Positions 1 through 64,000 of a stretch of 64,000 nt of DNA are shown piece by piece. The position numbers were made by a program, and so were the translations under genes. Origin of the DNA: Telmatospirillum sp. (GTDB lineage: Bacteria > Pseudomonadota > Alphaproteobacteria > CACIAM-22H2); contig JADCGL010000003.1 in assembly GCA_020248985.1 (NCBI GenBank), forward strand, positions 124,001-188,000. Direction: 5' to 3'. Numbering within the stretch: the first letter of the stretch is position 1; each line of letters starts with the position of its first letter. The notes beneath the pieces were generated by a model. That model searched no databases. It saw only the letters and a list, made by a program, of their open reading frames with translations, and was not told the origin of the DNA.

Positions 1-1
1 C

Positions 2-2251
2 AACATCGCTACGATGCGCGGCGAATTGAAACGCGTGGGCCTCGCCATCGACTGGACGCGCGAAATCGCGACCTGCCATCCCGGCTACTACGCGCACGAA
101 CAGGCGCTGTTCCTGGATTTCTTCGACAAGGGCCTCGTCTATCGCAAGGAAGCCTTCGTCAATTGGGACCCGATCGACCAGACCGTGCTCGCCAACGAGC
201 AGGTGATCGACGGCAAGGGCTGGCGCTCGGGTGCGGCCGTCGAAAAGAAGAAGCTGTCGCAGTGGTTCTTCAAGATCACGCACTATGCCGAAGAGCTTCT
301 GTCGGCCCTGGGCACGCTCGACCGCTGGCCCGAAAAAGTGCGGCTGATGCAGGAGAACTGGATCGGCAAATCGTCGGGCGCTTACGTGCGTTTCGCGCTC
401 GAAGGTCGATCCGACAGTGTCGAGGTTTTCACCACGCGGCCCGACACGCTGTTCGGGGCTTCATTCCTCGCTTTGTCGCCCGACCACAAGCTCACGGCCG
501 AACTTGCGGCCGCAAACCCGGCACTCGCCGCCTTCGTGGCCGAGTGCCAGCGCGCCGGCACGTCGGCCGCCGTCGTCGAACAGCTCGAGAAAAAGGGCTT
601 CGACACCGGACTTCGCGTCGCCCACCCGTTCGTTGCCGGCAAGACGCTGCCCGTCTGGGTCGCCAATTTTGTGCTGATCGACTACGGCACGGGGGCGATT
701 TTCGGCTGCCCCGCGCACGACCAGCGCGACTGGGATTTCGCGACCAAATACGGCCTGCCGATCGCGGCCGTCGTCGCCCCCGAAGGCGAAAAAATCGACA
801 TCTCGAAGGAGGCCTATACAGGCCCCGGCCGCCTCGTGAATTCCGATTTCCTCGACGGGCTCGAAGTCGAGGACGCCAAAGCACGGGTCGGCGAAAAGCT
901 CAAAGCGCTGGGGACCGGCGAGCCGACGGTCGTGTGGCGCCTGCGCGATTGGCTCGTCAGCCGCCAGCGCTATTGGGGCTGTCCGATCCCGGTCGTGCAT
1001 TGCGGCACGTGCGGCGTGGTGCCGGTGCCGAAGAGCGAGCTGCCGGTCAAACTGCCCGACGATGTGCGCTTCGACAAACCGGGCAATCCGCTCGACCACC
1101 ACCCGACCTGGAAGCATGTCGGCTGCCCCAAATGCGGCAAGCCGGCACGTCGCGAAACCGACACGTTCGATACGTTCGTCGATTCGTCGTGGTACTTCGC
1201 GCGTTTCTGCAGCCCGCGCGACGCAAACCCCGTGGACCGCAAGGCGGTCGATTACTGGCTGCCGGTCGATCAGTATGTCGGCGGCGTCGAGCATGCGATT
1301 TTGCATCTGCTCTATTCGCGCTTCTTCACGCGCGCGATGCGCGCCACGGGCCACGCCAATCTCGACGAGCCGTTTGCCGGCCTGTTCACGCAAGGCATGG
1401 TCTGCCACGAGAGCTACAAGAGTGCCGCCGGCAAATGGCTCTATCCCGAAGAGATCGAGCGCAAATCGGAAAATCTCGTTGTCGAGATCGCGACCGGCCA
1501 GCCGGTGACAGTCGGCCGCCGCGAGGTCATGTCGAAATCCAAAAAGAACGTCGTCGCCCCGGGCCGCATCATCGACGAATACGGTGCGGATACGGCAAGG
1601 CTGTTCATGCTGTCGGACAGCCCGCCCGAGCGCGATCTCGAATGGACCGAAGCGGGCGTGGACGGCGCGTTCCGCTTCCTGCAGCGCCTATGGCGCGACG
1701 TGACCGAGCCCGATGTTCCGTTTGCGGCCAAAGACGCACCCAAGCCCGACACGCTTGCCCCGGCCGCCGATGCCGCGTTGCGCGCCGTGCACAAGACGAT
1801 CGCGTCGGTCTCCGACAATCTCGAGAATTTCCGCTTCAATGTCGCGGTTGCGCAGATTCGCACGCTCGCGAACACGCTGGGCGATCTCGACGTGAAAGCG
1901 GCGGGAGCCGATTGGGTGCGACGGCGCGGCTACGAGATCCTCGTGCAGCTCGTAGGCCCGATGGTACCGCATATCGGCGAATCGCTATGGGCCGCCCTCG
2001 GGCATGGCCGCATGCTGGTCGAAGAGGCATGGCCCAAGACCGACCCGGCTTTGCTGGTCGACGAGAGCGTGACGCTGGCGGTGCAAGTCAACGGCAAGCT
2101 GCGCGGCACCATCGCCATTGCGCGCGACGCGGCCGAGCAGATTGCCAAAGACGCGGCCCTGGCGGTCGCCAACGTGCAGACGGCCATGGCCGGAAAGCCC
2201 GCGCGCAAAATCGTCGTGGTGCCCAACAAGGTCGTCAATATCGTGGTGTGA
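2..2251 (+). CDS. leuS: Leucyl-tRNA synthetase, 5'-truncated by the window edge
   Basis: Charges tRNA-Leu with leucine in the cytoplasm. The frame is open from base 2 and reads N-I-A-T before the first ATG at 14. Other LeuRS have equivalent residues there, so that ATG is internal and roughly 110 residues, including the HIGH motif, lie outside the window. Visible parts are the CP1 editing domain (TTRPDTLFG near 430, GCPAHDQRD near 703), cysteine pairs typical of the zinc inserts (HCGTCG and GCPKCG, about 1000-1135), the KMSKS loop as MSKSKKN near 1530, and a C-terminal tRNA-binding region. In many alphaproteobacteria lptE and holA follow. Here a convergent tautomerase gene ends 8 bp downstream. 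Confidence 0.97.
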
Positions 2252-2252
2252 T

Positions 2253-2271
2253 CCGGGGCTTACGGCCCCGG
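2253..2271. terminator. Hairpin between convergent leuS and tautomerase genes
   Basis: Perfect 7-bp inverted repeat: CCGGGGC at 2253-2259 and GCCCCGG at 2265-2271, with loop TTACG. It sits at the junction of two convergent genes and overlaps the last codons of the minus-strand gene. Neither side has a T-run, so if it terminates transcription it is not a textbook intrinsic terminator. It could equally protect the 3' ends or assist Rho-dependent termination. Confidence 0.4.
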
Positions 2272-2649
2272 CACGTATTGCGCAATGCCATTGCCGAACG
2301 ACCAATCGACGCGCGTGTTTTCGGCAAGCGCAATCATGACATCTTGCGGCCGCAGGCCCGGATCGGACGCAAGGTTGCGCGCGATCGCGGCATAAAGGCT
2401 GCGCTTGATCGCGTCGCTGCGGCCGACGCTCAAAAAGATCTGCACGAGCACGAAATCCGCCGTGCGCACGATGCCAAGATATGTCGGATCGACGATGCGC
2501 ATGTCGCGCACTTGTTCGCTCAGGATCTGGAAACGGTCGTCGGCCGGTACGCCGGCCGTTTCGACCAAGGCGGCGTGCACCCCGTCAGCGACGGCGCGCT
2601 TCCAGGCAGCGGATTTTCCGGCGGGCAGTTCGATGCGGACGAGCGGCAT
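2260..2649 (-). CDS. Tautomerase-superfamily protein, malonate semialdehyde decarboxylase-like
   Basis: A 129-residue protein starting Met-Pro, as expected for the tautomerase superfamily, whose exposed Pro1 is the catalytic base or acid. Its length and the pattern PADDR...WSFGNG recall malonate semialdehyde decarboxylase and its relatives. Counting from Pro1, Asp37 is present, but of the two active-site arginines I remember for that enzyme only the second has a counterpart (SVGRS); the first is Val. Substrate is therefore uncertain. The start was chosen because an AAGGAG-like site lies just upstream and Pro must follow Met; the longer open frame above it is a GC artefact. It stands alone on the minus strand between leuS and the TPR-methyltransferase gene. 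Confidence 0.85.
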   Translation of the reverse strand: MPLVRIELPAGKSAAWKRAVADGVHAALVETAGVPADDRFQILSEQVRDMRIVDPTYLGIVRTADFVLVQIFLSVGRSDAIKRSLYAAIARNLASDPGLRPQDVMIALAENTRVDWSFGNGIAQYVPGP

Positions 2650-2770
2650 TTCTGTCTCCTTTGACGCGAGCGAAAGAGAGCAGGTTGCGCCGCGAGGCGG
2701 CGCAAAAACCACAGGCGCATAGAACTTGTGCGCGCGCGGCACAAATCGCCCCGCTTCAGAACGAATGGCG

Positions 2771-4348
2771 TCAGATGCGCAGCAGCCAGAAACGATAGAA
2801 TCCGAACGGTTCGGCCTGCGCGGCCTCGAGCTTTTGCCAGTTGGCAAGGTCGGCACAGGTCGGCTCGGCAGGGAATCTCTTTCTGTAGCTCTGCAGCGTG
2901 CCGGCATCGAATTCGAAGCCCAGGAACTTGACCGGCAACCCGTCGAACAGCGCGCGCAGGCCCGCAATGTCGAAGCGAGTGTCGTGTGGCTGCAGGCAGA
3001 ACGCGGCCAAAGCAGCTGCCGAATGGAAGCCGTGCCAATGCGGCAAGTCGCGCTGCAGCTCGGACCCGAATTTGCCGGCAAGGAGTTCAGCGCGCCAACG
3101 GCGCAAGCCCGCGAGGTCCGTTGGCGCACCGGCCGCGCGCCACGCGGCGCGCGCTTTGCCAAGGAGGGCGCCGCCGCTTTTGCCGGGTGCGCCCAATCGC
3201 AGGAAGCTGCCCGGCGCCAGCACATCGACAAGAGCCGCAAGAGAAGCGCGCGGATCGGCGGCGATGCCGAGCACGTCGAGCGCTTCGGCGTGGCCCCAGC
3301 CAGCCCCGGTCTTGGGCAGATCAAGCAGATCGGCTTGCGAGAAATGGATATTTGGCACACCGATCGATTCGGCCTGAGCAAGGCCGAAGGCGAGTGCGCG
3401 GCGCGACAGATCGACCGCTTCGACCTGCACGTTCTCGTAGTTGACGGCCATCGACAGCGCCAAATGGCACGTACCTGCCGACGGCACCAAGGCAAGCAAG
3501 GGCGGCGCGAAATCCGGGAACGGGCCGGCCCACGCGTATTGGGCGCCGAGCCCGGCGCGAATGTCGGTGCGACCTGGGAGGCGCAGTTCCTGCCAGCGCG
3601 GCGCGGGCCGATGCCCATCGCGCGCGGTCGCCAGCGCAAACGCATCCGGCGTCAGCGGATAGAGCGACGCAATGCGCTGCTCGGCCGAATGCTGGGCCGC
3701 CTCGTATTTCGCGCGCTCGGCCGCATAAGCGCCAAGCGTGGGGAAACTCGCCGCCGCCGGATCGAGGGGTGCGAACATCGCCCGGCGCGCCACGCCGAAT
3801 TCGTCGCTCGCGACGAAGGTTAGGGCTGCTTCATCTTCGGCCGTGATCGGCCACACATAGTCGTTGTTGACCGCCTGCTGGGCGAAAGCGATCGCGAGAG
3901 CGAGCAGTTTGGGCTTGGCATCGGGCGCGCACAAAGCGCGGCGCGCGCGGCACAGAAACGCTTCGACGACGGGATCGCCGATTACGCCCAAGTGCAGAGC
4001 CGCCAGCATCAGCCCGTCGCGCGCAAAAGCATCGAGAATATCGAACGACGGCACCGCACTTGGGTCGGCCATGCGGTATTTGAGCGCAAGTTGCGCCTCG
4101 GCGCTGCGCATCAGCCCGTCGCGGCGCGCACCCGGCGTGCCCAGCGAACGTTCCAGCAGGGTTGCAATACCGGGATGGAACTGCTTCGTGCGCACCGTTT
4201 CGAGAATCCGCGTGAGCCCGTCGAGCGCATCGAGCCGTTTGGCATCGGCACTCAACACGGCGACATAGCCCTGCAAGGCGGTTTCGAAATCGCCGGCGGC
4301 GTGGGCAGCGGCGGCGCGGGTGAAAATCGGATCGGATGAGTCGGCCAT
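2771..4348 (-). CDS. TPR-type protein fused to a class I methyltransferase-like domain
   Basis: 525 residues. The N-terminal 170 or so are helical and alanine-rich, like tetratricopeptide repeats. Residues about 280-430 resemble the methyltransferase family found with TPR modules, including VDLSRRALAFGLAQAESIG near 312 and SQADLLDL near 337. The glycine-rich SAM motif I that should precede this reads ALVPSAGTC (about 286), so two of the expected glycines are missing and cofactor binding is doubtful. Function and substrate are unknown. The start MADSSD lies 36 bp from the divergent holA start, so the two promoters must be tightly packed. The open frame running upstream through holA is a shadow. 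Confidence 0.8.
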   Translation of the reverse strand: MADSSDPIFTRAAAAHAAGDFETALQGYVAVLSADAKRLDALDGLTRILETVRTKQFHPGIATLLERSLGTPGARRDGLMRSAEAQLALKYRMADPSAVPSFDILDAFARDGLMLAALHLGVIGDPVVEAFLCRARRALCAPDAKPKLLALAIAFAQQAVNNDYVWPITAEDEAALTFVASDEFGVARRAMFAPLDPAAASFPTLGAYAAERAKYEAAQHSAEQRIASLYPLTPDAFALATARDGHRPAPRWQELRLPGRTDIRAGLGAQYAWAGPFPDFAPPLLALVPSAGTCHLALSMAVNYENVQVEAVDLSRRALAFGLAQAESIGVPNIHFSQADLLDLPKTGAGWGHAEALDVLGIAADPRASLAALVDVLAPGSFLRLGAPGKSGGALLGKARAAWRAAGAPTDLAGLRRWRAELLAGKFGSELQRDLPHWHGFHSAAALAAFCLQPHDTRFDIAGLRALFDGLPVKFLGFEFDAGTLQSYRKRFPAEPTCADLANWQKLEAAQAEPFGFYRFWLLRI

Positions 4349-4384
4349 CGCAAAAGGGCTTAGCAAACTGCTATCGTCGGCGCC

Positions 4385-5419
4385 ATGGTCATTAAAGGTG
4401 CCGCCGTCGCGAATTTCGCCAAACGCCCCGATCCGGCGGCGCGCGCAGTCCTTTTGTACGGGCCCGATGCGGGCCTCGTGCGCGAACGCGCCGAGCAAAT
4501 CGCGCGCACGGTCGTTCCCGACCTCGCCGACCCGTTTCGCGTGGCCGACATTTCGCCCGAGGCAATCAAGGACGACCCGGCCAAACTCGCCGACGAAGCC
4601 GCGGCCATTTCGATGCTGGGCGGCCGGCGTGTGGTGCGCGTGCGCGGGGCTGGCAACGACATCGCGACAGCCGTCGAAAATCTGCTCGAAGACCCGAAGG
4701 GCGACGGTCTTGTCGTAATTGAAGCGGGCGAGCTCGACGGCAAATCGAAATTGCGAAAACTCTGCGAGGGGGCGGACAACGCCGCCGCGATCGCCTGCTA
4801 CCACGAAGAAGGGCCGGATCTCGCGCGCACGATTTCCGAAACCTTGGCGCAGAACGGCGTCAAAGCCTCGGGCGAGGTACTCGATTGGCTTGCCGCACGG
4901 CTCGGCGGCGACCGCGCGATCACGCGCAGTGAGCTCGACAAGCTCGCCCTTTACGCCGGCAAAGGGGCCACGCTCACGCTCGACGATTGCCGCGCCGTAA
5001 TCGGCGATTCGGCCGATATCGATCTCGACGACGTAATCCGCGCGGCAGCACTGGGCGATCTTGCCGGGCTCGAGCGCGCCTATGGGCGCGTGGCCAGCGA
5101 AGGCGACAGCCCGATCGGCATTCTGCGCATGACCGCGCGCCACTTCATGCGGCTGCAAAGCGTGCAGGCCGACATTTCGCGCGGACTCAGTGCCGATGCC
5201 GCGATGGGCAAACTTTGGCCCAAGGTCTTCTACAAAGAGGTGGGTCCGTTCAAAACCCAGCTCGCACGCTGGCCCCTGCCGCGCATCGCGCAGGCGCTCG
5301 AACGGCTGCTGGAAGCCGAGATCCAATGCAAATCCAGCGGCGGCATGCCGAGCGAGCTCATTACCCAGCGCAGCTTGATGGCGCTGGCCCAGATGGCGGC
5401 CCAGGCCGCGCGCCGTTAA
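4385..5419 (+). CDS. holA: DNA polymerase III delta subunit (clamp loader)
   Basis: 344 residues, the usual HolA length. Delta opens the beta sliding clamp within the clamp-loader complex. The N-terminus VLLYGPDAGLVRERAEQIA has the modified, non-hydrolysing P-loop region of delta. VVRVRGAG and the segment around DIDLDDVIRAA with a C-terminal helical collar (SVQADISRG, PFKTQLARWPLPR) are typical of the family. In related genomes it follows leuS and lptE. Here it begins 36 bp from a divergent TPR-methyltransferase gene, and no lptE is seen. Confidence 0.95.
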   Translation: MVIKGAAVANFAKRPDPAARAVLLYGPDAGLVRERAEQIARTVVPDLADPFRVADISPEAIKDDPAKLADEAAAISMLGGRRVVRVRGAGNDIATAVENLLEDPKGDGLVVIEAGELDGKSKLRKLCEGADNAAAIACYHEEGPDLARTISETLAQNGVKASGEVLDWLAARLGGDRAITRSELDKLALYAGKGATLTLDDCRAVIGDSADIDLDDVIRAAALGDLAGLERAYGRVASEGDSPIGILRMTARHFMRLQSVQADISRGLSADAAMGKLWPKVFYKEVGPFKTQLARWPLPRIAQALERLLEAEIQCKSSGGMPSELITQRSLMALAQMAAQAARR

Positions 5420-5478
5420 GGCAATTCGCGTCAAATTTAGTGAAATCTTTACTATTTTTGGCGTAAGCTGCTCGAATC

Positions 5479-6396
5479 ATGAGCATTCCGACGTCTCGAG
5501 CCATCGGCCAAGCCGATCCCAGCCCGCGCGGCGCTTCGCGCGAGGTCGTGGACGCGATTCGCGACGCCTCGAAACGCAGCGGCGTGGACTTCAAATTCAT
5601 GCTCGCCAAGGCGCAGACAGAATCGAGCTTCGACCCTGGCGCCAAGGCGCGTACTTCATCGGCCTCGGGTCTCTATCAATTCATCGAGAGCACCTGGCTC
5701 AACACGGTGCGCCAGCACGGCGCCAAGCACGGGCTTGGCCAGTACGCGGCCCAAATCGAAGACGATTTCGGCGGCGGACCCAAAGTACGCGATGCGTCCG
5801 CGCGCAAAACGATTCTCGACCTGCGTTTCGACCCACGCGCAGCAAGTGCGATGGCGGCTGAGTTTGCGCGCAGCAACTACAACCAGCTTGAAAACGCGCT
5901 TGGCTCCGGCGTCAACGCAACCGATCTTTATCTGGCGCATTTCCTGGGCGCGGGCGGTGCCACGCGGTTCCTCGCAAGCTATCGGCAGGATCCGCAGCGT
6001 ATCGCGGCCACGCAGTTCCCGGAGGCGGCGGCTGCCAATCGCGGCGTGTTCTACGATGCCGGCGGGCGGGCGCGCACGCTCGACCAAGTCTATCGGTTTT
6101 TCGAGTCCAAAATGACGCGCGATGTGGCCGACGTGGCTGCGATCGCGTCGACCGAAGCGCCTGCCGCAGCCAGACCAGCACCCAAGCCTGCTGCAGCACC
6201 CGCCTTGCCGCCGCAGCTGCAAGCGCTTGCGAACCAGTTCGGCCTCAAAGGGGCGGCCCTCAAGCCCGAGACGATAATGGCGATGGCGCTGTTGGCAGAA
6301 CCGCTCGTCGAATCGGTGCGCGGCGGCACGTCGCTGTTCGAAAGCGGCAGCGCCAAGCGCGGCAGCCGTATCTTCAATCCCGATATCGGCGTTTAA
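5479..6396 (+). CDS. Lytic transglycosylase (SLT domain) protein
   Basis: 305 residues. The N-terminal half is a lysozyme-like SLT domain: KAQTESSFDPGA (about 45-56) carries the catalytic Glu, followed by SASGLYQFIESTW and later LYLAHFLGAGGA. Such enzymes cleave the glycan strand of peptidoglycan. No signal peptide or lipobox is visible at the N-terminus (MSIPTSRAIGQADPS). This fits SLT proteins exported by a flagellar or other dedicated route, but that is inference. The C-terminal 90 residues are Ala/Pro-rich and then unassigned. A short AT-rich gap with an imperfect repeat separates it from holA. Confidence 0.85.
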   Translation: MSIPTSRAIGQADPSPRGASREVVDAIRDASKRSGVDFKFMLAKAQTESSFDPGAKARTSSASGLYQFIESTWLNTVRQHGAKHGLGQYAAQIEDDFGGGPKVRDASARKTILDLRFDPRAASAMAAEFARSNYNQLENALGSGVNATDLYLAHFLGAGGATRFLASYRQDPQRIAATQFPEAAAANRGVFYDAGGRARTLDQVYRFFESKMTRDVADVAAIASTEAPAAARPAPKPAAAPALPPQLQALANQFGLKGAALKPETIMAMALLAEPLVESVRGGTSLFESGSAKRGSRIFNPDIGV

Positions 6397-6405
6397 GCCG
6401 AACCC

Positions 6406-6972
6406 CTACTCGCCGACGCCGACGATATCGATGAGCCCTTCGCGGATCGCGCTGGTCAATGCGTCGATGCCTTCAGTCAATTCTTCGTGCGCTTTGCGCA
6501 AGGCGGCAAGCTCTTCGATATTGTTGCGCGAAATGGGTGCCCGGTTGGCGCCCAGGTCGACCACGCAGGCAAGATAGCGCGCGCGCGCGCGCGCGGCGAG
6601 TTGCACCGCTTGTTCAACTTCGCGCGCACGCACCTGCGCCACGATCTGGCCGATCGAGCGGGCTTCTTCGGTTTTGGCGAGATGTTCGAGCGTCTTCAAA
6701 TAGCGCCCGCGGCTGATGGGAGCGGCTGCTTCCGGGGCGCGGCGCAAGGCTGCGATCGGCTTGGGCTGAACTTGGCTCGAACCGCCGACCGACGTCAACG
6801 TCGGTTTGGCGGCAAGGTTGGTCGTCGGGGCCGACGTTTTCGGCGTCGGTACGGGCGCTGCAGGCGCTGCGGGCGCAGACTTTGAGGCGACGACGGCGAG
6901 TTGAGCCGGGGTTTTCGACAGGTTGAACAGACCTTGGTGATGGGGCAGGTCGGACAGGGCAGATTGCGTCAT
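6406..6972 (-). CDS. Hypothetical protein with low-complexity linker and helical C-terminus
   Basis: 188 residues with no family I recognise. Residues about 30-85 are an Ala/Pro/Thr linker. The C-terminal 100 residues are charged and helical (LEHLAKTEEARS, AVQLAARARARYLACVVDLG, LRKAHEELTEG) and could form a coiled coil. The start MTQSAL was preferred over the upstream ATG at 7017 because a GGAG site lies at a suitable distance. Codons for the ARARAR stretch form an uninterrupted GC repeat at 6577-6595. It converges on the transglycosylase gene with a 9-bp gap, and the composition suggests cytoplasmic location. Confidence 0.6.
   Translation of the reverse strand: MTQSALSDLPHHQGLFNLSKTPAQLAVVASKSAPAAPAAPVPTPKTSAPTTNLAAKPTLTSVGGSSQVQPKPIAALRRAPEAAAPISRGRYLKTLEHLAKTEEARSIGQIVAQVRAREVEQAVQLAARARARYLACVVDLGANRAPISRNNIEELAALRKAHEELTEGIDALTSAIREGLIDIVGVGE
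6577..6595. repeat. Simple GC dinucleotide repeat inside a coding region
   Basis: Nine GC units plus a G, uninterrupted, inside the hypothetical gene at 6406-6972, where it encodes alternating Ala and Arg. A tract of this kind can adopt Z-form DNA and is prone to slippage; a change of one dinucleotide would shift the frame. Confidence 0.7.
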
Positions 6973-7084
6973 GGTCGGGACTCCGCAGCCGTTGTGAATA
7001 TCTGTTGCAGACGACATCGCAAGCTGCGGGCCAAGTATATTTGGCTTGAAATACAGATACTTAGGATGTTTTTATACATCTTCA

Positions 7085-7124
7085 GCTCGGCAAAAATGAC
7101 CCGGTGCTGCGTTTTTTGCCGAGC
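7085..7124. repeat. 12-bp perfect inverted repeat in a divergent intergenic region
   Basis: GCTCGGCAAAAA at 7085-7096 is exactly mirrored by TTTTTGCCGAGC at 7113-7124, with a 16-base loop. It lies in the AT-rich gap (6973-7245) between a minus-strand hypothetical gene and a plus-strand membrane-protein gene, where two smaller mirrored pairs also occur (GCCAA/TTGGC at 7030-7045, GATGT/ACATC at 7065-7080). The T-run is part of the stem, so it is not a standard terminator. An operator, or a structured leader of the downstream gene, is possible. Confidence 0.6.
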
Positions 7125-7245
7125 CTGTGACAATGCGCACTTTAAATTGCTACTCGTTATGCGACGCTGATTTCGCTATGGAGTGATCAGAGCAAGAGGC
7201 GCGTGTTCGATTTTGCGAACCGAAAGTCTCCTTAGGAGCGACGAC

Positions 7246-8214
7246 TTGATAACCAGCGGTCGGGGGACAAATCTGTCGCGCCCTTTCGCGTGGCCAGTGC
7301 TTGCGGCCATTTTGGTGGCCTATGTCGTCGCCGAAATCGTCTTCAATCTCGAACTCGTGCAGACGATGGCGCAGCCTGCGATCGATCGCGAACGGCTCGA
7401 CGATCTCGTGCGCTTCGGCAAAGCCACCGGTTCGTTCGGTATCGTACTTTTCGCGCTGCGGCCGTTTTTTGCGCGCGCCTGGCGGCGATTCGCGTGGGGT
7501 TTGCCGCTTGGGTTTCTGTTGCTATGGGGCGGCTGCTTTGCAGCCGTCGACCGACTTTACGACGAGGTGCTGGCACGGGTGCCGCCCGCACTCCAGCGCG
7601 ACGCGCTGTATCTGACGATCTATCGCGACGCTTTGTTCCATGGTGGGGCGACGGATGCCGAGCTCGGCGATCCGAACGGTTTGCACGACGATACGCAACG
7701 TCTGGCCTTGCTCAATCTCGCCGCACGGCTGACCGGCGATAAATCCGAAATTGCGGCGGTGCGTGCACGGCTCGGCGAGGCGGAATCGGCGGCACAGATG
7801 GGCATGCCGCTCGATACGCGCACGCAAGCGCTGCTCGTGCGCAGCAAAAACGACGATCCGACGGTTTTGCGCGACGCGACAGCTGCCATCTTGCTGCCGC
7901 CGATGTCGATGACGCTGTCGCTGCTGGCGATCATCGCCAATCTCGCGGCGTTGGGTGGCTTGCTGCTGACGGTCGCTTTGCGGCGGCGACGCACCATTCG
8001 GTTTCTGGCGCCGTTACTTCCGATCCTCGCGGTTGCGGTCGCGCTAGCGGCTGCCGAAACGCCGCCCTTCCCGGCGGGCTCGCAAAATCGCAGCGTCTTC
8101 TCGCAGCTCGACGAAAAGCTCGGCTTGGTCGGTTGGATTTGGAGCCGAGCTGTCAACGGCCAAGCAATGATCCTGCGCCTGAGCGAAAACGATAACGACA
8201 ACCGGATTATCTAG
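7246..8214 (+). CDS. Hypothetical integral membrane protein
   Basis: 322 residues from a TTG start. That start has AGGAG seven bases upstream (7234-7238), far better than the GTG at 7183, which would add 21 residues. Predicted membrane segments: about 14-35 (VLAAILVAYVVAEIVF), one or two hairpins about 60-100 (ending FLLLWGGCFAAV), then about 223-250 (LSLLAIIANLAALGGLLLTV) and 258-275 (LAPLLPILAVAVALAA). A soluble, probably periplasmic, loop of 120 residues lies between. No family is recognised. Its 3' end overlaps the convergent parB by 8 bp. Confidence 0.6.
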   Translation: MITSGRGTNLSRPFAWPVLAAILVAYVVAEIVFNLELVQTMAQPAIDRERLDDLVRFGKATGSFGIVLFALRPFFARAWRRFAWGLPLGFLLLWGGCFAAVDRLYDEVLARVPPALQRDALYLTIYRDALFHGGATDAELGDPNGLHDDTQRLALLNLAARLTGDKSEIAAVRARLGEAESAAQMGMPLDTRTQALLVRSKNDDPTVLRDATAAILLPPMSMTLSLLAIIANLAALGGLLLTVALRRRRTIRFLAPLLPILAVAVALAAAETPPFPAGSQNRSVFSQLDEKLGLVGWIWSRAVNGQAMILRLSENDNDNRII

Positions 8215-9118
8215 GCGCTTTAGGGTCCTGTTCGAGACGCGCCAGCAGATCGTCGAACTGGTCGAGCGTTGCGTAGTGAAGCACGAGTTCGCCAGCCCCG
8301 TTTTTGCGCGGCTTCAGTTCAACATTGAGGCCTAGAGCATCGGTCAAGCGCCGTTCGATGGCACGCGTATCGGCATCGCGTGCCGAGCCCTTGGGCGCTT
8401 GTTTGAGTTTTTTCTTGGCGAAGCGCGGATCGGCCAGTTCCTTGAGCTGCGCCTCGGCTTCGCGCACGGTAAGACCGTCTCTGGCGACAAGCTCGGCAAA
8501 GGCACCCGGATCGGGCGCCATCAGCGCCACGCGCGCATGGGCCGGCGTGAGCTTGCCCTCGGCGACAAGTTTTTGAGCGCCCGGCGGCAGATCGAGGAGA
8601 CGCAATGTGTTGGCAACATGCGGCCGGCTTTTGCCGAGCGCTTGGGCGACGCGCTCTTGCGTGAACTCCATCTCGTCGATGAGGCGGCGATAGCCGGAAG
8701 CTTCGTCGATCGCATTGAGATCGGCGCGCTGCAGATTTTCGACAAGGGCGGCCTCGAGCGCTTCGCGGTCGCCGAGATCTTTGACGACGGCCGGGATCTC
8801 GTGCAGCTGGGCCGCTTGGGCGGCGCGCCAGCGCCGCTCGCCCGCGATGAGCTCGTATCCCGTGGGATCCTTGGGATCGCGGCGAACCAGGATCGGCATC
8901 AGCACGCCTTGCGTGCGCACCGAGGCGGTGAGCTCGGCAAGGGCGTCGGCATCGAAGGAACGGCGCGGCTGGAAGGTGCCTGGGCGGATCTTGCCAACAG
9001 CAATCAGGCGGGCCGCACGCGGCCCCTCGGATGCGGCGGCTGCCGTGGCGCCAGTGGGCGTGCCCAGCAGCGCCGAGAGGCCGCGGCCGAGCCCCTTTTT
9101 GGCATCGGCCGGGCTCAT
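8207..9118 (-). CDS. parB: Chromosome-partitioning protein ParB
   Basis: 303 residues. ParB is a CTP-dependent DNA clamp that loads at parS and spreads on flanking DNA; with ParA it segregates replication origins. Signatures in order: KKGLGRGLSALLG at the N-terminus (ParA-interacting tail), the CTP-binding region with GERRWRAAQ and ENLQR (about 105-140), a helix-turn-helix for parS binding (TQERVAQALGKSRPHVANTLRLL, in part), and a C-terminal dimerisation domain. ATG and the parA stop overlap as ATGA, implying coupled translation. Two parS-like sites lie about 1.4 and 3.3 kb upstream. Confidence 0.97.
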   Translation of the reverse strand: MSPADAKKGLGRGLSALLGTPTGATAAAASEGPRAARLIAVGKIRPGTFQPRRSFDADALAELTASVRTQGVLMPILVRRDPKDPTGYELIAGERRWRAAQAAQLHEIPAVVKDLGDREALEAALVENLQRADLNAIDEASGYRRLIDEMEFTQERVAQALGKSRPHVANTLRLLDLPPGAQKLVAEGKLTPAHARVALMAPDPGAFAELVARDGLTVREAEAQLKELADPRFAKKKLKQAPKGSARDADTRAIERRLTDALGLNVELKPRKNGAGELVLHYATLDQFDDLLARLEQDPKAPR

Positions 9119-9930
9119 GCTACGACCTCGCTTGCAAGTGCCGCTTCGCGCTTCAAGAGCTCGCTCGCCAGCATCACATAGGCCTGGCTGCCCGCACAGC
9201 GCAGGTCATAAAGCAGCACGGGCTTGCCGTGCGACGGCGCTTCGGAGATGCGCACATTTCGCGGGATCACCGTTTCGTACACGAGGTCTCCCAAATGCTG
9301 GCGCACGTCGGCGGCGACCGCTTCGCTCAAATTGCTGCGCTTGTCGAACATTGTCAGCACCACGCCCTGGATCGTCAACCGAGGGTTGAGGCGCTCGCGC
9401 ACGCGGTCGATCGTGCGCATGAGGTTGGAAAGGCCCTCGAGCGCAAAGAACTCGCATTGCAGCGGCACCAGAACGGCGTCCGCGGCAACGAGCGCATTGA
9501 GCGTGAGCAAGCCCAGCGACGGCGGGGCGTCGATCATCACATAGTCGAGCGACAGGCGACCGACGGCTTCGACGATCGCATCGGCGAGGCGATATTCGCG
9601 CCGCTCGAGATCGACAAGTTCGAGTTCCGCCGCCGCAAGATCGGCCGTGGCCGGCAGCACGCTCAAACCCGGGATGATAGACGGGCGGATTGCTTCGGCC
9701 GTCGGCACATTGCCGATCAGCACGTCGTAGGAGCCGACATCGCGATTTTCGGGTGGTATGCCGAAACCGGTCGAGGCATTGCCCTGCGGGTCGAGATCAA
9801 CCACGAGGATCTTCTTGCCGACGGCCGCGAGCGCCGTCGCCAAATTGATCGCAGTCGTGGTCTTGCCAACCCCGCCTTTTTGGTTGGCGATCGCCAGAAT
9901 GCGGGGCTTGGACGAAGAGATTTGCGTCAC
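9115..9930 (-). CDS. parA: Chromosome-partitioning ATPase ParA (Soj type)
   Basis: 271 residues from a GTG start. ParA is a Walker-type ATPase that binds DNA as an ATP dimer and is released by ParB. Seen: deviant Walker A NQKGGVGKTT near residue 15, VVDLDPQGNAS near 40, and YVMIDAPPSLG (Walker B region). The GTG overlaps the rsmG stop as GTGA, and starting there gives the normal short Soj N-terminus. The longer open frame upstream lies inside rsmG and is a shadow. Operon order is mnmG-rsmG-parA-parB. Confidence 0.97.
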   Translation of the reverse strand: MTQISSSKPRILAIANQKGGVGKTTTAINLATALAAVGKKILVVDLDPQGNASTGFGIPPENRDVGSYDVLIGNVPTAEAIRPSIIPGLSVLPATADLAAAELELVDLERREYRLADAIVEAVGRLSLDYVMIDAPPSLGLLTLNALVAADAVLVPLQCEFFALEGLSNLMRTIDRVRERLNPRLTIQGVVLTMFDKRSNLSEAVAADVRQHLGDLVYETVIPRNVRISEAPSHGKPVLLYDLRCAGSQAYVMLASELLKREAALASEVVA

Positions 9931-10535
9931 TTGGCTTTGATGTCCCGCAGCGTCAAAACGGCAGCGTCCGGCTCCGTCAGGGAAGCAACGGCGGACACGC
10001 GCATATGCCACGCGCTTTCCGCCTGGGTCAATTCGGCTTTGTAGGTCGCCCCCTTGAGAAACGTGCATAACCCATCAACGGCCAGCAATGGCACGGCTAA
10101 GGGCAGCAATTTGTCGAGCGGGGCAAGCGCGCGTGCGGTGACTGCAGCGACCTGCAGATCGCCTGCCATGGCTTCGGCGCGGCGATTGTGGATCTGGATC
10201 TTGGCCCCCGTTTCGCGGGCGACTTCGATCTGGAAAGCGCATTTGCGCGCGTCCGATTCGATTAGATGTACGGTCTTGGCGGGCGCGCAGATGGCAATCA
10301 CCAAACCCGGGAAGCCAGCACCAGCACCAAGATCGGCGATTGTAGAAGCGTCGCCCAGTGTCGGTAGCACCTGCCAGGAATCGAGAAAATGGCGCAGCCA
10401 AATATCCGGCAGCGTGGTCGCCGAAACAAGATTGATCTTGGCCTGCCATTTTTCGAGAAGTCTCTGATAGATAACGAGCTTCTCTACTGTTTCGCGCGAA
10501 ACATCGGTTGTTTGGCGGAAGCGATCGGGGGTCAC
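9927..10535 (-). CDS. rsmG: 16S rRNA 7-methylguanosine (G527) methyltransferase
   Basis: 202 residues, usual RsmG (GidB) size. It methylates N7 of G527 in 16S rRNA. The SAM-binding motif is [12 protein letters not shown] near residue 68, preceded by the substrate-side INLVSATT and RHFLDS. The start overlaps the mnmG stop by 4 bp and the end overlaps parA as GTGA. Codons near the 5' end (about residues 11-16, DVSRET) contain a perfect 16-bp parS-like palindrome at 10488-10503, so the gene carries a partition site as well as coding information. Confidence 0.96.
10488..10503. other. parS: parS-like centromere site 1 (inside rsmG)
   Basis: TGTTTCGCGCGAAACA, a perfect 16-bp palindrome. The classic parS is TGTTTCACGTGAAACA, so only the central pair on each side differs (CGCG for ACGT in the core). 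It lies within the rsmG coding sequence, upstream of parA and parB, a location known for parS in other bacteria. An identical copy occurs at 12453-12468. ParB binding is inferred from the match. Confidence 0.85.
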
Positions 10536-12391
10536 GCGGCGCGCTTCGCGTAACGCAGCAACAAAGTTAGCGCTGCGGGGGTGACCCCTGAAATGCGGGC
10601 GGCCTGGCCGATCGTAGCAGGCCGCACTTGCGCCAATTTCTGGCGCACTTCGGTCGACAGCGCCTGCAAAGCCGCATAATCGAGATCGAGCGGCAGATGC
10701 AGGCCCTCATCCTGGCGGAAAGTGCGAATGTCGGCATCTTGGCGGATGAGATATCCGCGATAGAGGGCGTCGATCTCAATCTGAGTGGCGATCGCCGACG
10801 GCAATGCTGCCAATTCCGGCCACGCCCGCCCGAGAGCAGCCCAATCCACGCCCGGTAGAGCCAACAAATCGAGCGGCGTGCGGGCGACTCCATCCTGATT
10901 CACGGCAAAGCCACGCTTGACGAGTTTGGAGGGGCTTTCGGCGAGCCGGGTCACGAGCTCGCGCGCTGCAGTGAGGTCGGAAGCCTTTTTGGCCCAAGCC
11001 ATCTGACGCACAGCACCCACACAGCCGATAGCCAGGCCCTTATCGGTCAGGCGCTGGTCTGCATTGTCGGCGCGCAGTGTCAGGCGATACTCGGCCCTGC
11101 TCGTGAACATGCGATAGGGCTCGCGTGTGCCGAGCGTGACCAGATCGTCGACCAACACACCGATATAAGCATCCGCCCGATCGAGCGTGAAGGCAGGCGA
11201 CCCGGCGAGCTTCAGGGCCGCGTTGAGCCCCGCCATCAAGCCCTGGGCGGCTGCCTCTTCGTAACCGGTTGTGCCGTTGATCTGGCCCGCCAGAAAAAGG
11301 CCCGGCAGAAGCCGCGTTTCAAGCGTGGGGGCAAGGGCCCGCGGATCGATGAAATCGTACTCGATCGCATAGCCCGGCCGCAGCATCGTTGCATTCTCAA
11401 GACCTTGTATCGTCTTGAGTATTTCAAGCTGGATAGTTGCGGGCAGCGACGTGGAAATGCCGTTCGGATAGACGGTCGAATCATCGAGCCCTTCGGGCTC
11501 GAGGAAGATTTGGTGGCGTTCGCGGCTGGCAAAACGCACGACCTTGTCTTCGATCGACGGGCAATAGCGCGGGCCAACCCCTTCGATCTGGCCCGAATAC
11601 ATTGGCGCCTGGTGCAGGTTGGCGCGGATCAGGTCGTGCGTGGCGGGCGACGTATAGGTGATGCCGCATTCGATCTGCGGCACATCGATACGCGCCGTCA
11701 GCGTGGAAAAAGGCTCCGGCGGATCGTCGGCCGGCTGCATTTCGAGTCCGGCCCAATCGATCGTACGGCCGTCGAGGCGCGGCGGCGTGCCGGTCTTGAG
11801 GCGCCCGAGCGGGAAGCCAAGCCGCGCCAACGTCTCGGACAAGGCCTGCGACGGTTTCTCGCCGACCCGGCCAGCCGGGATCTTCTCAAGCCCGATATGG
11901 ATGAGGCCACGTAGGAACGTGCCGGTTGTCAAAACAACGGCGCCGCAGGACAGCCGCATACCCACAGCCGTCACGATGGCAGCAACCGCCCCGTCGGGAC
12001 CAATTTCGATATCGGCGGCCTCGCCGGCCGCAATGGTCAAGTTGGGCTGCTCGGCGAGCAACGCCTGCACGGCTTGGCGGTAGAGCTTGCGATCTGCCTG
12101 GGCACGCGGGCCGCGCACGGCCGGCCCTTTCGAACGATTGAGGACGCGAAACTGAATGCCGGCATGATCGCCTGCCCGACCCATGATGCCGTCGAGCGCG
12201 TCGATCTCGCGCACGAGATGGCCCTTGCCCAAGCCACCGATGGCCGGATTGCAGCTCATCTCGCCGATCTTGCTCGGATCGAGGGTCAGCAAAAGGGTGC
12301 GCGCACCAACACGCGCCGACGCAGCTGCAGCCTCGCAGCCGGCATGGCCGCCGCCAATTACAATCACATCGAAATCACGGCGAGGCGTCAT
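10532..12391 (-). CDS. mnmG: tRNA uridine-5-carboxymethylaminomethyl modification enzyme MnmG
   Basis: 619 residues. MnmG (GidA) with MnmE installs the cmnm5 group on wobble U34 of several tRNAs, using FAD. The Rossmann FAD motif is [12 protein letters not shown] near residue 10. Also present are [15 protein letters not shown] (about 47), the conserved [23 protein letters not shown], and the C-terminal domain ending near [15 protein letters not shown] at 12391 gives the standard N-terminus [15 protein letters not shown]; a TTG at 12400 is less likely. It is first of the mnmG-rsmG-parA-parB run and lies downstream of a parS-like site. mnmE is near but separated by an orphan gene on the other strand. 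Confidence 0.97.
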
Positions 12392-12452
12392 GGGGCGCAA
12401 CCTATTCAGTCACGGCAGCGCCGTCAATTCAGCGCAAGGGGTTTTGGGCTTT

Positions 12453-12468
12453 TGTTTCGCGCGAAACA
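12453..12468. other. parS: parS-like centromere site 2 (upstream of mnmG)
   Basis: Second exact copy of TGTTTCGCGCGAAACA, in the intergenic gap 12392-12629 between the mnmG start and a divergent 68-codon gene, 62 bp upstream of the mnmG ATG. Two identical palindromes within 2 kb, both close to parAB, argue strongly for a functional partition site. The rest of this gap is AT-rich, with two ATTCGC copies near 12502 and 12516 and no other clear signal. Confidence 0.85.
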
Positions 12469-12629
12469 TTATGAAAAATTAAACAATAACAGTAGCTTAC
12501 GATTCGCTAAACTATTCGCAAAATGCAAAATTCATTATTGCCGATTGATTCCAAGTACTTACCTCATGACAAAAAGGCATCTCAGGTGTAACACTATTGT
12601 GGTCCATTCCAACGTGAGGGTCGCAACCA

Positions 12630-12836
12630 ATGGAAACCTACGTGGTGCAGTTCTACAAAGCCGGTGGGCCGCAAAACGCCACCGGCCAGCCGATCTTCGC
12701 CAGCAACGATTTCGGTGCCGCCACCAAGGCCTACGACGACGCGTCGAGCAAATACGGCCCCGGCTGGATAATTCTTTGGAACCAGAAGAACCGCATGAAG
12801 CTGCAGAGCAAACAGGTTCTCAAAGCGCCGAAATAG
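12630..12836 (+). CDS. Small hypothetical protein (68 aa)
   Basis: 68 residues, METYVVQFYKAGGPQN to QVLKAPK, unrecognised. Composition is that of a small soluble basic protein with several aromatics, no signal peptide and no cysteine. GAGGGT lies 9 bases upstream of the ATG, and the reading frame fills the gap neatly, stopping 1 bp before the convergent mnmE stop, which supports a real gene. It sits between mnmG and mnmE, normally close neighbours, and next to a parS-like site. Function unknown. Confidence 0.6.
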   Translation: METYVVQFYKAGGPQNATGQPIFASNDFGAATKAYDDASSKYGPGWIILWNQKNRMKLQSKQVLKAPK

Positions 12837-12837
12837 C

Positions 12838-14181
12838 CTATTTGCCGATACAGAACTCGGCGAACAAAAGATCGAGCACGTCTTCCACGCCGGTGCGGCC
12901 CACGATGCGACCCAGCGCATCGGCCGCCCGGCGCAAATCCTCGGCGACGAGCTCAGCCGCCGTCTGCGCGCGCGCATCGAGCAACGCCGCGCGCACATCT
13001 TCCAAAGCTTCCCGATGGCGCGCGCGCGTGACAAGACTCGCTTGCCCGTCTTCCTCGCCCAAAGCGGCCGCCGCTTTTTGCGCCAACAGGGATTCGAGCG
13101 CGGCGAGGCCTTCCCCCGTTGCGGCCGACACGCCGAGCACGTCGAAACCCGCTGGGGCCAGATCGATCTTGTTGTGCACAACCAACGCTTCGGCAGCGTA
13201 GCCGGAAAGTGCGTCGTCGATGTCAGGTGCAGTCGCGTCGAGCACTAGAACGCGCAGATCGGCGGTCTTGGCCAAACGCTGCGTGCGGCGGATCCCTTCG
13301 CGCTCGATCGCACGCTGCGGATCGCCATCGTCCGTTTCGGCAAAAGCACGCAAACCGGCTGTGTCGATCAGCGTCACTGGCCAACCGCCGAGATCGAGAT
13401 GCACTTCGATCGCATCCCGCGTGGTCCCGGCAATGCTCGACACGATCGCTGCTTCGCGCCGCGCAAGGCGGTTCAGCAGGCTCGACTTGCCCGCGTTGGG
13501 CGGGCCCAGCAGCGCCACCGTGTAGCCGTCGCGCAGGCGCTCGCCGCGCGCGGCTTGCCCGATCAGCGCACCGATCTCGGCATCGAGCAACGCGACCTCG
13601 GGCGCCATCGCTGCGATCAAGCCGCCCGGGACATCGCCCTCGTCGGGAAAATCGATCTCCGCCTCGGCCTGGGCGCGCAAACGCAGAATACGCGCGCGCA
13701 AAGTCTCGACCGCCGCCCCCAATGCCCCGCCCAATTGCCGCAAGGCTTGGCGCGCCTGGGCGCGCGTTTCGGCCGCAATCAGATCGGCCAACGCTTCGAC
13801 CTGGGCAAGATCGAGCTTGCCAGCATTGAAGGCACGTCTTGCAAACTCGCCGGGTTTCGCCAATCGCAACCCCGGCTGCACAGACAACACGCCCAAAATG
13901 TCCGCAATCACCGCGCGCGCGCCATGCACATGTAGCTCGACGACATCTTCACCCGTGAAGCTCTTGGGGCCCGGAAACCACAGAACCAAGCCGTCGTCGA
14001 GCCGCTCGCCGGTTGCAGGATCGCGCAGATCAGCCCGTGTCGCCGCGCGTGCGTGCGGAAGGCGGCCGCACAGCGCCTTTAGCGCTTCGCTCGACTGCGG
14101 GCCCGAGATGCGAATCACGGCAACCCCGGCTTTGCCCACGGCCGTCGCCGGCGCAAAGATCGTGCTGCCGCTCTCGGCCAT
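12838..14181 (-). CDS. mnmE: tRNA modification GTPase MnmE
   Basis: 447 residues, partner of MnmG in wobble-uridine modification. N-terminal folate-binding domain (TIFAPATAVGKAGVAVIRISG, in part), central helical domain, and inserted G domain: G1 GPPNAGKSSLLN near 224, G2/G3 AGTTRDAIE and DTAGLR, G4 VHNKIDL. The C-terminus CIGK keeps the invariant cysteine motif (C-I/L-G-K). The start ATG is 1 bp past the tatA stop, so both probably share a transcript beginning further upstream at the DUF6489-like gene. Confidence 0.97.
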   Translation of the reverse strand: MAESGSTIFAPATAVGKAGVAVIRISGPQSSEALKALCGRLPHARAATRADLRDPATGERLDDGLVLWFPGPKSFTGEDVVELHVHGARAVIADILGVLSVQPGLRLAKPGEFARRAFNAGKLDLAQVEALADLIAAETRAQARQALRQLGGALGAAVETLRARILRLRAQAEAEIDFPDEGDVPGGLIAAMAPEVALLDAEIGALIGQAARGERLRDGYTVALLGPPNAGKSSLLNRLARREAAIVSSIAGTTRDAIEVHLDLGGWPVTLIDTAGLRAFAETDDGDPQRAIEREGIRRTQRLAKTADLRVLVLDATAPDIDDALSGYAAEALVVHNKIDLAPAGFDVLGVSAATGEGLAALESLLAQKAAAALGEEDGQASLVTRARHREALEDVRAALLDARAQTAAELVAEDLRRAADALGRIVGRTGVEDVLDLLFAEFCIGK

Positions 14182-14182
14182 G

Positions 14183-14376
<194 letters not shown>

Positions 14377-14380
<4 letters not shown>

Positions 14381-14742
14381 GGCGATTTTACCTTCTTTTG
14401 GTCCGAGGCAAGCATCAGCGCCTGCGCGCGTCCGCCACCCACGAGATGTGCGGCAAGAATCGCATCGACATCTTCGCGCGTCTGCGGCGAATACCAAATG
14501 CCTTCCGGATAGATCACCATGGTTGGGCCGAACTCGCAGCGATCGAGGCATCCGGCCGTATTTATGCGCACATTCTTGAGGCCAAGCTCCTTGGCGCGCG
14601 CCTTCATATAGTCGCGCAGTTTCTCCGAGCCGCGCTCCTTGCAGCAGCCGCGCGGATGCCCGGCCGGGCGTTCGTTCGTGCACACGAACACATGCGCCTC
14701 GAAATAGGGGGCGGGATCGGTCTGCAAAGCCCGGTTCGTCAT
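14377..14742 (-). CDS. Thioredoxin-like [2Fe-2S] ferredoxin
   Basis: 121 residues of the thioredoxin-fold 2Fe-2S ferredoxin family. The ligand pattern is visible as [14 protein letters not shown] near 21-34 and [12 protein letters not shown] near 62-73. Such proteins carry electrons, but the partner is unknown. The gene overlaps tatA by 4 bp and its start overlaps the preceding DUF6489-like gene by 4 bp, so translation of the three is probably coupled. Cytoplasmic; no signal peptide. Confidence 0.88.
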
Positions 14743-14978
14743 TTCGCCTTGTCCTTATCGGCACCCTGCGCCAGCGACCAAAATTTCTGCATCTGGTCCC
14801 AGCCGGTACCGCCGAACCATTGGCGCAGCATCGTTTCGGGATCCATCGCCTTCATGGCATTCTCAAGCCTGTCGGTCATCTGGCCCATCAACGCATCTTG
14901 CATGGGCTTCACGTCGGGCAGACCCATAAAAACCCGGGCCTCTTCGGGCGTACAATCGATATCGACTTTGATCTTCAT
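14739..14978 (-). CDS. Small DUF6489-like protein
   Basis: 79 residues, [23 protein letters not shown] at the start (in part), then amphipathic helices with [12 protein letters not shown] near 57. I recognise it from memory as the short alphaproteobacterial family DUF6489, function unknown. The gene is the first of a minus-strand run continuing into the ferredoxin, tatA and mnmE genes. The 149-bp gap upstream (14979-15127) separates it from the divergent hydrolase gene and must hold both promoters; I saw no clear consensus there. Confidence 0.7.
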
Positions 14979-15127
14979 GGCGATCCTCGGACGAGAAGGT
15001 GCAGCGACATTAGCCGCCTCCTTGCCCTAGCCGCAACAGCGGCCCATTGCGCGGCCTGGGCGCCAATGGCAGGGTTGCGCACTCCCTGCCCTCCCGGCAC
15101 TGCCCGACACCGACCGATGAGGATCCG

Positions 15128-15838
15128 ATGCCGACCTTGACCGTAACTGCCGCCACCCCGAGCTCCGAGTTCGGCGCCACGTTCGATGCCTACGTCGCGC
15201 TGCCGCCGAGCGGGCGCGGCCCCGGCCTTGTGCTGATCCAGGAAATTTTCGGCGTGAACCAAGTCATGCGCGATCTCGCCGACGGCTATGCCGCGCAAGG
15301 CTACGTCGTCGCCTGCCCCGACATTTTCTGGCGCCAACAGCCCGGCATCCAGATCACCGACAAAACCGACGCCGAATGGGCACAGGCTTTTTCGCTGTTC
15401 AAGGGCTTCGATTTTGCGCTCGGCCTGTCGGACCTCAAACAGACGCTCGCGGCCTTGCGCAGCCACAATGCGTGCACCGGCAAGGTCGGCACGGTCGGCT
15501 ACTGCCTCGGCGGCAACCTCGCCTACCAGATGGCTTGCCAGAGCGATGCCGAGGCCTCGGTCAGCTATTACGGCGTGGGTCTCGACGGCCTCCTCGACCA
15601 AGCCGCGAGCCTGACCCATCCGCTTATGATGCATATCGCCGAGAAGGACGCATTTGTACCGCCGGCCGCCCAGGCCAAGATAAAAGCCACCTTGGCGCCC
15701 CACAAATACGCACAGCTACATGTCTACGCGGGCGAAGACCATGCCTTCGCGCGCGTAGGCGGCAAGCATTACAGCCAAAAAGCGGCCTCGGCCGCCAATG
15801 CGGCGACAGCCGCCTTTTTCAAAGCCTATCTCGGTTGA
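15128..15838 (+). CDS. Dienelactone hydrolase family protein
   Basis: 236 residues, alpha/beta-hydrolase fold. The nucleophile elbow VGYCLGGN (about 121-128) has the Cys of the dienelactone hydrolase family rather than Ser. The triad Asp is probably in EKDAFVPP and the His in GEDHAFARV. Near the N-terminus, LVLIQEIFGVN is also typical of the family. Such enzymes cleave lactones in chloroaromatic degradation, but most genomic homologues have unknown substrates. ATG at 15128 has GAGGA upstream and gives the normal N-terminus. A quinone oxidoreductase gene follows after 14 bp, likely in one operon. Confidence 0.92.
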   Translation: MPTLTVTAATPSSEFGATFDAYVALPPSGRGPGLVLIQEIFGVNQVMRDLADGYAAQGYVVACPDIFWRQQPGIQITDKTDAEWAQAFSLFKGFDFALGLSDLKQTLAALRSHNACTGKVGTVGYCLGGNLAYQMACQSDAEASVSYYGVGLDGLLDQAASLTHPLMMHIAEKDAFVPPAAQAKIKATLAPHKYAQLHVYAGEDHAFARVGGKHYSQKAASAANAATAAFFKAYLG

Positions 15839-15852
15839 AGGAACAAACGACC

Positions 15853-16827
15853 ATGGCCAAAGCAATCCACGCCGTCAAAGCCGGCGGCCCCGAAGTTCTC
15901 ACCTGGACCGATGTCGAAGTCGGCGAGCCCGGCCCCGGCCAGGTGCGCATCAAACACACGGCGATCGGCGTCAACTACATCGACGTCTATATGCGCTCTG
16001 GCCTCTATGCGACCCCCACACCGTTTGCCCCCGGCAACGAAGCCGCGGGCATTGTCGAGGCCGTCGGCGCTGATGTAACCGATCTCAAAGTCGGCGACCG
16101 CGTCTGCTATGTGATCGCGGGCGGCGGCGGCTATCAGGAAAAGCGCATTGCCCCCGCCGACCGGGTCGTCAAACTGCCAAACGGCATTTCCGACAAGCAA
16201 GCCGCAGCGATGATGCTGAAAGGCATGACTGTGCAATATCTGCTGCGCCGGACCTACAAGGTGCAGCCGGGCGACACGATCCTGTTTCACGCTGCGGCCG
16301 GCGGCGTGGGCCTCATCGCATGCCAGTGGGCCAAACATCTGGGTGCCACGACGATTGGCACGGTCGGCTCGGCCGAGAAAGCCGCGCTCGCCAAGGCCAA
16401 TGGCTGCCACCATACGATCCTCTATCGCGAGACCGATTTCGTGCCCGTCGTCAAAACGCTGACGAACAATGTGGGTGTGCCTGTGGTCTATGATTCTGTC
16501 GGCAAAGACACGCTGCTCAAATCTCTCGACTGCTTGGCCCCGCTCGGCATACTGGTCACCTTTGGCCAGTCTTCAGGCCCGGCCGATCCCCTCAATCTCG
16601 GCATCCTTGGCGCCAAGGGATCGCTGTTTGTCACACGGCCCACGCTGTTTACCTACATCGCCAAAAAAGAAGCCCTCACGCAGACGGCCAACGATCTGTT
16701 CGACGTTGTCGCCAAAGGCATCGTCAAGATCGAGATCTCGGCCGAATACGCGCTCAAAGACGCTGCCCAAGCGCATCGCGATCTCGAAGCACGCAAGACA
16801 ACCGGCTCGGTCATTCTGGTGCCATGA
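15853..16827 (+). CDS. NADPH:quinone oxidoreductase (MDR/zeta-crystallin type)
   Basis: 324 residues, zinc-independent medium-chain dehydrogenase/reductase. N-terminal GroES-like half (GVNYIDVYMRSGLY, NEAAGIVEAVG), then a Rossmann half with AAAGGVGLIACQWAK near 147, the NADPH-binding AAxGGVG motif of quinone reductases. The catalytic-zinc cysteines of alcohol dehydrogenases are absent. It probably reduces quinones or other electrophilic carbonyls. It lies 14 bp after the hydrolase gene, and its stop overlaps the cupin start as ATGA. Confidence 0.93.
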   Translation: MAKAIHAVKAGGPEVLTWTDVEVGEPGPGQVRIKHTAIGVNYIDVYMRSGLYATPTPFAPGNEAAGIVEAVGADVTDLKVGDRVCYVIAGGGGYQEKRIAPADRVVKLPNGISDKQAAAMMLKGMTVQYLLRRTYKVQPGDTILFHAAAGGVGLIACQWAKHLGATTIGTVGSAEKAALAKANGCHHTILYRETDFVPVVKTLTNNVGVPVVYDSVGKDTLLKSLDCLAPLGILVTFGQSSGPADPLNLGILGAKGSLFVTRPTLFTYIAKKEALTQTANDLFDVVAKGIVKIEISAEYALKDAAQAHRDLEARKTTGSVILVP

Positions 16828-17279
16828 CCGTTCTCGATCCTAAAACGATCGCGCCACGTGTGGGCACCAACTATCCGGAGCCCTATCGCAGCAAACTCGG
16901 CGGGCGCGAAAAGCGCGTCGTCGGCGACGCGGTCGGCCTCAAGAATTTCGGGGTCAATCTCGTCCGCCTACCGCCGGGAGCAATGTCGGCGATGCGCCAT
17001 TGGCACACGCGCCAAGACGAATTCGTCTATGTGCTCGAAGGCACGGCAATGCTGCTCTCGGACGCCGGGAAGACGCCGATCCCGGCAGGCAGCTGTGCGG
17101 GCTTCCCCGCGGGCACCCCGGACGGGCATTGCATCGTCAACGAAACCGACCGCGACGTGGTCTACCTCGAAGTCGGCGACCGCACATCGGGCGACGTCTC
17201 CACCTATCCCGACGCCGATATGATGGGAAAATTCGTGCACAGCTGGGCCATGACGCGCAAGGACGGCTCGCCGCTTTAG
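16824..17279 (+). CDS. Cupin-domain protein
   Basis: 151 residues with one conserved cupin barrel. Motif 1 reads PGAMSAMRHWHTRQDEFVYV (about 51-70) with metal-type His-X-His and Glu, and motif 2 reads PAGTPDGHCIVNET near 98-111. The substrate is unknown; similar proteins are often annotated only as cupins. The start ATG overlaps the stop of the quinone oxidoreductase as ATGA, so the hydrolase, reductase and cupin probably form one operon. The gene converges on the PAS kinase with a 4-bp overlap of stops. Confidence 0.9.
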   Translation: MTVLDPKTIAPRVGTNYPEPYRSKLGGREKRVVGDAVGLKNFGVNLVRLPPGAMSAMRHWHTRQDEFVYVLEGTAMLLSDAGKTPIPAGSCAGFPAGTPDGHCIVNETDRDVVYLEVGDRTSGDVSTYPDADMMGKFVHSWAMTRKDGSPL

Positions 17280-19198
17280 CGCAACGGCCCGCGCGCCAGC
17301 GGCAATTCCGCGGTCACGCGCGTGCCTTGGCCCTTGGCGCTATCGATCGTCAACGTGCCGCCATGCAGACCGACAAGCTCCTTGCAGATGGAAAGACCAA
17401 GGCCCGTGCCGCCGTGCCGGCGCGTTAGCTGGGCATCGAATTGCACAAACGGTTCGGTGGCGCTTGCGGCCTCCGCCTGAGTCATGCCGATCCCAGTATC
17501 GAGCACGCCGATGCGTACGGCCGCAGCGTCGCCGGCGGCGAATAACGTCACCCGCCCGCCATTGGGCGTGAATTTGACAGCGTTCGACACGAGATTCATC
17601 AGTACCTGTTGCAAGCGCATCGGATCGGCCTCAAGCGCAAGCTTCATGTCTGCACATTCGAGGGAAAGCTCAATGCCGGCCTTTGCAGCGTCGGCGGAAA
17701 ACATCTTTGCGACAAGCGCCAGCAGCGGCGCAACCTCGATGCGGGCATAGGCCAGCTCCAAGCGGCCGGCCGCGATTTTTGACAGATCGAGAATGTCGTT
17801 GATGAGAGCGAGCAAATGCATGCCGCTTGCGCGAATATCTCGCGCATAGCTGAAATAGCGCGGATCGTTCGGACCAAACAGCCTATCGGCAATGATTTCG
17901 GCAAAACCGATTATCGCATTGAGCGGCGTGCGCAATTCATGGCTCATTGTAGCCAGAAACGCACTCTTGGCGGCCGATGCCGCCTCGGCATCGATCTTCG
18001 CCTGTCGAAGCTGCGCTTCGGCCATTTTGCGCTCGGTAATGTCGGTGACCGTGCCTTCGTAGGCGATCAGCGCGCCGTCGGGGCCGCGCACCTCCCAGCC
18101 CGCCTCGCTGACCCAGGCGCGTTCGCCGGTCGCACGCCGAATAATCTCGGATTCGAAGTTCCGCACATAGCCGTCGCGCGCGCGCAATACGCGAAATTCT
18201 TCGAGGCGCTTGGGATCGACATACCAATCGCGACCGGATTTGCCGGCCATCACCACCGCTGCGATCTGCTCCTCTACCGTCGAGAAACCGTTGATGCGCG
18301 CCAACGCCGCATTGACGCGCAGCTGGATCCCGTCGGGATGCGTGCGATAAACGCCGAAATCAACGTTCTCGAAGATCGAGCGGTAGTCGGCCTCCGCGGC
18401 CCGAGCGCGCGCGCGCGCTTTGGCAAGCTTGATCTGCTCATTCTGCTGCTCGGTGATATCCTCCAGCATGCCTTCGTAGCACATCACTTTGCCCTCGGCA
18501 TCGCGCACCACCCAAGCGCTCTCGCGCACCCACGCGACCTCGCGCGTACGGTGCCGGTAGACCTGCGAAACAAAGTCCACGATCCGCCCATCGCGCTCGA
18601 CAAGGGCCTTGAATTTCGCACGTCGGCCGGGCTCGACATACCATTCGGCATCGATGTCCTCGACCGCCGCAAGCAATTCGGCCTCGCTCGTATAGCCGTT
18701 GAATGCGACCAAAGCCGGGTTGGCGCGCAGTTGGCGCCCCTCGGGCGTCGAACGATAGATACCCACGCCGGCATTGTTGAAGATCGACTGGTAGGCGGTA
18801 TCGATTTCGAAGACCCCGCCTTGTGCCGCCAGCGTAGTTGTCTTGTCGAAAATCACGCCGACGAATATCTCGCCGGCCGCCGCGTCGACGCGGCGGCCGG
18901 CATTCTGACTGAACCAAAACGCACTGCCATCTCGTCGGCGGCCTTCGCACAGATAGCCCGTAACATTGCCCTCGGCTCGCAACCGCATGACAAGTCGATC
19001 GTGGTCGTGGCGATGACGATAGAGGATAGCGCCGACATCGCTGGCTTGCGCAAGTATCGCATCGGCATTCGGATAGCCGAAGAGCGCGGCGAAATGATCG
19101 TTCGCGCGCAGCAAACAGCCGTCGCCGGTCGTTTCGTAAACGCCGATCTGTACTGCTTCGACGACTTGCCTGAAGAAATCCTCCGCCCCGTCACCCAT
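17276..19198 (-). CDS. Multi-PAS histidine kinase
   Basis: 640 residues, no membrane segment, hence a cytoplasmic sensor kinase. Three PAS domains (about 5-125, 140-260, 275-400) are followed by HisKA (MSHELRTPLNAIIGFAEI, with the phospho-accepting His, near 425) and an ATPase domain (NAVKFTPNGG, LDTGIGMT, GGTGLGLSICKEL). PAS 2 and PAS 3 are alike (YQSIFNNAGVGIYR and YRSIFENVDFGVYR), an internal duplication. No response regulator is adjacent, so the kinase is an orphan. The start at 19198 is the best guess; an open frame continues upstream to 19285 but would run into the rho terminator. Confidence 0.88.
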   Translation of the reverse strand: MGDGAEDFFRQVVEAVQIGVYETTGDGCLLRANDHFAALFGYPNADAILAQASDVGAILYRHRHDHDRLVMRLRAEGNVTGYLCEGRRRDGSAFWFSQNAGRRVDAAAGEIFVGVIFDKTTTLAAQGGVFEIDTAYQSIFNNAGVGIYRSTPEGRQLRANPALVAFNGYTSEAELLAAVEDIDAEWYVEPGRRAKFKALVERDGRIVDFVSQVYRHRTREVAWVRESAWVVRDAEGKVMCYEGMLEDITEQQNEQIKLAKARARARAAEADYRSIFENVDFGVYRTHPDGIQLRVNAALARINGFSTVEEQIAAVVMAGKSGRDWYVDPKRLEEFRVLRARDGYVRNFESEIIRRATGERAWVSEAGWEVRGPDGALIAYEGTVTDITERKMAEAQLRQAKIDAEAASAAKSAFLATMSHELRTPLNAIIGFAEIIADRLFGPNDPRYFSYARDIRASGMHLLALINDILDLSKIAAGRLELAYARIEVAPLLALVAKMFSADAAKAGIELSLECADMKLALEADPMRLQQVLMNLVSNAVKFTPNGGRVTLFAAGDAAAVRIGVLDTGIGMTQAEAASATEPFVQFDAQLTRRHGGTGLGLSICKELVGLHGGTLTIDSAKGQGTRVTAELPLARGPLR

Positions 19199-19285
19199 CG
19201 ACGCCGACCCCCAAATGCACTCCGTCGATTTTATCGCGCGTCCCCGATCAGCGCGAAGAGCAAACATTGCGTGTGTCACAAACAA

Positions 19286-19314
19286 AAACCCCCGCCTTTC
19301 AGGGGCGGGGGTTT
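19286..19314 (-). terminator. Intrinsic terminator of rho
   Basis: An 11-bp perfect stem, AAACCCCCGCC at 19286-19296 against GGCGGGGGTTT at 19304-19314, loop of 7. Read on the minus strand it is followed by TTTTTGTTTG, a proper U-tract, and it starts 10 bp beyond the rho stop. It is the clearest intrinsic terminator in the window. Confidence 0.9.
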
Positions 19315-19323
19315 GGTGCTGTC

Positions 19324-20712
<1,389 letters not shown>

Positions 20713-20914
20713 AAGTGCTCTGGGGTTTGGGCTGGAAGGTTTGGAAAAGGTCGGTACAAAACGAGGCAGGTTCTGGGGGAGGCGCGCCGAACCGATCTGG
20801 AGCCGAATTCGGGGCCGCGGGCGAGACGCCACAACGGTCGTTATTCAGCGCGAGGATACGGCGGCGAAGGGAATGGCCGACGAATGAAACGGCCAAAACG
20901 ACGGGCGAACGCCC

Positions 20915-20929
20915 GATTGACCGTCAATC
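20915..20929. promoter_or_regulatory. Palindrome overlapping the rho -10 box
   Basis: GATTGAC-C-GTCAATC, a perfect 7-bp inverted repeat around one central base. It overlaps the predicted -10 element and start point of rho, the usual position for a repressor operator. Right beside it, CGGGCG-AA-CGCCCG (20902-20915) forms a second small hairpin at what would be the extreme 5' end of the transcript. Confidence 0.45.
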
Positions 20930-20953
20930 TAGCCGATCCGCCGCGATTGTCAA
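20926..20953 (-). promoter_or_regulatory. Candidate rho promoter
   Basis: On the minus strand, TTGACA (20953-20948), a perfect -35, is followed after 16 bp by TAGATT (20931-20926) as -10. Transcription would begin near 20919 and leave a leader of about 205 nt before the rho ATG. That leader fills most of the 260-bp hemJ-rho gap. A long untranslated leader fits Rho autoregulation as known in E. coli, though this is inference. Confidence 0.6.
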
Positions 20954-20972
20954 TCACGCAAAAACGAAAGCG

Positions 20973-21413
20973 CTAGAACGGCTTGACGATCACCAGCAGC
21001 ACGATCGCCAGCATCAGCAATGTCGGCACTTCGTTTTGGATGCGGAAAAACCGCGTCGGATGCCGGTTGCAGTCGATAGCAAAAGCGCGCCGCCAGCGTT
21101 CCTGCAAAAAATGGTGACCGGTCATTGCCACGACGGCCGCAAGTTTGGCGTGCAGCCAGCCGCCGGTCCAGTCTTGTGCGACCAACATGAGCCCGCCAAA
21201 CACCCAGGCCGTCACCATCGCCGGCGTCATGATCGCCTTCATAAGCCGCCGTTCCATCGTCTTGAAAAGTTCCGAGGTCGGCGATCCTGCCGCAACTTGG
21301 CTGTGGTAGACGAACAACCGCGGCAGATAGAGCAGCCCCGCCATCCAAGCGATGATGGCCACGACATGCAGCCATTTGATCCACAGATAGAAGTCGTTGA
21401 CGAAGTCGATCAT
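20973..21413 (-). CDS. hemJ: Protoporphyrinogen IX oxidase HemJ
   Basis: 146 residues, four membrane helices (about 6-28, 50-75, 80-100, 120-144). HemJ oxidises protoporphyrinogen IX to protoporphyrin IX in the inner membrane and passes electrons to the respiratory chain; it replaces HemG and HemY in most alphaproteobacteria. Family residues visible include the N-terminal WIKWLHVVAIIAWMAG with its conserved His and LLYLPRLFVYH. The ATG overlaps the hemH stop as ATGA. Order hemE-hemH-hemJ puts the last haem steps together. Confidence 0.95.
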   Translation of the reverse strand: MIDFVNDFYLWIKWLHVVAIIAWMAGLLYLPRLFVYHSQVAAGSPTSELFKTMERRLMKAIMTPAMVTAWVFGGLMLVAQDWTGGWLHAKLAAVVAMTGHHFLQERWRRAFAIDCNRHPTRFFRIQNEVPTLLMLAIVLLVIVKPF

Positions 21414-22450
21414 GCGGCCTCGAGCGCGCATTTGCGGCAATGGGCCGGGCACAGGCGCGGCTGACCCGCATCAGCAAAATCACCCGCCGGGCGGGCTGCT
21501 GCCGCGCGCACGATCGCGGCCAGCCCCGCGATGAAAGTCGGGTGCGTCGAAACTGTGGGCACGCGCGCGTAGAACGGCACGCCAACTTCGTGGGCAAGCT
21601 CGCGATACTCGATATCGAGTTCGACAAGCGTTTCCGAATGTTCGGACACGAACGCGATAGGGGCGAGCACGATCGGCGCCTTGTCGGCCCCCGCGCGTTC
21701 GATTTCGTCTTCCGTGTAGGGCCCGATCCATTCGAGAGGACCCACGCGGCTTTGGTAGCACACGGCCCAATCAAGGTCCGCGATGCCAAGTTTTTCGACA
21801 ACGCGCGCGGCCGTCATCTCGACTTGCGCCTGATAGGGATCGCCGGCAGTCACGACTTTTTTCGGCAGACCGTGCGCCGAAAACAATACACGCGGTTTTC
21901 CATGCGCTGCCGCGTCGCGATATTTGGCGGCGATGAGATCGGCAAGCGCTTCGACAAAACCCGATTGCTGTGGATAGCAACAAGCAAAGCGTGTCGGCAC
22001 TTTTAAGCCAATACGTGCGGCGGCTACATCCCAAGCCTTTTTCGAGCTGCCGGTCGTCGTCGTCGAGAATTGCGGATAAAGCGGCAACAGCACAATACTG
22101 TCGGGCTTAAACGCCGCAACGTCTTTGGCCGTTTGATCGGTCAAAGGGTGCCAGTAGCGCATCGCCGCAAAGCAGCGCACATCGCTACCAAGATCGCCGA
22201 GAGCCGCTTCAAGCGCGCGTGCCTGCGCGTTTGTGTTGGGCAGGATGGGCGAGCCGCCCCCCATCTGCGCGTAAATGCCCTGCGCTTTGCTGGCGCGCCG
22301 CTTGGACACAAGTTTGGCAACAAGCCAGCGCAATGGGTTCGGCAGCGAGATGATCGCGGGATCCGAAAACAGATTGTACAAAAACGGCTGTACAGCGTCC
22401 GGATTGTCGGGGCCGCCCAAATTGAACAAAACAATCGCCGTTTTTTGCAT
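21410..22450 (-). CDS. hemH: Ferrochelatase with C-terminal cysteine cluster
   Basis: 346 residues. Inserts ferrous iron into protoporphyrin IX. Family motifs: VLFNLGGPDNPDAVQPFL at the N-terminus, LFSAHGLPK with the catalytic His (near 195), and PIAFVSEHSETLVELD (near 266) with the conserved Glu. The C-terminus ends CPAHCRKCALEAA, a Cys-X3-Cys-X2-Cys pattern, with candidate fourth ligands in RFACCYP. Some bacterial ferrochelatases, including Caulobacter's, carry a [2Fe-2S] cluster, so that is likely here. An in-frame TTG at 22456 with GAGGA at good spacing is an alternative start adding two residues. Confidence 0.96.
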   Translation of the reverse strand: MQKTAIVLFNLGGPDNPDAVQPFLYNLFSDPAIISLPNPLRWLVAKLVSKRRASKAQGIYAQMGGGSPILPNTNAQARALEAALGDLGSDVRCFAAMRYWHPLTDQTAKDVAAFKPDSIVLLPLYPQFSTTTTGSSKKAWDVAAARIGLKVPTRFACCYPQQSGFVEALADLIAAKYRDAAAHGKPRVLFSAHGLPKKVVTAGDPYQAQVEMTAARVVEKLGIADLDWAVCYQSRVGPLEWIGPYTEDEIERAGADKAPIVLAPIAFVSEHSETLVELDIEYRELAHEVGVPFYARVPTVSTHPTFIAGLAAIVRAAAARPAGDFADAGQPRLCPAHCRKCALEAA

Positions 22451-22480
22451 CGCCAAATCGTTCCTCGCGCGCCCGATCGC

Positions 22481-23542
22481 TTACGCGGCTTTGGCGCGCC
22501 ACTTGCCGATCAACTCGGCAAGTTCGGCGACATTGGCAGGTGGAGTCGGCGGAATGACGCCGTGCCCAAGATTGAACACAAACGGGCCCTTGCCCAGCGC
22601 ATCGAGAATGCGCGTAGCGGCATCCACTAAAGCCGGACCGCCAGCGCAAAGCGCGATCGGATCGAGATTGCCTTGCACAGTCTTGAGCTTTTGCAGTTCT
22701 TGCGCAAAAGCCAACGGTACCGAAGTATCGAGACCCAGCGCATTCACGCCCGGAATGGCTGCGGCTTCGCGATAGAGCAGACCCGAGCCTTTCGGGAAAA
22801 ACACAATCGGTACATTCGGGTGTTTGACGCGTACACCAGCCACGATCTTGGCCGCGGGTGCGATCACCCATTTGCGATATTCGCCTTCCGGCAAAACACC
22901 GGCCCAAGTGTCGAACAATTGCAGCGCCTCGGCCCCAGCCTCGACTTGCCGGTTGAGATAGCCGATCGTCGCGGCGACCAGCAGATCGATGAGGCGCTTG
23001 AACGCCGCTTCGTCGCGGTAGGCGAGCAAGCGCACATTGGCAAAATCTTTGCTTGTCCCGCCCTCAACCATGTAGGTCGCAACCGTCCAAGGCGCGCCCG
23101 CAAAACCGATCAGCGCCGTGGTCGCAGGCAATCCTGCCTGCACGCGCGACACGGTTTCGTAGATCGGCGCAACTTTGGCATCGAAACCGGCGAGATTTTG
23201 CGCGAGCTTGTCGATAGCGGCCGCGTCACGCACCGGCTCGAGAACCGGGCCCTCGCCCTCGCGAAAACTCAAAGGCTGTCCGAGCCCATAAGGCACCATC
23301 AAGATATCGGAAAAAAGGATCGCCGCGTCCATGTGGTAGCGGCGCAGAGGCTGCAGCGTGATCTCGGTTGCGAGATCCGGGCGCAAACACAGATCGACGA
23401 ACCCATTGGCCTTGGCGCGGGTTTCCCGATATTCCGGGAGATAGCGTCCGGCTTGTCGCATTAGCCAAAAACATGGCCGTTCTTGAATTTCACCCCGCAA
23501 AGCGCGCAGGAACGGTTTTTGATTGGTCGGGTCTTTCGGCAT
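22481..23542 (-). CDS. hemE: Uroporphyrinogen decarboxylase
   Basis: 353 residues. Removes the four acetate carboxylates of uroporphyrinogen III to give coproporphyrinogen III. Signatures: KPFLRALRG, WLMRQAGRYLPEYR (about 25-38) and GFAGAPWTVATYM (about 144). It is the first gene of hemE-hemH-hemJ and faces ppsR across the presumed origin. The ATG at 23542 gives the standard N-terminus but has a poor ribosome site. An in-frame TTG at 23590 with GAGGGAG just upstream would add 16 residues and cannot be excluded. Confidence 0.96.
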   Translation of the reverse strand: MPKDPTNQKPFLRALRGEIQERPCFWLMRQAGRYLPEYRETRAKANGFVDLCLRPDLATEITLQPLRRYHMDAAILFSDILMVPYGLGQPLSFREGEGPVLEPVRDAAAIDKLAQNLAGFDAKVAPIYETVSRVQAGLPATTALIGFAGAPWTVATYMVEGGTSKDFANVRLLAYRDEAAFKRLIDLLVAATIGYLNRQVEAGAEALQLFDTWAGVLPEGEYRKWVIAPAAKIVAGVRVKHPNVPIVFFPKGSGLLYREAAAIPGVNALGLDTSVPLAFAQELQKLKTVQGNLDPIALCAGGPALVDAATRILDALGKGPFVFNLGHGVIPPTPPANVAELAELIGKWRAKAA

Positions 23543-23605
23543 TTCGGACTGCTCGTTCGTGGAACGTTGAAGCGCAAGTGTAGCTGCCAAGAGCTCCCTC
23601 TACCA

Positions 23606-23620
23606 TTTAAGAATCTTAAA
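23606..23620. repeat. AT-rich inverted repeat in the presumed oriC
   Basis: TTTAAGA-A-TCTTAAA, perfect 7-bp arms, followed by TAAAATAA. It is the most AT-rich part of the hemE-ppsR gap and contains two TTAA half-sites like those of CtrA, but spaced 5 rather than the canonical 7 bp. Confidence 0.5.
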
Positions 23621-23806
23621 TAAAATAAGGTAGTTGAGGATAGTGGGTGCCTGTGAATCGCGGGGAGGGCCGTCTGTCCCGAGGGTTATGCGCGGAGCGG
23701 TCTCGATTGACGTGGTGTGGATCGATCGTACCTTCGACTGTTGAAGATAGTGCACAAAGCGGTACAGGCGAGCTTGATTTGCGCGGGAAAACCCGTTTCT
23801 GAAAAT

Positions 23807-23839
23807 CGGGGATAATCGGCGAATGTCGATTTATCCCCG
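23807..23839. repeat. Facing pair of TTATCCCCG boxes in the presumed oriC
   Basis: CGGGGATAA at 23807-23815 and its exact reverse complement TTATCCCCG at 23831-23839, 15 bp apart. Each matches 7 of 9 positions of the E. coli DnaA box. The mirrored arrangement could bind a DnaA pair or simply form a stem. Confidence 0.5.
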
Positions 23840-23970
23840 GTCCTGGTCTAAACCGTGACGGGTTGTCCTGGCGTGCAAAAGCACTGCTTGACCTGTACCG
23901 ACATTGCGGATGATTTTTCGAGCCTGTGGACTAAACCCCTTGTTACCCCGGTTATGCGTGTAATCCCCAG

Positions 23971-24810
23971 ATGCAGCGTTTCCATCTTCACCTCGTTTCC
24001 GACGCGACCGGCGAGACTTTGAACGGGGTTGTGCGCGCGTGCTTGGCTCAGTTCGAGAACATCGAACCGATCGAACATATGTGGTCGATGATTCGCACCG
24101 AGCGGCAGCTTGAGAAAGTTCTGGCCGGTATTGAAGCCAATCCCGGCATCGTTTTTTTCACGCTGATCGAGGAGCGCACACGCGGCATGCTCGAAGCCGG
24201 CTGCCGGCGTTTGGCGACACCGTGTCTGCCCGTGCTCGACCCGACGATGGGAGCGCTTTCCAATTATCTCAAACTCAAGACGCGCAATCTGCCGGGTCGC
24301 CAGCATGCGCTCGACGCCGATTATTTCCGCCGCATCGATGCGATCAATTGGGTCATGATGCATGATGACGGCCAATCGGCACATGGGCTTGGCGATGCTG
24401 AGGTGATCTTGGTCGGTGTATCGCGCACGTCGAAAACGCCGACCTGCATCTACCTCGCCAATCGTGGCTATAAGGCGGCCAACGTGCCGTTTGTGCCCGG
24501 CGTCAAGCTGCCGGACGAAATCGAAAGCCTGCACGCCAAGGAAAACGGCCCGCTTTTTGTGGGCCTCACAAACGATCCGAATCTTCTGGTGCAGCTGCGC
24601 CGCAACCGCCTCAATATGCTCAACGAGAGCCGCGAAACGGACTATACGGATCTCGAAAAAGTGCGCAGCGAGGTCGTCGAAGCAAGGCGCTTTTTCACCG
24701 CCCGCGGCTGGCCCGTGATCGACGTCGCGCGCCGCTCGATCGAAGAAACTTCGGCCGCCATCATCGCCATGGTCCAAGAGCGGCGCGACAAAGCGGGGCT
24801 CTCCTCGTGA
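23971..24810 (+). CDS. ppsR: Bifunctional kinase/pyrophosphorylase regulating PPDK or PEP synthase (DUF299)
   Basis: 279 residues. This family switches pyruvate phosphate dikinase or PEP synthase off and on by ADP-dependent phosphorylation and Pi-dependent dephosphorylation. N-terminus FHLHLVSDATGETL and P-loop GVSRTSKTPTCIYLANRG (about 149-166) are diagnostic. It is the RP001-type gene that flanks the origin in alphaproteobacteria. Its stop overlaps the maf GTG start as GTGA, so it begins the ppsR-maf-coaE-dnaQ run. Which dikinase is the target cannot be told from this window. Confidence 0.95.
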   Translation: MQRFHLHLVSDATGETLNGVVRACLAQFENIEPIEHMWSMIRTERQLEKVLAGIEANPGIVFFTLIEERTRGMLEAGCRRLATPCLPVLDPTMGALSNYLKLKTRNLPGRQHALDADYFRRIDAINWVMMHDDGQSAHGLGDAEVILVGVSRTSKTPTCIYLANRGYKAANVPFVPGVKLPDEIESLHAKENGPLFVGLTNDPNLLVQLRRNRLNMLNESRETDYTDLEKVRSEVVEARRFFTARGWPVIDVARRSIEETSAAIIAMVQERRDKAGLSS

Positions 24811-25427
24811 CGACGCTTGTGCACGAAACCGCCCCGCCTTTGGTGCTTGCCTCGCAAAGCCCGTTTCGCCGCGCGATGATGGAAAAAGCCGGGCTCGTGT
24901 TTGCGACCGATGCCGCGCGCGTTGACGAGGACGAAATCAAGCGCGCTATGCAGGCCGAAGGGGCGAGCGCCGCCGACGTTGCGATCAAGCTTGCCGAAAG
25001 CAAGGCCCGGCGCGTGGCCCCGCGCCATCCCGGTGCCATCGTGATCGGTTCGGACCAAATGCTCGACTGCAACGGCGTGTGGTTCGACAAGCCGGTCGAT
25101 CGCGCGCATGCGATGGCCCATCTGCAGGCTTTGGCCGGCAAGACGCATCGTTTGGAAACGGCGGCCGTCGCCTTTCGCAACGGCACCCGCGTTTGGCACC
25201 ATGTCGAAGCCGCACGCCTTACCATGCGTCCGCTCGAGGCGGCTTTCATCGAACGTTATCTCGATGCGGCCGGCGAAAACGCGTATCTGTCGGTCGGCGC
25301 CTACCAGCTTGAAGGTTTAGGTGCGCAATTGTTTTCGCGCGTCGATGGCGATTTTTTCACGATCTTGGGTCTGCCGTTGCTGCCGCTGCTGGGCTTCCTG
25401 CGCGCCAACGGCGTCGTGCCGGACTAG
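24807..25427 (+). CDS. maf: Maf-family nucleotide pyrophosphatase
   Basis: 206 residues from a GTG that overlaps the ppsR stop. Maf proteins hydrolyse non-canonical or modified nucleoside triphosphates and influence cell division. The motif LVLASQSPFRRAMMEKAGL (about 12-30) replaces the usual SxSxxR of the family; VDEDEIK, GSDQMLD (near 73) and FDKP follow. In related genomes aroE (shikimate dehydrogenase) sits between maf and coaE. Here coaE starts 8 bp after the maf stop and no aroE is found. Confidence 0.93.
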   Translation: MTTLVHETAPPLVLASQSPFRRAMMEKAGLVFATDAARVDEDEIKRAMQAEGASAADVAIKLAESKARRVAPRHPGAIVIGSDQMLDCNGVWFDKPVDRAHAMAHLQALAGKTHRLETAAVAFRNGTRVWHHVEAARLTMRPLEAAFIERYLDAAGENAYLSVGAYQLEGLGAQLFSRVDGDFFTILGLPLLPLLGFLRANGVVPD

Positions 25428-25435
25428 CGATCGTC

Positions 25436-26047
25436 ATGCGCGTCCTCGGGCTTACGGGTTCGATCGCGATGGGCAAATCGACCGCCGCTAAATTGCTGCG
25501 CCGACTGCGCATTCCCGTCTACGACGCCGATGCGGCAATCCATTCTTTGCTCGCCGTCGGCGGTGCGGGTGTCGCAGCCGTTGCCGCCGCTTTTCCGGGT
25601 GTCGAAACCGGCGGTGCGATCGACCGCCAGAAATTGGGAAGAAGCGTTTTTTTCGATCAAACGGCCTTGCGGCGGCTCGAGGCAATTTTGCATCCGCTGG
25701 CCGCTGTCGCTGGCCGCCGCTTCATTGCTATACATGCACGCAATCGCCGCTGCGTCGTCTGTCTCGACGTGCCCTTGCTGCTCGAAACCGCCTCGGTGCA
25801 GCGCTGCGACTTTGTCGTCGTCGTATCGGCGTCGGCAATGCTGCAGCGCCAGCGCGCCCTTGCGCGCCCGGGCATGACGGAAGAGAAGCTTGCCGGCATT
25901 CTCGCCCGCCAGATGCCCGACGCTGAAAAACGCCGGCGCGCCGATCTCGTCGCAATCTCCGGGCTTGGCTTGCTTGCGACCTTGCGCGCGCTCAAAAAAG
26001 CGCTACGACTGGCGCAAGCAACACCGCAACGACGGCAGGTTTTCTGA
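25436..26047 (+). CDS. coaE: Dephospho-CoA kinase
   Basis: 203 residues. Last step of coenzyme A synthesis, phosphorylating the 3'-OH of dephospho-CoA. P-loop GLTGSIAMGKSTAAKLLR near residue 5, VYDADAAIH (about 28) with the substrate Asp, and LDVPLLLETA (about 108) match the family. The stop and the dnaQ start overlap by one base (TGATG). The C-terminal 20 residues are basic and weakly conserved. Confidence 0.95.
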   Translation: MRVLGLTGSIAMGKSTAAKLLRRLRIPVYDADAAIHSLLAVGGAGVAAVAAAFPGVETGGAIDRQKLGRSVFFDQTALRRLEAILHPLAAVAGRRFIAIHARNRRCVVCLDVPLLLETASVQRCDFVVVVSASAMLQRQRALARPGMTEEKLAGILARQMPDAEKRRRADLVAISGLGLLATLRALKKALRLAQATPQRRQVF

Positions 26048-26727
26048 TGCGCGAAATCGTCCTCGATACCGAGACCACCGGCCTCGATCCCAAAACCCAG
26101 CGCATCGTCGAGATCGCCTGTATCGAGCTCGTCAACCATCTTCCGACCGGGCAGAAATTTCACACGCTGCTCGACCCTGAAATGGAAGTGCCGGCCGAGG
26201 CGGTCGCCGTACACGGCCTGTCGAACGCGAAGCTCGCGGGGGCGCCGCTTTTTTCGATGGTCGCATCCGAATTTCTCGAATTCATCGGCGAGTCCAAACT
26301 CGTCATCCACAATGCCGAGTTCGACATCGGCTTCATCAACGCCGAATTGCGGCGCGCGAATTTCGAGCGCATCCCGATCACGCGCGCGCTCGACACGGTG
26401 CAGATGGCGCGGCGCAAATTCCCCGGCGCACCCGCCTCGCTCGACGCGCTGTGCAAACGTTTCGGCATCGACAACACGCACCGCACGCTGCACGGCGCTT
26501 TGCTCGATTCCGAACTTCTCGCGCAAGTCTATCTTGAGCTGCTCGGCGGTCGCCAGGTCGGCATGGCCTTGGGCGAAACGCCGAGTTTTGGCGCCGCCCT
26601 CGAGCTCTCCGCGCCCGTGCCGGCCGCGGTCGCGCGTGCAGCGCGCGCGTTCAGCCCGAGCGAGGCCGAGCTTGCCGCCCATCAGGCGGCAGTGGCCAAG
26701 ATCAAGAACGCGCTGTGGAACGTTTGA
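26047..26727 (+). CDS. dnaQ: DNA polymerase III epsilon subunit (3'-5' proofreading exonuclease)
   Basis: 226 residues, DEDDh exonuclease. ExoI DTETTGLDP (7-15), ExoII HNAEFDIGF (about 94), ExoIII HGALLDSELLAQVYLELLG with the catalytic His and Asp (about 150). The C-terminal 50 residues, Ala-rich, would bind the polymerase alpha subunit. Last gene of the ppsR-maf-coaE-dnaQ run; it converges on secB with a 12-bp gap. Confidence 0.95.
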   Translation: MREIVLDTETTGLDPKTQRIVEIACIELVNHLPTGQKFHTLLDPEMEVPAEAVAVHGLSNAKLAGAPLFSMVASEFLEFIGESKLVIHNAEFDIGFINAELRRANFERIPITRALDTVQMARRKFPGAPASLDALCKRFGIDNTHRTLHGALLDSELLAQVYLELLGGRQVGMALGETPSFGAALELSAPVPAAVARAARAFSPSEAELAAHQAAVAKIKNALWNV

Positions 26728-26739
26728 GCAAACGCGCGT

Positions 26740-27240
26740 TCAGTTCGGCAGGATGATCTTCGAGCTTGGGCCCTGCGCCGACGGGGCCGGCGGCGGTTCT
26801 TGGGCGGCAATGCGCTTGCGATAGAGCTCGACGAAATCGACCGGCTGCAGCAGCAGCGGCGGGAAGCCGCCCTCGCGCGTCGAATCCGCCACGATGTTGC
26901 GCGCGAACGGGAACAGCATGCGCGGGCATTCGATCATCAAAAACGGCCCGAGATGTTCCTGTCCCAACCCCGAAAGCTGGAACACGCCGGCATAAAGGCA
27001 CTCGATCACGAAGACGGGCTCTTCGCCGGTCTTGGCCGATGCCTCGATGGAAAGTTCGACCTCGTACACGTCCTGGCCAAGCGGGCGCGCTTCGACTTTG
27101 ACGTCGGCGGTCACTTGCGGGTTCTTGTCTTGCGCCAAAAAAATGTCGGGCGCCCGCGGGCTCTCGAACGACAGATCCTTCAGATACTGGGTGAGGACCG
27201 CGAAGACCGGGCCTTCGGCGGGGGCGGCGGGATTGGTCAT
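26740..27240 (-). CDS. secB: Protein-export chaperone SecB
   Basis: 166 residues. Tetrameric chaperone that keeps preproteins unfolded and hands them to SecA. The family pattern is clear: LTQYLKDLSFESPRAP near 16, VEARPLGQDVYEVELSIEA, CLYAGVFQLSGL, and the C-terminal GGFPPLLLQPVDFVELYRKR (about 124-143). In alphaproteobacteria secB commonly lies near dnaQ and timA, as here. The Pro-rich tail after residue 147 is variable in the family. Confidence 0.96.
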   Translation of the reverse strand: MTNPAAPAEGPVFAVLTQYLKDLSFESPRAPDIFLAQDKNPQVTADVKVEARPLGQDVYEVELSIEASAKTGEEPVFVIECLYAGVFQLSGLGQEHLGPFLMIECPRMLFPFARNIVADSTREGGFPPLLLQPVDFVELYRKRIAAQEPPPAPSAQGPSSKIILPN

Positions 27241-27316
27241 GGGAAGGCAAGCTCCGGTCGGAGGAAAACGAAACAGGCGCGTAACATGAAGTCCGCCCCC
27301 TGCTCAATCCCCCTCC

Positions 27317-27862
27317 TCAATCTCCCGTGAAGCTCAAGCGCAGAATCTCGGCATTTTTGGCCTCGATCCCCCCGGTCACGGCGCGGATGAAGCCCCAATG
27401 TGTGACAACCGCCACCGTGTCGCGGTCCGGCAGACCGGCCGCGTGGCGGCGGAAACGCTGTCCGCGGTCGTGGATCTGGGCTTCGCTTTCCTCAAAGCCC
27501 AGTGCCACATGATCGTGCCACCATGGATCTTCGAGATGCGCAAAATCGAGCGCAGGAAATCGGTTTTGGAGGGCTTTGCGCGGCGTGCCGATATCGCAAT
27601 GGAAAGCCGCCCGCTCGCGCACCAAGGGCTCGATCCCGATGCCCACACCGAGGCTGCGCGCAATGATTTCGGCGGTTTCGATGGCGCGTGTATAGGGGCT
27701 TGCCAGCACGCGCGTAATGCCGTGAGCTGCGAGCTTGGCTGCAGCCTCGAGCGCTTGGCGGCGGCCCTCCTCGGTCAATTTCGGGTCGGGAATGCCGGGA
27801 TCGACGCGGGTTCGCGCGTAAACCGCGTTGAATTCGGACTGGCCATGGCGCACGAGCAGCAT
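27317..27862 (-). CDS. Histidine phosphatase family protein
   Basis: 181 residues from ATG. Branch-1 histidine phosphatase: LVRHGQSEFN (3-12) with the phosphorylated His, SPYTRAIETAE, and HWGFIRAVTGG with the second His. Substrate unknown; relatives include phosphoglycerate mutases and various small-molecule phosphatases. The upstream in-frame TTG at 27901 would add 13 residues; neither start has a strong ribosome site, and the ATG matches the usual short N-terminus. The gene is divergent from timA. Confidence 0.85.
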   Translation of the reverse strand: MLLVRHGQSEFNAVYARTRVDPGIPDPKLTEEGRRQALEAAAKLAAHGITRVLASPYTRAIETAEIIARSLGVGIGIEPLVRERAAFHCDIGTPRKALQNRFPALDFAHLEDPWWHDHVALGFEESEAQIHDRGQRFRRHAAGLPDRDTVAVVTHWGFIRAVTGGIEAKNAEILRLSFTGD

Positions 27863-27993
27863 TTCGAGCGGGAAAATGGCGCTTTGGCCGTTGGATTGCA
27901 AGAATCCCGGTCAAGGCGCTTGTTCCTGTGCCCCCGTAAGCTTATTTAATGTTCTCGCGCCTGCAAAAATGTGCGGCAAAAGCGCCGATTTGG

Positions 27994-28695
27994 ATGGATA
28001 CGATGGCAATTATGGACATTTTGCTCTTTGCGGCGGTCGCGGCCTTTCTGGTGCTGCGTTTGCGCAGTATTTTGGGCAAGCGCACCGGGGCCGAGGATGC
28101 CGAGCGCTGGAACCGGCGCCCGCCCGAGCGTCCTGCCGATCTCACGACCGAGCGCGCCGAGCAGATCCCCGACAATGTCACGCCGTTCCCCGGTGCCGCC
28201 CGCCCGGCCGAAGCGCCGCCCAAGATCGTGCTGAACGATCCCGCACTGCAGCTTGGCCTTGAGGAAATCCGCCGTGCCGACCCGAGCTTTGTGCCGGCCG
28301 AATTCGTCGAAGGCGCGCGCGGCGCCTTCGAGATGATCTTGATGTCCTACGCCCAGGGCGACACGGCCACGCTGAAGCCCTTGCTTGCGCCGGACGTGTA
28401 TGCGGGCTTCGCGGCGGCGATCCAAAGCCGCCAAACTGCCAAACAGACGCTTGAGACGACGCTGGTCGGCATCCAGAGTGCCGATATTGCAGGCTTGCGC
28501 ATGGCCGGCCGTTTTGCCGAAGTCACGGTGAAGTTCGTGACCGAGCAGGTCAATGTGCTGCGCGACGCCGAGGGTAAGGCGATCGACGGCGAGGCGGCGA
28601 GCGTCATGAAGCTCACCGATCTGTGGACCTTCTCGCGTGATACGCGCAGCCGCGATCCCAATTGGCTGCTGATCCGCACCGAGGACGCTGCCTAA
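27994..28695 (+). CDS. Tim44/TimA-domain membrane-associated protein
   Basis: 233 residues (248 if the ATG at 27949 is used). One N-terminal membrane segment (MDILLFAAVAAFLVLRL), a disordered Pro-rich region (about 40-80), then a Tim44-like domain (FVEGARGAFEMILMSYAQGD, LMAPDV-type TLKPLLAPDVYAGF, TDLWTFSRD). The bacterial proteins are homologues of mitochondrial Tim44; in Caulobacter TimA is inner-membrane associated, with unclear role. Starts at 27994, 28003 and 28012 are all possible and none has a good ribosome site. The order secB-timA-mltA is conserved. Confidence 0.85.
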   Translation: MDTMAIMDILLFAAVAAFLVLRLRSILGKRTGAEDAERWNRRPPERPADLTTERAEQIPDNVTPFPGAARPAEAPPKIVLNDPALQLGLEEIRRADPSFVPAEFVEGARGAFEMILMSYAQGDTATLKPLLAPDVYAGFAAAIQSRQTAKQTLETTLVGIQSADIAGLRMAGRFAEVTVKFVTEQVNVLRDAEGKAIDGEAASVMKLTDLWTFSRDTRSRDPNWLLIRTEDAA

Positions 28696-28708
28696 ACGCT
28701 TGCCAGCG

Positions 28709-29920
28709 ATGCGGGCAGCCGCACTCCTGCTTGCGCTGTTTGTTGCGGGCTGTGCGGCCGCACCCCCGCCTGTTGTGCGCGTGCCAGCCCCTGCTCCTAC
28801 CGCCCCTGCCCCGGAGCAGCCCGCACCGCGCTTGGTTCTGGCACCGGCGCGCTTTGCCGATTTGCCGGGTTGGGGCGCCGATCGCGTCGAAGAGGTATTG
28901 CCGGCCTTTGTGCGCACCTGCGCGCGCCTTGCCCGCCTCGCCGATACACAGACCATCGGGCCCGACGCATTGGGCGGCCAGGTCGCCGATTGGCGTGCTG
29001 CCTGTGCCGCCCTGCCGTCGCTTTTGCCTGCAACGACGCGCGCGTTTTTCGAGCGCGAATTCGTGCCGTTTGCGCTTTCCAACAACGACACGCGCGAAGG
29101 GCTGTTCACGGGCTATTACGAGCCCGAGCTGCGCGGCAGCCTTGTGCGCACACCGCGCCATACGGTGCCGTTGTTGGGGCGACCCGACGACCTCGTGACG
29201 ATCGATCTTGGGGCCTTCCGCGACGAGCTGCGCGGCCAGCGTTTGGCGGGTCGCGTCGACAACGGCGTGCTGCGCCCCTACGAGCCGCGCGCCGCCATTG
29301 TCGGCGGGGCACTCGGCAATCGCGCGCGGCCGATCCTGTGGGTCGACAGCGCCGACGATGCGTTTTTCCTCGAGGTGCAAGGCTCCGGCCGCGTGCGGCT
29401 CGACGACGGGCGCGTCGTGCGCGTCGGTTTTGCCGCCCAGAACGGCCATCCGTATGTGCCGATCGGACGCGTGCTGATCGAGCGCGGCTTGATGGCGCGC
29501 GAGAACGTGTCGATGCAGTCGATCCGCGCGTGGTTGGCCGCAAACCCGGCAGAAGCCGCGGCGTTGCGCAACGCCAACCCTTCTTACGTGTTCTTCCGCG
29601 TGATCGAGGGCGAAGGACCGCTCGGCAGCGAGGGCGTTGCCCTCACGCCGGGCCGCTCGCTTGCGGTCGACCGCAGCTTCTTGCCGATGGGCGTGCCGGT
29701 TTTCCTCGATGCCGACGATCCGCTCGATGCCGCGCGCCGCGTGCGCCGTCTGCTGATGGCGCAAGACACGGGCGGTGCGATCCGCGGGCCCGTGCGCGGC
29801 GACGTGTTCTGGGGGGCGGGCGATCTCGCTGCCGAGCAGGCCGGGCGCATGCGCTCGACCGGGCGTGTTTGGATTCTGCTGCCGCGCAGCGTGGCCGAAA
29901 GACGCTTGCGCACAAGCTGA
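28709..29920 (+). CDS. mltA: Membrane-bound lytic murein transglycosylase A
   Basis: 403 residues. An outer-membrane lipoprotein that cuts peptidoglycan glycan chains with anhydro-muropeptide formation. The signal peptide ends in a lipobox LFVAGC (Cys15), then an Ala/Pro linker. The MltA core shows EGLFTGYYEPELRGS (about 130), FFLEVQGSGRV (about 219) with the conserved double-psi region, and a C-terminal 3D domain: MAQDTGGAIRGPVRGDVFWG with the catalytic Asp. The start ATG at 28709 follows the timA stop by 13 bp. In relatives smr follows; here three other genes intervene. Confidence 0.94.
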   Translation: MRAAALLLALFVAGCAAAPPPVVRVPAPAPTAPAPEQPAPRLVLAPARFADLPGWGADRVEEVLPAFVRTCARLARLADTQTIGPDALGGQVADWRAACAALPSLLPATTRAFFEREFVPFALSNNDTREGLFTGYYEPELRGSLVRTPRHTVPLLGRPDDLVTIDLGAFRDELRGQRLAGRVDNGVLRPYEPRAAIVGGALGNRARPILWVDSADDAFFLEVQGSGRVRLDDGRVVRVGFAAQNGHPYVPIGRVLIERGLMARENVSMQSIRAWLAANPAEAAALRNANPSYVFFRVIEGEGPLGSEGVALTPGRSLAVDRSFLPMGVPVFLDADDPLDAARRVRRLLMAQDTGGAIRGPVRGDVFWGAGDLAAEQAGRMRSTGRVWILLPRSVAERRLRTS

Positions 29921-29932
29921 GGCTTGGTGCGG

Positions 29933-30541
29933 CTAAGCCTCCATTGGAAGATGCGGTGCATCTTCTGCCACGCGCGCAAGCCAACCGCGCACGTTGGGAA
30001 AGGGATCGAGCGAAAACCCGCCCTTCTCGGCGACGTGCGTATAAGCGTAAAGCGCGATGTCGGCGATGGTCGGCGCCGCGCCGACGAAAAAAGCCTGTTT
30101 CTGCAGATGCGTTTCCATCACTTGCAGGGCCGCCACCCCCTGCTCGCGCTTGTGCGCGAGTGCGAGTTTGCGATAGGGCGTGAGCTCGACATTGTGCGTG
30201 AGCCAATAGCGCACGGTCGCGATATTGGGCTCGTGGCTGTATTGCTCGAAGAACAGCCATTGCAGTGTCTGCGCAAACGCGGTCGGCGCTTCGGGCAGAT
30301 ACGGCGTCCCCCGCGCCAGCCACGCCAGAATCGCGTTCGATTCGGGGAGTGCCGTGCCGTCCGGCAGGATCAGCAGCGGTGCGCGGCCGTTCGGATTCAG
30401 CGCCAGGAACTCTGGCGTGCGGCTTTCGCCCTTGTCGATGTCGACGGCAATGCGTCGATAGGCTAAGCCGCGCTTGTGCAGCATCAGGCGGCATTTGTAG
30501 GAATTGCCGGAATAGGGGGTGTCGTAGAGCGTGAGATCCAT
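29933..30541 (-). CDS. Glutathione S-transferase family protein
   Basis: 202 residues with the two GST domains: thioredoxin-like N-terminus (LYDTPYSGNSYKCRLML, NGRAPLLILPDGTALPESNAI, in part) and all-helical C-terminus (NIATVRYWLTHN, PTIADIALYAYTHVAEKGG, in part). The Ser/Cys region SGNSYKC suggests a Ser- or Cys-type enzyme of the bacterial beta/theta kind; substrate unknown. It is divergent from a LysR-type gene across a 92-bp gap holding a T-N11-A palindrome, so the LysR protein probably controls it. Confidence 0.92.
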   Translation of the reverse strand: MDLTLYDTPYSGNSYKCRLMLHKRGLAYRRIAVDIDKGESRTPEFLALNPNGRAPLLILPDGTALPESNAILAWLARGTPYLPEAPTAFAQTLQWLFFEQYSHEPNIATVRYWLTHNVELTPYRKLALAHKREQGVAALQVMETHLQKQAFFVGAAPTIADIALYAYTHVAEKGGFSLDPFPNVRGWLARVAEDAPHLPMEA

Positions 30542-30614
30542 GCCTGCCTCCTGTCTGCCGTTCTTTTCTCGCCCAACCGCCGTATGCGCGCAAACCAGTT
30601 TTCCGAATGCTAGA

Positions 30615-30629
30615 CTTAGCTATACTAAG
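30615..30629. promoter_or_regulatory. LysR-type operator between GST and LysR genes
   Basis: CTTAG-CTATA-CTAAG, perfect 5-bp arms with the T-N11-A spacing of LysR regulator sites (T30616, A30628). It also includes TATACT, a good -10 sequence. It ends only 4 bp before the LysR ATG, so occupancy would block the regulator's own expression while leaving room upstream of the GST gene. Confidence 0.5.
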
Positions 30630-30633
30630 CCAT

Positions 30634-31527
30634 ATGGTTCGCCCATTGCCGCCCCTGAATGCCCTACGTGCTTTCGAAGCCGCCGCCCGCACCGGAGGTT
30701 TTGCCGCCGCCGCGCGCGAGCTTGGCGTGACACCGGCCGCCGTGAGCCAGCAGGTTGCGAGCCTTGAGCAGCAGCTCGGGCTGCCGCTGTTCCGGCGCCT
30801 GGCGCGTGGGCTTGCGCTGACCGACGCGGGCCAAGCCTACATGCCGGGGCTCGAGGCCGGCTTTGCCACACTCGTTGCCGCCACGCGAACGCTACGCGCG
30901 CGCCCCCGCGGCGGCCGTTTGACGGTCAGCACCTTGCCGAGTTTTGCGCAGAACTGGCTGTTGCCGCGCCTGCCGAAATTCCAAGCGCTCTATCCCGAAA
31001 TCGACGTGGTGCTGCGCACCGAAATGCGGGTCGTCGATTTTGCCCGCGATGCGGTCGATATCGCCGTGCGCTATGCGGTCGCCCCGCCCGCAAGCCTGCG
31101 CGCCGACAGGCTCGCGGGCGAAACGATATTCATGTGCGCAAGCCCGGGCCTTGTCCATGGCAAGCCCGGATTGCGCAAACCCGCCGATCTGCGCCACGCA
31201 ACCTTGCTGCACGACGCGGCCCTCGGCAGCAGCGAACCGCGCCTTGCTTGGGCGCCGTGGCTCGCTTTGCTGGGGCTCCCCAGTGGCTTTGCCGATCGCG
31301 GACCAGGCTTTTCGGATTCGGGCCTGCTTTATGCCGCCGCACGGCTCGGCCAAGGTGTCGCAATCGGGCGCAGCGTACCGTTGGAAGACGATCTGGCGGC
31401 CGGGCGTCTCGTCAAATTGTTCGACATCGAATTGCCGTCGCGCCACGCCTATTGGGTCGTGGGGCCGAAGAGTTTGCCCGAAGATCCGCGCGCGGCGGCG
31501 TTTCGGGCCTGGATTCTGGCCGCTTGA
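30634..31527 (+). CDS. LysR-family transcriptional regulator (GcvA-like)
   Basis: 297 residues. N-terminal winged helix PPLNALRAFEAAARTGGFAA (in part) with GVTPAAVSQQVASLEQQLG as recognition region, typical of the GcvA/AmpR-like branch, then a periplasmic-binding-type effector domain. The ATG at 30634 gives the canonical start; the open frame begins at 30607 but would add residues not seen in the family. Divergent from the GST gene, its likely target. The downstream FMN oxidase gene starts 41 bp later and may be cotranscribed. Confidence 0.92.
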   Translation: MVRPLPPLNALRAFEAAARTGGFAAAARELGVTPAAVSQQVASLEQQLGLPLFRRLARGLALTDAGQAYMPGLEAGFATLVAATRTLRARPRGGRLTVSTLPSFAQNWLLPRLPKFQALYPEIDVVLRTEMRVVDFARDAVDIAVRYAVAPPASLRADRLAGETIFMCASPGLVHGKPGLRKPADLRHATLLHDAALGSSEPRLAWAPWLALLGLPSGFADRGPGFSDSGLLYAAARLGQGVAIGRSVPLEDDLAAGRLVKLFDIELPSRHAYWVVGPKSLPEDPRAAAFRAWILAA

Positions 31528-31568
31528 GCGGGCACATTGCGCCGACACTGGGGAGAGGGATCGTATCC

Positions 31569-32741
31569 ATGGCTGCCGTGACGAACATCGAAGATCTGCG
31601 AGTGATGGCCAAGCGGCGCGTGCCGCGCATGTTCTACGACTATGCGGATTCAGGCTCCTGGACGGAGCAGACCTACCGCGCCAACACGCGCGATTTCGAA
31701 AAGATCCGCCTGCGCCAGCGCGTGGCCGTCAACATGGAGGGCCGCTCGCTTGCGACCAAAATGGCCGGCATCGATGCGGCTATGCCGGTTGCCCTCGCCC
31801 CCACGGGGCTAACGGGCATGCAGCATGCCGACGGCGAAATTCTGGCCGCCCGCGCCGCCGCCGCCTTCGGCGTGCCCTTCACGCTTTCGACGATGAGCAT
31901 TTGCTCGATCGAAGACGTCGCCGCGAATACGAACAAGCCGTTCTGGTTCCAGCTTTACGTGTTGCGCGACCGCGATTTCATCAAGCGCTTGATCAAGCGC
32001 GCGCAAGACGCCAAGTGCTCGGCCCTCGTGCTTACGCTCGATCTGCAGATCCTCGGGCAGCGCCACAAGGACATCAAAAACGGTCTCACCGCGCCGCCGA
32101 AACTGACGCTGCCCAACATTCTCGACATGATGACGAAGCCTGCTTGGTGCTTGGGCATGCTCGGCACGCAGCGCCGCGGCTTCGGCAATATCGTCGGCCA
32201 CGTGACGGGTGTGGACGACATGTCGTCGTTGTCGGCTTGGACCGCCCAGCAATTCGATCCGCGCCTGTCGTGGGACGACGTCAAATGGATCAAGGATCTG
32301 TGGGGCGGCAAATTGATCCTGAAGGGAATTCTCGACGAGGAAGATGCGCTTCTCGCCGCCCAATCGGGGGCCGATGCACTGATCGTGTCGAACCATGGTG
32401 GCCGCCAGCTCGACGGCGCCTTGTCGTCGATCGCCAAGCTTGCCCCCATCGTCGATGCGGTCGGCGACAAGATCGAAGTGCATTTCGACGGCGGCATTCG
32501 CACCGGCCAAGACGTGCTGAAGGCTTTGTCGCTCGGGGCGAAGGGCACCTATATCGGCCGCGCCTTCCTCTATGGCCTGGGTGCGATGGGCGAAGCGGGT
32601 GTGACCAAAGCGCTCGAGATCATCCGCAAAGAGCTCGATATCACGATGGCTTTCTGCGGCAAGCGCAACGCGACCGAGCTTGGCCGCGACAACCTGATCG
32701 TCGACGCGGACACCAAGCGCGAATTCGCGATCAAAATGTAA
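31569..32741 (+). CDS. FMN-dependent alpha-hydroxy acid dehydrogenase (LldD-like)
   Basis: 390 residues. Family of L-lactate dehydrogenase, glycolate oxidase and mandelate dehydrogenase, which oxidise 2-hydroxy acids to 2-keto acids using FMN in a TIM barrel. Seen: VPRMFYDYADSGSWTE near 18, ALAPTGLTGMQHADGE near 76, and SNHGGRQLDG (about 278) with the catalytic His and Arg; DGGIRTGQDVLKAL and KGTYIGRAFLYGL bind the FMN phosphate. A membrane-anchoring insertion around residues 180-220 is expected in this branch. Exact substrate unknown. GGAGAGGGA lies upstream of the ATG. Confidence 0.93.
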   Translation: MAAVTNIEDLRVMAKRRVPRMFYDYADSGSWTEQTYRANTRDFEKIRLRQRVAVNMEGRSLATKMAGIDAAMPVALAPTGLTGMQHADGEILAARAAAAFGVPFTLSTMSICSIEDVAANTNKPFWFQLYVLRDRDFIKRLIKRAQDAKCSALVLTLDLQILGQRHKDIKNGLTAPPKLTLPNILDMMTKPAWCLGMLGTQRRGFGNIVGHVTGVDDMSSLSAWTAQQFDPRLSWDDVKWIKDLWGGKLILKGILDEEDALLAAQSGADALIVSNHGGRQLDGALSSIAKLAPIVDAVGDKIEVHFDGGIRTGQDVLKALSLGAKGTYIGRAFLYGLGAMGEAGVTKALEIIRKELDITMAFCGKRNATELGRDNLIVDADTKREFAIKM

Positions 32742-32751
32742 AGCGGCGGCG

Positions 32752-33273
32752 ATGACGCGCAGGACCTTGCCCGACGCTCACTTGTTCGAGCTGGCCATGC
32801 GCGACGTTGCCCCGCTGCGCAAAACGCCGCCCAAACGTTTTGCGCCGGCGGCATCTGGTGTGCCTAAAGCGCCCGTCTTCGCAGCGGCCGATGCGGCCCC
32901 GTTGTTCTTCACGCGCGCCGTACCGGCCCCACCGCCGAAATCGGCCCCCAATCCGGGCCTTGATCGCAACACGGCACGGCGTTTCGAACGCGGCGAGTTG
33001 CCGATCGACCGCGCCATCGATCTGCACGGCCTGACCGAGGCGCGCGCCCACAAAGCGCTCGACCGCTTCATGGCCGATGCGGTTGCAAGCGGCGCGCGCA
33101 TGCTGCTGATCGTGACCGGCAAGGGCAAAGACGGCGACGGCGTCTTGCGCCGCCACGTGCCCGATTGGCTGCGGCTTGGGCCTTTTGGCGCGCGCATTCT
33201 GCGCCAAGCGCAGGCGCGCCTGCCGCATGGCGGGGCGGGTGCGCTCTACGTGCTCCTGCGCCGCAATCGATGA
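32752..33273 (+). CDS. Smr (MutS2-related) domain protein
   Basis: 173 residues. The C-terminal half is an Smr domain: AIDLHGLTEARAHKALDRF (about 88-106) with the DLHG motif, and LLIVTGKGKDGDGVLRRHV with the TGKG motif. Smr domains have nicking or RNase activity or bind nucleic acids. The N-terminal 85 residues are Pro/Ala-rich and probably disordered. In relatives this gene follows mltA directly. Its stop overlaps the next start as ATGA, so it is coupled to the XRE regulator. Confidence 0.92.
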   Translation: MTRRTLPDAHLFELAMRDVAPLRKTPPKRFAPAASGVPKAPVFAAADAAPLFFTRAVPAPPPKSAPNPGLDRNTARRFERGELPIDRAIDLHGLTEARAHKALDRFMADAVASGARMLLIVTGKGKDGDGVLRRHVPDWLRLGPFGARILRQAQARLPHGGAGALYVLLRRNR

Positions 33274-33656
33274 CCCCGTTCGGCGCCAAAGTGCGCAGCC
33301 TGCGCCGCACGCGCGGCCTTACGCTGAAGCAGATGGCGGGGGCGCTCGACATCAGCCAAGCCTATCTCTCGGCCCTCGAGCATGGCCATCGCGGCCTGCC
33401 GTCGCCGGCCCTGGTCGTGCAGATCTGCGAATATTTCGGCCTGATCTGGGACGATTTCGAGGAGATGCACCGGCTCGTCGGCCTGTCGCACCCCAAGGTC
33501 ACGGTCGATACAAGCGGTCTCGACGTTGCCCGCACCGAACTTGCCAATCGGCTCGCCGCCTCGATCGGCGATCTTGCCGATGCGGACGTCGCCGATCTTC
33601 TGGAGCGGCTCAAAACCGCGCATTTATCTGTTCGCAGAACCAAAACGGCACGCTAA
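33270..33656 (+). CDS. XRE-family helix-turn-helix regulator
   Basis: 128 residues. N-terminal HTH_3 fold: VRSLRRTRGLTLKQMAGALD, then ISQAYLSALEHGHRG as recognition helix (about 8-43). The C-terminal half (WDDFEEMHRLVGLSHPKV, then LANRLAASIGDLADADV) is helical and specific to this family, which in alphaproteobacteria usually follows smr. The regulon is unknown. The start overlaps the smr stop. Confidence 0.9.
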   Translation: MTPFGAKVRSLRRTRGLTLKQMAGALDISQAYLSALEHGHRGLPSPALVVQICEYFGLIWDDFEEMHRLVGLSHPKVTVDTSGLDVARTELANRLAASIGDLADADVADLLERLKTAHLSVRRTKTAR

Positions 33657-33682
33657 AATCGCGACCAGAAGGAGAGGCTGTC

Positions 33683-33946
33683 ATGAGAATTATGACAATT
33701 TCGGCCGCTTTTGCGGCCGCGCTGCTGCTGTCGGGCTGTTCGAGCCTGCGCGACATCAATTTGAGCAAAACCCAAGAGCGCGTGCTCGTCGGGGCCGGCG
33801 TGGGTGCTGCCGTCGGCGGCGCTTTCGGCTTCCTGCCGAACGGCGTTTCGGTCGGAACGGGCGCGTTGATCGGCGCCGGCGTGGGTGCCGCCGGCGGCCT
33901 GGTTTACGACCAGTTCAAAAAAGCGAACACGCCCTCTACAAGATGA
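33683..33946 (+). CDS. Small glycine-zipper lipoprotein
   Basis: 87 residues. Signal peptide with lipobox LLLSGC (Cys about 18) followed by Ser-Ser. Then two glycine-zipper repeats, [14 protein letters not shown] and [13 protein letters not shown], resembling the YMGG/OmpA-like glycine-zipper families that insert into or contact membranes. AAGGAG lies 10 bases upstream of the ATG. Function unknown. Its 3' end overlaps the convergent hslU by 11 bp. Confidence 0.82.
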
Positions 33947-35255
33947 ACTTCGACAGATCGGCGTTTTTGGCGAGGTCGGCGATTTTTTCGCGGACGTAAG
34001 CCGCGTCGATCGCGATCACTTCGCCGCCGCGATCCGAGGCCGAAAAGCTGATCTCTTCGAGCAGCCGTTCGAGGATCGTGTGCAGGCGGCGCGCGCCGAT
34101 GTTTTCAACGCCGCGATTGACCTCGGCGGCGAGGTCGGCGATCGCGTCGATGGCGTCTTCGCCGAACGACAGGGCGACGTCCTCGGTCTTCAGCAGCGCC
34201 ACATACTGCTTGATCAGGCTGTTCTCGGGCTCGGTCAGGATGCGGATGAAGTCGCCCTTTTCGAGACCCTTGAGTTCGACGCGGATCGGCAGGCGGCCCT
34301 GCAGTTCGGGCAATAGGTCTGACGGTTTGGCGACATGGAATGCGCCCGACGCCACGAACAGCACATGGTCGGTCTTGATCGGACCGTGCTTGGTCGAAAC
34401 GGTGGTGCCCTCAATCAATGGCAGCAGATCGCGCTGCACGCCTTCGCGGCTCACGTCGGCGCCGCCCATGCGCTCGCCGCGGCCGCAGATCTTGTCGATC
34501 TCGTCGATGAACACGATGCCGTTTTGCTCGACCGCGAGTTTGGCTTCCTTGAGCACGCGGTCCTGGTCGAGCAATTTGTCGGCCTCTTCCTGCAGCAGAA
34601 TGTCGTGGCTTTCGCCGACCTTCATGCGGCGCGGCTTGCTGCGCCCGCCGAACGCCTTCGAGAGCATGTCGTTGAGATTGAGCATGCCCATCTGGCCGCC
34701 CTGCATGCCGGGCAGATCGACCATTGGCATCTGCATCGCCGCGTTGTCGGCGACCTGCAGCTCGATCTCGCGGTCGGCGAGCTGGCCTTCGCGCAGCATC
34801 TTGCGAAATTTCTGCTTGGTGTCGGCCGAGGCCGAATTGCCGACCAGCGCTTCGAGCACGCGTTCTTCGGCGGCCAATTCGGCGCGCGCTTCCACCTCTT
34901 TGCGCAGGCGTTCGCGCGTCATCTGGATCGCGATCTCGAGCAGATCGCGCACGATCTGTTCGACGTCGCGGCCGACATAGCCCACTTCCGTGAACTTGGT
35001 GGCTTCGACCTTGATGAAGGGTGCTTGCGCGAGCTTCGCCAGGCGCCGCGCGATCTCGGTCTTGCCGCAGCCGGTAGGCCCGATCATCAGGATGTTCTTG
35101 GGCAGCACCTCGTCGCGAAGTTCGGGGGCGAGCTGCAGCCGGCGCCAGCGATTGCGCAAGGCAACCGCGACGGCGCGCTTGGCGGCGTCCTGGCCGACGA
35201 TGTAGCGGTCGAGTTCGGAGACGATTTCGCGCGGCGAGAAGGCGGTTTGGGTCAT
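33936..35255 (-). CDS. hslU: ATP-dependent protease ATPase subunit HslU
   Basis: 439 residues, AAA+ unfoldase that feeds substrates to HslV. N-terminus [17 protein letters not shown], Walker [20 protein letters not shown] (about 58-76), pore loop GYVGRD (about 90), I domain (about 110-240, with a Met-rich stretch [18 protein letters not shown]), Walker [12 protein letters not shown], and C-terminal LSKFIL, which docks into HslV. ATG overlaps the hslV stop as ATGA. Heat-shock control is expected from the family. Confidence 0.97.
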
Positions 35256-35800
35256 AGCTCTTCGATCGTGAGGTTGCCGTTGGTGTAGACGCAGATTTCG
35301 GCGGCGATGCGCAAGCTGCGCTCGGCGATTTCGCGCGCCGAAAGCTCGGTCGAACCCACGAGGGCGCGGGCAGCCGACAATGCGTAGGAGCCGCCCGAGC
35401 CAATGCCGATGAGGCCATCCTCGGGCTCGAGCACGTCGCCGGTCCCGGTCAGCACGAGGCTGACCGAGGCATCGGCCACGGCCATCATGGCTTCGAGCCG
35501 GCGCAGATAGCGGTCGGTACGCCAGTCTTTGGCGAGCTCGACGCAAGCGCGCGTGAGCTGGCCCGGATGCTTTTCGAGCTTGGCTTCGAGCCGCTCGAAC
35601 AGCGTGAACGCATCGGCCGTGGCCCCGGCGAAACCGGCGATTACATTGCCGGTGCCGATGCGCCGCACCTTGCGCGCGTTCGACTTGATCACGGTGGCCC
35701 CAAGGCTCACTTGACCGTCGCCGGCAATGACCACGCGGCCGGCCCGCCGCACGGCCAGGATCGTCGTGCCGTGCCAAAGTTCGGGCTTGTTCTGATCCAT
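35252..35800 (-). CDS. hslV: ATP-dependent protease catalytic subunit HslV
   Basis: 182 residues. N-terminal-threonine peptidase of the HslUV complex. A short propeptide ([11 protein letters not shown]) precedes TTILAVRR, so the active Thr would be exposed by processing after Gly11. AGDGQVSLG and the Lys in NARKVRRI belong to the active site, and [16 protein letters not shown] is typical. In the 115-bp gap to hisB, a minus-strand CTTGAT (35863-35858) with CTAGAT 17 bp further is a weak promoter candidate that may be heat-shock type. Confidence 0.97.
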
Positions 35801-35915
35801 GTCCTTCGCGCCTTTGCCGCCGCTCCAGCCATCGATCTAGGCGGATCGGCGCCTGGGATCAAGCGCCGGTTATTTGTGGCCTCCCGCCCGCAGGCTCTGC
35901 TAAAACCGAGGCGTT

Positions 35916-36539
35916 ATGCAGAACAAATCGCCAAATCCGCGCCGCGCCAGCGCCAGCCGCACGACCAAGGAAACCCAGATCGAAACCACGATCGATCTGG
36001 ACGGGTCGGGCGTCTACGACGTTGCGACCGGCATCGGCTTTCTCGACCACATGGTCGAGCAGCTGTCGCGCCACTCGCTGATCGACATCAAACTGCGCGC
36101 CAAGGGCGATCTGCATATCGATTTCCACCACACGACCGAGGATTGCGGCATCGTGCTGGGCGAAGCCGTGGCGAAGGCCTTGGGCAATCGCACCGGCATC
36201 GTGCGCTACGGCGAAGCGACGATTCCGATGGACGAGACGCTGACCCGCGTCGCCCTCGACGCCTCGAACCGGCCGTATTTGATCTGGAAGGTCGCCTTCT
36301 CGCGCCCCAAGCTCGGCGACATGGACACCGAACTTTTCAAGGAATGGTTCCAGGCCTTCGCGCAATCGGCCGGCCTCACGCTGCACGTCGAAAATCTCTA
36401 CGGCGAGAACAACCACCACATCGTCGAATCCTGCTTCAAGGCGCTGGCCCGTGCCTTGCGCACCGCGATCGCGATCGATCCGCGCAAGGCCGATGCCGTG
36501 CCCTCGACGAAGGGCGTGCTCGGCAGCGGCTCGGCCTGA
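35916..36539 (+). CDS. hisB: Imidazoleglycerol-phosphate dehydratase
   Basis: 207 residues, monofunctional HisB. Sixth step of histidine synthesis, dehydrating IGP with two Mn ions. Metal-binding motifs: [19 protein letters not shown] (in part, about 39), [14 protein letters not shown] (about 71), [19 protein letters not shown] (about 168). First gene of hisB-DUF2628-hisH-hisA-hisF-hisE, all closely spaced, divergent from hslVU. Confidence 0.97.
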
Positions 36540-36545
36540 AACGCC

Positions 36546-36929
36546 ATGGCGGCCAAATTCTACACCGTGCATTTTTCGCCGTTCGGGTCCGGCCCCGACC
36601 GCGATGCGCGCTTCGTCAAAGACGGATTCAGCTGGGTCGCCTTCGTGTTCGGCCCGTTCTGGGCCTTCTACCATCGGCTGTGGTTTGCCGGCTTGATGCT
36701 GGTGGCGGCCCTCGCTGCCTTGGCCGTCGCCGGCGAGTATTTCGTGCTCGATCCGGCCGCCGACGCGGCCCTCGGCCTTGCGATCTCGCTGCTGATCGGC
36801 TTCGAAGGCCCGGAGCTTCTGCGCAAGAAGCTCGAGCGCCGCGGCATGCCCGAACGCGGGCTCGCCTGCGGGCGCAATCTCGCCGAGGCCGAGCGCGATT
36901 GGTTCCGTCGCCACCGCGCCACGCCATGA
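36546..36929 (+). CDS. DUF2628 small membrane protein in the his operon
   Basis: 127 residues with the DUF2628 look: FVKDGFSWVAFVFGPFWAFY near 24-43 and then two or three membrane helices (LWFAGLMLVAALAALAVAG, ALGLAISLLIGFEG). Function unknown. Alphaproteobacterial his operons often carry it between hisB and hisH, as here. It starts 6 bp after the hisB stop, and its stop overlaps the hisH ATG as ATGA. Confidence 0.9.
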   Translation: MAAKFYTVHFSPFGSGPDRDARFVKDGFSWVAFVFGPFWAFYHRLWFAGLMLVAALAALAVAGEYFVLDPAADAALGLAISLLIGFEGPELLRKKLERRGMPERGLACGRNLAEAERDWFRRHRATP

Positions 36930-37555
36930 AAATCGCGATCGTCGATTACGGGGCGGGCAATCTGCGCTCCGCCGCCAAGGCCTTTGGCCATGTCGCCGGC
37001 GCGTCTGCGACCGTGGACGTCACCTCCGACCCCGAAGCCGTGCGCAAGGCCGACCGCATCGTGGTGCCCGGCCAGGGTGCGTTCGGCGATTGCGCTGCAG
37101 GTTTGCGCGCCGTGCCCGGTATGGTCGACGCCCTCGAAGAAGCCGTGCATCGCCGCGCCGTGCCCTTGTTCGGCATCTGCGTGGGCATGCAGCTCTTCGC
37201 GACGCAAGGCTTTGAACACGGGACCCATGCCGGCCTCGGCTGGATCGCGGGCGATGTGCGCCGGATGACACCCGCCGACCCGGCCTTGAAGCTGCCGCAG
37301 CTCGGCTGGAATGGGTTGGCTTGCAAGCCGCATCCGCTGGTCAAGGATTGGCCGGCAGAGCCCCATGTCTATTTTGCCAACAGCTACTGCTTCGAACCGC
37401 TGGACCGGTCGTGCGTGGTTGCAACAGCCGATTACGGCGGACCCGTCGTGGCGCTGGTGGCGAAGGACAATATCGCCGGTTCGCAATTCCACCCGGAGAA
37501 GAGCCAGGCGGTGGGGCTGCAGCTGATCGCGAATTTCCTGGCGTGGCGGCCATGA
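36926..37555 (+). CDS. hisH: Imidazole glycerol phosphate synthase, glutaminase subunit HisH
   Basis: 209 residues, class I glutamine amidotransferase feeding ammonia to His[17 protein letters not shown] at the N-terminus, oxyanion strand VPGQGAF, nucleophile elbow [10 protein letters not shown] with the catalytic Cys (about 84), and the His/Glu pair in SQFHPEKSQ near 190. The ATG overlaps the preceding stop, and the hisH stop overlaps hisA. Confidence 0.97.
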
Positions 37556-38277
37556 TCCTGTTCCCGGCCATCGACCTCAAAGACGGGGCCTGCGTGCGGC
37601 TGCTGCGCGGGGCGATGGAACACGCGACCGTGTTCAACACCGACCCGGCTGCCCAGGCAGCCGTCTTCGAAGCGGCCGGCTGCCGCTGGCTGCATCTCGT
37701 CGATCTCGACGGGGCGTTCGCCGGCCAGTCCAAAAACGGGGCGGCTGTCCAAGCGATCCTCAAACGTGTGAAAGTGCCTGCCCAGCTCGGCGGCGGCATT
37801 CGAACGGCCGAACACATCCGCACCTGGCTCGAAGCCGGCATTGCCCGCGTGATCCTCGGCACGGTTGCCCTGCGCGATCCCGCCCTCGTCAAACAAGCCT
37901 GCAAGGATTGGCCGGGCCGCATCGTGGTCGGCATTGATGCGCGCGACGGCCGGGTTGCCGTTGAAGGCTGGGCCGAAACCTCGGACGTGACGGCGCTCGA
38001 TCTTGCCCGCCGATTCGTCGACGCCGGTGTGGCCGCGATCGTCTATACCGACATCGACCGCGACGGCGCCATGCAAGGCCCCAATGTGGACGCCACGGCT
38101 GCGTTGGCCAGGGCCGTGCCCATCCCGATCATTGCTTCGGGCGGCGTTTCTTCGCTTGCCGACCTTGCGGCCTTGAAGGCCCGTGCCGCCGATGGCATTG
38201 CCGGCGCGATCTCGGGCCGAGCCCTCTACGACGGCCGCATCGATCTGGCCGAAGCCATTCGGCTCTTGGAGGCGTGA
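37552..38277 (+). CDS. hisA: ProFAR isomerase (phosphoribosylformimino-AICAR-P isomerase)
   Basis: 241 residues, TIM barrel. Opens and isomerises the ribose of ProFAR (Amadori rearrangement). [12 protein letters not shown] (about 6) has the first catalytic Asp, [15 protein letters not shown] (about 163) the second, and phosphate-binding loops are QLGGGIRT and ASGGVSS. The start overlaps the hisH stop as ATGA. The C-terminal half resembles HisF by ancient duplication. Confidence 0.97.
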
Positions 38278-39071
38278 TGCTGAAAGTCCGCATCATCCCG
38301 TGTCTCGACGTCAAAGATGGCCGCGTGGTCAAGGGCGTCAATTTCGTCGATCTGATCGACGCGGGCGACCCGGTCGAAGCCGCTGCCGCCTACGATGCAG
38401 CCGGGGCCGACGAGCTCTGCTTTCTCGACATCACCGCGAGCCACGAAAACCGCGAGACGATCTACGACGTCGTGGCGCGAACGGCAGCCCGCTGCTTCAT
38501 GCCGCTCACCGTCGGCGGCGGCGTGCGCACGGTGGACGACATCCGCAAGCTCTTGCTGGCGGGTGCGGACAAGGCCTCGATCAACACGGCGGCGGTCAAC
38601 CGGCCCGAGTTCGTGCGCGAGGCGGCCGAGAAATTCGGCAGCCAATGCGTGACCGTGGCGGTCGATGCCAAACGCGTCGGCCCGGATCGGTTCGAAGTCT
38701 TCACCCATGGCGGGCGCAACGCGACGGGCCTCGAAGCCGTGGCCTGGGCAAGGCGTATGGCCGAATTGGGTGCGGGCGAGATTCTTCTCACCTCGATGGA
38801 CCGCGACGGCACCAAGGCCGGTTTCGACATCGAACTCACGCGCGCCGTGGCCGATGCGGTTCCGATCCCGGTCATCGCGTCGGGCGGTGTGGGTACGCTC
38901 GACCATTTCGCCGCCGGCATTCGCGACGGCCATGCGGCGGCCGTGCTCGCGGCCTCCGTGTTCCATTTCGGCACGTTCAGCGTCGGCCAAGTGAAGGCGC
39001 ATCTGGCGGCGGCGGGCATTGCGGTTCGCCCTTTCCAAGCCGGCAAGCCTCTGCCAGAATCGGCGCCATGA
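38277..39071 (+). CDS. hisF: Imidazole glycerol phosphate synthase, cyclase subunit HisF
   Basis: 264 residues, TIM barrel that combines PRFAR with ammonia from HisH to give IGP and [23 protein letters not shown] (about 5-22) with catalytic Asp, [12 protein letters not shown], and [15 protein letters not shown] (about 170) with the second Asp. The ATG at 38277 shares a base with the hisA stop (TGATG) and has GGAGG upstream; an in-frame GTG one codon earlier is possible. Confidence 0.97.
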
Positions 39072-39427
39072 TCGACGAAGCCAAACCCGCCTCGACCGAC
39101 GCCGTGCTCGAACGCCTGTTCCAGACGATCGAACAGCGGCGCTATGCCGACCCAACGACTTCGCACACCGCCAAGCTGTTCCAGAAGGGCACCAAGAAGA
39201 TCGCCCAGAAGGTCGGCGAGGAAGCGGTCGAAGTGGTCATCGAAGCCGTGCGCGACAACCGCAAACGGCTGATCGAGGAAAGCGCCGACCTCATGTACCA
39301 TCTGCTGGTGCTGTGGGCCGACATGAAGGTCGTTCCGGGCGAAGTGTGGACCGAGTTGGCGCGCCGCGAAGGCATGTCCGGCGTCGACGAAAAAGCCAAT
39401 CGCGACCCGGCCAAATCGGACTCCTGA
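39068..39427 (+). CDS. hisE: Phosphoribosyl-ATP pyrophosphatase
   Basis: 119 residues, MazG-like helical fold. Hydrolyses PR-ATP to PR-AMP, second step of histidine synthesis. [20 protein letters not shown] (about 40-59) with metal-binding Glu residues and [16 protein letters not shown] match HisE. The start overlaps hisF by ATGA. HisI, the next enzyme, is not in the window. Last his gene of the operon; a HIT protein gene follows after 18 bp. Confidence 0.96.
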
Positions 39428-39445
39428 GACGCAGGAAATATCGCG

Positions 39446-39811
39446 ATGGCCTACGATCCCAACAACGTGTTCGCCCGTATCCTGCGCGGCGAGATCCCGT
39501 GCAAGAAAGTGTACGAAAACGAATTCGTGCTGGCCTTCCACGACATCGCCCCGCAAGCGCCCGTGCATGTGCTGGTGATCCCGAAGGGCCCCTACGTGTC
39601 GATGGACGATTTCACGGCCGATGCCCCGGCCGACATGCAGGCGGGTTTTCTCAAAGCGATCGGCGACGTCGCCCGCCTGCTCGGCATCGCCGCCGACGGC
39701 TATCGCGTCCTCAGCAATTGCGGCGTCAACGGCCACCAGGACGTGCCGCATCTGCATTTCCACATTTTCGGCGGCGCCAAGCTCGGCCGTATGATCGGCA
39801 AGTCGAGCTGA
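39446..39811 (+). CDS. HIT-family (HinT-like) nucleotide hydrolase
   Basis: 121 residues. The histidine-triad motif VPHLHFHIFGG near 100-110 carries the nucleophilic His of purine nucleoside phosphoramidases. FARILRGEIPCKKVYENE at the N-terminus is typical of HinT. Probable substrate class: AMP-lysine or AMP-N type phosphoramidates. An AGGAA site precedes the ATG, and the gene likely ends the his transcript. Confidence 0.93.
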   Translation: MAYDPNNVFARILRGEIPCKKVYENEFVLAFHDIAPQAPVHVLVIPKGPYVSMDDFTADAPADMQAGFLKAIGDVARLLGIAADGYRVLSNCGVNGHQDVPHLHFHIFGGAKLGRMIGKSS

Positions 39812-39852
39812 TTTTTGTCTTGGCACACCGTTCGCGGCCGCCGTTAACCCTG

Positions 39853-39918
39853 CGCGACATCGACGCGACATCTGTGCGCTGTCTATGCGACAGGAACGCG
39901 ACATAGGCGCAACGTCTT
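39853..39918. repeat. Array of six degenerate 11-bp tandem repeats
   Basis: Starting at 39853, six consecutive 11-bp units follow with no gap (39853, 39864, 39875, 39886, 39897, 39908). Units 1, 2 and 5 share the exact core CGCGACAT; unit 4 has TGCGACAG, unit 6 CGCAACGT, and unit 3 is the most diverged (TGCGCTGT). The rest of each unit, three bases, varies. Eleven bp is about one helical turn, so equal faces of each core would point the same way, as in iterons or cooperative operator arrays. The array lies in the non-coding gap between convergent HIT and yifB genes. Confidence 0.75.
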
Positions 39919-40062
39919 TTGCCGTTAAGTATTTGTTTTTATTGGAAACATCGCACGGTTCGCGCAGTTTTTCGGCACGTCGCGCGCCGCACCCCAATAT
40001 TCACTTTTCAAACAGCACAGATGGCCCGAGCATAAGCAATCCTATATAGGACATTATCACAT

Positions 40063-40080
40063 ATTTGGACGCATCCAAAT
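40063..40080 (-). terminator. Hairpin downstream of yifB
   Basis: ATTTGGA-CGCA-TCCAAAT, perfect 7-bp arms, 35 bp past the yifB stop on the minus strand. AT-rich stem and no T-run, so a weak terminator candidate or a protein site. A perfect palindrome CCTATATAGG lies 12 bp further. Confidence 0.35.
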
Positions 40081-40114
40081 TCAATTTCGGCGGCTGAACG
40101 AATTCCGGCCGCCC

Positions 40115-41644
40115 CTACCGCGTCAGTTGCACACGGCGATAGCCGAGCGCCTCGGCGATGTGGGCGCGGGTCGGCACGTTGATCGCTTCAAGGTCGGCCA
40201 ACGTGCGTGCCACGCGCATCACGCGGTGATAGCCGCGCGCGGAGAGCTTCATGCGTTCGGCGGCTTCGTCGAGCAGCTTGCGGCCGGCGGGCTCGGGGGC
40301 GGCGAGCGCTTCGAGCGCTTGGCCGTCGAGCTCGGCATTGCTGCGCGGGCGATTGGTCGGTGGGAGTGACTCAAAGCGCGTGCGTTGACGCGCGCGTGCG
40401 GCGGCCACGCGCTTGGCCACATCGGCCGAGCCTTCGGCCGGCGGGGGGAGCGACAAATCGCCGGCGCGCACGGGCGGCACATCGACATGGAGGTCGATGC
40501 GGTCGAAGAGCGGTCCCGAGATCTTGGTTTGGTATTCGACGGCGCATTTGGGCGCGCGCCCGCAGGCCTGGCCCGGATCGTCGAGATAGCCGCAGCGGCA
40601 CGGGTTCATTGCAGCCACGAGCTGCACGCGGGCGGGATAGCTCACATGGGCGGCCGCGCGCGCGACGACAGCACGCCCGGTTTCGAGCGGCTGGCGCAAA
40701 GCTTCGAGTGCGCCGCGTTGGAATTCCGGCAGCTCGTCCAAAAACAGCACGCCCAAATGCGCAAGGCTCACTTCGCCGGGCTTGGCACGCGGCCCGCCGC
40801 CGATCAGCGCCACTTGGCTCGCCGTATGGTGCGGGTCGCGATAGGGGCGCTGGCGGCTGATGCGCCCGCCTGCGAGGAGGCCGGCCACCGACTGCACCAT
40901 CGACACTTCGAGCGCTTCTTGCGAGCTCAGCTCCGGCAGCAAACCCGGCAAGCAGCGCGCCAGCATCGATTTGCCCGCCCCGGGCGGGCCCACCATCAGC
41001 AAATTATGGCCACCGGCCGCCGTCACTTCGAGCGCGCGCTTGGCCGTCTCCTGGCCTTTGACGTCTTTGAGGTCGTAGCCGCTCGTTTGCGTCAGCGCCA
41101 AGCGCGGCTGCGGGGCGGCGAGCAACTGCGCACCCTTGAAATGGTTGAGGAGGGCCAGCAGCGTGGGGGCCGCGACGATTTCGAAGCTGCGCGCATCGCC
41201 CGCCCATGCCGCCTCGCCGCCGCACGCTTCGGGGCACACGAGGCCGCGCGCCTGCGCGATCGCCGCCATTGCGGCCAGCAGCACGCCGGGGACGGCCAAA
41301 ATGCGCGCATCGAGCGTGAGCTCGCCCAGCACCACATAGCGCTCGACGAGCTCGCCCGGCACCACGCCCATCGCCACGAGCAGGCCAAGGGCGATCGGCA
41401 GATCGAAATGGGCACCCTCTTTGGCGAGGTCGGCGGGTGCGAGATTGACCGTGATGCGCCGCCCGGGCAGCGACAGGCCGATCGCGGCCAGGGCCGCGCG
41501 CACGCGCTCTTTGCTTTCTTTGACGGCGTTGTCGGGCAGGCCGACGACGGCGAAGGCGGGCGCACCCGACGCCACCTGGACCTGCACGTCGACCGGGATT
41601 GTCTCGATGCCGCTGAAAGCGACCGTGGCGACGCGCGCAACCAT
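40115..41644 (-). CDS. YifB/ComM-family Mg-chelatase-like AAA+ ATPase
   Basis: 509 residues. N-terminal Lon-like domain (VEVQVASGAPAFAVVGLPD-type, VQVASGAPAFAVVGLPDNAV near 22-41), Walker A VGPPGAGKSMLARCLPGLL (about 217), Walker B VLFLDELPEF, then a four-Cys segment (NPCRCGYLDDPGQAC) and a Mg-chelatase C-terminal domain. ComM-type proteins are helicases promoting branch migration during natural transformation; many homologues are still called YifB. The ATG at 41644 gives the standard N-terminus. Confidence 0.94.
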   Translation of the reverse strand: MVARVATVAFSGIETIPVDVQVQVASGAPAFAVVGLPDNAVKESKERVRAALAAIGLSLPGRRITVNLAPADLAKEGAHFDLPIALGLLVAMGVVPGELVERYVVLGELTLDARILAVPGVLLAAMAAIAQARGLVCPEACGGEAAWAGDARSFEIVAAPTLLALLNHFKGAQLLAAPQPRLALTQTSGYDLKDVKGQETAKRALEVTAAGGHNLLMVGPPGAGKSMLARCLPGLLPELSSQEALEVSMVQSVAGLLAGGRISRQRPYRDPHHTASQVALIGGGPRAKPGEVSLAHLGVLFLDELPEFQRGALEALRQPLETGRAVVARAAAHVSYPARVQLVAAMNPCRCGYLDDPGQACGRAPKCAVEYQTKISGPLFDRIDLHVDVPPVRAGDLSLPPPAEGSADVAKRVAAARARQRTRFESLPPTNRPRSNAELDGQALEALAAPEPAGRKLLDEAAERMKLSARGYHRVMRVARTLADLEAINVPTRAHIAEALGYRRVQLTR

Positions 41645-41709
41645 GCGGAATGGCCCAAGCGTGGAATTGCAGAGGAACCTTCCTACAATCGCACGTCGCG
41701 CGTGGCAAC

Positions 41710-41741
41710 CCCCCTCCCTGGCCGGTGTGCCGGGGAGGGGG
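41710..41741 (-). terminator. GC-rich hairpin after ahpD
   Basis: A 13-bp stem with one T-G wobble: CCCCCTCCCTGGC at 41710-41722 against GCCGGGGAGGGGG at 41729-41741, loop CGGTGT. It begins 9 bp beyond the ahpD stop on the minus strand. Very stable, but followed by GTTGCC rather than a T-run, so termination may need Rho. It is also just upstream of the yifB start. Confidence 0.5.
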
Positions 41742-41749
41742 CGCTGTCG

Positions 41750-42304
41750 TCAGGCGGCTTCGGCGATATCCGCCGCCGAGGTTGCCGCTTCGGCGTCGAG
41801 CACCACGCCGATCGCGTGGATCGTCGCGGCGATGCGCACCGAAGCTTGGATCGCGGCCGGTTCGATCCCGTGCTGGCGCAGCTGCTTCTCGTGGCTGTCC
41901 ATGCACATGCCGCAGCCGTTGATCGCCGACACGGCGAGGCTCAGCAGCTCGAACTCCGCCGTCGGAATGCCCGGTTTCGCCATCGCGTTCATGCGCAAGC
42001 GGGCCGGCATCGTCGCGTAGTCGGGGGCCGACACCAGATGCGTGAAGCGATAATAGACATTGTTCATGCCCATGATCGCGACCGCGATCTTGGCGGCCCC
42101 CAGCTGTTCGGCACTCAAAGCCGGCGCGTAGTGCGCGAGCACGGCATCGCGCAGCACCGGCTGGCGCACGGCGAGCGCACTCGCCACGAACAGCATCGCG
42201 CGCTGTTCGGGATTGAGCGCTGCGTCCGTGTCGAGCGACCCCAGATTGAGCTTGAGGTCCTTGGCGTAGTCCGGCAACGCGGCTTTCAGCGTTTCGAGAG
42301 ACAT
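41750..42304 (-). CDS. ahpD: Alkyl hydroperoxide reductase D (AhpD)
   Basis: 184 residues, all-helical carboxymuconolactone-decarboxylase fold. AhpD reduces the peroxiredoxin AhpC through its Cys-X-X-Cys pair, using lipoamide-linked reducing power. [18 protein letters not shown] (about 129-146) has both cysteines and the conserved His and Glu. It lies 25 bp after the ahpC stop, in the ahpC-ahpD order, divergent from oxyR. Confidence 0.95.
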
Positions 42305-42329
42305 GGCTGTTCTCCAGTGTCGAAAAAGA

Positions 42330-42869
42330 TCAGGCGGCCTTCAGGACGTCGTCGCCCTTCTGCCAGTTGCACGGGCACAGCTCGTCGGTCTGCAGCGCGT
42401 CGAGCACGCGCAGCACTTCGGCCGGGTTGCGGCCCACCGACAGATCGTTGACCGACACGAAGCGGATGACGCCTTCGGGGTCGACCACGAAGGTCGCGCG
42501 CAGGGCGACACCTTCGTTCTTGTCGAGCACGCCCAGCGCCGACGAAAGCTCGCGCTTGATGTCGGCCAGCATCGCGAAGGGCAGCGACTTCAGGTCGGCA
42601 TGGTTCTGGCGCCAGGCCAGATGCACGAACTCGCTGTCGGTCGAAACGCCGTAGACGACCGCGTCGCGGTCCTGGAAGTCGCCGTTGAGCTTGCCGAACG
42701 CGGCAATCTCGGTCGGGCACACGAACGTGAAATCCTTGGGCCAGAAGAACACGATCTTCCACTTGCCCGCGTTCGACTGGCTGTCGATCTGCGCGAAGGC
42801 GGTTTTGGGATCGGTCGAAACGACGGCCTTGAGGTCGAAAGCGGGGAACTTGTCGCCGATGGTCAGCAT
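42330..42869 (-). CDS. ahpC: Peroxiredoxin (AhpC type)
   Basis: 179 residues, typical 2-Cys peroxiredoxin that reduces H2O2 and alkyl hydroperoxides. The peroxidatic Cys is in [13 protein letters not shown] (about 43-55) and the resolving Cys in [11 protein letters not shown] near the C-terminus. Partner ahpD follows; both are read away from the divergent oxyR gene, which carries the redox cysteines. CGGAG lies 6 bases before the ATG. The longer open frame upstream runs across oxyR and is a shadow. Confidence 0.96.
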
Positions 42870-42926
42870 GTTTTTCTCCGGAAAAGCGGGATCGAGGAAC
42901 GAGCGGCAATCTGCCGCCTTGCCGCT

Positions 42927-42943
42927 TATCGGTCCAATTGATA
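42927..42943. promoter_or_regulatory. Candidate OxyR site between ahpC and oxyR
   Basis: TATC-N9-GATA, a symmetric element with T-N11-A spacing (T42929, A42941) in the 102-bp gap between the divergent ahpC and oxyR genes. It resembles one half of an OxyR-type site (ATAG or GATA elements). The gap also has AT-rich promoter-like sequence (ATATATTTTGTAAC). Confidence 0.5.
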
Positions 42944-42971
42944 TATTTTGTAACTTCAATCGAGAAAAACG

Positions 42972-43892
42972 ATGATCCATCTGCCCACGCTCAAACAGCT
43001 GCGCCATTTTGCGGCGCTGGCCGACACGCTCAATTTCGGGCGCGCAGCGGCGGCGGCGAACGTCACGCAATCCACCCTGTCCGCGAGCCTGCAGGAGCTC
43101 GAAGCGATTCTGGGGGCGGGGCTCGTCGACCGCACGCGCCGCTCGGTCGTGCTCACCCCGCTGGGACAGCGCGTGCTGGCGCGCGCGCGCCGCCTGCTGG
43201 CGGATGCCGAGGAACTCGCGCTCGAAGCGCACCAGGCGCGCGCACCGCTGACGGGCACGCTGCGGCTTGGCGTCATTCCGTCGGTGAGCCCGTTCTGGAT
43301 GCCCAAGGCGCTGCCCGCGTTGCGCAAGGCCTATCCGCAGCTCAAGCTGTTTCTGGTCGAGGATCTGACCGAGCGTTTGGTCGAAAAACTCGCCAACGGC
43401 GCCATCGACGTGGCCCTGCTCGCCTTGCCGTGCGATTGCGGCCCCAATGCGGGCGCTCCGCTCGGGCGCGACGGCTTTCGCCTCGTGGTGCGGCGCGACG
43501 ATGCGCTGGCCAAGCGCAAGACCGTGCCGACCGCCGAGATCCGCAAACGCAAATTGCTGCTGCTGGCCGACGGGCACTGCATGAAGCGCCACGCGCTTGC
43601 CGCGTGCGGCCTGCGCGACGCGGCCGAGGCCGACACGCTGGCCGCGACTTCGCTGTTCACGCTCGTGCAGATGGTCGACAACGGGCTCGGCATCACGCTG
43701 CTGCCGCAAATGGCGCTCGATGCGGGCCTGCTGGCGGGCACCGATCTCGTGGCGCTGCGCGTCGAAGACGATCCGGCGCGCGATCTGGGCCTGGTTTGGC
43801 GCAAGGGCACGTCGCGCGAAGCCGAGTTCGCGCTGTTGGCGGCCGCCCTCGTCGCAGCCGCGGATTCACGAAAGAAGACGCCGCCCCTATAA
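42972..43892 (+). CDS. oxyR: Peroxide-sensing LysR regulator OxyR
   Basis: 306 residues. Winged helix LKQLRHFAALADTLNFGRAA (in part) and SQSTLSAS-type recognition region (NVTQSTLSASLQELEAILG), then the effector domain. The segment LLLLADGHCMKRHALAAC (about 197-214) has two cysteines nine residues apart, exactly as C199 and C208 of E. coli OxyR, whose disulfide switches the protein. Divergent from ahpC-ahpD, its expected target. This position and the cysteines make OxyR the clear call. Confidence 0.95.
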   Translation: MIHLPTLKQLRHFAALADTLNFGRAAAAANVTQSTLSASLQELEAILGAGLVDRTRRSVVLTPLGQRVLARARRLLADAEELALEAHQARAPLTGTLRLGVIPSVSPFWMPKALPALRKAYPQLKLFLVEDLTERLVEKLANGAIDVALLALPCDCGPNAGAPLGRDGFRLVVRRDDALAKRKTVPTAEIRKRKLLLLADGHCMKRHALAACGLRDAAEADTLAATSLFTLVQMVDNGLGITLLPQMALDAGLLAGTDLVALRVEDDPARDLGLVWRKGTSREAEFALLAAALVAAADSRKKTPPL

Positions 43893-43899
43893 TCCCGGC

Positions 43900-44544
43900 G
43901 TGTCGATTCGCAAATTTCTAGTCGCACTGGCTTTGCTGGGGATGGCGGCGTGCGCCCCGCGCGGTGCGCCCCCCGTTGCCGTGCCCGAAACCCCGCCGCC
44001 GGCCGCCGCGGCGCCCACGCCGCAGGCCTGTTTCGCGGCCCTCGATGCGGCCAAAGCCAAATACGAACGCCGCGCCACCCAGCCGACGCGCGAAGGCTGC
44101 AGCGTTGCCGAAGCCGTGATGCTCGAACAGGCGACGATCCCGCTCAATCGCGCGGCCTTGATGAGCTGCCCGCTGGCGGCTGCTTTGGCCGCGTTCGAGC
44201 AGGAGGTGGTGCAGCCTGCAGCCCAGCGCCATTTCGGCCGGCCGGTCGTGCTGCTCGTGCATTACGGCGCTTACGTGTGCAAACCGCAGACGGGACGGCC
44301 CTCGCGCCTGTCCGAACACGCTTTCGGCCAGGCGATCGACGTCGGCGGTTTCGAATTGCCGGGCCGCGTGACGATCTCGGTGCGCCAGCATTGGGGCGAG
44401 CGCGGTCCGCGCGGCGCCTTCCTGCGCGAGGTGGCGCAGGGTGCTTGCCGCCACTTCAACATGGTGCTCACGCCCAAATCGGACGCAGCACACTCCACGC
44501 ATCTGCATCTCGACATGGGCCGCTTCAGGCGCTGCGACGCGTAA
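43900..44544 (+). CDS. Extensin-like lipoprotein (M15-type fold)
   Basis: 214 residues from GTG. The signal peptide ends LLGMAACAP (lipobox, Cys about 20) with a Pro/Ala linker. The C-terminal 150 residues are the extensin-like domain: LSEHAFGQAIDVGGFEL (about 133) and HSTHLHLDMGRFRRC near the end hold the His and Asp residues that in M15/VanY-like peptidases bind zinc. Probably acts on cell-wall material at the envelope; substrate unproven. Four conserved cysteines suggest disulfides. The GTG is 7 bp after oxyR; ends overlap the convergent LysR gene by 20 bp. Confidence 0.85.
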   Translation: MSIRKFLVALALLGMAACAPRGAPPVAVPETPPPAAAAPTPQACFAALDAAKAKYERRATQPTREGCSVAEAVMLEQATIPLNRAALMSCPLAAALAAFEQEVVQPAAQRHFGRPVVLLVHYGAYVCKPQTGRPSRLSEHAFGQAIDVGGFELPGRVTISVRQHWGERGPRGAFLREVAQGACRHFNMVLTPKSDAAHSTHLHLDMGRFRRCDA

Positions 44545-45415
44545 GCGCCTCGGCAAGCTTGCGTGCCGCGGCCGGCAGCGTTTCGAAGGACCGCGCGCAC
44601 AGAACGAGGCGGCGCAGCATCCACGCATCCTCGAGCGCCACGGGGACCACGCGCGTCTGCCGCCGCGCGCGCAGGGCCGCCGTAATCGGCACGACGGCAA
44701 CGCCGATGCCCGCGCCGACAAGCCGGCACACGGCGTCGAAATCGCGCACGCGCGCGCGAAAGCGCGGCCGATGCCCGGCGCGCGCCACGTATTGGCCGAT
44801 ATAGTGGCTCAAGGCCGCATCGTCGTTGAGGCCCACGAACGGGCGCGCGGCGATCTCGGCATAGGCGATCGATTTGCGGTTCTTGAGCCGGTCGCCCGGC
44901 GGCAGGATCGCGACCAGCCGGTCGGTTTCGAAGGGCCGCACGGCAAGATCTCCGAGCGGCACGGAATCGGCGGCAATGCCGAGATCGACCGCACCTTGCG
45001 CAACCGACGTCGCGATCGCGTAGCTCGGCTGTTCGGCGATTTCCACGTCGATGCGCGGGTTCGCCGCCAGGAACTTGGCCAGATGCTGCGGCAGAAACTC
45101 GGTCAGCGCCGCCGTGTTGCAGGCGATACGCACGGTGGCGCTGAAGCCCTCGGCGTACTCGCCCAAGGCCGCGCGCAAAACCTGCGCGCGGTCGAGCACG
45201 GCTTGCGCATGGTGCAGCAAGGCTTCGCCCGCCGCCGTCGGCGCCACGCCGCGCCGGCCGCGCACGAGCAGATCCACGCCTGCCTCCAGCTCCATCGCGG
45301 CCAGCCGCGCACTGGCCGAGGCCAATGCAAGATGCGCCTTCGCCGCCCCCTTGGTGATGGAGCCGCTCGCCGCCACCGCCACGAACAGGCGCAAATCGGC
45401 CAAATCGAAGCGCAT
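44525..45415 (-). CDS. LysR-family transcriptional regulator
   Basis: 296 residues. DNA-binding region LADLRLFVAVAASGSITKGA (in part) with ALASASARLAAMELEAGVDL, then a substrate-binding domain. The start ATG at 45415 has GCGGAGG eight bases upstream. It is divergent from the TSUP transporter gene across a 99-bp gap with a perfect T-N11-A palindrome, so control of that transporter is likely. Effector unknown. The much longer open frame on this strand is a shadow spanning the transporter and gshB. Confidence 0.92.
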   Translation of the reverse strand: MRFDLADLRLFVAVAASGSITKGAAKAHLALASASARLAAMELEAGVDLLVRGRRGVAPTAAGEALLHHAQAVLDRAQVLRAALGEYAEGFSATVRIACNTAALTEFLPQHLAKFLAANPRIDVEIAEQPSYAIATSVAQGAVDLGIAADSVPLGDLAVRPFETDRLVAILPPGDRLKNRKSIAYAEIAARPFVGLNDDAALSHYIGQYVARAGHRPRFRARVRDFDAVCRLVGAGIGVAVVPITAALRARRQTRVVPVALEDAWMLRRLVLCARSFETLPAAARKLAEALTRRSA

Positions 45416-45437
45416 CGCGTTTCCTCCGCGCATTTGT

Positions 45438-45458
45438 GCCTTCGGCCCATCCGAAGGC
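45438..45458. promoter_or_regulatory. LysR-type operator between LysR and TSUP genes
   Basis: GCCTTCGG-CCCAT-CCGAAGGC, perfect 8-bp arms. The inner TTCGG-N5-CCGAA gives T-N11-A spacing (T45442, A45454). It lies midway between the two divergent starts, the usual place for a LysR activator/autorepressor site. Confidence 0.6.
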
Positions 45459-45514
45459 TGGCTTGCCGCATTCCAGATTGCGCCGATCCAGGCGCGATAG
45501 GCAATGTCGCCTGC

Positions 45515-46258
45515 ATGATCGAACCGTTCCTCCTTGCAAGCATTGCCGCCGCCTTCGTGCTGGCGGGTTTCGTCAAAGGCGTGGTCGGGCTCGGCCTGCC
45601 GACGATCGCGATGGGCCTCATGAGCCTGGCGCTGCTGCCCGCCCAGGCCGCGGCAATCCTGATCGTGCCGTCGCTGGTGACGAATATCTGGCAGCTTTGG
45701 GCCGGGCCCGATTTTCGCGGCCTCGTGCGGCGCCTGTGGCCGATGCTGGCTTCTGTGTGCGTCGGCGTATGGCTCGGCTCGGGCTGGCTCGCGGGCGAAC
45801 AGGCAGGGGCCGCGCGCGTCGCCCTCGGTATTGCCTTGGTTGTCTATGCGGGCCTTGCCCTTGCCAATATCCGCCTGCCGTCGCCGGGCCGCCACGAGGC
45901 GCTGGCGGCCCCCATCGTCGGCATCTTGACGGGATTGGTGACGGCGGCGACGGGCATCTTCACGATCCCGGCCGTGCCCTATCTGCAGTCGCTGGGCCTC
46001 GACAAGGAGGACATGATCCAAGCGCTCGGCCTGTCGTTCCTGGTGGCGACCGTGGCGCTGGGTTTCAGCCTTGCAGGGGGCAATGTCTACGATCTCGATC
46101 TGCTGCTGGGCTCGTACCTCGCCGTGCTGCCGGCCCTTGGCGGCATGGCGCTGGGCACAAAACTGCGCCACCGCATGCCGGCCGCGACGTTCCGGCGCTG
46201 GTTCCTGATCGGGCTTCTGGCGCTGGGTGCGTATCTTGCCGCGCGCGGGCTCGTCTAG
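45515..46258 (+). CDS. TSUP-family transporter (TauE/SafE type)
   Basis: 247 residues with about eight membrane helices and the two-halved TauE/SafE architecture: [20 protein letters not shown] near 14-33 opens half 1, and [20 protein letters not shown] near 137-156 opens half 2, each with the Gly-rich motif. Members export or import sulfite, sulfoacetate, taurine-derived or other organic acids; the cargo here is unknown. Probably controlled by the divergent LysR gene. The stop overlaps the convergent gshB stop by 4 bp. Confidence 0.9.
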
Positions 46259-47196
46259 CGCTTGGCTTCGATCGCGTCCCAGATTTTGGCGGCGAGGTCG
46301 GTGCCGTCGAAGCGGCCGATTTCCTGAATGCCGGTCGGCGACGTCACGTTGATCTCGGTCAGCCAATCGCCGATCACGTCGATGCCCACGAAAATGAGGC
46401 CGCGCTTCTTGAGCTCGGGCCCGATCGTTTCGCAGATTTCGTGTTCGCGCTTGGTGAGCTCGGTTTTGGCGGCTTTGCCGCCGACATGCATGTTGGCGCG
46501 CGCTTCGCCGGCCGCCGGCACGCGGTTGATGGCCCCTTCGGCTTTGCCGTCGATCAGAATGATGCGCTTGTCGCCCTGGCGCACGGCGGGCTCGTAGCGC
46601 TGCACCATCAAGGGCTCGCGGCTGGCCGAGGTGAACATCTCGATCAGCGACGAAAGATTTTCGTCGTCCGGCTTGATGCGGAACACGCCCGCCCCGCCGT
46701 TGCCGTAGAGCGGCTTCACGATGATGTCCTTGAACTCGGCGCGGAAGGCGGCGATTTCGCCGGCATCGGCCGTGATCAGCGTCGGCGGCATCAATTGCGG
46801 GAAGTGCGTGACGAACAGCTTCTCGGGCGCGTTGCGCACATGGGCGGGGTCGTTGACCACGAGCGTGCGCGGATGGATGTGCTCGAGCACGTGCGTGGCC
46901 GTGATGTAGGCCATGTCGAAGGGCGGGTCCTGGCGCATCAGCACCACGTCGCACGCGGCGAGGTCGATCGTTTCGCGGGCGGCGAAGCTGTAATGGTTGC
47001 CCTTCTCGCGGCGCACCGTCGTCGGATGGGCTTTGGCGGTGATGTTGTCTTTGCCGCGCATCGAGAGGTCGCGCACATGGTAGTGGAACAGCGCGTGGCC
47101 GCGCTTCTGCGCTTCCAGCATCAGCGCGAAGGTCGAATCGCCGTCGATATTGATCGCGGCGAGGGGGTCCATCTGGACGGCAACGCGCAGGCCCAT
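46255..47196 (-). CDS. gshB: Glutathione synthetase
   Basis: 313 residues, ATP-grasp ligase joining gamma-glutamylcysteine and glycine. [21 protein letters not shown] (in part, N-terminus), [11 protein letters not shown] (about 88), [14 protein letters not shown] (about 161) and [13 protein letters not shown] (about 228) are family motifs. The GST gene elsewhere in the window would use its product. It is last of a run with the SirB1-type and dolP-like genes, 22 bp after the former. Confidence 0.96.
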
Positions 47197-47218
47197 CGGT
47201 CTTCTTCCTTCGGTTCGG

Positions 47219-48052
47219 TCAGTTCAGGCGGCTTTTGAGCGCCTGGATCTCGGCGGCAAGATGCGCTTTGGCGCCGCTGGCGTCGACCAGCGACAAAGCC
47301 TGCTCCAAGCACATCACGCCGGCGCGCAGATTGTCGAGGCTCGCATGCACGAGCCCGGTTTCGTGCCACAAAGCCGCATCTTCGGGGGCGAGCATCAGCA
47401 TGCGCTCGAGCGTGGCCAAGGCCGCCTCGAACGCTTCGGCTTTCAGCTGGCGCTGCTTGATGTTGTTCTGCAGGCGCAGCAGCACCGCGCGGTCGCTCAC
47501 GCTTGCGTAATGGCGGTTCTCGAGTTCGGCCTTGGGGCCTTCGAAGCTTTTGAGCAGGCGGCGCAGTTCGGCCGTGTCGAGCACATTGCCGCCGTTGAAC
47601 GGATCGACGATGGCGCGACCCTCAGGTCCGTCGATGCGGATGAGAAAATGGCTCGGGAAGGCGAGGCCCGACGCCGCCCAGCCCTGGCTGCGCGCCCCGT
47701 GGATCCACAGGATCGCAAGCGCCACAGGCAGGCCGCGGCGCCGCTCGATCACGCGGGCGAGATCGGCATTCTGCAGATCGTCGTAGCTGTCGCGGTCGCC
47801 GCGATAGCCGAGCTTTTCGGCGAGCGCCACGCGCAGCGCTTCGCAGCGCCCCGCCACTGTGTCGGGCCGGTCGCGGCGGCTTTCGCCGACGGCGGCCGCA
47901 ATCTCGGCCAAATGCGCATGATGGGGTGCAAGATCGAGATCGGGGCGTGCGGCGGCGGCCAGCGCGAGCGCGGTTTCGCCGATCGGCAGCTCGTCGTTGC
48001 CAAGCTTGGCGGCCGCGCGCAGCGCAGCCGTCGCCGCCTGCGCCGCGTTCAA
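47219..48052 (-). CDS. SirB1-type transglutaminase-like/TPR protein
   Basis: 277 residues. Central transglutaminase-like region ([36 protein letters not shown]) and a C-terminal tetratricopeptide-like helical pair ([33 protein letters not shown]), the SirB1 family layout. The usual catalytic Cys of transglutaminases is not obvious. Function unknown. No ATG exists near the expected N-terminus; a TTG at 48052 overlaps the preceding stop as TTGA and gives [11 protein letters not shown], so I chose it. Confidence 0.8.
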
Positions 48053-48681
48053 GAGCGCGTCCCCGTCTCCTCGCCCGGCGGGCTGCGGAAGCGGCGCGGA
48101 TCGTCGCGCGCGATGACGTGGCTCACGACGCGGCGGATGTTCGATTGGCTGCGCGCGATGGCGAGCACGCGGTCGTGTTCGGCCGCATCGGTGAACACGC
48201 CGAGCAGATAGACCGTGCCGTTCACGACCTCGACCGAATAGTTCGACGAATTGACGCCGCGCGCGAACAGGAGGCGCGAGCGCAGTTCGCCCGCCGACCA
48301 CGTGTCCTTGGCGTAGGCTTTGAGGCCGCCTTCGTCGGTGATCTCGATCTCGTTGATGATCTCGCGCACGCCCTTGGCTTGCCAGGCGAGGCGAATGGCC
48401 TCCGCACGCATGTCGGGATCGGTCACGGCACCCGAGACCAGCACGCGGCCTTCGTAGATCTGCGTCTGCACGGCCGCGAACAGCTTCTCGCTCTTCTGGA
48501 ACCAGTAGTGGTTGATCTCGATCGCGATCGCATTGTCGGTGACGGCGCCGCGCAGCCCGCGATCCTGCATCGCGGCCGAGCCGACGGTTGCCGCCCCGCC
48601 GATCGCCGCCCCGACGCAGCCTTGCAAGGAAAGGCCCAGCGCCAGCATCGCTGCGGCGGCGGGAAACGAAACTTTGCGCAT
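48049..48681 (-). CDS. Dual BON-domain lipoprotein (DolP/YraP-like)
   Basis: 210 residues. The signal peptide ends in lipobox LSLQGC (Cys about 22), followed by Gly-rich VGAAIGGAATVGSAAMQDRG. Two BON domains follow (about 50-115 and 125-190: VSGAVTDPDMRAEAIRLAW; VYLLGVFTDAAEHDRVLAIA). E. coli DolP, the best-known relative, sits at the division site and helps outer-membrane integrity. Its neighbours yraN, rsmI and a lpoA-like gene match the E. coli yraLMNP cluster, supporting orthology. AGGAG lies before the ATG. Confidence 0.88.
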   Translation of the reverse strand: MRKVSFPAAAAMLALGLSLQGCVGAAIGGAATVGSAAMQDRGLRGAVTDNAIAIEINHYWFQKSEKLFAAVQTQIYEGRVLVSGAVTDPDMRAEAIRLAWQAKGVREIINEIEITDEGGLKAYAKDTWSAGELRSRLLFARGVNSSNYSVEVVNGTVYLLGVFTDAAEHDRVLAIARSQSNIRRVVSHVIARDDPRRFRSPPGEETGTRS

Positions 48682-48742
48682 GCGGAAACGCTCCTGTTGT
48701 CGGTCGAAATTCGCGACTCGGCGCGCGTCCCGAATCTAGGGC

Positions 48743-49123
48743 TCAGCGCCGGTCGTGCCAAGCGTCTTGGATATGGCGCGGCCACTGTCCCGGCGCAACC
48801 AGCACAAGGTCGAAACGCCGTTCGAATGCGGCGAAATTCGGGCGCTTGGCGCAGAATTGTTCGGCCGCGCGCGCGATGCGCATCGCTTGGGCAGGGTGTA
48901 GCGATTCGGCCGCATCGTCGAAGGCCGCCCGCGCTTTGACCTCGACGAACGCCAGCACGCGGCCGCGCTTGGCAATGAGGTCGATCTGGCCCGCAGGCAG
49001 GCGCACATCGCGCGCCACGATGCGCCAGCCTGCGAGGCGCAAGCGCCACGCCGCGATCGTCTCGGCAAGCCGCCCGCGCCGCTGGGCCTCGATATGGCGA
49101 CGGGAAGGCGGTCGTTCGCGCAT
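48743..49123 (-). CDS. YraN family (UPF0102) nuclease-fold protein
   Basis: 126 residues. Restriction-endonuclease-like core: RRGRLAETIAAWRLRLAGW, then LPAGQIDLIAKRGRVLAFVE (in part, about 44) followed by VKARAAF, giving the D..ExK arrangement. Function unknown. It starts 2 bp after the rsmI stop. Frame and start MRERPPSRRHIEAQRRG are consistent; the open frame above is a shadow. Confidence 0.9.
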   Translation of the reverse strand: MRERPPSRRHIEAQRRGRLAETIAAWRLRLAGWRIVARDVRLPAGQIDLIAKRGRVLAFVEVKARAAFDDAAESLHPAQAMRIARAAEQFCAKRPNFAAFERRFDLVLVAPGQWPRHIQDAWHDRR

Positions 49124-49125
49124 CT

Positions 49126-49980
49126 TTACGCCTTGCGTTTGCCTGCAAGTGCGAGTGCCCGCGCATAGACCTGCCGGCGCGGCAGGCCCTGCTCGGCGGC
49201 GATGCGGTCGGCGGCATCGCGCACGCCCAATGTCGCAAGGGCCGCCGCAATCTTCGCGTCGAGGGAAGCTTCGTCCAGTGCCGCTGCGCGCGCTTCCAGC
49301 GGCGGGCCGACGACGATCACGATTTCGCCGCGCGGCGGATCGATTTCGCATTGGGCCGCGAGTTCGGCAAGCGTGCCCATGCGACATTCTTCGTGCAATT
49401 TCGTGAGCTCGCGCGCGAGTGCGGCCGGGCGCGGGCCCAGAATTTCGGCAAGGGCGGCAAGCGTTTCGCCCGCCCGGTGCGGCGCTTCGAACAGCACGAG
49501 GCTTGCCGCCACGTCGCGGAACTCGACCAAGCGCCGCGCGCGCGGGCCGGTTTTGGGCGGCAGAAAACCCAGAAACAAAAACGGCTCGGCCGGCAGGCCC
49601 GAAAGGGCGACGGCCGTCGCGATCGCCGACGGGCCGGGGATGACCGTGACCGGAATGCCGGCGGCACGCGCGGCTTTCACGAGTTCGGCACCCGGATCGG
49701 CAATGCCGGGCATGCCCGCGTCGGACACGAAGGCCAGCACTTGGTCGCGCGCCTGCGCGGCAATATAGGCTGCCGTGGCGGCAGTGGATTGGCGGTCGAA
49801 GCGCACGATTTTGGGTGCGGCCAAGCCGAGGGCCGAAAACAGGCGGCGGGCCACGCGCGTGTCTTCGGCGGCCACGAGGCTTGCGGCGGCCAGCACTGCG
49901 GCCCCGCGCGCCGTCATGTCGCCGAGATTGCCGAGCGGGGTGCCGACCAGATAAAGCCCCGGCGCAAATGCCGTGGCCAA
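49126..49980 (-). CDS. rsmI: 16S rRNA 2'-O-ribose C1402 methyltransferase
   Basis: 284 residues, SAM-dependent tetrapyrrole-methylase fold. Methylates the ribose of C1402 in 16S rRNA. LYLVGTPLGNLGDMTARG (about 8-25), AEDTRVARRLF, SDAGMPGIADPG and PGPSAIATAVALSGLP are diagnostic. No ATG fits; the TTG at 49980 gives MATAFAPGLYLVGTPLGN. The next upstream region overlaps the promoter of the divergent lpoA-like gene, which starts at 50042. Ribosome site weak, so the start is uncertain. Confidence 0.93.
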   Translation of the reverse strand: MATAFAPGLYLVGTPLGNLGDMTARGAAVLAAASLVAAEDTRVARRLFSALGLAAPKIVRFDRQSTAATAAYIAAQARDQVLAFVSDAGMPGIADPGAELVKAARAAGIPVTVIPGPSAIATAVALSGLPAEPFLFLGFLPPKTGPRARRLVEFRDVAASLVLFEAPHRAGETLAALAEILGPRPAALARELTKLHEECRMGTLAELAAQCEIDPPRGEIVIVVGPPLEARAAALDEASLDAKIAAALATLGVRDAADRIAAEQGLPRRQVYARALALAGKRKA

Positions 49981-50041
49981 AGCTGGATTAACGGGTGCAG
50001 CCTCGCTAGTGTCGGCGCCTGTTGGAGAAGGGGTTGCCGCC

Positions 50042-51409
50042 GTGCGTCGCATTCTGTTTCCCGTTCTGGCCTTGCTTGTCCCGATTTTGGCGGCCTGCCA
50101 AACGGCCGAAAGCGTGCGCGACAGCGTAACGGGCCTTTTCGGCCAGGGCCAGCCAGGCGTGCGCATTGTGCCGCCGGCCCCCGCGGCAGCACCCGCACCG
50201 CCGGTCGCCGCTGCCCCGGCTCCGGCGGCCGAACCCGCTCCGGCGCCGACCGAAGCGGCCGAACCCGCCTTGCGCGTCGATGCCGTACCCGGTGCCGGCG
50301 CGCCGGCGCGCGCGCGCGGGCGCAATGCGCCGCGTGTGGCGCTGCTGCTGCCTCTGTCGGGGGCCAATGCCGGCGTGGGCCAAGCGCTGCTCGATGCCGC
50401 AACCCAAGCCGTGTTCGACCTTGCCGACGACGACTTCGTGCTGCTTGTGCGCGACACGGCCGGCACGCCGCAAGGCGCCCAGCTTGCCGCCGAATGGGCG
50501 CTCGAACAGCAAGCCCAGCTCGTCGTGGGCCCGCTGCTGGGCACGGAGGCGCAGGCGATCGCGCCGACCATGCGCGCCGCGGGCGTGCCCGTCTTGAGTT
50601 TTTCGAACGACCGCAGCATTGCGGCCGATGGTGTTTACGCGCTCGGCATTGCACCGCAGGCGGCCGTGGCGCGCACGATCGAGTTCGCGCGCGGGCGCGG
50701 GCTCGAGCGTTTTGCCGCCCTCGTGCCGGCCAATGCGCTGGGCCAGGCGGCCGAACAGGCGCTGCGCGCAAGCCTCGCGGCACAAGGCGGCACGCTCGTG
50801 CGCGTCGAACGCTACGAGCCGGGGGCACTCGACTATGCGCCGGCCGTGCGGCGCTTGGGCCAATTGGCCGGCCCGCCGCCGCGACTTGCGCGCGGCGAAG
50901 CAGCTCCGCCGCCGCCCGAACTCGATTTCGAGGCCGTGCTGCTGCCCGATTTCGGCGACCGGCTCGTGCAGGTCGTGGCGCAATTGCACGGCCACGAGAT
51001 CGATCCGATCCGCATCAAATATCTCGGCATCCCGCTGTGGGAGGATGCGCGGCTCTTCCGCGAATCCTCGTTGCAGGGCGCTTGGTTCGCAGCCCCTGCA
51101 CCCGCCGCCCGCGCGCGCTTCGAGCAGCGCTATCGCGATTTTTTCGGCCGCGCTCCGCCGCGCGTGGCGACCCTCGCCTACGATGCGGTGGCCCTCGCCG
51201 CGATCCTGGCGCGCGGCAAAGGCCCGGAAGGGGCGGACTATTCGCCCGCCGCCCTCACCGCCGCCGGCGGCTTTGCCGGCGTGGAAGGCATTTTCCGGCT
51301 GCGCCCGAACGGCTATGTCGAGCGCGGTTTCGCCGTGCTCGAAATCGCGCGCGATACCCCGCGCGTGCTGAGTCCGGCCCCCGAGGCTTTCGAAAACCCC
51401 GGCAACTGA
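50042..51409 (+). CDS. Penicillin-binding protein activator (LpoA/LppC family) lipoprotein
   Basis: 455 residues from GTG. The signal peptide ends ILAAC (Cys about 18); then a long Ala/Pro linker (about 40-95) to span the periplasm, and a type I periplasmic-binding fold (VALLLPLSGANAGVGQALLD near 101, VVGPLLGTEAQAIAPTMRAA, YLGIPLWEDARLFRE). In E. coli LpoA activates PBP1A from the outer membrane; here the tetratricopeptide part of LpoA is absent, as in other alphaproteobacterial members. GGAGAAGGGG precedes the GTG. Divergent from rsmI, as in the yraLM pair order. Confidence 0.85.
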   Translation: MRRILFPVLALLVPILAACQTAESVRDSVTGLFGQGQPGVRIVPPAPAAAPAPPVAAAPAPAAEPAPAPTEAAEPALRVDAVPGAGAPARARGRNAPRVALLLPLSGANAGVGQALLDAATQAVFDLADDDFVLLVRDTAGTPQGAQLAAEWALEQQAQLVVGPLLGTEAQAIAPTMRAAGVPVLSFSNDRSIAADGVYALGIAPQAAVARTIEFARGRGLERFAALVPANALGQAAEQALRASLAAQGGTLVRVERYEPGALDYAPAVRRLGQLAGPPPRLARGEAAPPPPELDFEAVLLPDFGDRLVQVVAQLHGHEIDPIRIKYLGIPLWEDARLFRESSLQGAWFAAPAPAARARFEQRYRDFFGRAPPRVATLAYDAVALAAILARGKGPEGADYSPAALTAAGGFAGVEGIFRLRPNGYVERGFAVLEIARDTPRVLSPAPEAFENPGN

Positions 51410-51412
51410 ACC

Positions 51413-51802
51413 ATGCCTGCAAAGACCTATAGCGGCGGCTGTTTGTGCGGCGCTGTGCGCTTCGAAGCCAAAGCCCCTGCCGCCAAGCCGCACACATGCT
51501 CGTGCAAAATGTGCCAGCGCCACACGGGCGGCCTCACGCTCGCCTGGGTCGAATTCCCGCGCGACGCGGTCGCGTGGACAGGCAAGGCCGGCAAACCTGC
51601 CACATACCGCGCGTCGCGCTTTTCAAGCCGCGCCTTCTGCAAGACCTGCGGCAGTTCGCTGGGGGCAATCGACGACGCGCCGACCGTGGGTTTGCTGCTC
51701 GGCGTGTTCGACAAGCCGGGTGCCGCCGCCTTGCGCCCCACAGCACATTCGTTCCGAAGTCCGCGCCCCAAATGGTGGCACGTGGACACCGGCGACGCCT
51801 AA
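51413..51802 (+). CDS. GFA-family (Gfa-like, zinc) protein
   Basis: 129 residues. GFA/CENP-V zinc fold: SGGCLCGAVRFEA (7-19), CSCKMCQRHTGG (about 29-40) and FCKTCGSSLG near 75 supply the zinc cysteines. The family includes the glutathione-dependent formaldehyde-activating protein, but most members have no proven activity. It starts 3 bp after the lpoA-like stop, and its stop overlaps the convergent hemW stop by 4 bp. Confidence 0.92.
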   Translation: MPAKTYSGGCLCGAVRFEAKAPAAKPHTCSCKMCQRHTGGLTLAWVEFPRDAVAWTGKAGKPATYRASRFSSRAFCKTCGSSLGAIDDAPTVGLLLGVFDKPGAAALRPTAHSFRSPRPKWWHVDTGDA

Positions 51803-52950
51803 CCCCTGAGGGCGGCCAGCAGCGCGTTCAAAAGTTTCATGCCTTGCGGCGTGGCGGCGAGGCCGGTTGGCGTGCGCGCGAGGAACCCGTCGGCGATCAT
51901 GCGGGCCACACGCGCGGGGTCGAGGGCGTCGGGGCCTTCGAGGGCGGCACCCGTCACGCGCTCGAAGCGCGCGGCGTCGATACCTTCGGTGAGGCGCAAA
52001 CCCATCATCACGGCCTCGTCGATCTGCGTCGCCTTTTCGAGCGGCACGCATTCGGCCGTCGCATGGCCCTGCGCGGCGACATCGGACAGCCAAGTTTCCG
52101 GCGCCTTCGCTTGGCGCGTGGCGTGGCGCTTGCCGTCGATCGCGATGCGCCCATGCGCACCCGGCCCCACGCCGACATAATCTTCGTAGCGCCAATAGAC
52201 GAGATTGTGGCGCGATTCCTGGCCCGGTCTGGCGTAGTTCGAAACCTCGTAGGCGGGCAGGCCTGCATCGGCAAGTGCCGCGTTCGTCGTGTCGTAGAGC
52301 TGCTCTTGCACGTCTTCGTCGGGCAGCTTGTATTGGCCGCGCGCGAAAAGCGTTTGGAACTGCGTGCCCTCTTCGATCGTCAATTGATAGAGCGACAGAT
52401 GCGGCGGCTGCAGCGCCAGCGCGCGCGCGAGCTCCTCCTGCCATTCGGCCACGGTCTGGCCGGGCCGCGCATAGATGAGATCGAACGAGAAGCGCTCGAA
52501 CAACGCCGCCGCGCGGTCGATGGCGCGGCGCGCCTCGCGCACATCGTGGCCGCGCCCGAGGAATTTCAGCGCCGCATCGTCGAGCGCTTGCACGCCGATC
52601 GACAGGCGATTGACGCCCGCCGCCTTGAACGCGGCAAAGTGCGCGGCCTCCGACGAATTTGGGTTTGCTTCGAGCGTGATTTCAGGCTCGTCGGCGATCG
52701 CCCAGCGTGTGGCGATGCGCTCGAGCACGCTGCCGGCAAGCGACGGGTCCATCAATGACGGCGTGCCGCCGCCGAAAAACACCGACGTCACGCGCTTGCC
52801 CGGCGTCAGGCTTGCATAGTGGTCGATTTCGCGCAGCAACGCGTCTTTCCAGGCCGGCCCGTCGATTTTGTCGCGCACATGGCTGTTGAAATCGCAATAC
52901 GGGCATTTCGATTTGCAGAACGGCCAATGCACATAGACGGCAAAACTCAT
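51799..52950 (-). CDS. hemW: Radical SAM protein HemW
   Basis: 383 residues. N-terminus [20 protein letters not shown] (5-24) has the Cys-X3-Cys-X2-Cys iron-sulfur motif. [21 protein letters not shown] and [11 protein letters not shown] follow, and the C-terminal HemN-like domain is present. HemW proteins are haem chaperones or haem-handling proteins, distinct from coproporphyrinogen dehydrogenase HemN. The ATG overlaps the rdgB stop as ATGA. Operon order rph-rdgB-hemW is conserved in alphaproteobacteria. Confidence 0.95.
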
Positions 52951-53561
52951 GGAGCGACCAGACACGCCGCCACGAGTTTGCCGAACGCGACGGCGCGATG
53001 GCTGATGCGGTGTTTGGCGTCCGGGTCCATTTCGCCGAACGTGATCGCATGGCCCTCGGGCACAAACATCGGATCGTAGCCGAAGCCGCGGCTCCCGCGC
53101 GGCGGCCACACGAGCGTGCCCTCGACATGCCCTCGGAACGTCTCGACATGGCCGTCGGGCCACGCGAGCGCCAGCACGGCCACAAAATGCGCGCGCCGAT
53201 CTGCCGCCCCATCGAGGGCGGCTTCGACCATGCGCATCGCGCGCATCCAGTCGCGCTTGGGGCCGGCCCAGTTCGCCGTATAGACGCCGGGATCGCCGTG
53301 CAGCGCATCGACGCACAGGCCGCTATCGTCGGCAAGCGACGGCAGGCCCGTGGCCGCACAGGTGTGCCGTGCTTTGAGGATGGCGTTGGCTTCGAATGTG
53401 GTCCCCGTCTCGTCGGGCTCGGCCACGCCGAGCGATCCGGCCGACACGCATTCGAGCCCGAAGGGCGCCATCAGAGCGGAAATCTCGGCAAGCTTGCCCG
53501 CATTGTGCGTGGCGATGACGAGTTTTTCGCGCCCGAGTTTGCGCGGCGCTAGACCGCCCAT
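52947..53561 (-). CDS. rdgB: XTP/dITP diphosphatase (RdgB/HAM1)
   Basis: 204 residues. Removes non-canonical purine NTPs (ITP, XTP and their deoxy forms). [20 protein letters not shown] (about 15-34), [28 protein letters not shown] and [10 protein letters not shown] are family motifs. The first 13 bp overlap the rph stop region. It is followed by hemW with a 4-bp overlap. The very long open frame upstream on this strand is an artefact. Confidence 0.95.
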
Positions 53562-54274
53562 TTCGCGATCGCCTGTTTCTGCAAGGCGACGAGTTCGCCC
53601 ACACCTTTGCGCGCCAAAGCGAGCATGGCGAGCAATTGGTCCTGGTCGAACGGGTCGCGCTCGGCCGTGCCCTGCACTTCGATGAGTTTGCCGTCGCCGG
53701 TCATCACGAAATTCGCGTCGACCTCGCACGCTGAATCTTCGGCATAGTCGAGATCGAGCACGCTGGCGCCGTTCGAAATGCCGCACGAAATGGCGGCGAC
53801 ATGGCTGCGGATCGGCAGGCTCTTGAGGCCTTTGGCTTTGACGAGCGGATAGATCGCCTGATGCAACGCGACCCACGCCCCCGTGATCGCCGCGGTGCGC
53901 GTCCCGCCATCGGCCTGCAGCACGTCGGCGTCGATTTTGATCTGGCGCTCGCCGAGCACGCCCATGTCGCACACAGCGCGCAGGGCGCGGCCGATCAGGC
54001 GCTGGATTTCCTGCGTGCGGCCCGATTGTTTGCCGCGTGCGGCTTCGCGGTCGGTGCGCGTGTGGGTCGAGCGCGGCAGCATGCCGTATTCGGCCGTGAC
54101 CCAGCCTTGGCCGGAATTGCGCAGGAAGGGCGGCACTTTTTCTTCGAGCGAGGCGGTGACCAGCACATGCGTGTCGCCGAAGCGCACCAGGCACGAACCC
54201 TCGGCATGTTTGGCGAAACCGGGCTCGAGGCTGACGGCACGCATCTGGTCGGCGGAACGGCCCGAAGGGCGCAT
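53549..54274 (-). CDS. rph: Ribonuclease PH
   Basis: 241 residues. Phosphate-dependent 3' exonuclease that trims tRNA and rRNA precursors. [19 protein letters not shown] at the N-terminus, [20 protein letters not shown] (about 63-82), [20 protein letters not shown] (in part, about 108) and [16 protein letters not shown] (about 175) match the family closely. First of rph-rdgB-hemW, divergent from hrcA across 148 bp. Confidence 0.97.
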
Positions 54275-54344
54275 GGGATGTCTCTTTTCTGGGTGCGGGA
54301 TCAGGTAAGCAAAAACCGGCGGACCTTAGGCGGATGTGGCGGCT

Positions 54345-54384
54345 GGGGGCAAGCGCGGACGAGGGCGTTTGCGTGTTTGCCCCC
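54345..54384. promoter_or_regulatory. Inverted repeat upstream of hrcA
   Basis: GGGGGCAA at 54345-54352 is mirrored by TTGCCCCC at 54377-54384, with 24 bp between. The right arm merges with CCCCATTT (54381-54388), which looks like a heat-shock sigma-factor -10, but no matching -35 is seen at the right distance. It may be an operator or a leader hairpin of hrcA. No CIRCE element is present in the gap. Confidence 0.4.
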
Positions 54385-54422
54385 ATTTGACTCGCGCGCG
54401 TGGCCGTGACTAGCCTTGTCGC

Positions 54423-55550
54423 ATGAGCCGATCCCCCATCGTGCCGTTCGAACGCAAAGCCCCGTCCGCTGCTCCAAGCGCGGCGCGCGAGCGTCTGCAG
54501 ACGGCTGTCGAGGCCATGGACGAGCGCTCGCGCGACGTGTTCCGGCGCATCGTCGAGGCCTATGTCGACACGGGCGAACCGGTCGGCAGCCGCACTTTGT
54601 CGCGCCAATTGGCCGATCCGTTGTCGCCGGCCACGATCCGCAACGTGATGGCCGATCTGCAGGATCTGGGGCTGCTCTATTCGCCGCATATCTCGGCGGG
54701 CCGCTTGCCGACCGATCTCGGTTTGCGGCTGTTCGTCGACGGGTTGCTCGAAGTCGGGCGCTTGTCGAGCGACGAGCGCGAAAAGATCGAAGTGCAATGT
54801 GCGGCCGGCGGGCGCTCGGTCACGCAAGTGCTCGAACAGGCCAGCAATCTGCTGGCGGGCCTGGGACGCGGAGCGGGCCTCGTGATCGCGCCGAAGACCG
54901 ATGCACCGCTCAAACACGTCGAATTCGTGCCGCTCGGGCCGGGCCGATCGCTCGTGGTTCTCGTAACCGAGCAGGGCTTGGTCGAAAACCGCGTGATCGA
55001 AACGCCGCTGGGGTTGACGCCGCAGCAGTTGATCCAGGCGTCGAACTTTCTGTCCGCACACTTGACCGGGCGCACGCTTGTCGAGGCGCGCGAAGACATT
55101 CTGCGGCGCCTCGACGAATCGCGCGCCGAGCTCGACCAATTGTCGCAGCGCGTGGTCGAGCAGGGTTTGGCCGTGTGGTCCACGCCCGACGGCAGCCCGG
55201 CGCGCGAGGGCTACCTCATCGTGCGCGGCCAGGCGAAGCTGTTGGCCGACGTGCATGCGCTCGACGATCTCGAACGCATCCGCCGCCTGTTCGAAGCGCT
55301 GGAGCAGCACGAATCGATGGCCCGCATCCTCGAACAGGCGCAGACGGCCGACGGCGTGCAGATCTTCATCGGCGCGCAGAACGAATTGTTCGGCCTGTCG
55401 GGCTGCACCACGATCGTCGCCCCGTATCGCGATTCGAGCGAACGCATCGTCGGCGCCATCGGCGTGGTGGGGCCCACGCGCCTCAATTACGCGCGCATCA
55501 TCCCGATGGTGGACTACACGGCGCGCGTGATCGGCCGCCTCGTTGGTTGA
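54423..55550 (+). CDS. hrcA: Heat-inducible transcription repressor HrcA
   Basis: 375 residues. Repressor of heat-shock operons that binds CIRCE, kept active by GroEL. N-terminal winged helix: [20 protein letters not shown] (in part, about 40) and [18 protein letters not shown]; then [17 protein letters not shown], followed by GAF-like dimerisation region and [20 protein letters not shown] near the end. Part of the order hrcA-grpE. Its own target is not in this window: I found no CIRCE near grpE or dnaK, so groESL elsewhere is the likely target. Confidence 0.96.
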
Positions 55551-55642
55551 GCGGGGGGTCGGCTGAAAAACGTCTCTTGCGTTTGTCGCAAAACACGCCC
55601 AAATCCGGGCGTGAAACCGTCCACGCAACAGCGGAACCTGCC

Positions 55643-56248
55643 ATGACCGAGCCTGCCACACCCCCGCCCGAGAATCCCACGACCCCCAGCGTCGAGATCC
55701 CGCCCGAATTGTTCGAGGCGCCCGCTGCGGCCGATCCGCTGGCCGAGGCTTTGGCCAAGGTTGCGGCGATCGAGGCCGAGATGGCCAAGACCAAGGATGC
55801 GGCGTTGCGCGCGATGGCCGACGCCGAAAACATGCGCAAGCGCGCCGAACGCGAAATCGCCGAGCGCGAGAAATACGCGGTCTCGAAATTCGCCAAGTCG
55901 CTGCTCGATGTTGCCGACAATCTGCGCCGGGCCCTCGACAATGTGTCGGCCGAAGCGCTGGCGGCCGATCCGAGCTTGGCCAAGCTCGTCGCGGGCGTGG
56001 AATTGACCGAGCGCGAATTGCTGCAGGCTTTCGAGCGCAACGGCGTGGTCAAGGTCGAGCTTGCCGGCAAGCCGTTCGACCCCTCGATCGCCCAGGCCGT
56101 GGCGCAGGTCGATGCGCCGGGCCAGGCGGTCGGCACGGTCGTGCAGGTGTTCCAGCCCGGCTACACGCTGCACGGGCGCATTCTGCGCGAGGCGATGGTC
56201 ACCGTCGCCAAGGGTGCCCCCGCCGGCGGAATCGACACGGTTGCCTGA
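55643..56248 (+). CDS. grpE: Nucleotide-exchange factor GrpE
   Basis: 201 residues. Exchanges ADP for ATP on DnaK. A Pro-rich N-terminus, a long dimerising helix (about 45-105: [20 protein letters not shown], in part, and [20 protein letters not shown]), [14 protein letters not shown], and the C-terminal beta domain with [20 protein letters not shown] (about 169-188). 92 bp after hrcA; the two may share a transcript. In contrast to many relatives, dnaK is not next but almost 1 kb away, beyond a minus-strand gene. Confidence 0.96.
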
Positions 56249-56313
56249 ACGCAAAACGCCCGCAACGCCGCAAGGGAGGTGCCCCGGCGGCGTGGCGGAC
56301 AGGTCGGTTGCAG

Positions 56314-56339
56314 CGGCGCTGGCGAGGGAGCCGGCGCCG
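56314..56339. terminator. Hairpin between convergent grpE and hypothetical gene
   Basis: CGGCGCTGGC (56314-56323) pairs with GCCGGCGCCG (56330-56339) with one T-G wobble, loop GAGGGA. It lies in the 96-bp gap where grpE and the minus-strand gene both end. No T-run follows on either strand, so it is a tentative terminator. Confidence 0.4.
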
Positions 56340-56344
56340 TCGTC

Positions 56345-56770
56345 TCAGGCGTTCTTGTTGAACGCCGCCTTCGCGGCCGCGTCTGCGGCTTCGTAGGCTT
56401 TGCTGGCAATGCGCGCCGGCGGCGCTTCCGGAGCCGGACCGCTGGCATCGGGTCCGAACACGCGGGCAATGCGCGTCTGGTAGCGCGGGTCGATGATGTC
56501 GATGAACGGCTCGAAGCTGCCTTCGACCAGGCCGGATTTGGCGGCCAATTGGCGAGAGGCGGCGACATCGACCTTGTCTTGCGCGACCGTATCGACCGCG
56601 TTGGCACGCGGTTTGGCACCGACAGGGCCCGCAGGCTCGGTCGGTGTGCTGGAATCGCGACGTGCCCCGCGCACGGCAGGGGCAGGCGGCGTCTGACGGT
56701 TTTCACCCCCGGACGGGTATCCGACCGGCGGCAAGGGGGGTGCTGCCCCCACACTCGGGATACTGGACAT
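56345..56770 (-). CDS. Hypothetical protein between grpE and dnaK
   Basis: 141 residues, unrecognised. Residues 1-50 are Pro-rich (PPLPPVGYPSGGENRQTPPA, in part); the rest is Ala-rich and helical, with a more conserved-looking middle (SFEPFIDIIDPRYQTRIARV, about 88-107). No signal peptide or membrane segment. GAGGAG lies just before the ATG, which supports a real gene. It splits grpE from dnaK on the opposite strand. The style resembles small flagellum-associated or structural proteins of Rhodospirillales, but that is only an impression. Confidence 0.6.
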   Translation of the reverse strand: MSSIPSVGAAPPLPPVGYPSGGENRQTPPAPAVRGARRDSSTPTEPAGPVGAKPRANAVDTVAQDKVDVAASRQLAAKSGLVEGSFEPFIDIIDPRYQTRIARVFGPDASGPAPEAPPARIASKAYEAADAAAKAAFNKNA

Positions 56771-56841
56771 GACACTCCTCGTTTCTCGATGCAGTCGATA
56801 CGCGCTTCTGCGTGTATCGGCGAAAATCCCCGGTTTGCACC

Positions 56842-56859
56842 TCCGTTGCTCGCAACGGA
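56842..56859. promoter_or_regulatory. Perfect palindrome in the dnaK upstream region
   Basis: TCCGTTGC-TC-GCAACGGA, 8-bp perfect arms with a 2-base centre, in the gap between the minus-strand hypothetical gene and dnaK. The length suits a dimeric repressor operator; which gene it serves is unclear. Confidence 0.45.
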
Positions 56860-57086
56860 ACGTTTGACGCGCAAAGCGGGCGATCCTCAAGGCTGTTTTA
56901 CTATGAGCGTTTCTACTTGTCAAGCCGGGGAATTCGCGCCGCGGAATGCGCGGTGCGTGTGCTGCAAAGAATCTGTCGCGGCCGTGCTGCAGGCGCGGGT
57001 TTCAAGGTTGCGCGCCCGTCTTTGCCTGCCTATATGCCTTGCCAAGCGCAGGGTCTTTTGTATGGAACGCCCGCAGCGCCGTCCAA

Positions 57087-57112
57087 CTTGAACCGAGGGG
57101 TTCGGCCGCGAT
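57087..57112 (+). promoter_or_regulatory. Candidate RpoH (sigma-32) promoter of dnaK
   Basis: CTTGAA at 57087-57092 is a perfect heat-shock -35. About 13 bp later CCGCGAT (57106-57112) is a poor match to the -10 consensus CCCCAT. It lies 67 bp before the dnaK start. Heat-shock control of dnaK by RpoH is the alphaproteobacterial norm, so this is plausible but only half supported. Confidence 0.35.
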
Positions 57113-57158
57113 GCCTCAGACGAGGGTCGGGCGCGAGCTGCCGCAAAGCGAGGGTCGC

Positions 57159-59096
<1,938 letters not shown>

Positions 59097-59110
59097 AGCT
59101 CGGTTCGGTC

Positions 59111-59148
59111 GGCGGATCCGGCGCGCAGCGCGCGCGTCGGATCCCGCC
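59111..59148 (+). repeat. Long hairpin in the dnaK-dnaJ gap
   Basis: Left arm GGCGGATCCGGCGCGC (59111-59126) pairs with GCGCGC (59130-59135), CGGATCC (59138-59144) and GCC (59146-59148), with small bulges and a 3-base loop. No T-run follows. It occupies most of the 78-bp gap and could be an attenuator or RNase barrier setting a DnaK excess over DnaJ, which is a common arrangement. Confidence 0.5.
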
Positions 59149-59174
59149 GGGCCGCCCTGATGGAGAAGCGTCGC

Positions 59175-60311
59175 GTGGCGAAAGCGGATTACTACGAATT
59201 GTTGGGTGTCGCCAAAGGGGCGTCGGCAGACGATCTCAAAAAGGCCTATCGCAAGCTCGCCATGCAGTACCACCCGGACAAGAACCCGGGCGACAAAAAG
59301 GCCGAGGCGAAGTTCAAAGAGATCAACGAAGCCTACGACGTCCTCAAGGACGACCAGAAGCGCGCGGCCTACGACCGCTTCGGCCATGCCGCCTTTGAAG
59401 GCGGCGGCGGCGGCCAGCCCGGCGGTTTCGGGGCCGGCGGGGCCGGCGGCTTTGCCGATATCTTCGACGAAATGTTCGGCGAGTTCATGGGCGGCGGACG
59501 GCGCGGCGGCGGGCCGCAGCGCGGCGCCGATCTGCGCTACAATCTCGAAATCAGCCTCGAAGACGCGTTCCACGGCAAGCAGGCCACGGTGCGCGTGGCC
59601 TCCATGCATGCGTGCGAAACCTGCCACGGCAGCGGGGCGGAAGCAGGCTCCAAGCCCGTCACCTGCCCCACCTGCCGCGGCCAAGGCAAGGTGCGCGCCC
59701 AGCAAGGCTTCTTCACGATTGAGCGCGCCTGCCATCAATGCGGCGGGGCGGGCCAGATCATCGAAAAACCCTGCAAGACCTGCCAGGGCCAGGGCCGCGT
59801 GCGCAAGGAGCGCACGCTGTCGGTCAATATCCCGGCGGGCGTGGAAGACGGCACGCGCATCCGGCTTGCGGGCGAAGGCGAGGCGGGCCTGCGCGGTTCG
59901 CCCACGGGCGACCTCTATCTGTTTTTGTCGATCAAGCAGCACCGCCTGTTCCATCGCGAAGGGGCGGACATCTATTGCCGCGTGCCGATCCCGATGACGA
60001 CGGCGGCCTTGGGCGGCTCGATCGAAGTGCCCACGGTCGACGGGGCGCGCGCCAAGGTCACGATCCCGGCGGGGGCGCAGACCGCGCAGCAATTCCGCCT
60101 CAAGGGCAAGGGCATGAGCGTGCTGCGCAGCCAGGCGCGCGGCGACATGTTCATCGAGGCGATGGTCGAAACGCCGGTCAACCTCACCAAACGCCAGCAG
60201 GAATTGCTGCGCGAATTCGAGGGCAGCGGCGGCGGCGGCAAAAGCCACAGCCCCGAGAGCGCCAGCTTCTTCGCCAAGGTGAAGGAGCTGTGGGACGATC
60301 TACGGAATTGA
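59175..60311 (+). CDS. dnaJ: Chaperone DnaJ (Hsp40)
   Basis: 378 residues from GTG, or 383 from the ATG at 59160. J domain with HPDKNPG (about 30-36), Gly/Phe-rich region (about 77-110), four zinc motifs [24 protein letters not shown] and CKTCQGQG (about 145-215), then the C-terminal substrate domains. The GTG is preferred because it gives the family start M-A-K-x-D-Y-Y and has GGAGAAG upstream. Gene order dnaK-dnaJ is standard. Confidence 0.97.
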
Positions 60312-60321
60312 CGTTCGCCTT

Positions 60322-60753
60322 CTAACGCAGCGCGAGCCGCACGAGATCCTGCAGGGCCAAGAGCGGCACAGGCTTGACCGCGAAGGCCGAGGCGCCCGCA
60401 CCCAGCGCCTGCGTGCGGCACGAGGGTTCGGTGCGGCCCGTGAGCATCACGACCGGCAAGGCGGCAAGCCGCGGATCGGGATGCAAGCGCAAGCGGCGCA
60501 GAAATTCGAGCCCGTCCATCGGCGCCATCGTGAGATCGCAGAACACAAGATCGAACGGTCGTTCGGCCAGCAGCTCGAGACCGCGCGCACCCGTCGCAAC
60601 GCCCACGCAATGGCCGATGCCCACGGCCTGCAGCATCGCGCACAGGACCTCGCGCATGATGTCGACGTCTTCGATCGCGAGCACGCGCAGCGCCGCGAAC
60701 TCCGCCTTGGGTGCCACGGTCGCCGAGTCCGTCGTGCCTGAATCTGCCGCCAT
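60322..60753 (-). CDS. Single-domain response regulator
   Basis: 143 residues, a receiver domain only. AIEDVDIMREVL (about 26-37) gives the acidic pocket, DLVFCDLTMAPMDG (about 68-81) contains the phospho-accepting Asp, MLTGRTE the switch Thr, and FAVKPVPL the conserved Lys. No output domain, so it acts by protein contact or as a phosphate sink. The CHASE-type kinase ends 164 bp upstream on the same strand and may be its partner. Confidence 0.88.
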   Translation of the reverse strand: MAADSGTTDSATVAPKAEFAALRVLAIEDVDIMREVLCAMLQAVGIGHCVGVATGARGLELLAERPFDLVFCDLTMAPMDGLEFLRRLRLHPDPRLAALPVVMLTGRTEPSCRTQALGAGASAFAVKPVPLLALQDLVRLALR

Positions 60754-60917
60754 TGCCTGCCGTCGTTCGCTGTGCCGTCGAGCGCTTAGGTTTAACGGCG
60801 GCCGAAGCCGCGCGCCAGCGCATCGCGCCTGCCGCTACAGATAAACTTTGCACCGCGGCAGGCCGGGCACGCAATCGCGTTATGGCTTGCAAAACGGAAG
60901 GCGCCCGTCGGCCCGGC

Positions 60918-62726
<1,809 letters not shown>

Positions 62727-62777
62727 GAAACGCGGGTCCTACATCCGTAATCGAATCTACAGTAACAGTCGAAGTTA

Positions 62778-62787
62778 GTTTTAAAAC
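62778..62787. promoter_or_regulatory. GTTTTAAAAC palindrome between kinase and UbiA genes
   Basis: Perfect 10-bp palindrome in the AT-rich part of the 169-bp gap between the divergent kinase and prenyltransferase genes. It may be an operator or part of the promoters. Nothing else distinct is seen in that gap. Confidence 0.3.
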
Positions 62788-62895
62788 GTTTAATTTTCGT
62801 GTTCTTGCGCGAAATTTCCCTCCAAAAAAACCGCAATTTCGGCGCATTGGCTTTTCGATCTGGCGCGTTGTTTGGAAATGCGCTCTAACCGCAAC

Positions 62896-63759
62896 ATGTT
62901 GACTGATTTTCTTGCATTGGCGCGGCCGCGGCACTGGATCAAAAACGCATTTGTCGCCGCTCCGCTGTTTTTTACGCCCGAAGCGTTGGGCCTGCCCGCG
63001 CTGGTTGCCGCGGCGACGGCCGTAGCTGCGTTCAGTCTTGCTGCATCGGCTGTATACGTGTTCAACGATTTTTGCGACCGCGACGCCGATCGGCTGCACC
63101 CGATCAAATGCAAGCGGCCGATCGCGTCCGGGGCGGTCGCACCGGCGGCGGCTCTCGTGTTTGCGGCCGTTCTGCTCGCCGCATCTGCGGCTCTGGCGTG
63201 GCAGCTGCCGCGGGCCTTCGGCACGGTGCTGGGCGTCTATCTGGCGCTGAATCTCGCCTATTCCTGGCGCCTCAAACATGTGAGCCTGCTCGACGTGCTG
63301 ATCGTTGCGGCCGGCTTCGTGCTGCGCGTCGAAGGCGGGGCGTTTGCGATCGGCGTGATGCCGAGCGTGTGGATTCTCGTCTGCACGGGATTGCTCGCGC
63401 TGTTTTTGGCACTCGCCAAACGGCGCGACGATCTGGTGTCGGATGTCGATGCCGAGCATCGCAAGGCGCTGGCGGGCTACAATCTGCGCTTCGTCGATAC
63501 CGCGATCGCGGTGGTGCTGGGGGCGCTTGCGGTCAGCTACCTGCTCTACACGGCCGACCAGGCCGTCATTCGTCGCTACGGCACGGATCGGCTCTATCTG
63601 ACGGCGCCGTTCGTTCTGGCGGGCATGTTGCGCTATCTGCAGATCGCCTTGGTCGAAGAACGCTCGGGCGCGCCGACGGACATTGCGCTCAGCGACCGCT
63701 TTTTGATCGTTTGCGTGCTGGGCTGGGTCGCGGTCTTCGGCTATTTGATCTACGCATGA
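62896..63759 (+). CDS. UbiA-family decaprenyl-phosphate phosphoribosyltransferase
   Basis: 287 residues, eight or nine membrane helices. The aspartate motif NDFCDRDADRLHPIKCKRPI (about 57-76) with HP-x-K-x-x-RP matches the mycobacterial 5-phosphoribosyl-1-pyrophosphate:decaprenyl-phosphate transferase rather than quinone-type UbiA; the second motif reads AKRRDDLVSD near 174-183. The reaction joins PRPP and polyprenyl phosphate in the membrane. ATG at 62896 gives the family start (LARPRHWIKNAFVAAPLFF, in part); TTG at 62872 and ATG at 62878 are alternatives. The stop overlaps the next start as ATGA. Confidence 0.88.
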   Translation: MLTDFLALARPRHWIKNAFVAAPLFFTPEALGLPALVAAATAVAAFSLAASAVYVFNDFCDRDADRLHPIKCKRPIASGAVAPAAALVFAAVLLAASAALAWQLPRAFGTVLGVYLALNLAYSWRLKHVSLLDVLIVAAGFVLRVEGGAFAIGVMPSVWILVCTGLLALFLALAKRRDDLVSDVDAEHRKALAGYNLRFVDTAIAVVLGALAVSYLLYTADQAVIRRYGTDRLYLTAPFVLAGMLRYLQIALVEERSGAPTDIALSDRFLIVCVLGWVAVFGYLIYA

Positions 63760-64000
63760 GCGTGCGCTGGAAAAATTCGAGAGTGGCGGGGTGGGGGCGT
63801 TATGCCGCCGCATCCTCGCGCGTGGCGCGCCCCGAACGCCAAAGCGAGCTCGACCGCGCGCTGGCCGACGCGGGTGCGAGCCTCATCGCGCGTGGGGCCG
63901 GCAAAGCCTATGGCGATGCCGCGCAAAACGACGGCGCCGACGTTGCCACCACGCTGCGCTTGGATCGGCTGCTGGCTTTCGACCCCGCGACCGGCGTGCT
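63756..64000 (+). CDS. DprE1-like FAD-dependent oxidoreductase, 3'-truncated by the window edge
   Basis: The first 81 residues are visible. RGAGKAYGDAAQNDG (about 45-59) corresponds to the FAD-binding segment of DprE1, which oxidises decaprenyl-phosphoryl-ribose at C2' so that a short-chain dehydrogenase (DprE2) can reduce it to the arabinose form. GWGRYAASSRVARPE near the start is also family-like. The ATG overlaps the UbiA stop, so the two are translationally coupled. DprE2 should follow outside the window. The short fragment limits certainty. Confidence 0.8.
   Translation, partial: MSVRWKNSRVAGWGRYAAASSRVARPERQSELDRALADAGASLIARGAGKAYGDAAQNDGADVATTLRLDRLLAFDPATGV

Follow-up and report, generated by a model that had tools for sequence, protein, structure and literature searches.

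The boxA sequence is regarded mainly as a signal of rRNA operons, with few other targets per species. Multiple copies of one short motif within a short RNA characterise the sRNAs of the CsrB/RsmZ type. At the level of DNA, the Pho box recognised by PhoB consists of direct repeats of 11 bp, each made up of a 7-bp core and a 4-bp spacer; one or two pairs of repeats are usual in operators of the PhoB/OmpR type. The role of boxA in antitermination that protects against Rho is taken from E. coli, and the consensus GYTCTTTAANA is that of gamma-proteobacteria (PMC5725501). By its own statement, this survey of Nus targets in gamma-proteobacteria left non-coding RNAs out of consideration. A boxA in a CRISPR leader is the setting used in PMC7862264.

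A stretch of 64,000 nucleotides from Telmatospirillum sp. (the window) contains an array of six 11-bp units in the gap of 303 bp between the end of a gene for a HIT-family protein (39811, + strand) and the end of a yifB-like gene (40115, - strand). The units lie exactly where a sequence-only reading of the window had placed them, within the intergenic gap, and the core CGCGACAT is, as claimed there, exact in three units, close in two and diverged in one. Their 11-bp phase was borne out by 2000 dinucleotide shuffles of the gap, none of which reached the period-11 column score or matched the score of the array at any period from 9 to 15. Tandem Repeats Finder did not detect the array, even at a score of 30, because the spacers are not repeated. 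The strongest tandem repeat that it reported in the window (57102-57157, 2.1 copies of a 25-bp unit) is unrelated to the array. Genes of histidine biosynthesis at 35916-39420 lead into the HIT gene; judged by their sequences, these are probably hisB, hisH, hisA, hisF and hisE. A minus-strand ORF of 511 amino acids (38462-39997) was taken as spurious, since it begins within the gap and is antisense to the HIT and his genes, and a coding function of the window copy was rejected. The coordinates of all features are given in Table 1.

Table 1. Genes and element components at the array locus, in coordinates of the window.
Feature	Position	Strand	Remarks
Convergent HIT-family protein gene	39446..39811	+	Stop codon 41 bp from the array
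Distal end block ATGTCGCGCAGGGTTAACG	39842..39860	-	Identical in all four species at the HIT locus
Putative transcript, approximately 200 nt	39845..40045	-	Both ends approximate
Array of six 11-bp units	39853..39918	-	Consensus YGCRACRTNNN on the + strand, NNNAYGTYGCR in the putative transcript
Units of the array, by first position			39853 CGCGACATCGA, 39864 CGCGACATCTG, 39875 TGCGCTGTCTA, 39886 TGCGACAGGAA, 39897 CGCGACATAGG, 39908 CGCAACGTCTT
TCAANNNNTTRA motif, here ACAAATACTTAA	39926..39937	-	From the alignment of copies
boxA GCTGTTTGAAAAGTGAA	40000..40016	-	One base from the 16S leader boxA GCTGTTTGACAAGTGAA
Conserved promoter-like block GTGATAATGTCCTATATAGG	40041..40060	-	From the four-species alignment; possible -10 GATAAT at 40053-40058
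yifB-like gene	40115..41644	-	Upstream, on the strand of the putative RNA

On the alignment of copies, the array forms the tail of a longer element on the minus strand, in which a -10-like block, boxA, the motif TCAANNNNTTRA and the array follow one another in that order. In most copies approximately 17-18 nt separate the motif from the first unit downstream of it, and the motif is also present in a sister family (family B, described below). At the end of the element away from the array, the conserved block of the aligned copies reads GYGCTGTTTGANNNNTGAA on the strand opposite to that of the alignment, and this block is the boxA. The earlier description of the array as lying away from promoters was wrong, as the -10-like block and the rRNA-type boxA are found approximately 80-200 nt away on the minus strand. 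A scan with the sigma-70 consensus returned no promoter in the gap and did not recognise the promoter-like block, and no intrinsic terminator, sought as a GC-rich hairpin with a T run, was found on the minus strand of the gap. In most arrays of this family (family A), the window array included, divergence is greatest in the fourth unit counted from the proximal end; the unit positions are therefore not equivalent.

At positions 2-3, GC is present without change in 340 of 342 units, and position 4 is nearly always G or A. This constancy bears on the proposal that the array is a Rho-utilisation (rut) site in the mRNA of the convergent gene, with six repeats matching the six subunits of Rho. The regular 11-nt spacing over 66-88 nt and the slight excess of C over G on the + strand would suit such a site, but Rho has little sequence specificity and on the strand of the putative transcript it is G that exceeds C, which makes this proposal very improbable.

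The home genome (4.30 Mb) was scanned with the pattern GCGACATNNNNGCGACAT, allowing no more than one mismatch, with the reversed pattern as control. There were 39 matches as against none for the control, so the spaced core is distributed genome-wide far from randomly; a random frequency would have refuted the sequence-only reading, which thus survives this test. With a four-unit pattern and profile (R1) the matches resolved into 14 arrays, plus two borderline cases, and all 14 are of the form YGCRACRTNNN at an exact 11-bp phase. Three congeneric sister species (G002, G003 and G004) carry approximately 13-19 arrays each, and seven other genomes assigned to the genus gave no array or only borderline matches (E of approximately 0.003-0.009). 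An exact scan of 84,980 species, each represented by one genome, found repeated arrays in two MAGs only, JAIXXA01 (Rhodospirillaceae, from a pond) and CAMDLT01 (labelled Asaia bogorensis), together with single matches in unrelated phyla. No array was found when viral contigs were scanned with the exact pattern. Iterons of a plasmid or phage, which adjoin a replication initiator gene in the origin of the replicon, were rejected as an identity: the 14 sites are dispersed and chromosomal-looking, and lie by HIT, sigma-factor, PHB depolymerase and other genes.

For 13 of the 14 home-genome arrays, the corresponding gene in G003 likewise has an array at its 3' end, and most have a counterpart in G004 too. 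Four species retain the element at the HIT locus, G004 among them despite a different next gene, which there is not yifB-like. The 11-bp phase is retained in the three relatives compared at this place, so that the sequence-only reading also survives its other refutation test, and the islands of conservation in the four-species alignment are the -10-like block, boxA, parts of the array and its distal end. The convergent genes share no common theme and include those for HIT, a sigma-70 factor, PHB depolymerase, a DUF882 peptidase, DUF1127 and a DRL oxidoreductase. The likeness of orthologous and paralogous arrays was 0.82 and 0.81 in the core and 0.41 and 0.41 in the spacer, where gain or loss of units could depress the values for orthologues through misregister. 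Between species the cores are thus kept and the spacers have diverged to the level of paralogues. Since orthologous arrays do not resemble one another more closely than paralogous arrays do, and the cores persist, the array core is most simply explained by continuing selection, and not by recent ancestry. An old dispersed repeat, REP- or MITE-like and without a function of its own, would also be multicopy, intergenic and lineage-restricted, but this is an improbable account of positions that are the same in three to four species, where core, phase and boxA are kept despite diverged spacers, and of one tail that stands behind different leaders (boxA or an ORF).

The boxA of the elements is the motif present in the 16S rRNA leader of the home genome (locus L102), where GCACGCTGTTTGACAAGTGAATATGG lies upstream of AGAGTTTGATCCTGGCTCAG; while the window copy has one substitution, other copies are identical to the leader sequence. 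It occupies the same strand and the same order in 11 of the 14 home-genome arrays. Thirty-three boxA matches were examined (20 exact and two one-mismatch matches of a 17-mer, and 11 exact matches of an 18-mer), and these comprised 11 from family A, 21 from family B and the one 16S leader found. Every match examined other than this rRNA leader heads a small element with a repeat tail.

Among 52 distinct arrays from four species, 42 follow a boxA (41 standard and a single one-base variant, GTGCTGTTTGAAAAGTGCATA). The 10 arrays without boxA follow a start codon, the frame of which runs into the array, and they make up three orthologous groups. The first (L012) covers three species, in which a leaderless ATG at -117 directly follows the promoter and opens a frame of 84 amino acids through the array; at this same site the fourth species (G004) has a boxA instead. 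In the second (L045), also of three species, the start codon is at -76/-79 and has a Shine-Dalgarno sequence; in the third (L004), an ATG at -27 lies right at the stop codon of the upstream gene in four species. The repeat is poor in stop codons and some open frames through the array are expected by chance, therefore open frames alone mean little and it is the conserved starts that carry the argument.

Because the orientation of the array relative to the boxA or start codon ahead of it never varies, it would appear to be the tail of a minus-strand transcription unit; the simplest reading is that transcription through it, on the strand of the boxA, must be protected from Rho, by Nus factors or by ribosomes, and the array would therefore be part of the transcript. 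The same constancy of orientation does not support the suggestion made from the window that the array is a stand-alone site for replication, segregation or chromosome organisation. Approximately 14 fixed, dispersed, conserved and helically phased sites might be expected of such a site (iteron, matS or parS-like), but such a function would not explain why the array is coupled without exception, and on one strand, to a boxA or start codon, and no clustering among the match positions was apparent by eye, so that we regard it as improbable. The same reading had held that the array is more than a simple operator, which stands. The operator of a PhoB/OmpR-type response regulator was considered in view of the tandem 11-bp direct repeats, whose 7-bp core and 4-bp spacer resemble the Pho box; the array differs from it in core sequence and in its position at gene 3' ends, approximately 84-180 nt downstream of boxA and not upstream of start codons, and has six to eight copies as opposed to one or two pairs. 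Such an operator is a highly improbable identity.

Family B consists of boxA-led elements of approximately 190 nt (loci L095-L125; e.g. G000:C10:146113-146304), with 23-25 profile matches in each of the four species. A promoter-like block and boxA are followed by TCAANGGNTTRA and then by GTYGC-type units at 10-nt steps, which sit in a palindromic AAATAGG...CCTATTT end. By eye, the promoter-like block of many copies is CTTGAA-N13-TATGCT, a spacing of the heat-shock type. In the stems of L112, L120, L317 and L330, inspection by eye revealed a paired change of AA/TT to CG/CG (GTAACC/GGTTAC to GTCGCC/GGCGAC) as well as changes of C-G to T-A, in some copies only. The home-genome copies without boxA include L236 and L237, whose 3' modules lie inside apparent coding frames, and L234, for which the frame was read by eye. 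Outside the home clade the picture is mixed, as not every copy of family B has a boxA or a clear start. The family is diverged in G006-G008 and was found in no other genus of the taxonomic family.

Neighbouring units neither covary nor pair, the values at distances 1-5 being equal to the shuffled null (z from 0.6 to -1.6), and RNAalifold returned almost no covariation; a stem between an upstream GCGAC and the first unit gave a z of approximately 1.9. Folding of the element as RNA is unremarkable (z of -0.24 in the window and a family mean of -1.2), and the z-scores had no strand preference. As the units are unpaired and the folds ordinary, single-stranded motifs read by a protein or a partner RNA are the best guess. 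Rfam 15 yielded no match above the gathering score for the window, and only one tRNA above it for 10 loci at E <= 1. Searches of papers, the reach of which excluded most subscription papers, likewise named no such family, in keeping with the prior remark that nothing known names this array.

The main rival explanation places the function of the array in DNA, as a roadblock or terminator. The phased GYRAC/GTYRC units would be bound by a protein along one face of the double helix, and the polymerase, made resistant to Rho through boxA, would be halted short of the convergent gene. The lack of pairing between units is compatible with this, as is the position of the array, which starts 0-75 nt past the convergent stop codon in 28 of the 33 copies examined. 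The 10- or 11-bp steps fit the helical turn of DNA as well, units occur in forward and reverse, and the palindromic end of family B occupies the same slot. However, some convergent genes have a terminator-like hairpin of their own before the array, translated copies would have no need of a roadblock, and in a sister genome the rrn operon, itself antiterminated, closes at its 5S/tRNA-Met end with an ordinary hairpin-T terminator and no array. The last observation also led us to reject the array as the terminator of rrn operons. A roadblock is unlikely, albeit less so than the other alternatives considered.

On balance, and with slightly better than an even chance, these elements constitute a multicopy family of transcripts, restricted to one lineage and protected from Rho, most of which are non-coding and which carry a multivalent binding array at the 3' end. 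Their architecture, orthology and conservation, the identity of boxA and the pattern of boxA or start codon are established from sequence. Transcription of the element is very likely, and protection of the transcript from Rho by boxA or by translation is likely; whether the array acts as RNA is evenly balanced, a role in RNA being favoured over a roadblock on DNA. RNA polymerase would start at the conserved promoter-like block and proceed along the minus strand (approximately 40045 to 39845). The rRNA-type boxA in the nascent RNA would load NusB/NusE and shield transcription from Rho, after which the polymerase would pass the TCAANNNNTTRA motif and transcribe the array. The evenly spaced AYGUYGCR motifs could then offer six to eight equal sites in the RNA to a protein or partner RNA, and the transcript would end at the stop codon of the convergent gene. 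The few copies lacking boxA would instead be shielded by translation into the array. More tentatively, the elements may represent a new class of bacterial transcript, comprising multicopy RNAs, non-coding or with a short ORF, for which the sole purpose of borrowing rRNA antitermination or translation is to carry a phased AYGUYGCR array at the 3' end as a multivalent scaffold or decoy for a lineage-specific RNA-binding protein. If transcribed, the elements would be a large undescribed RNA family in one bacterial group and, through the exchange of boxA and ORF at one orthologous site, a natural test of the need of non-coding transcripts for protection from Rho. The conserved tail could serve as bait for a candidate RNA- or DNA-binding protein.

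Several known systems share part of this arrangement. The sibling sRNAs alpha-r8/SisA-D of Alphaproteobacteria similarly have several homologous RNA genes per genome, but number four copies as opposed to tens here, and no boxA or tandem tail is seen in the accessible part of their description (PMC12559287). CRISPR arrays with a boxA leader also place boxA ahead of a transcribed repeat array; a CRISPR array was rejected as an identity, as it needs repeats of approximately 23-47 nt with unique spacers of similar length, whereas the present units recur every 11 nt with spacers of 3 nt. In being short and repeating one brief motif many times, the RNA would by analogy resemble the protein-titrating sRNAs of the CsrB/RsmZ type, from which the elements differ in motif, regular 11-nt phase, copy number, the presence of boxA and the absence of a stem-loop display. 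A further correspondence is with the boxA of rRNA leaders and its NusB/NusE/SuhB antitermination, as in E. coli rrn and suhB: GCTGTTTGANA fits 9 of the 11 positions of GYTCTTTAANA, but unlike in those systems boxA here heads approximately 30 short elements with repeat tails.
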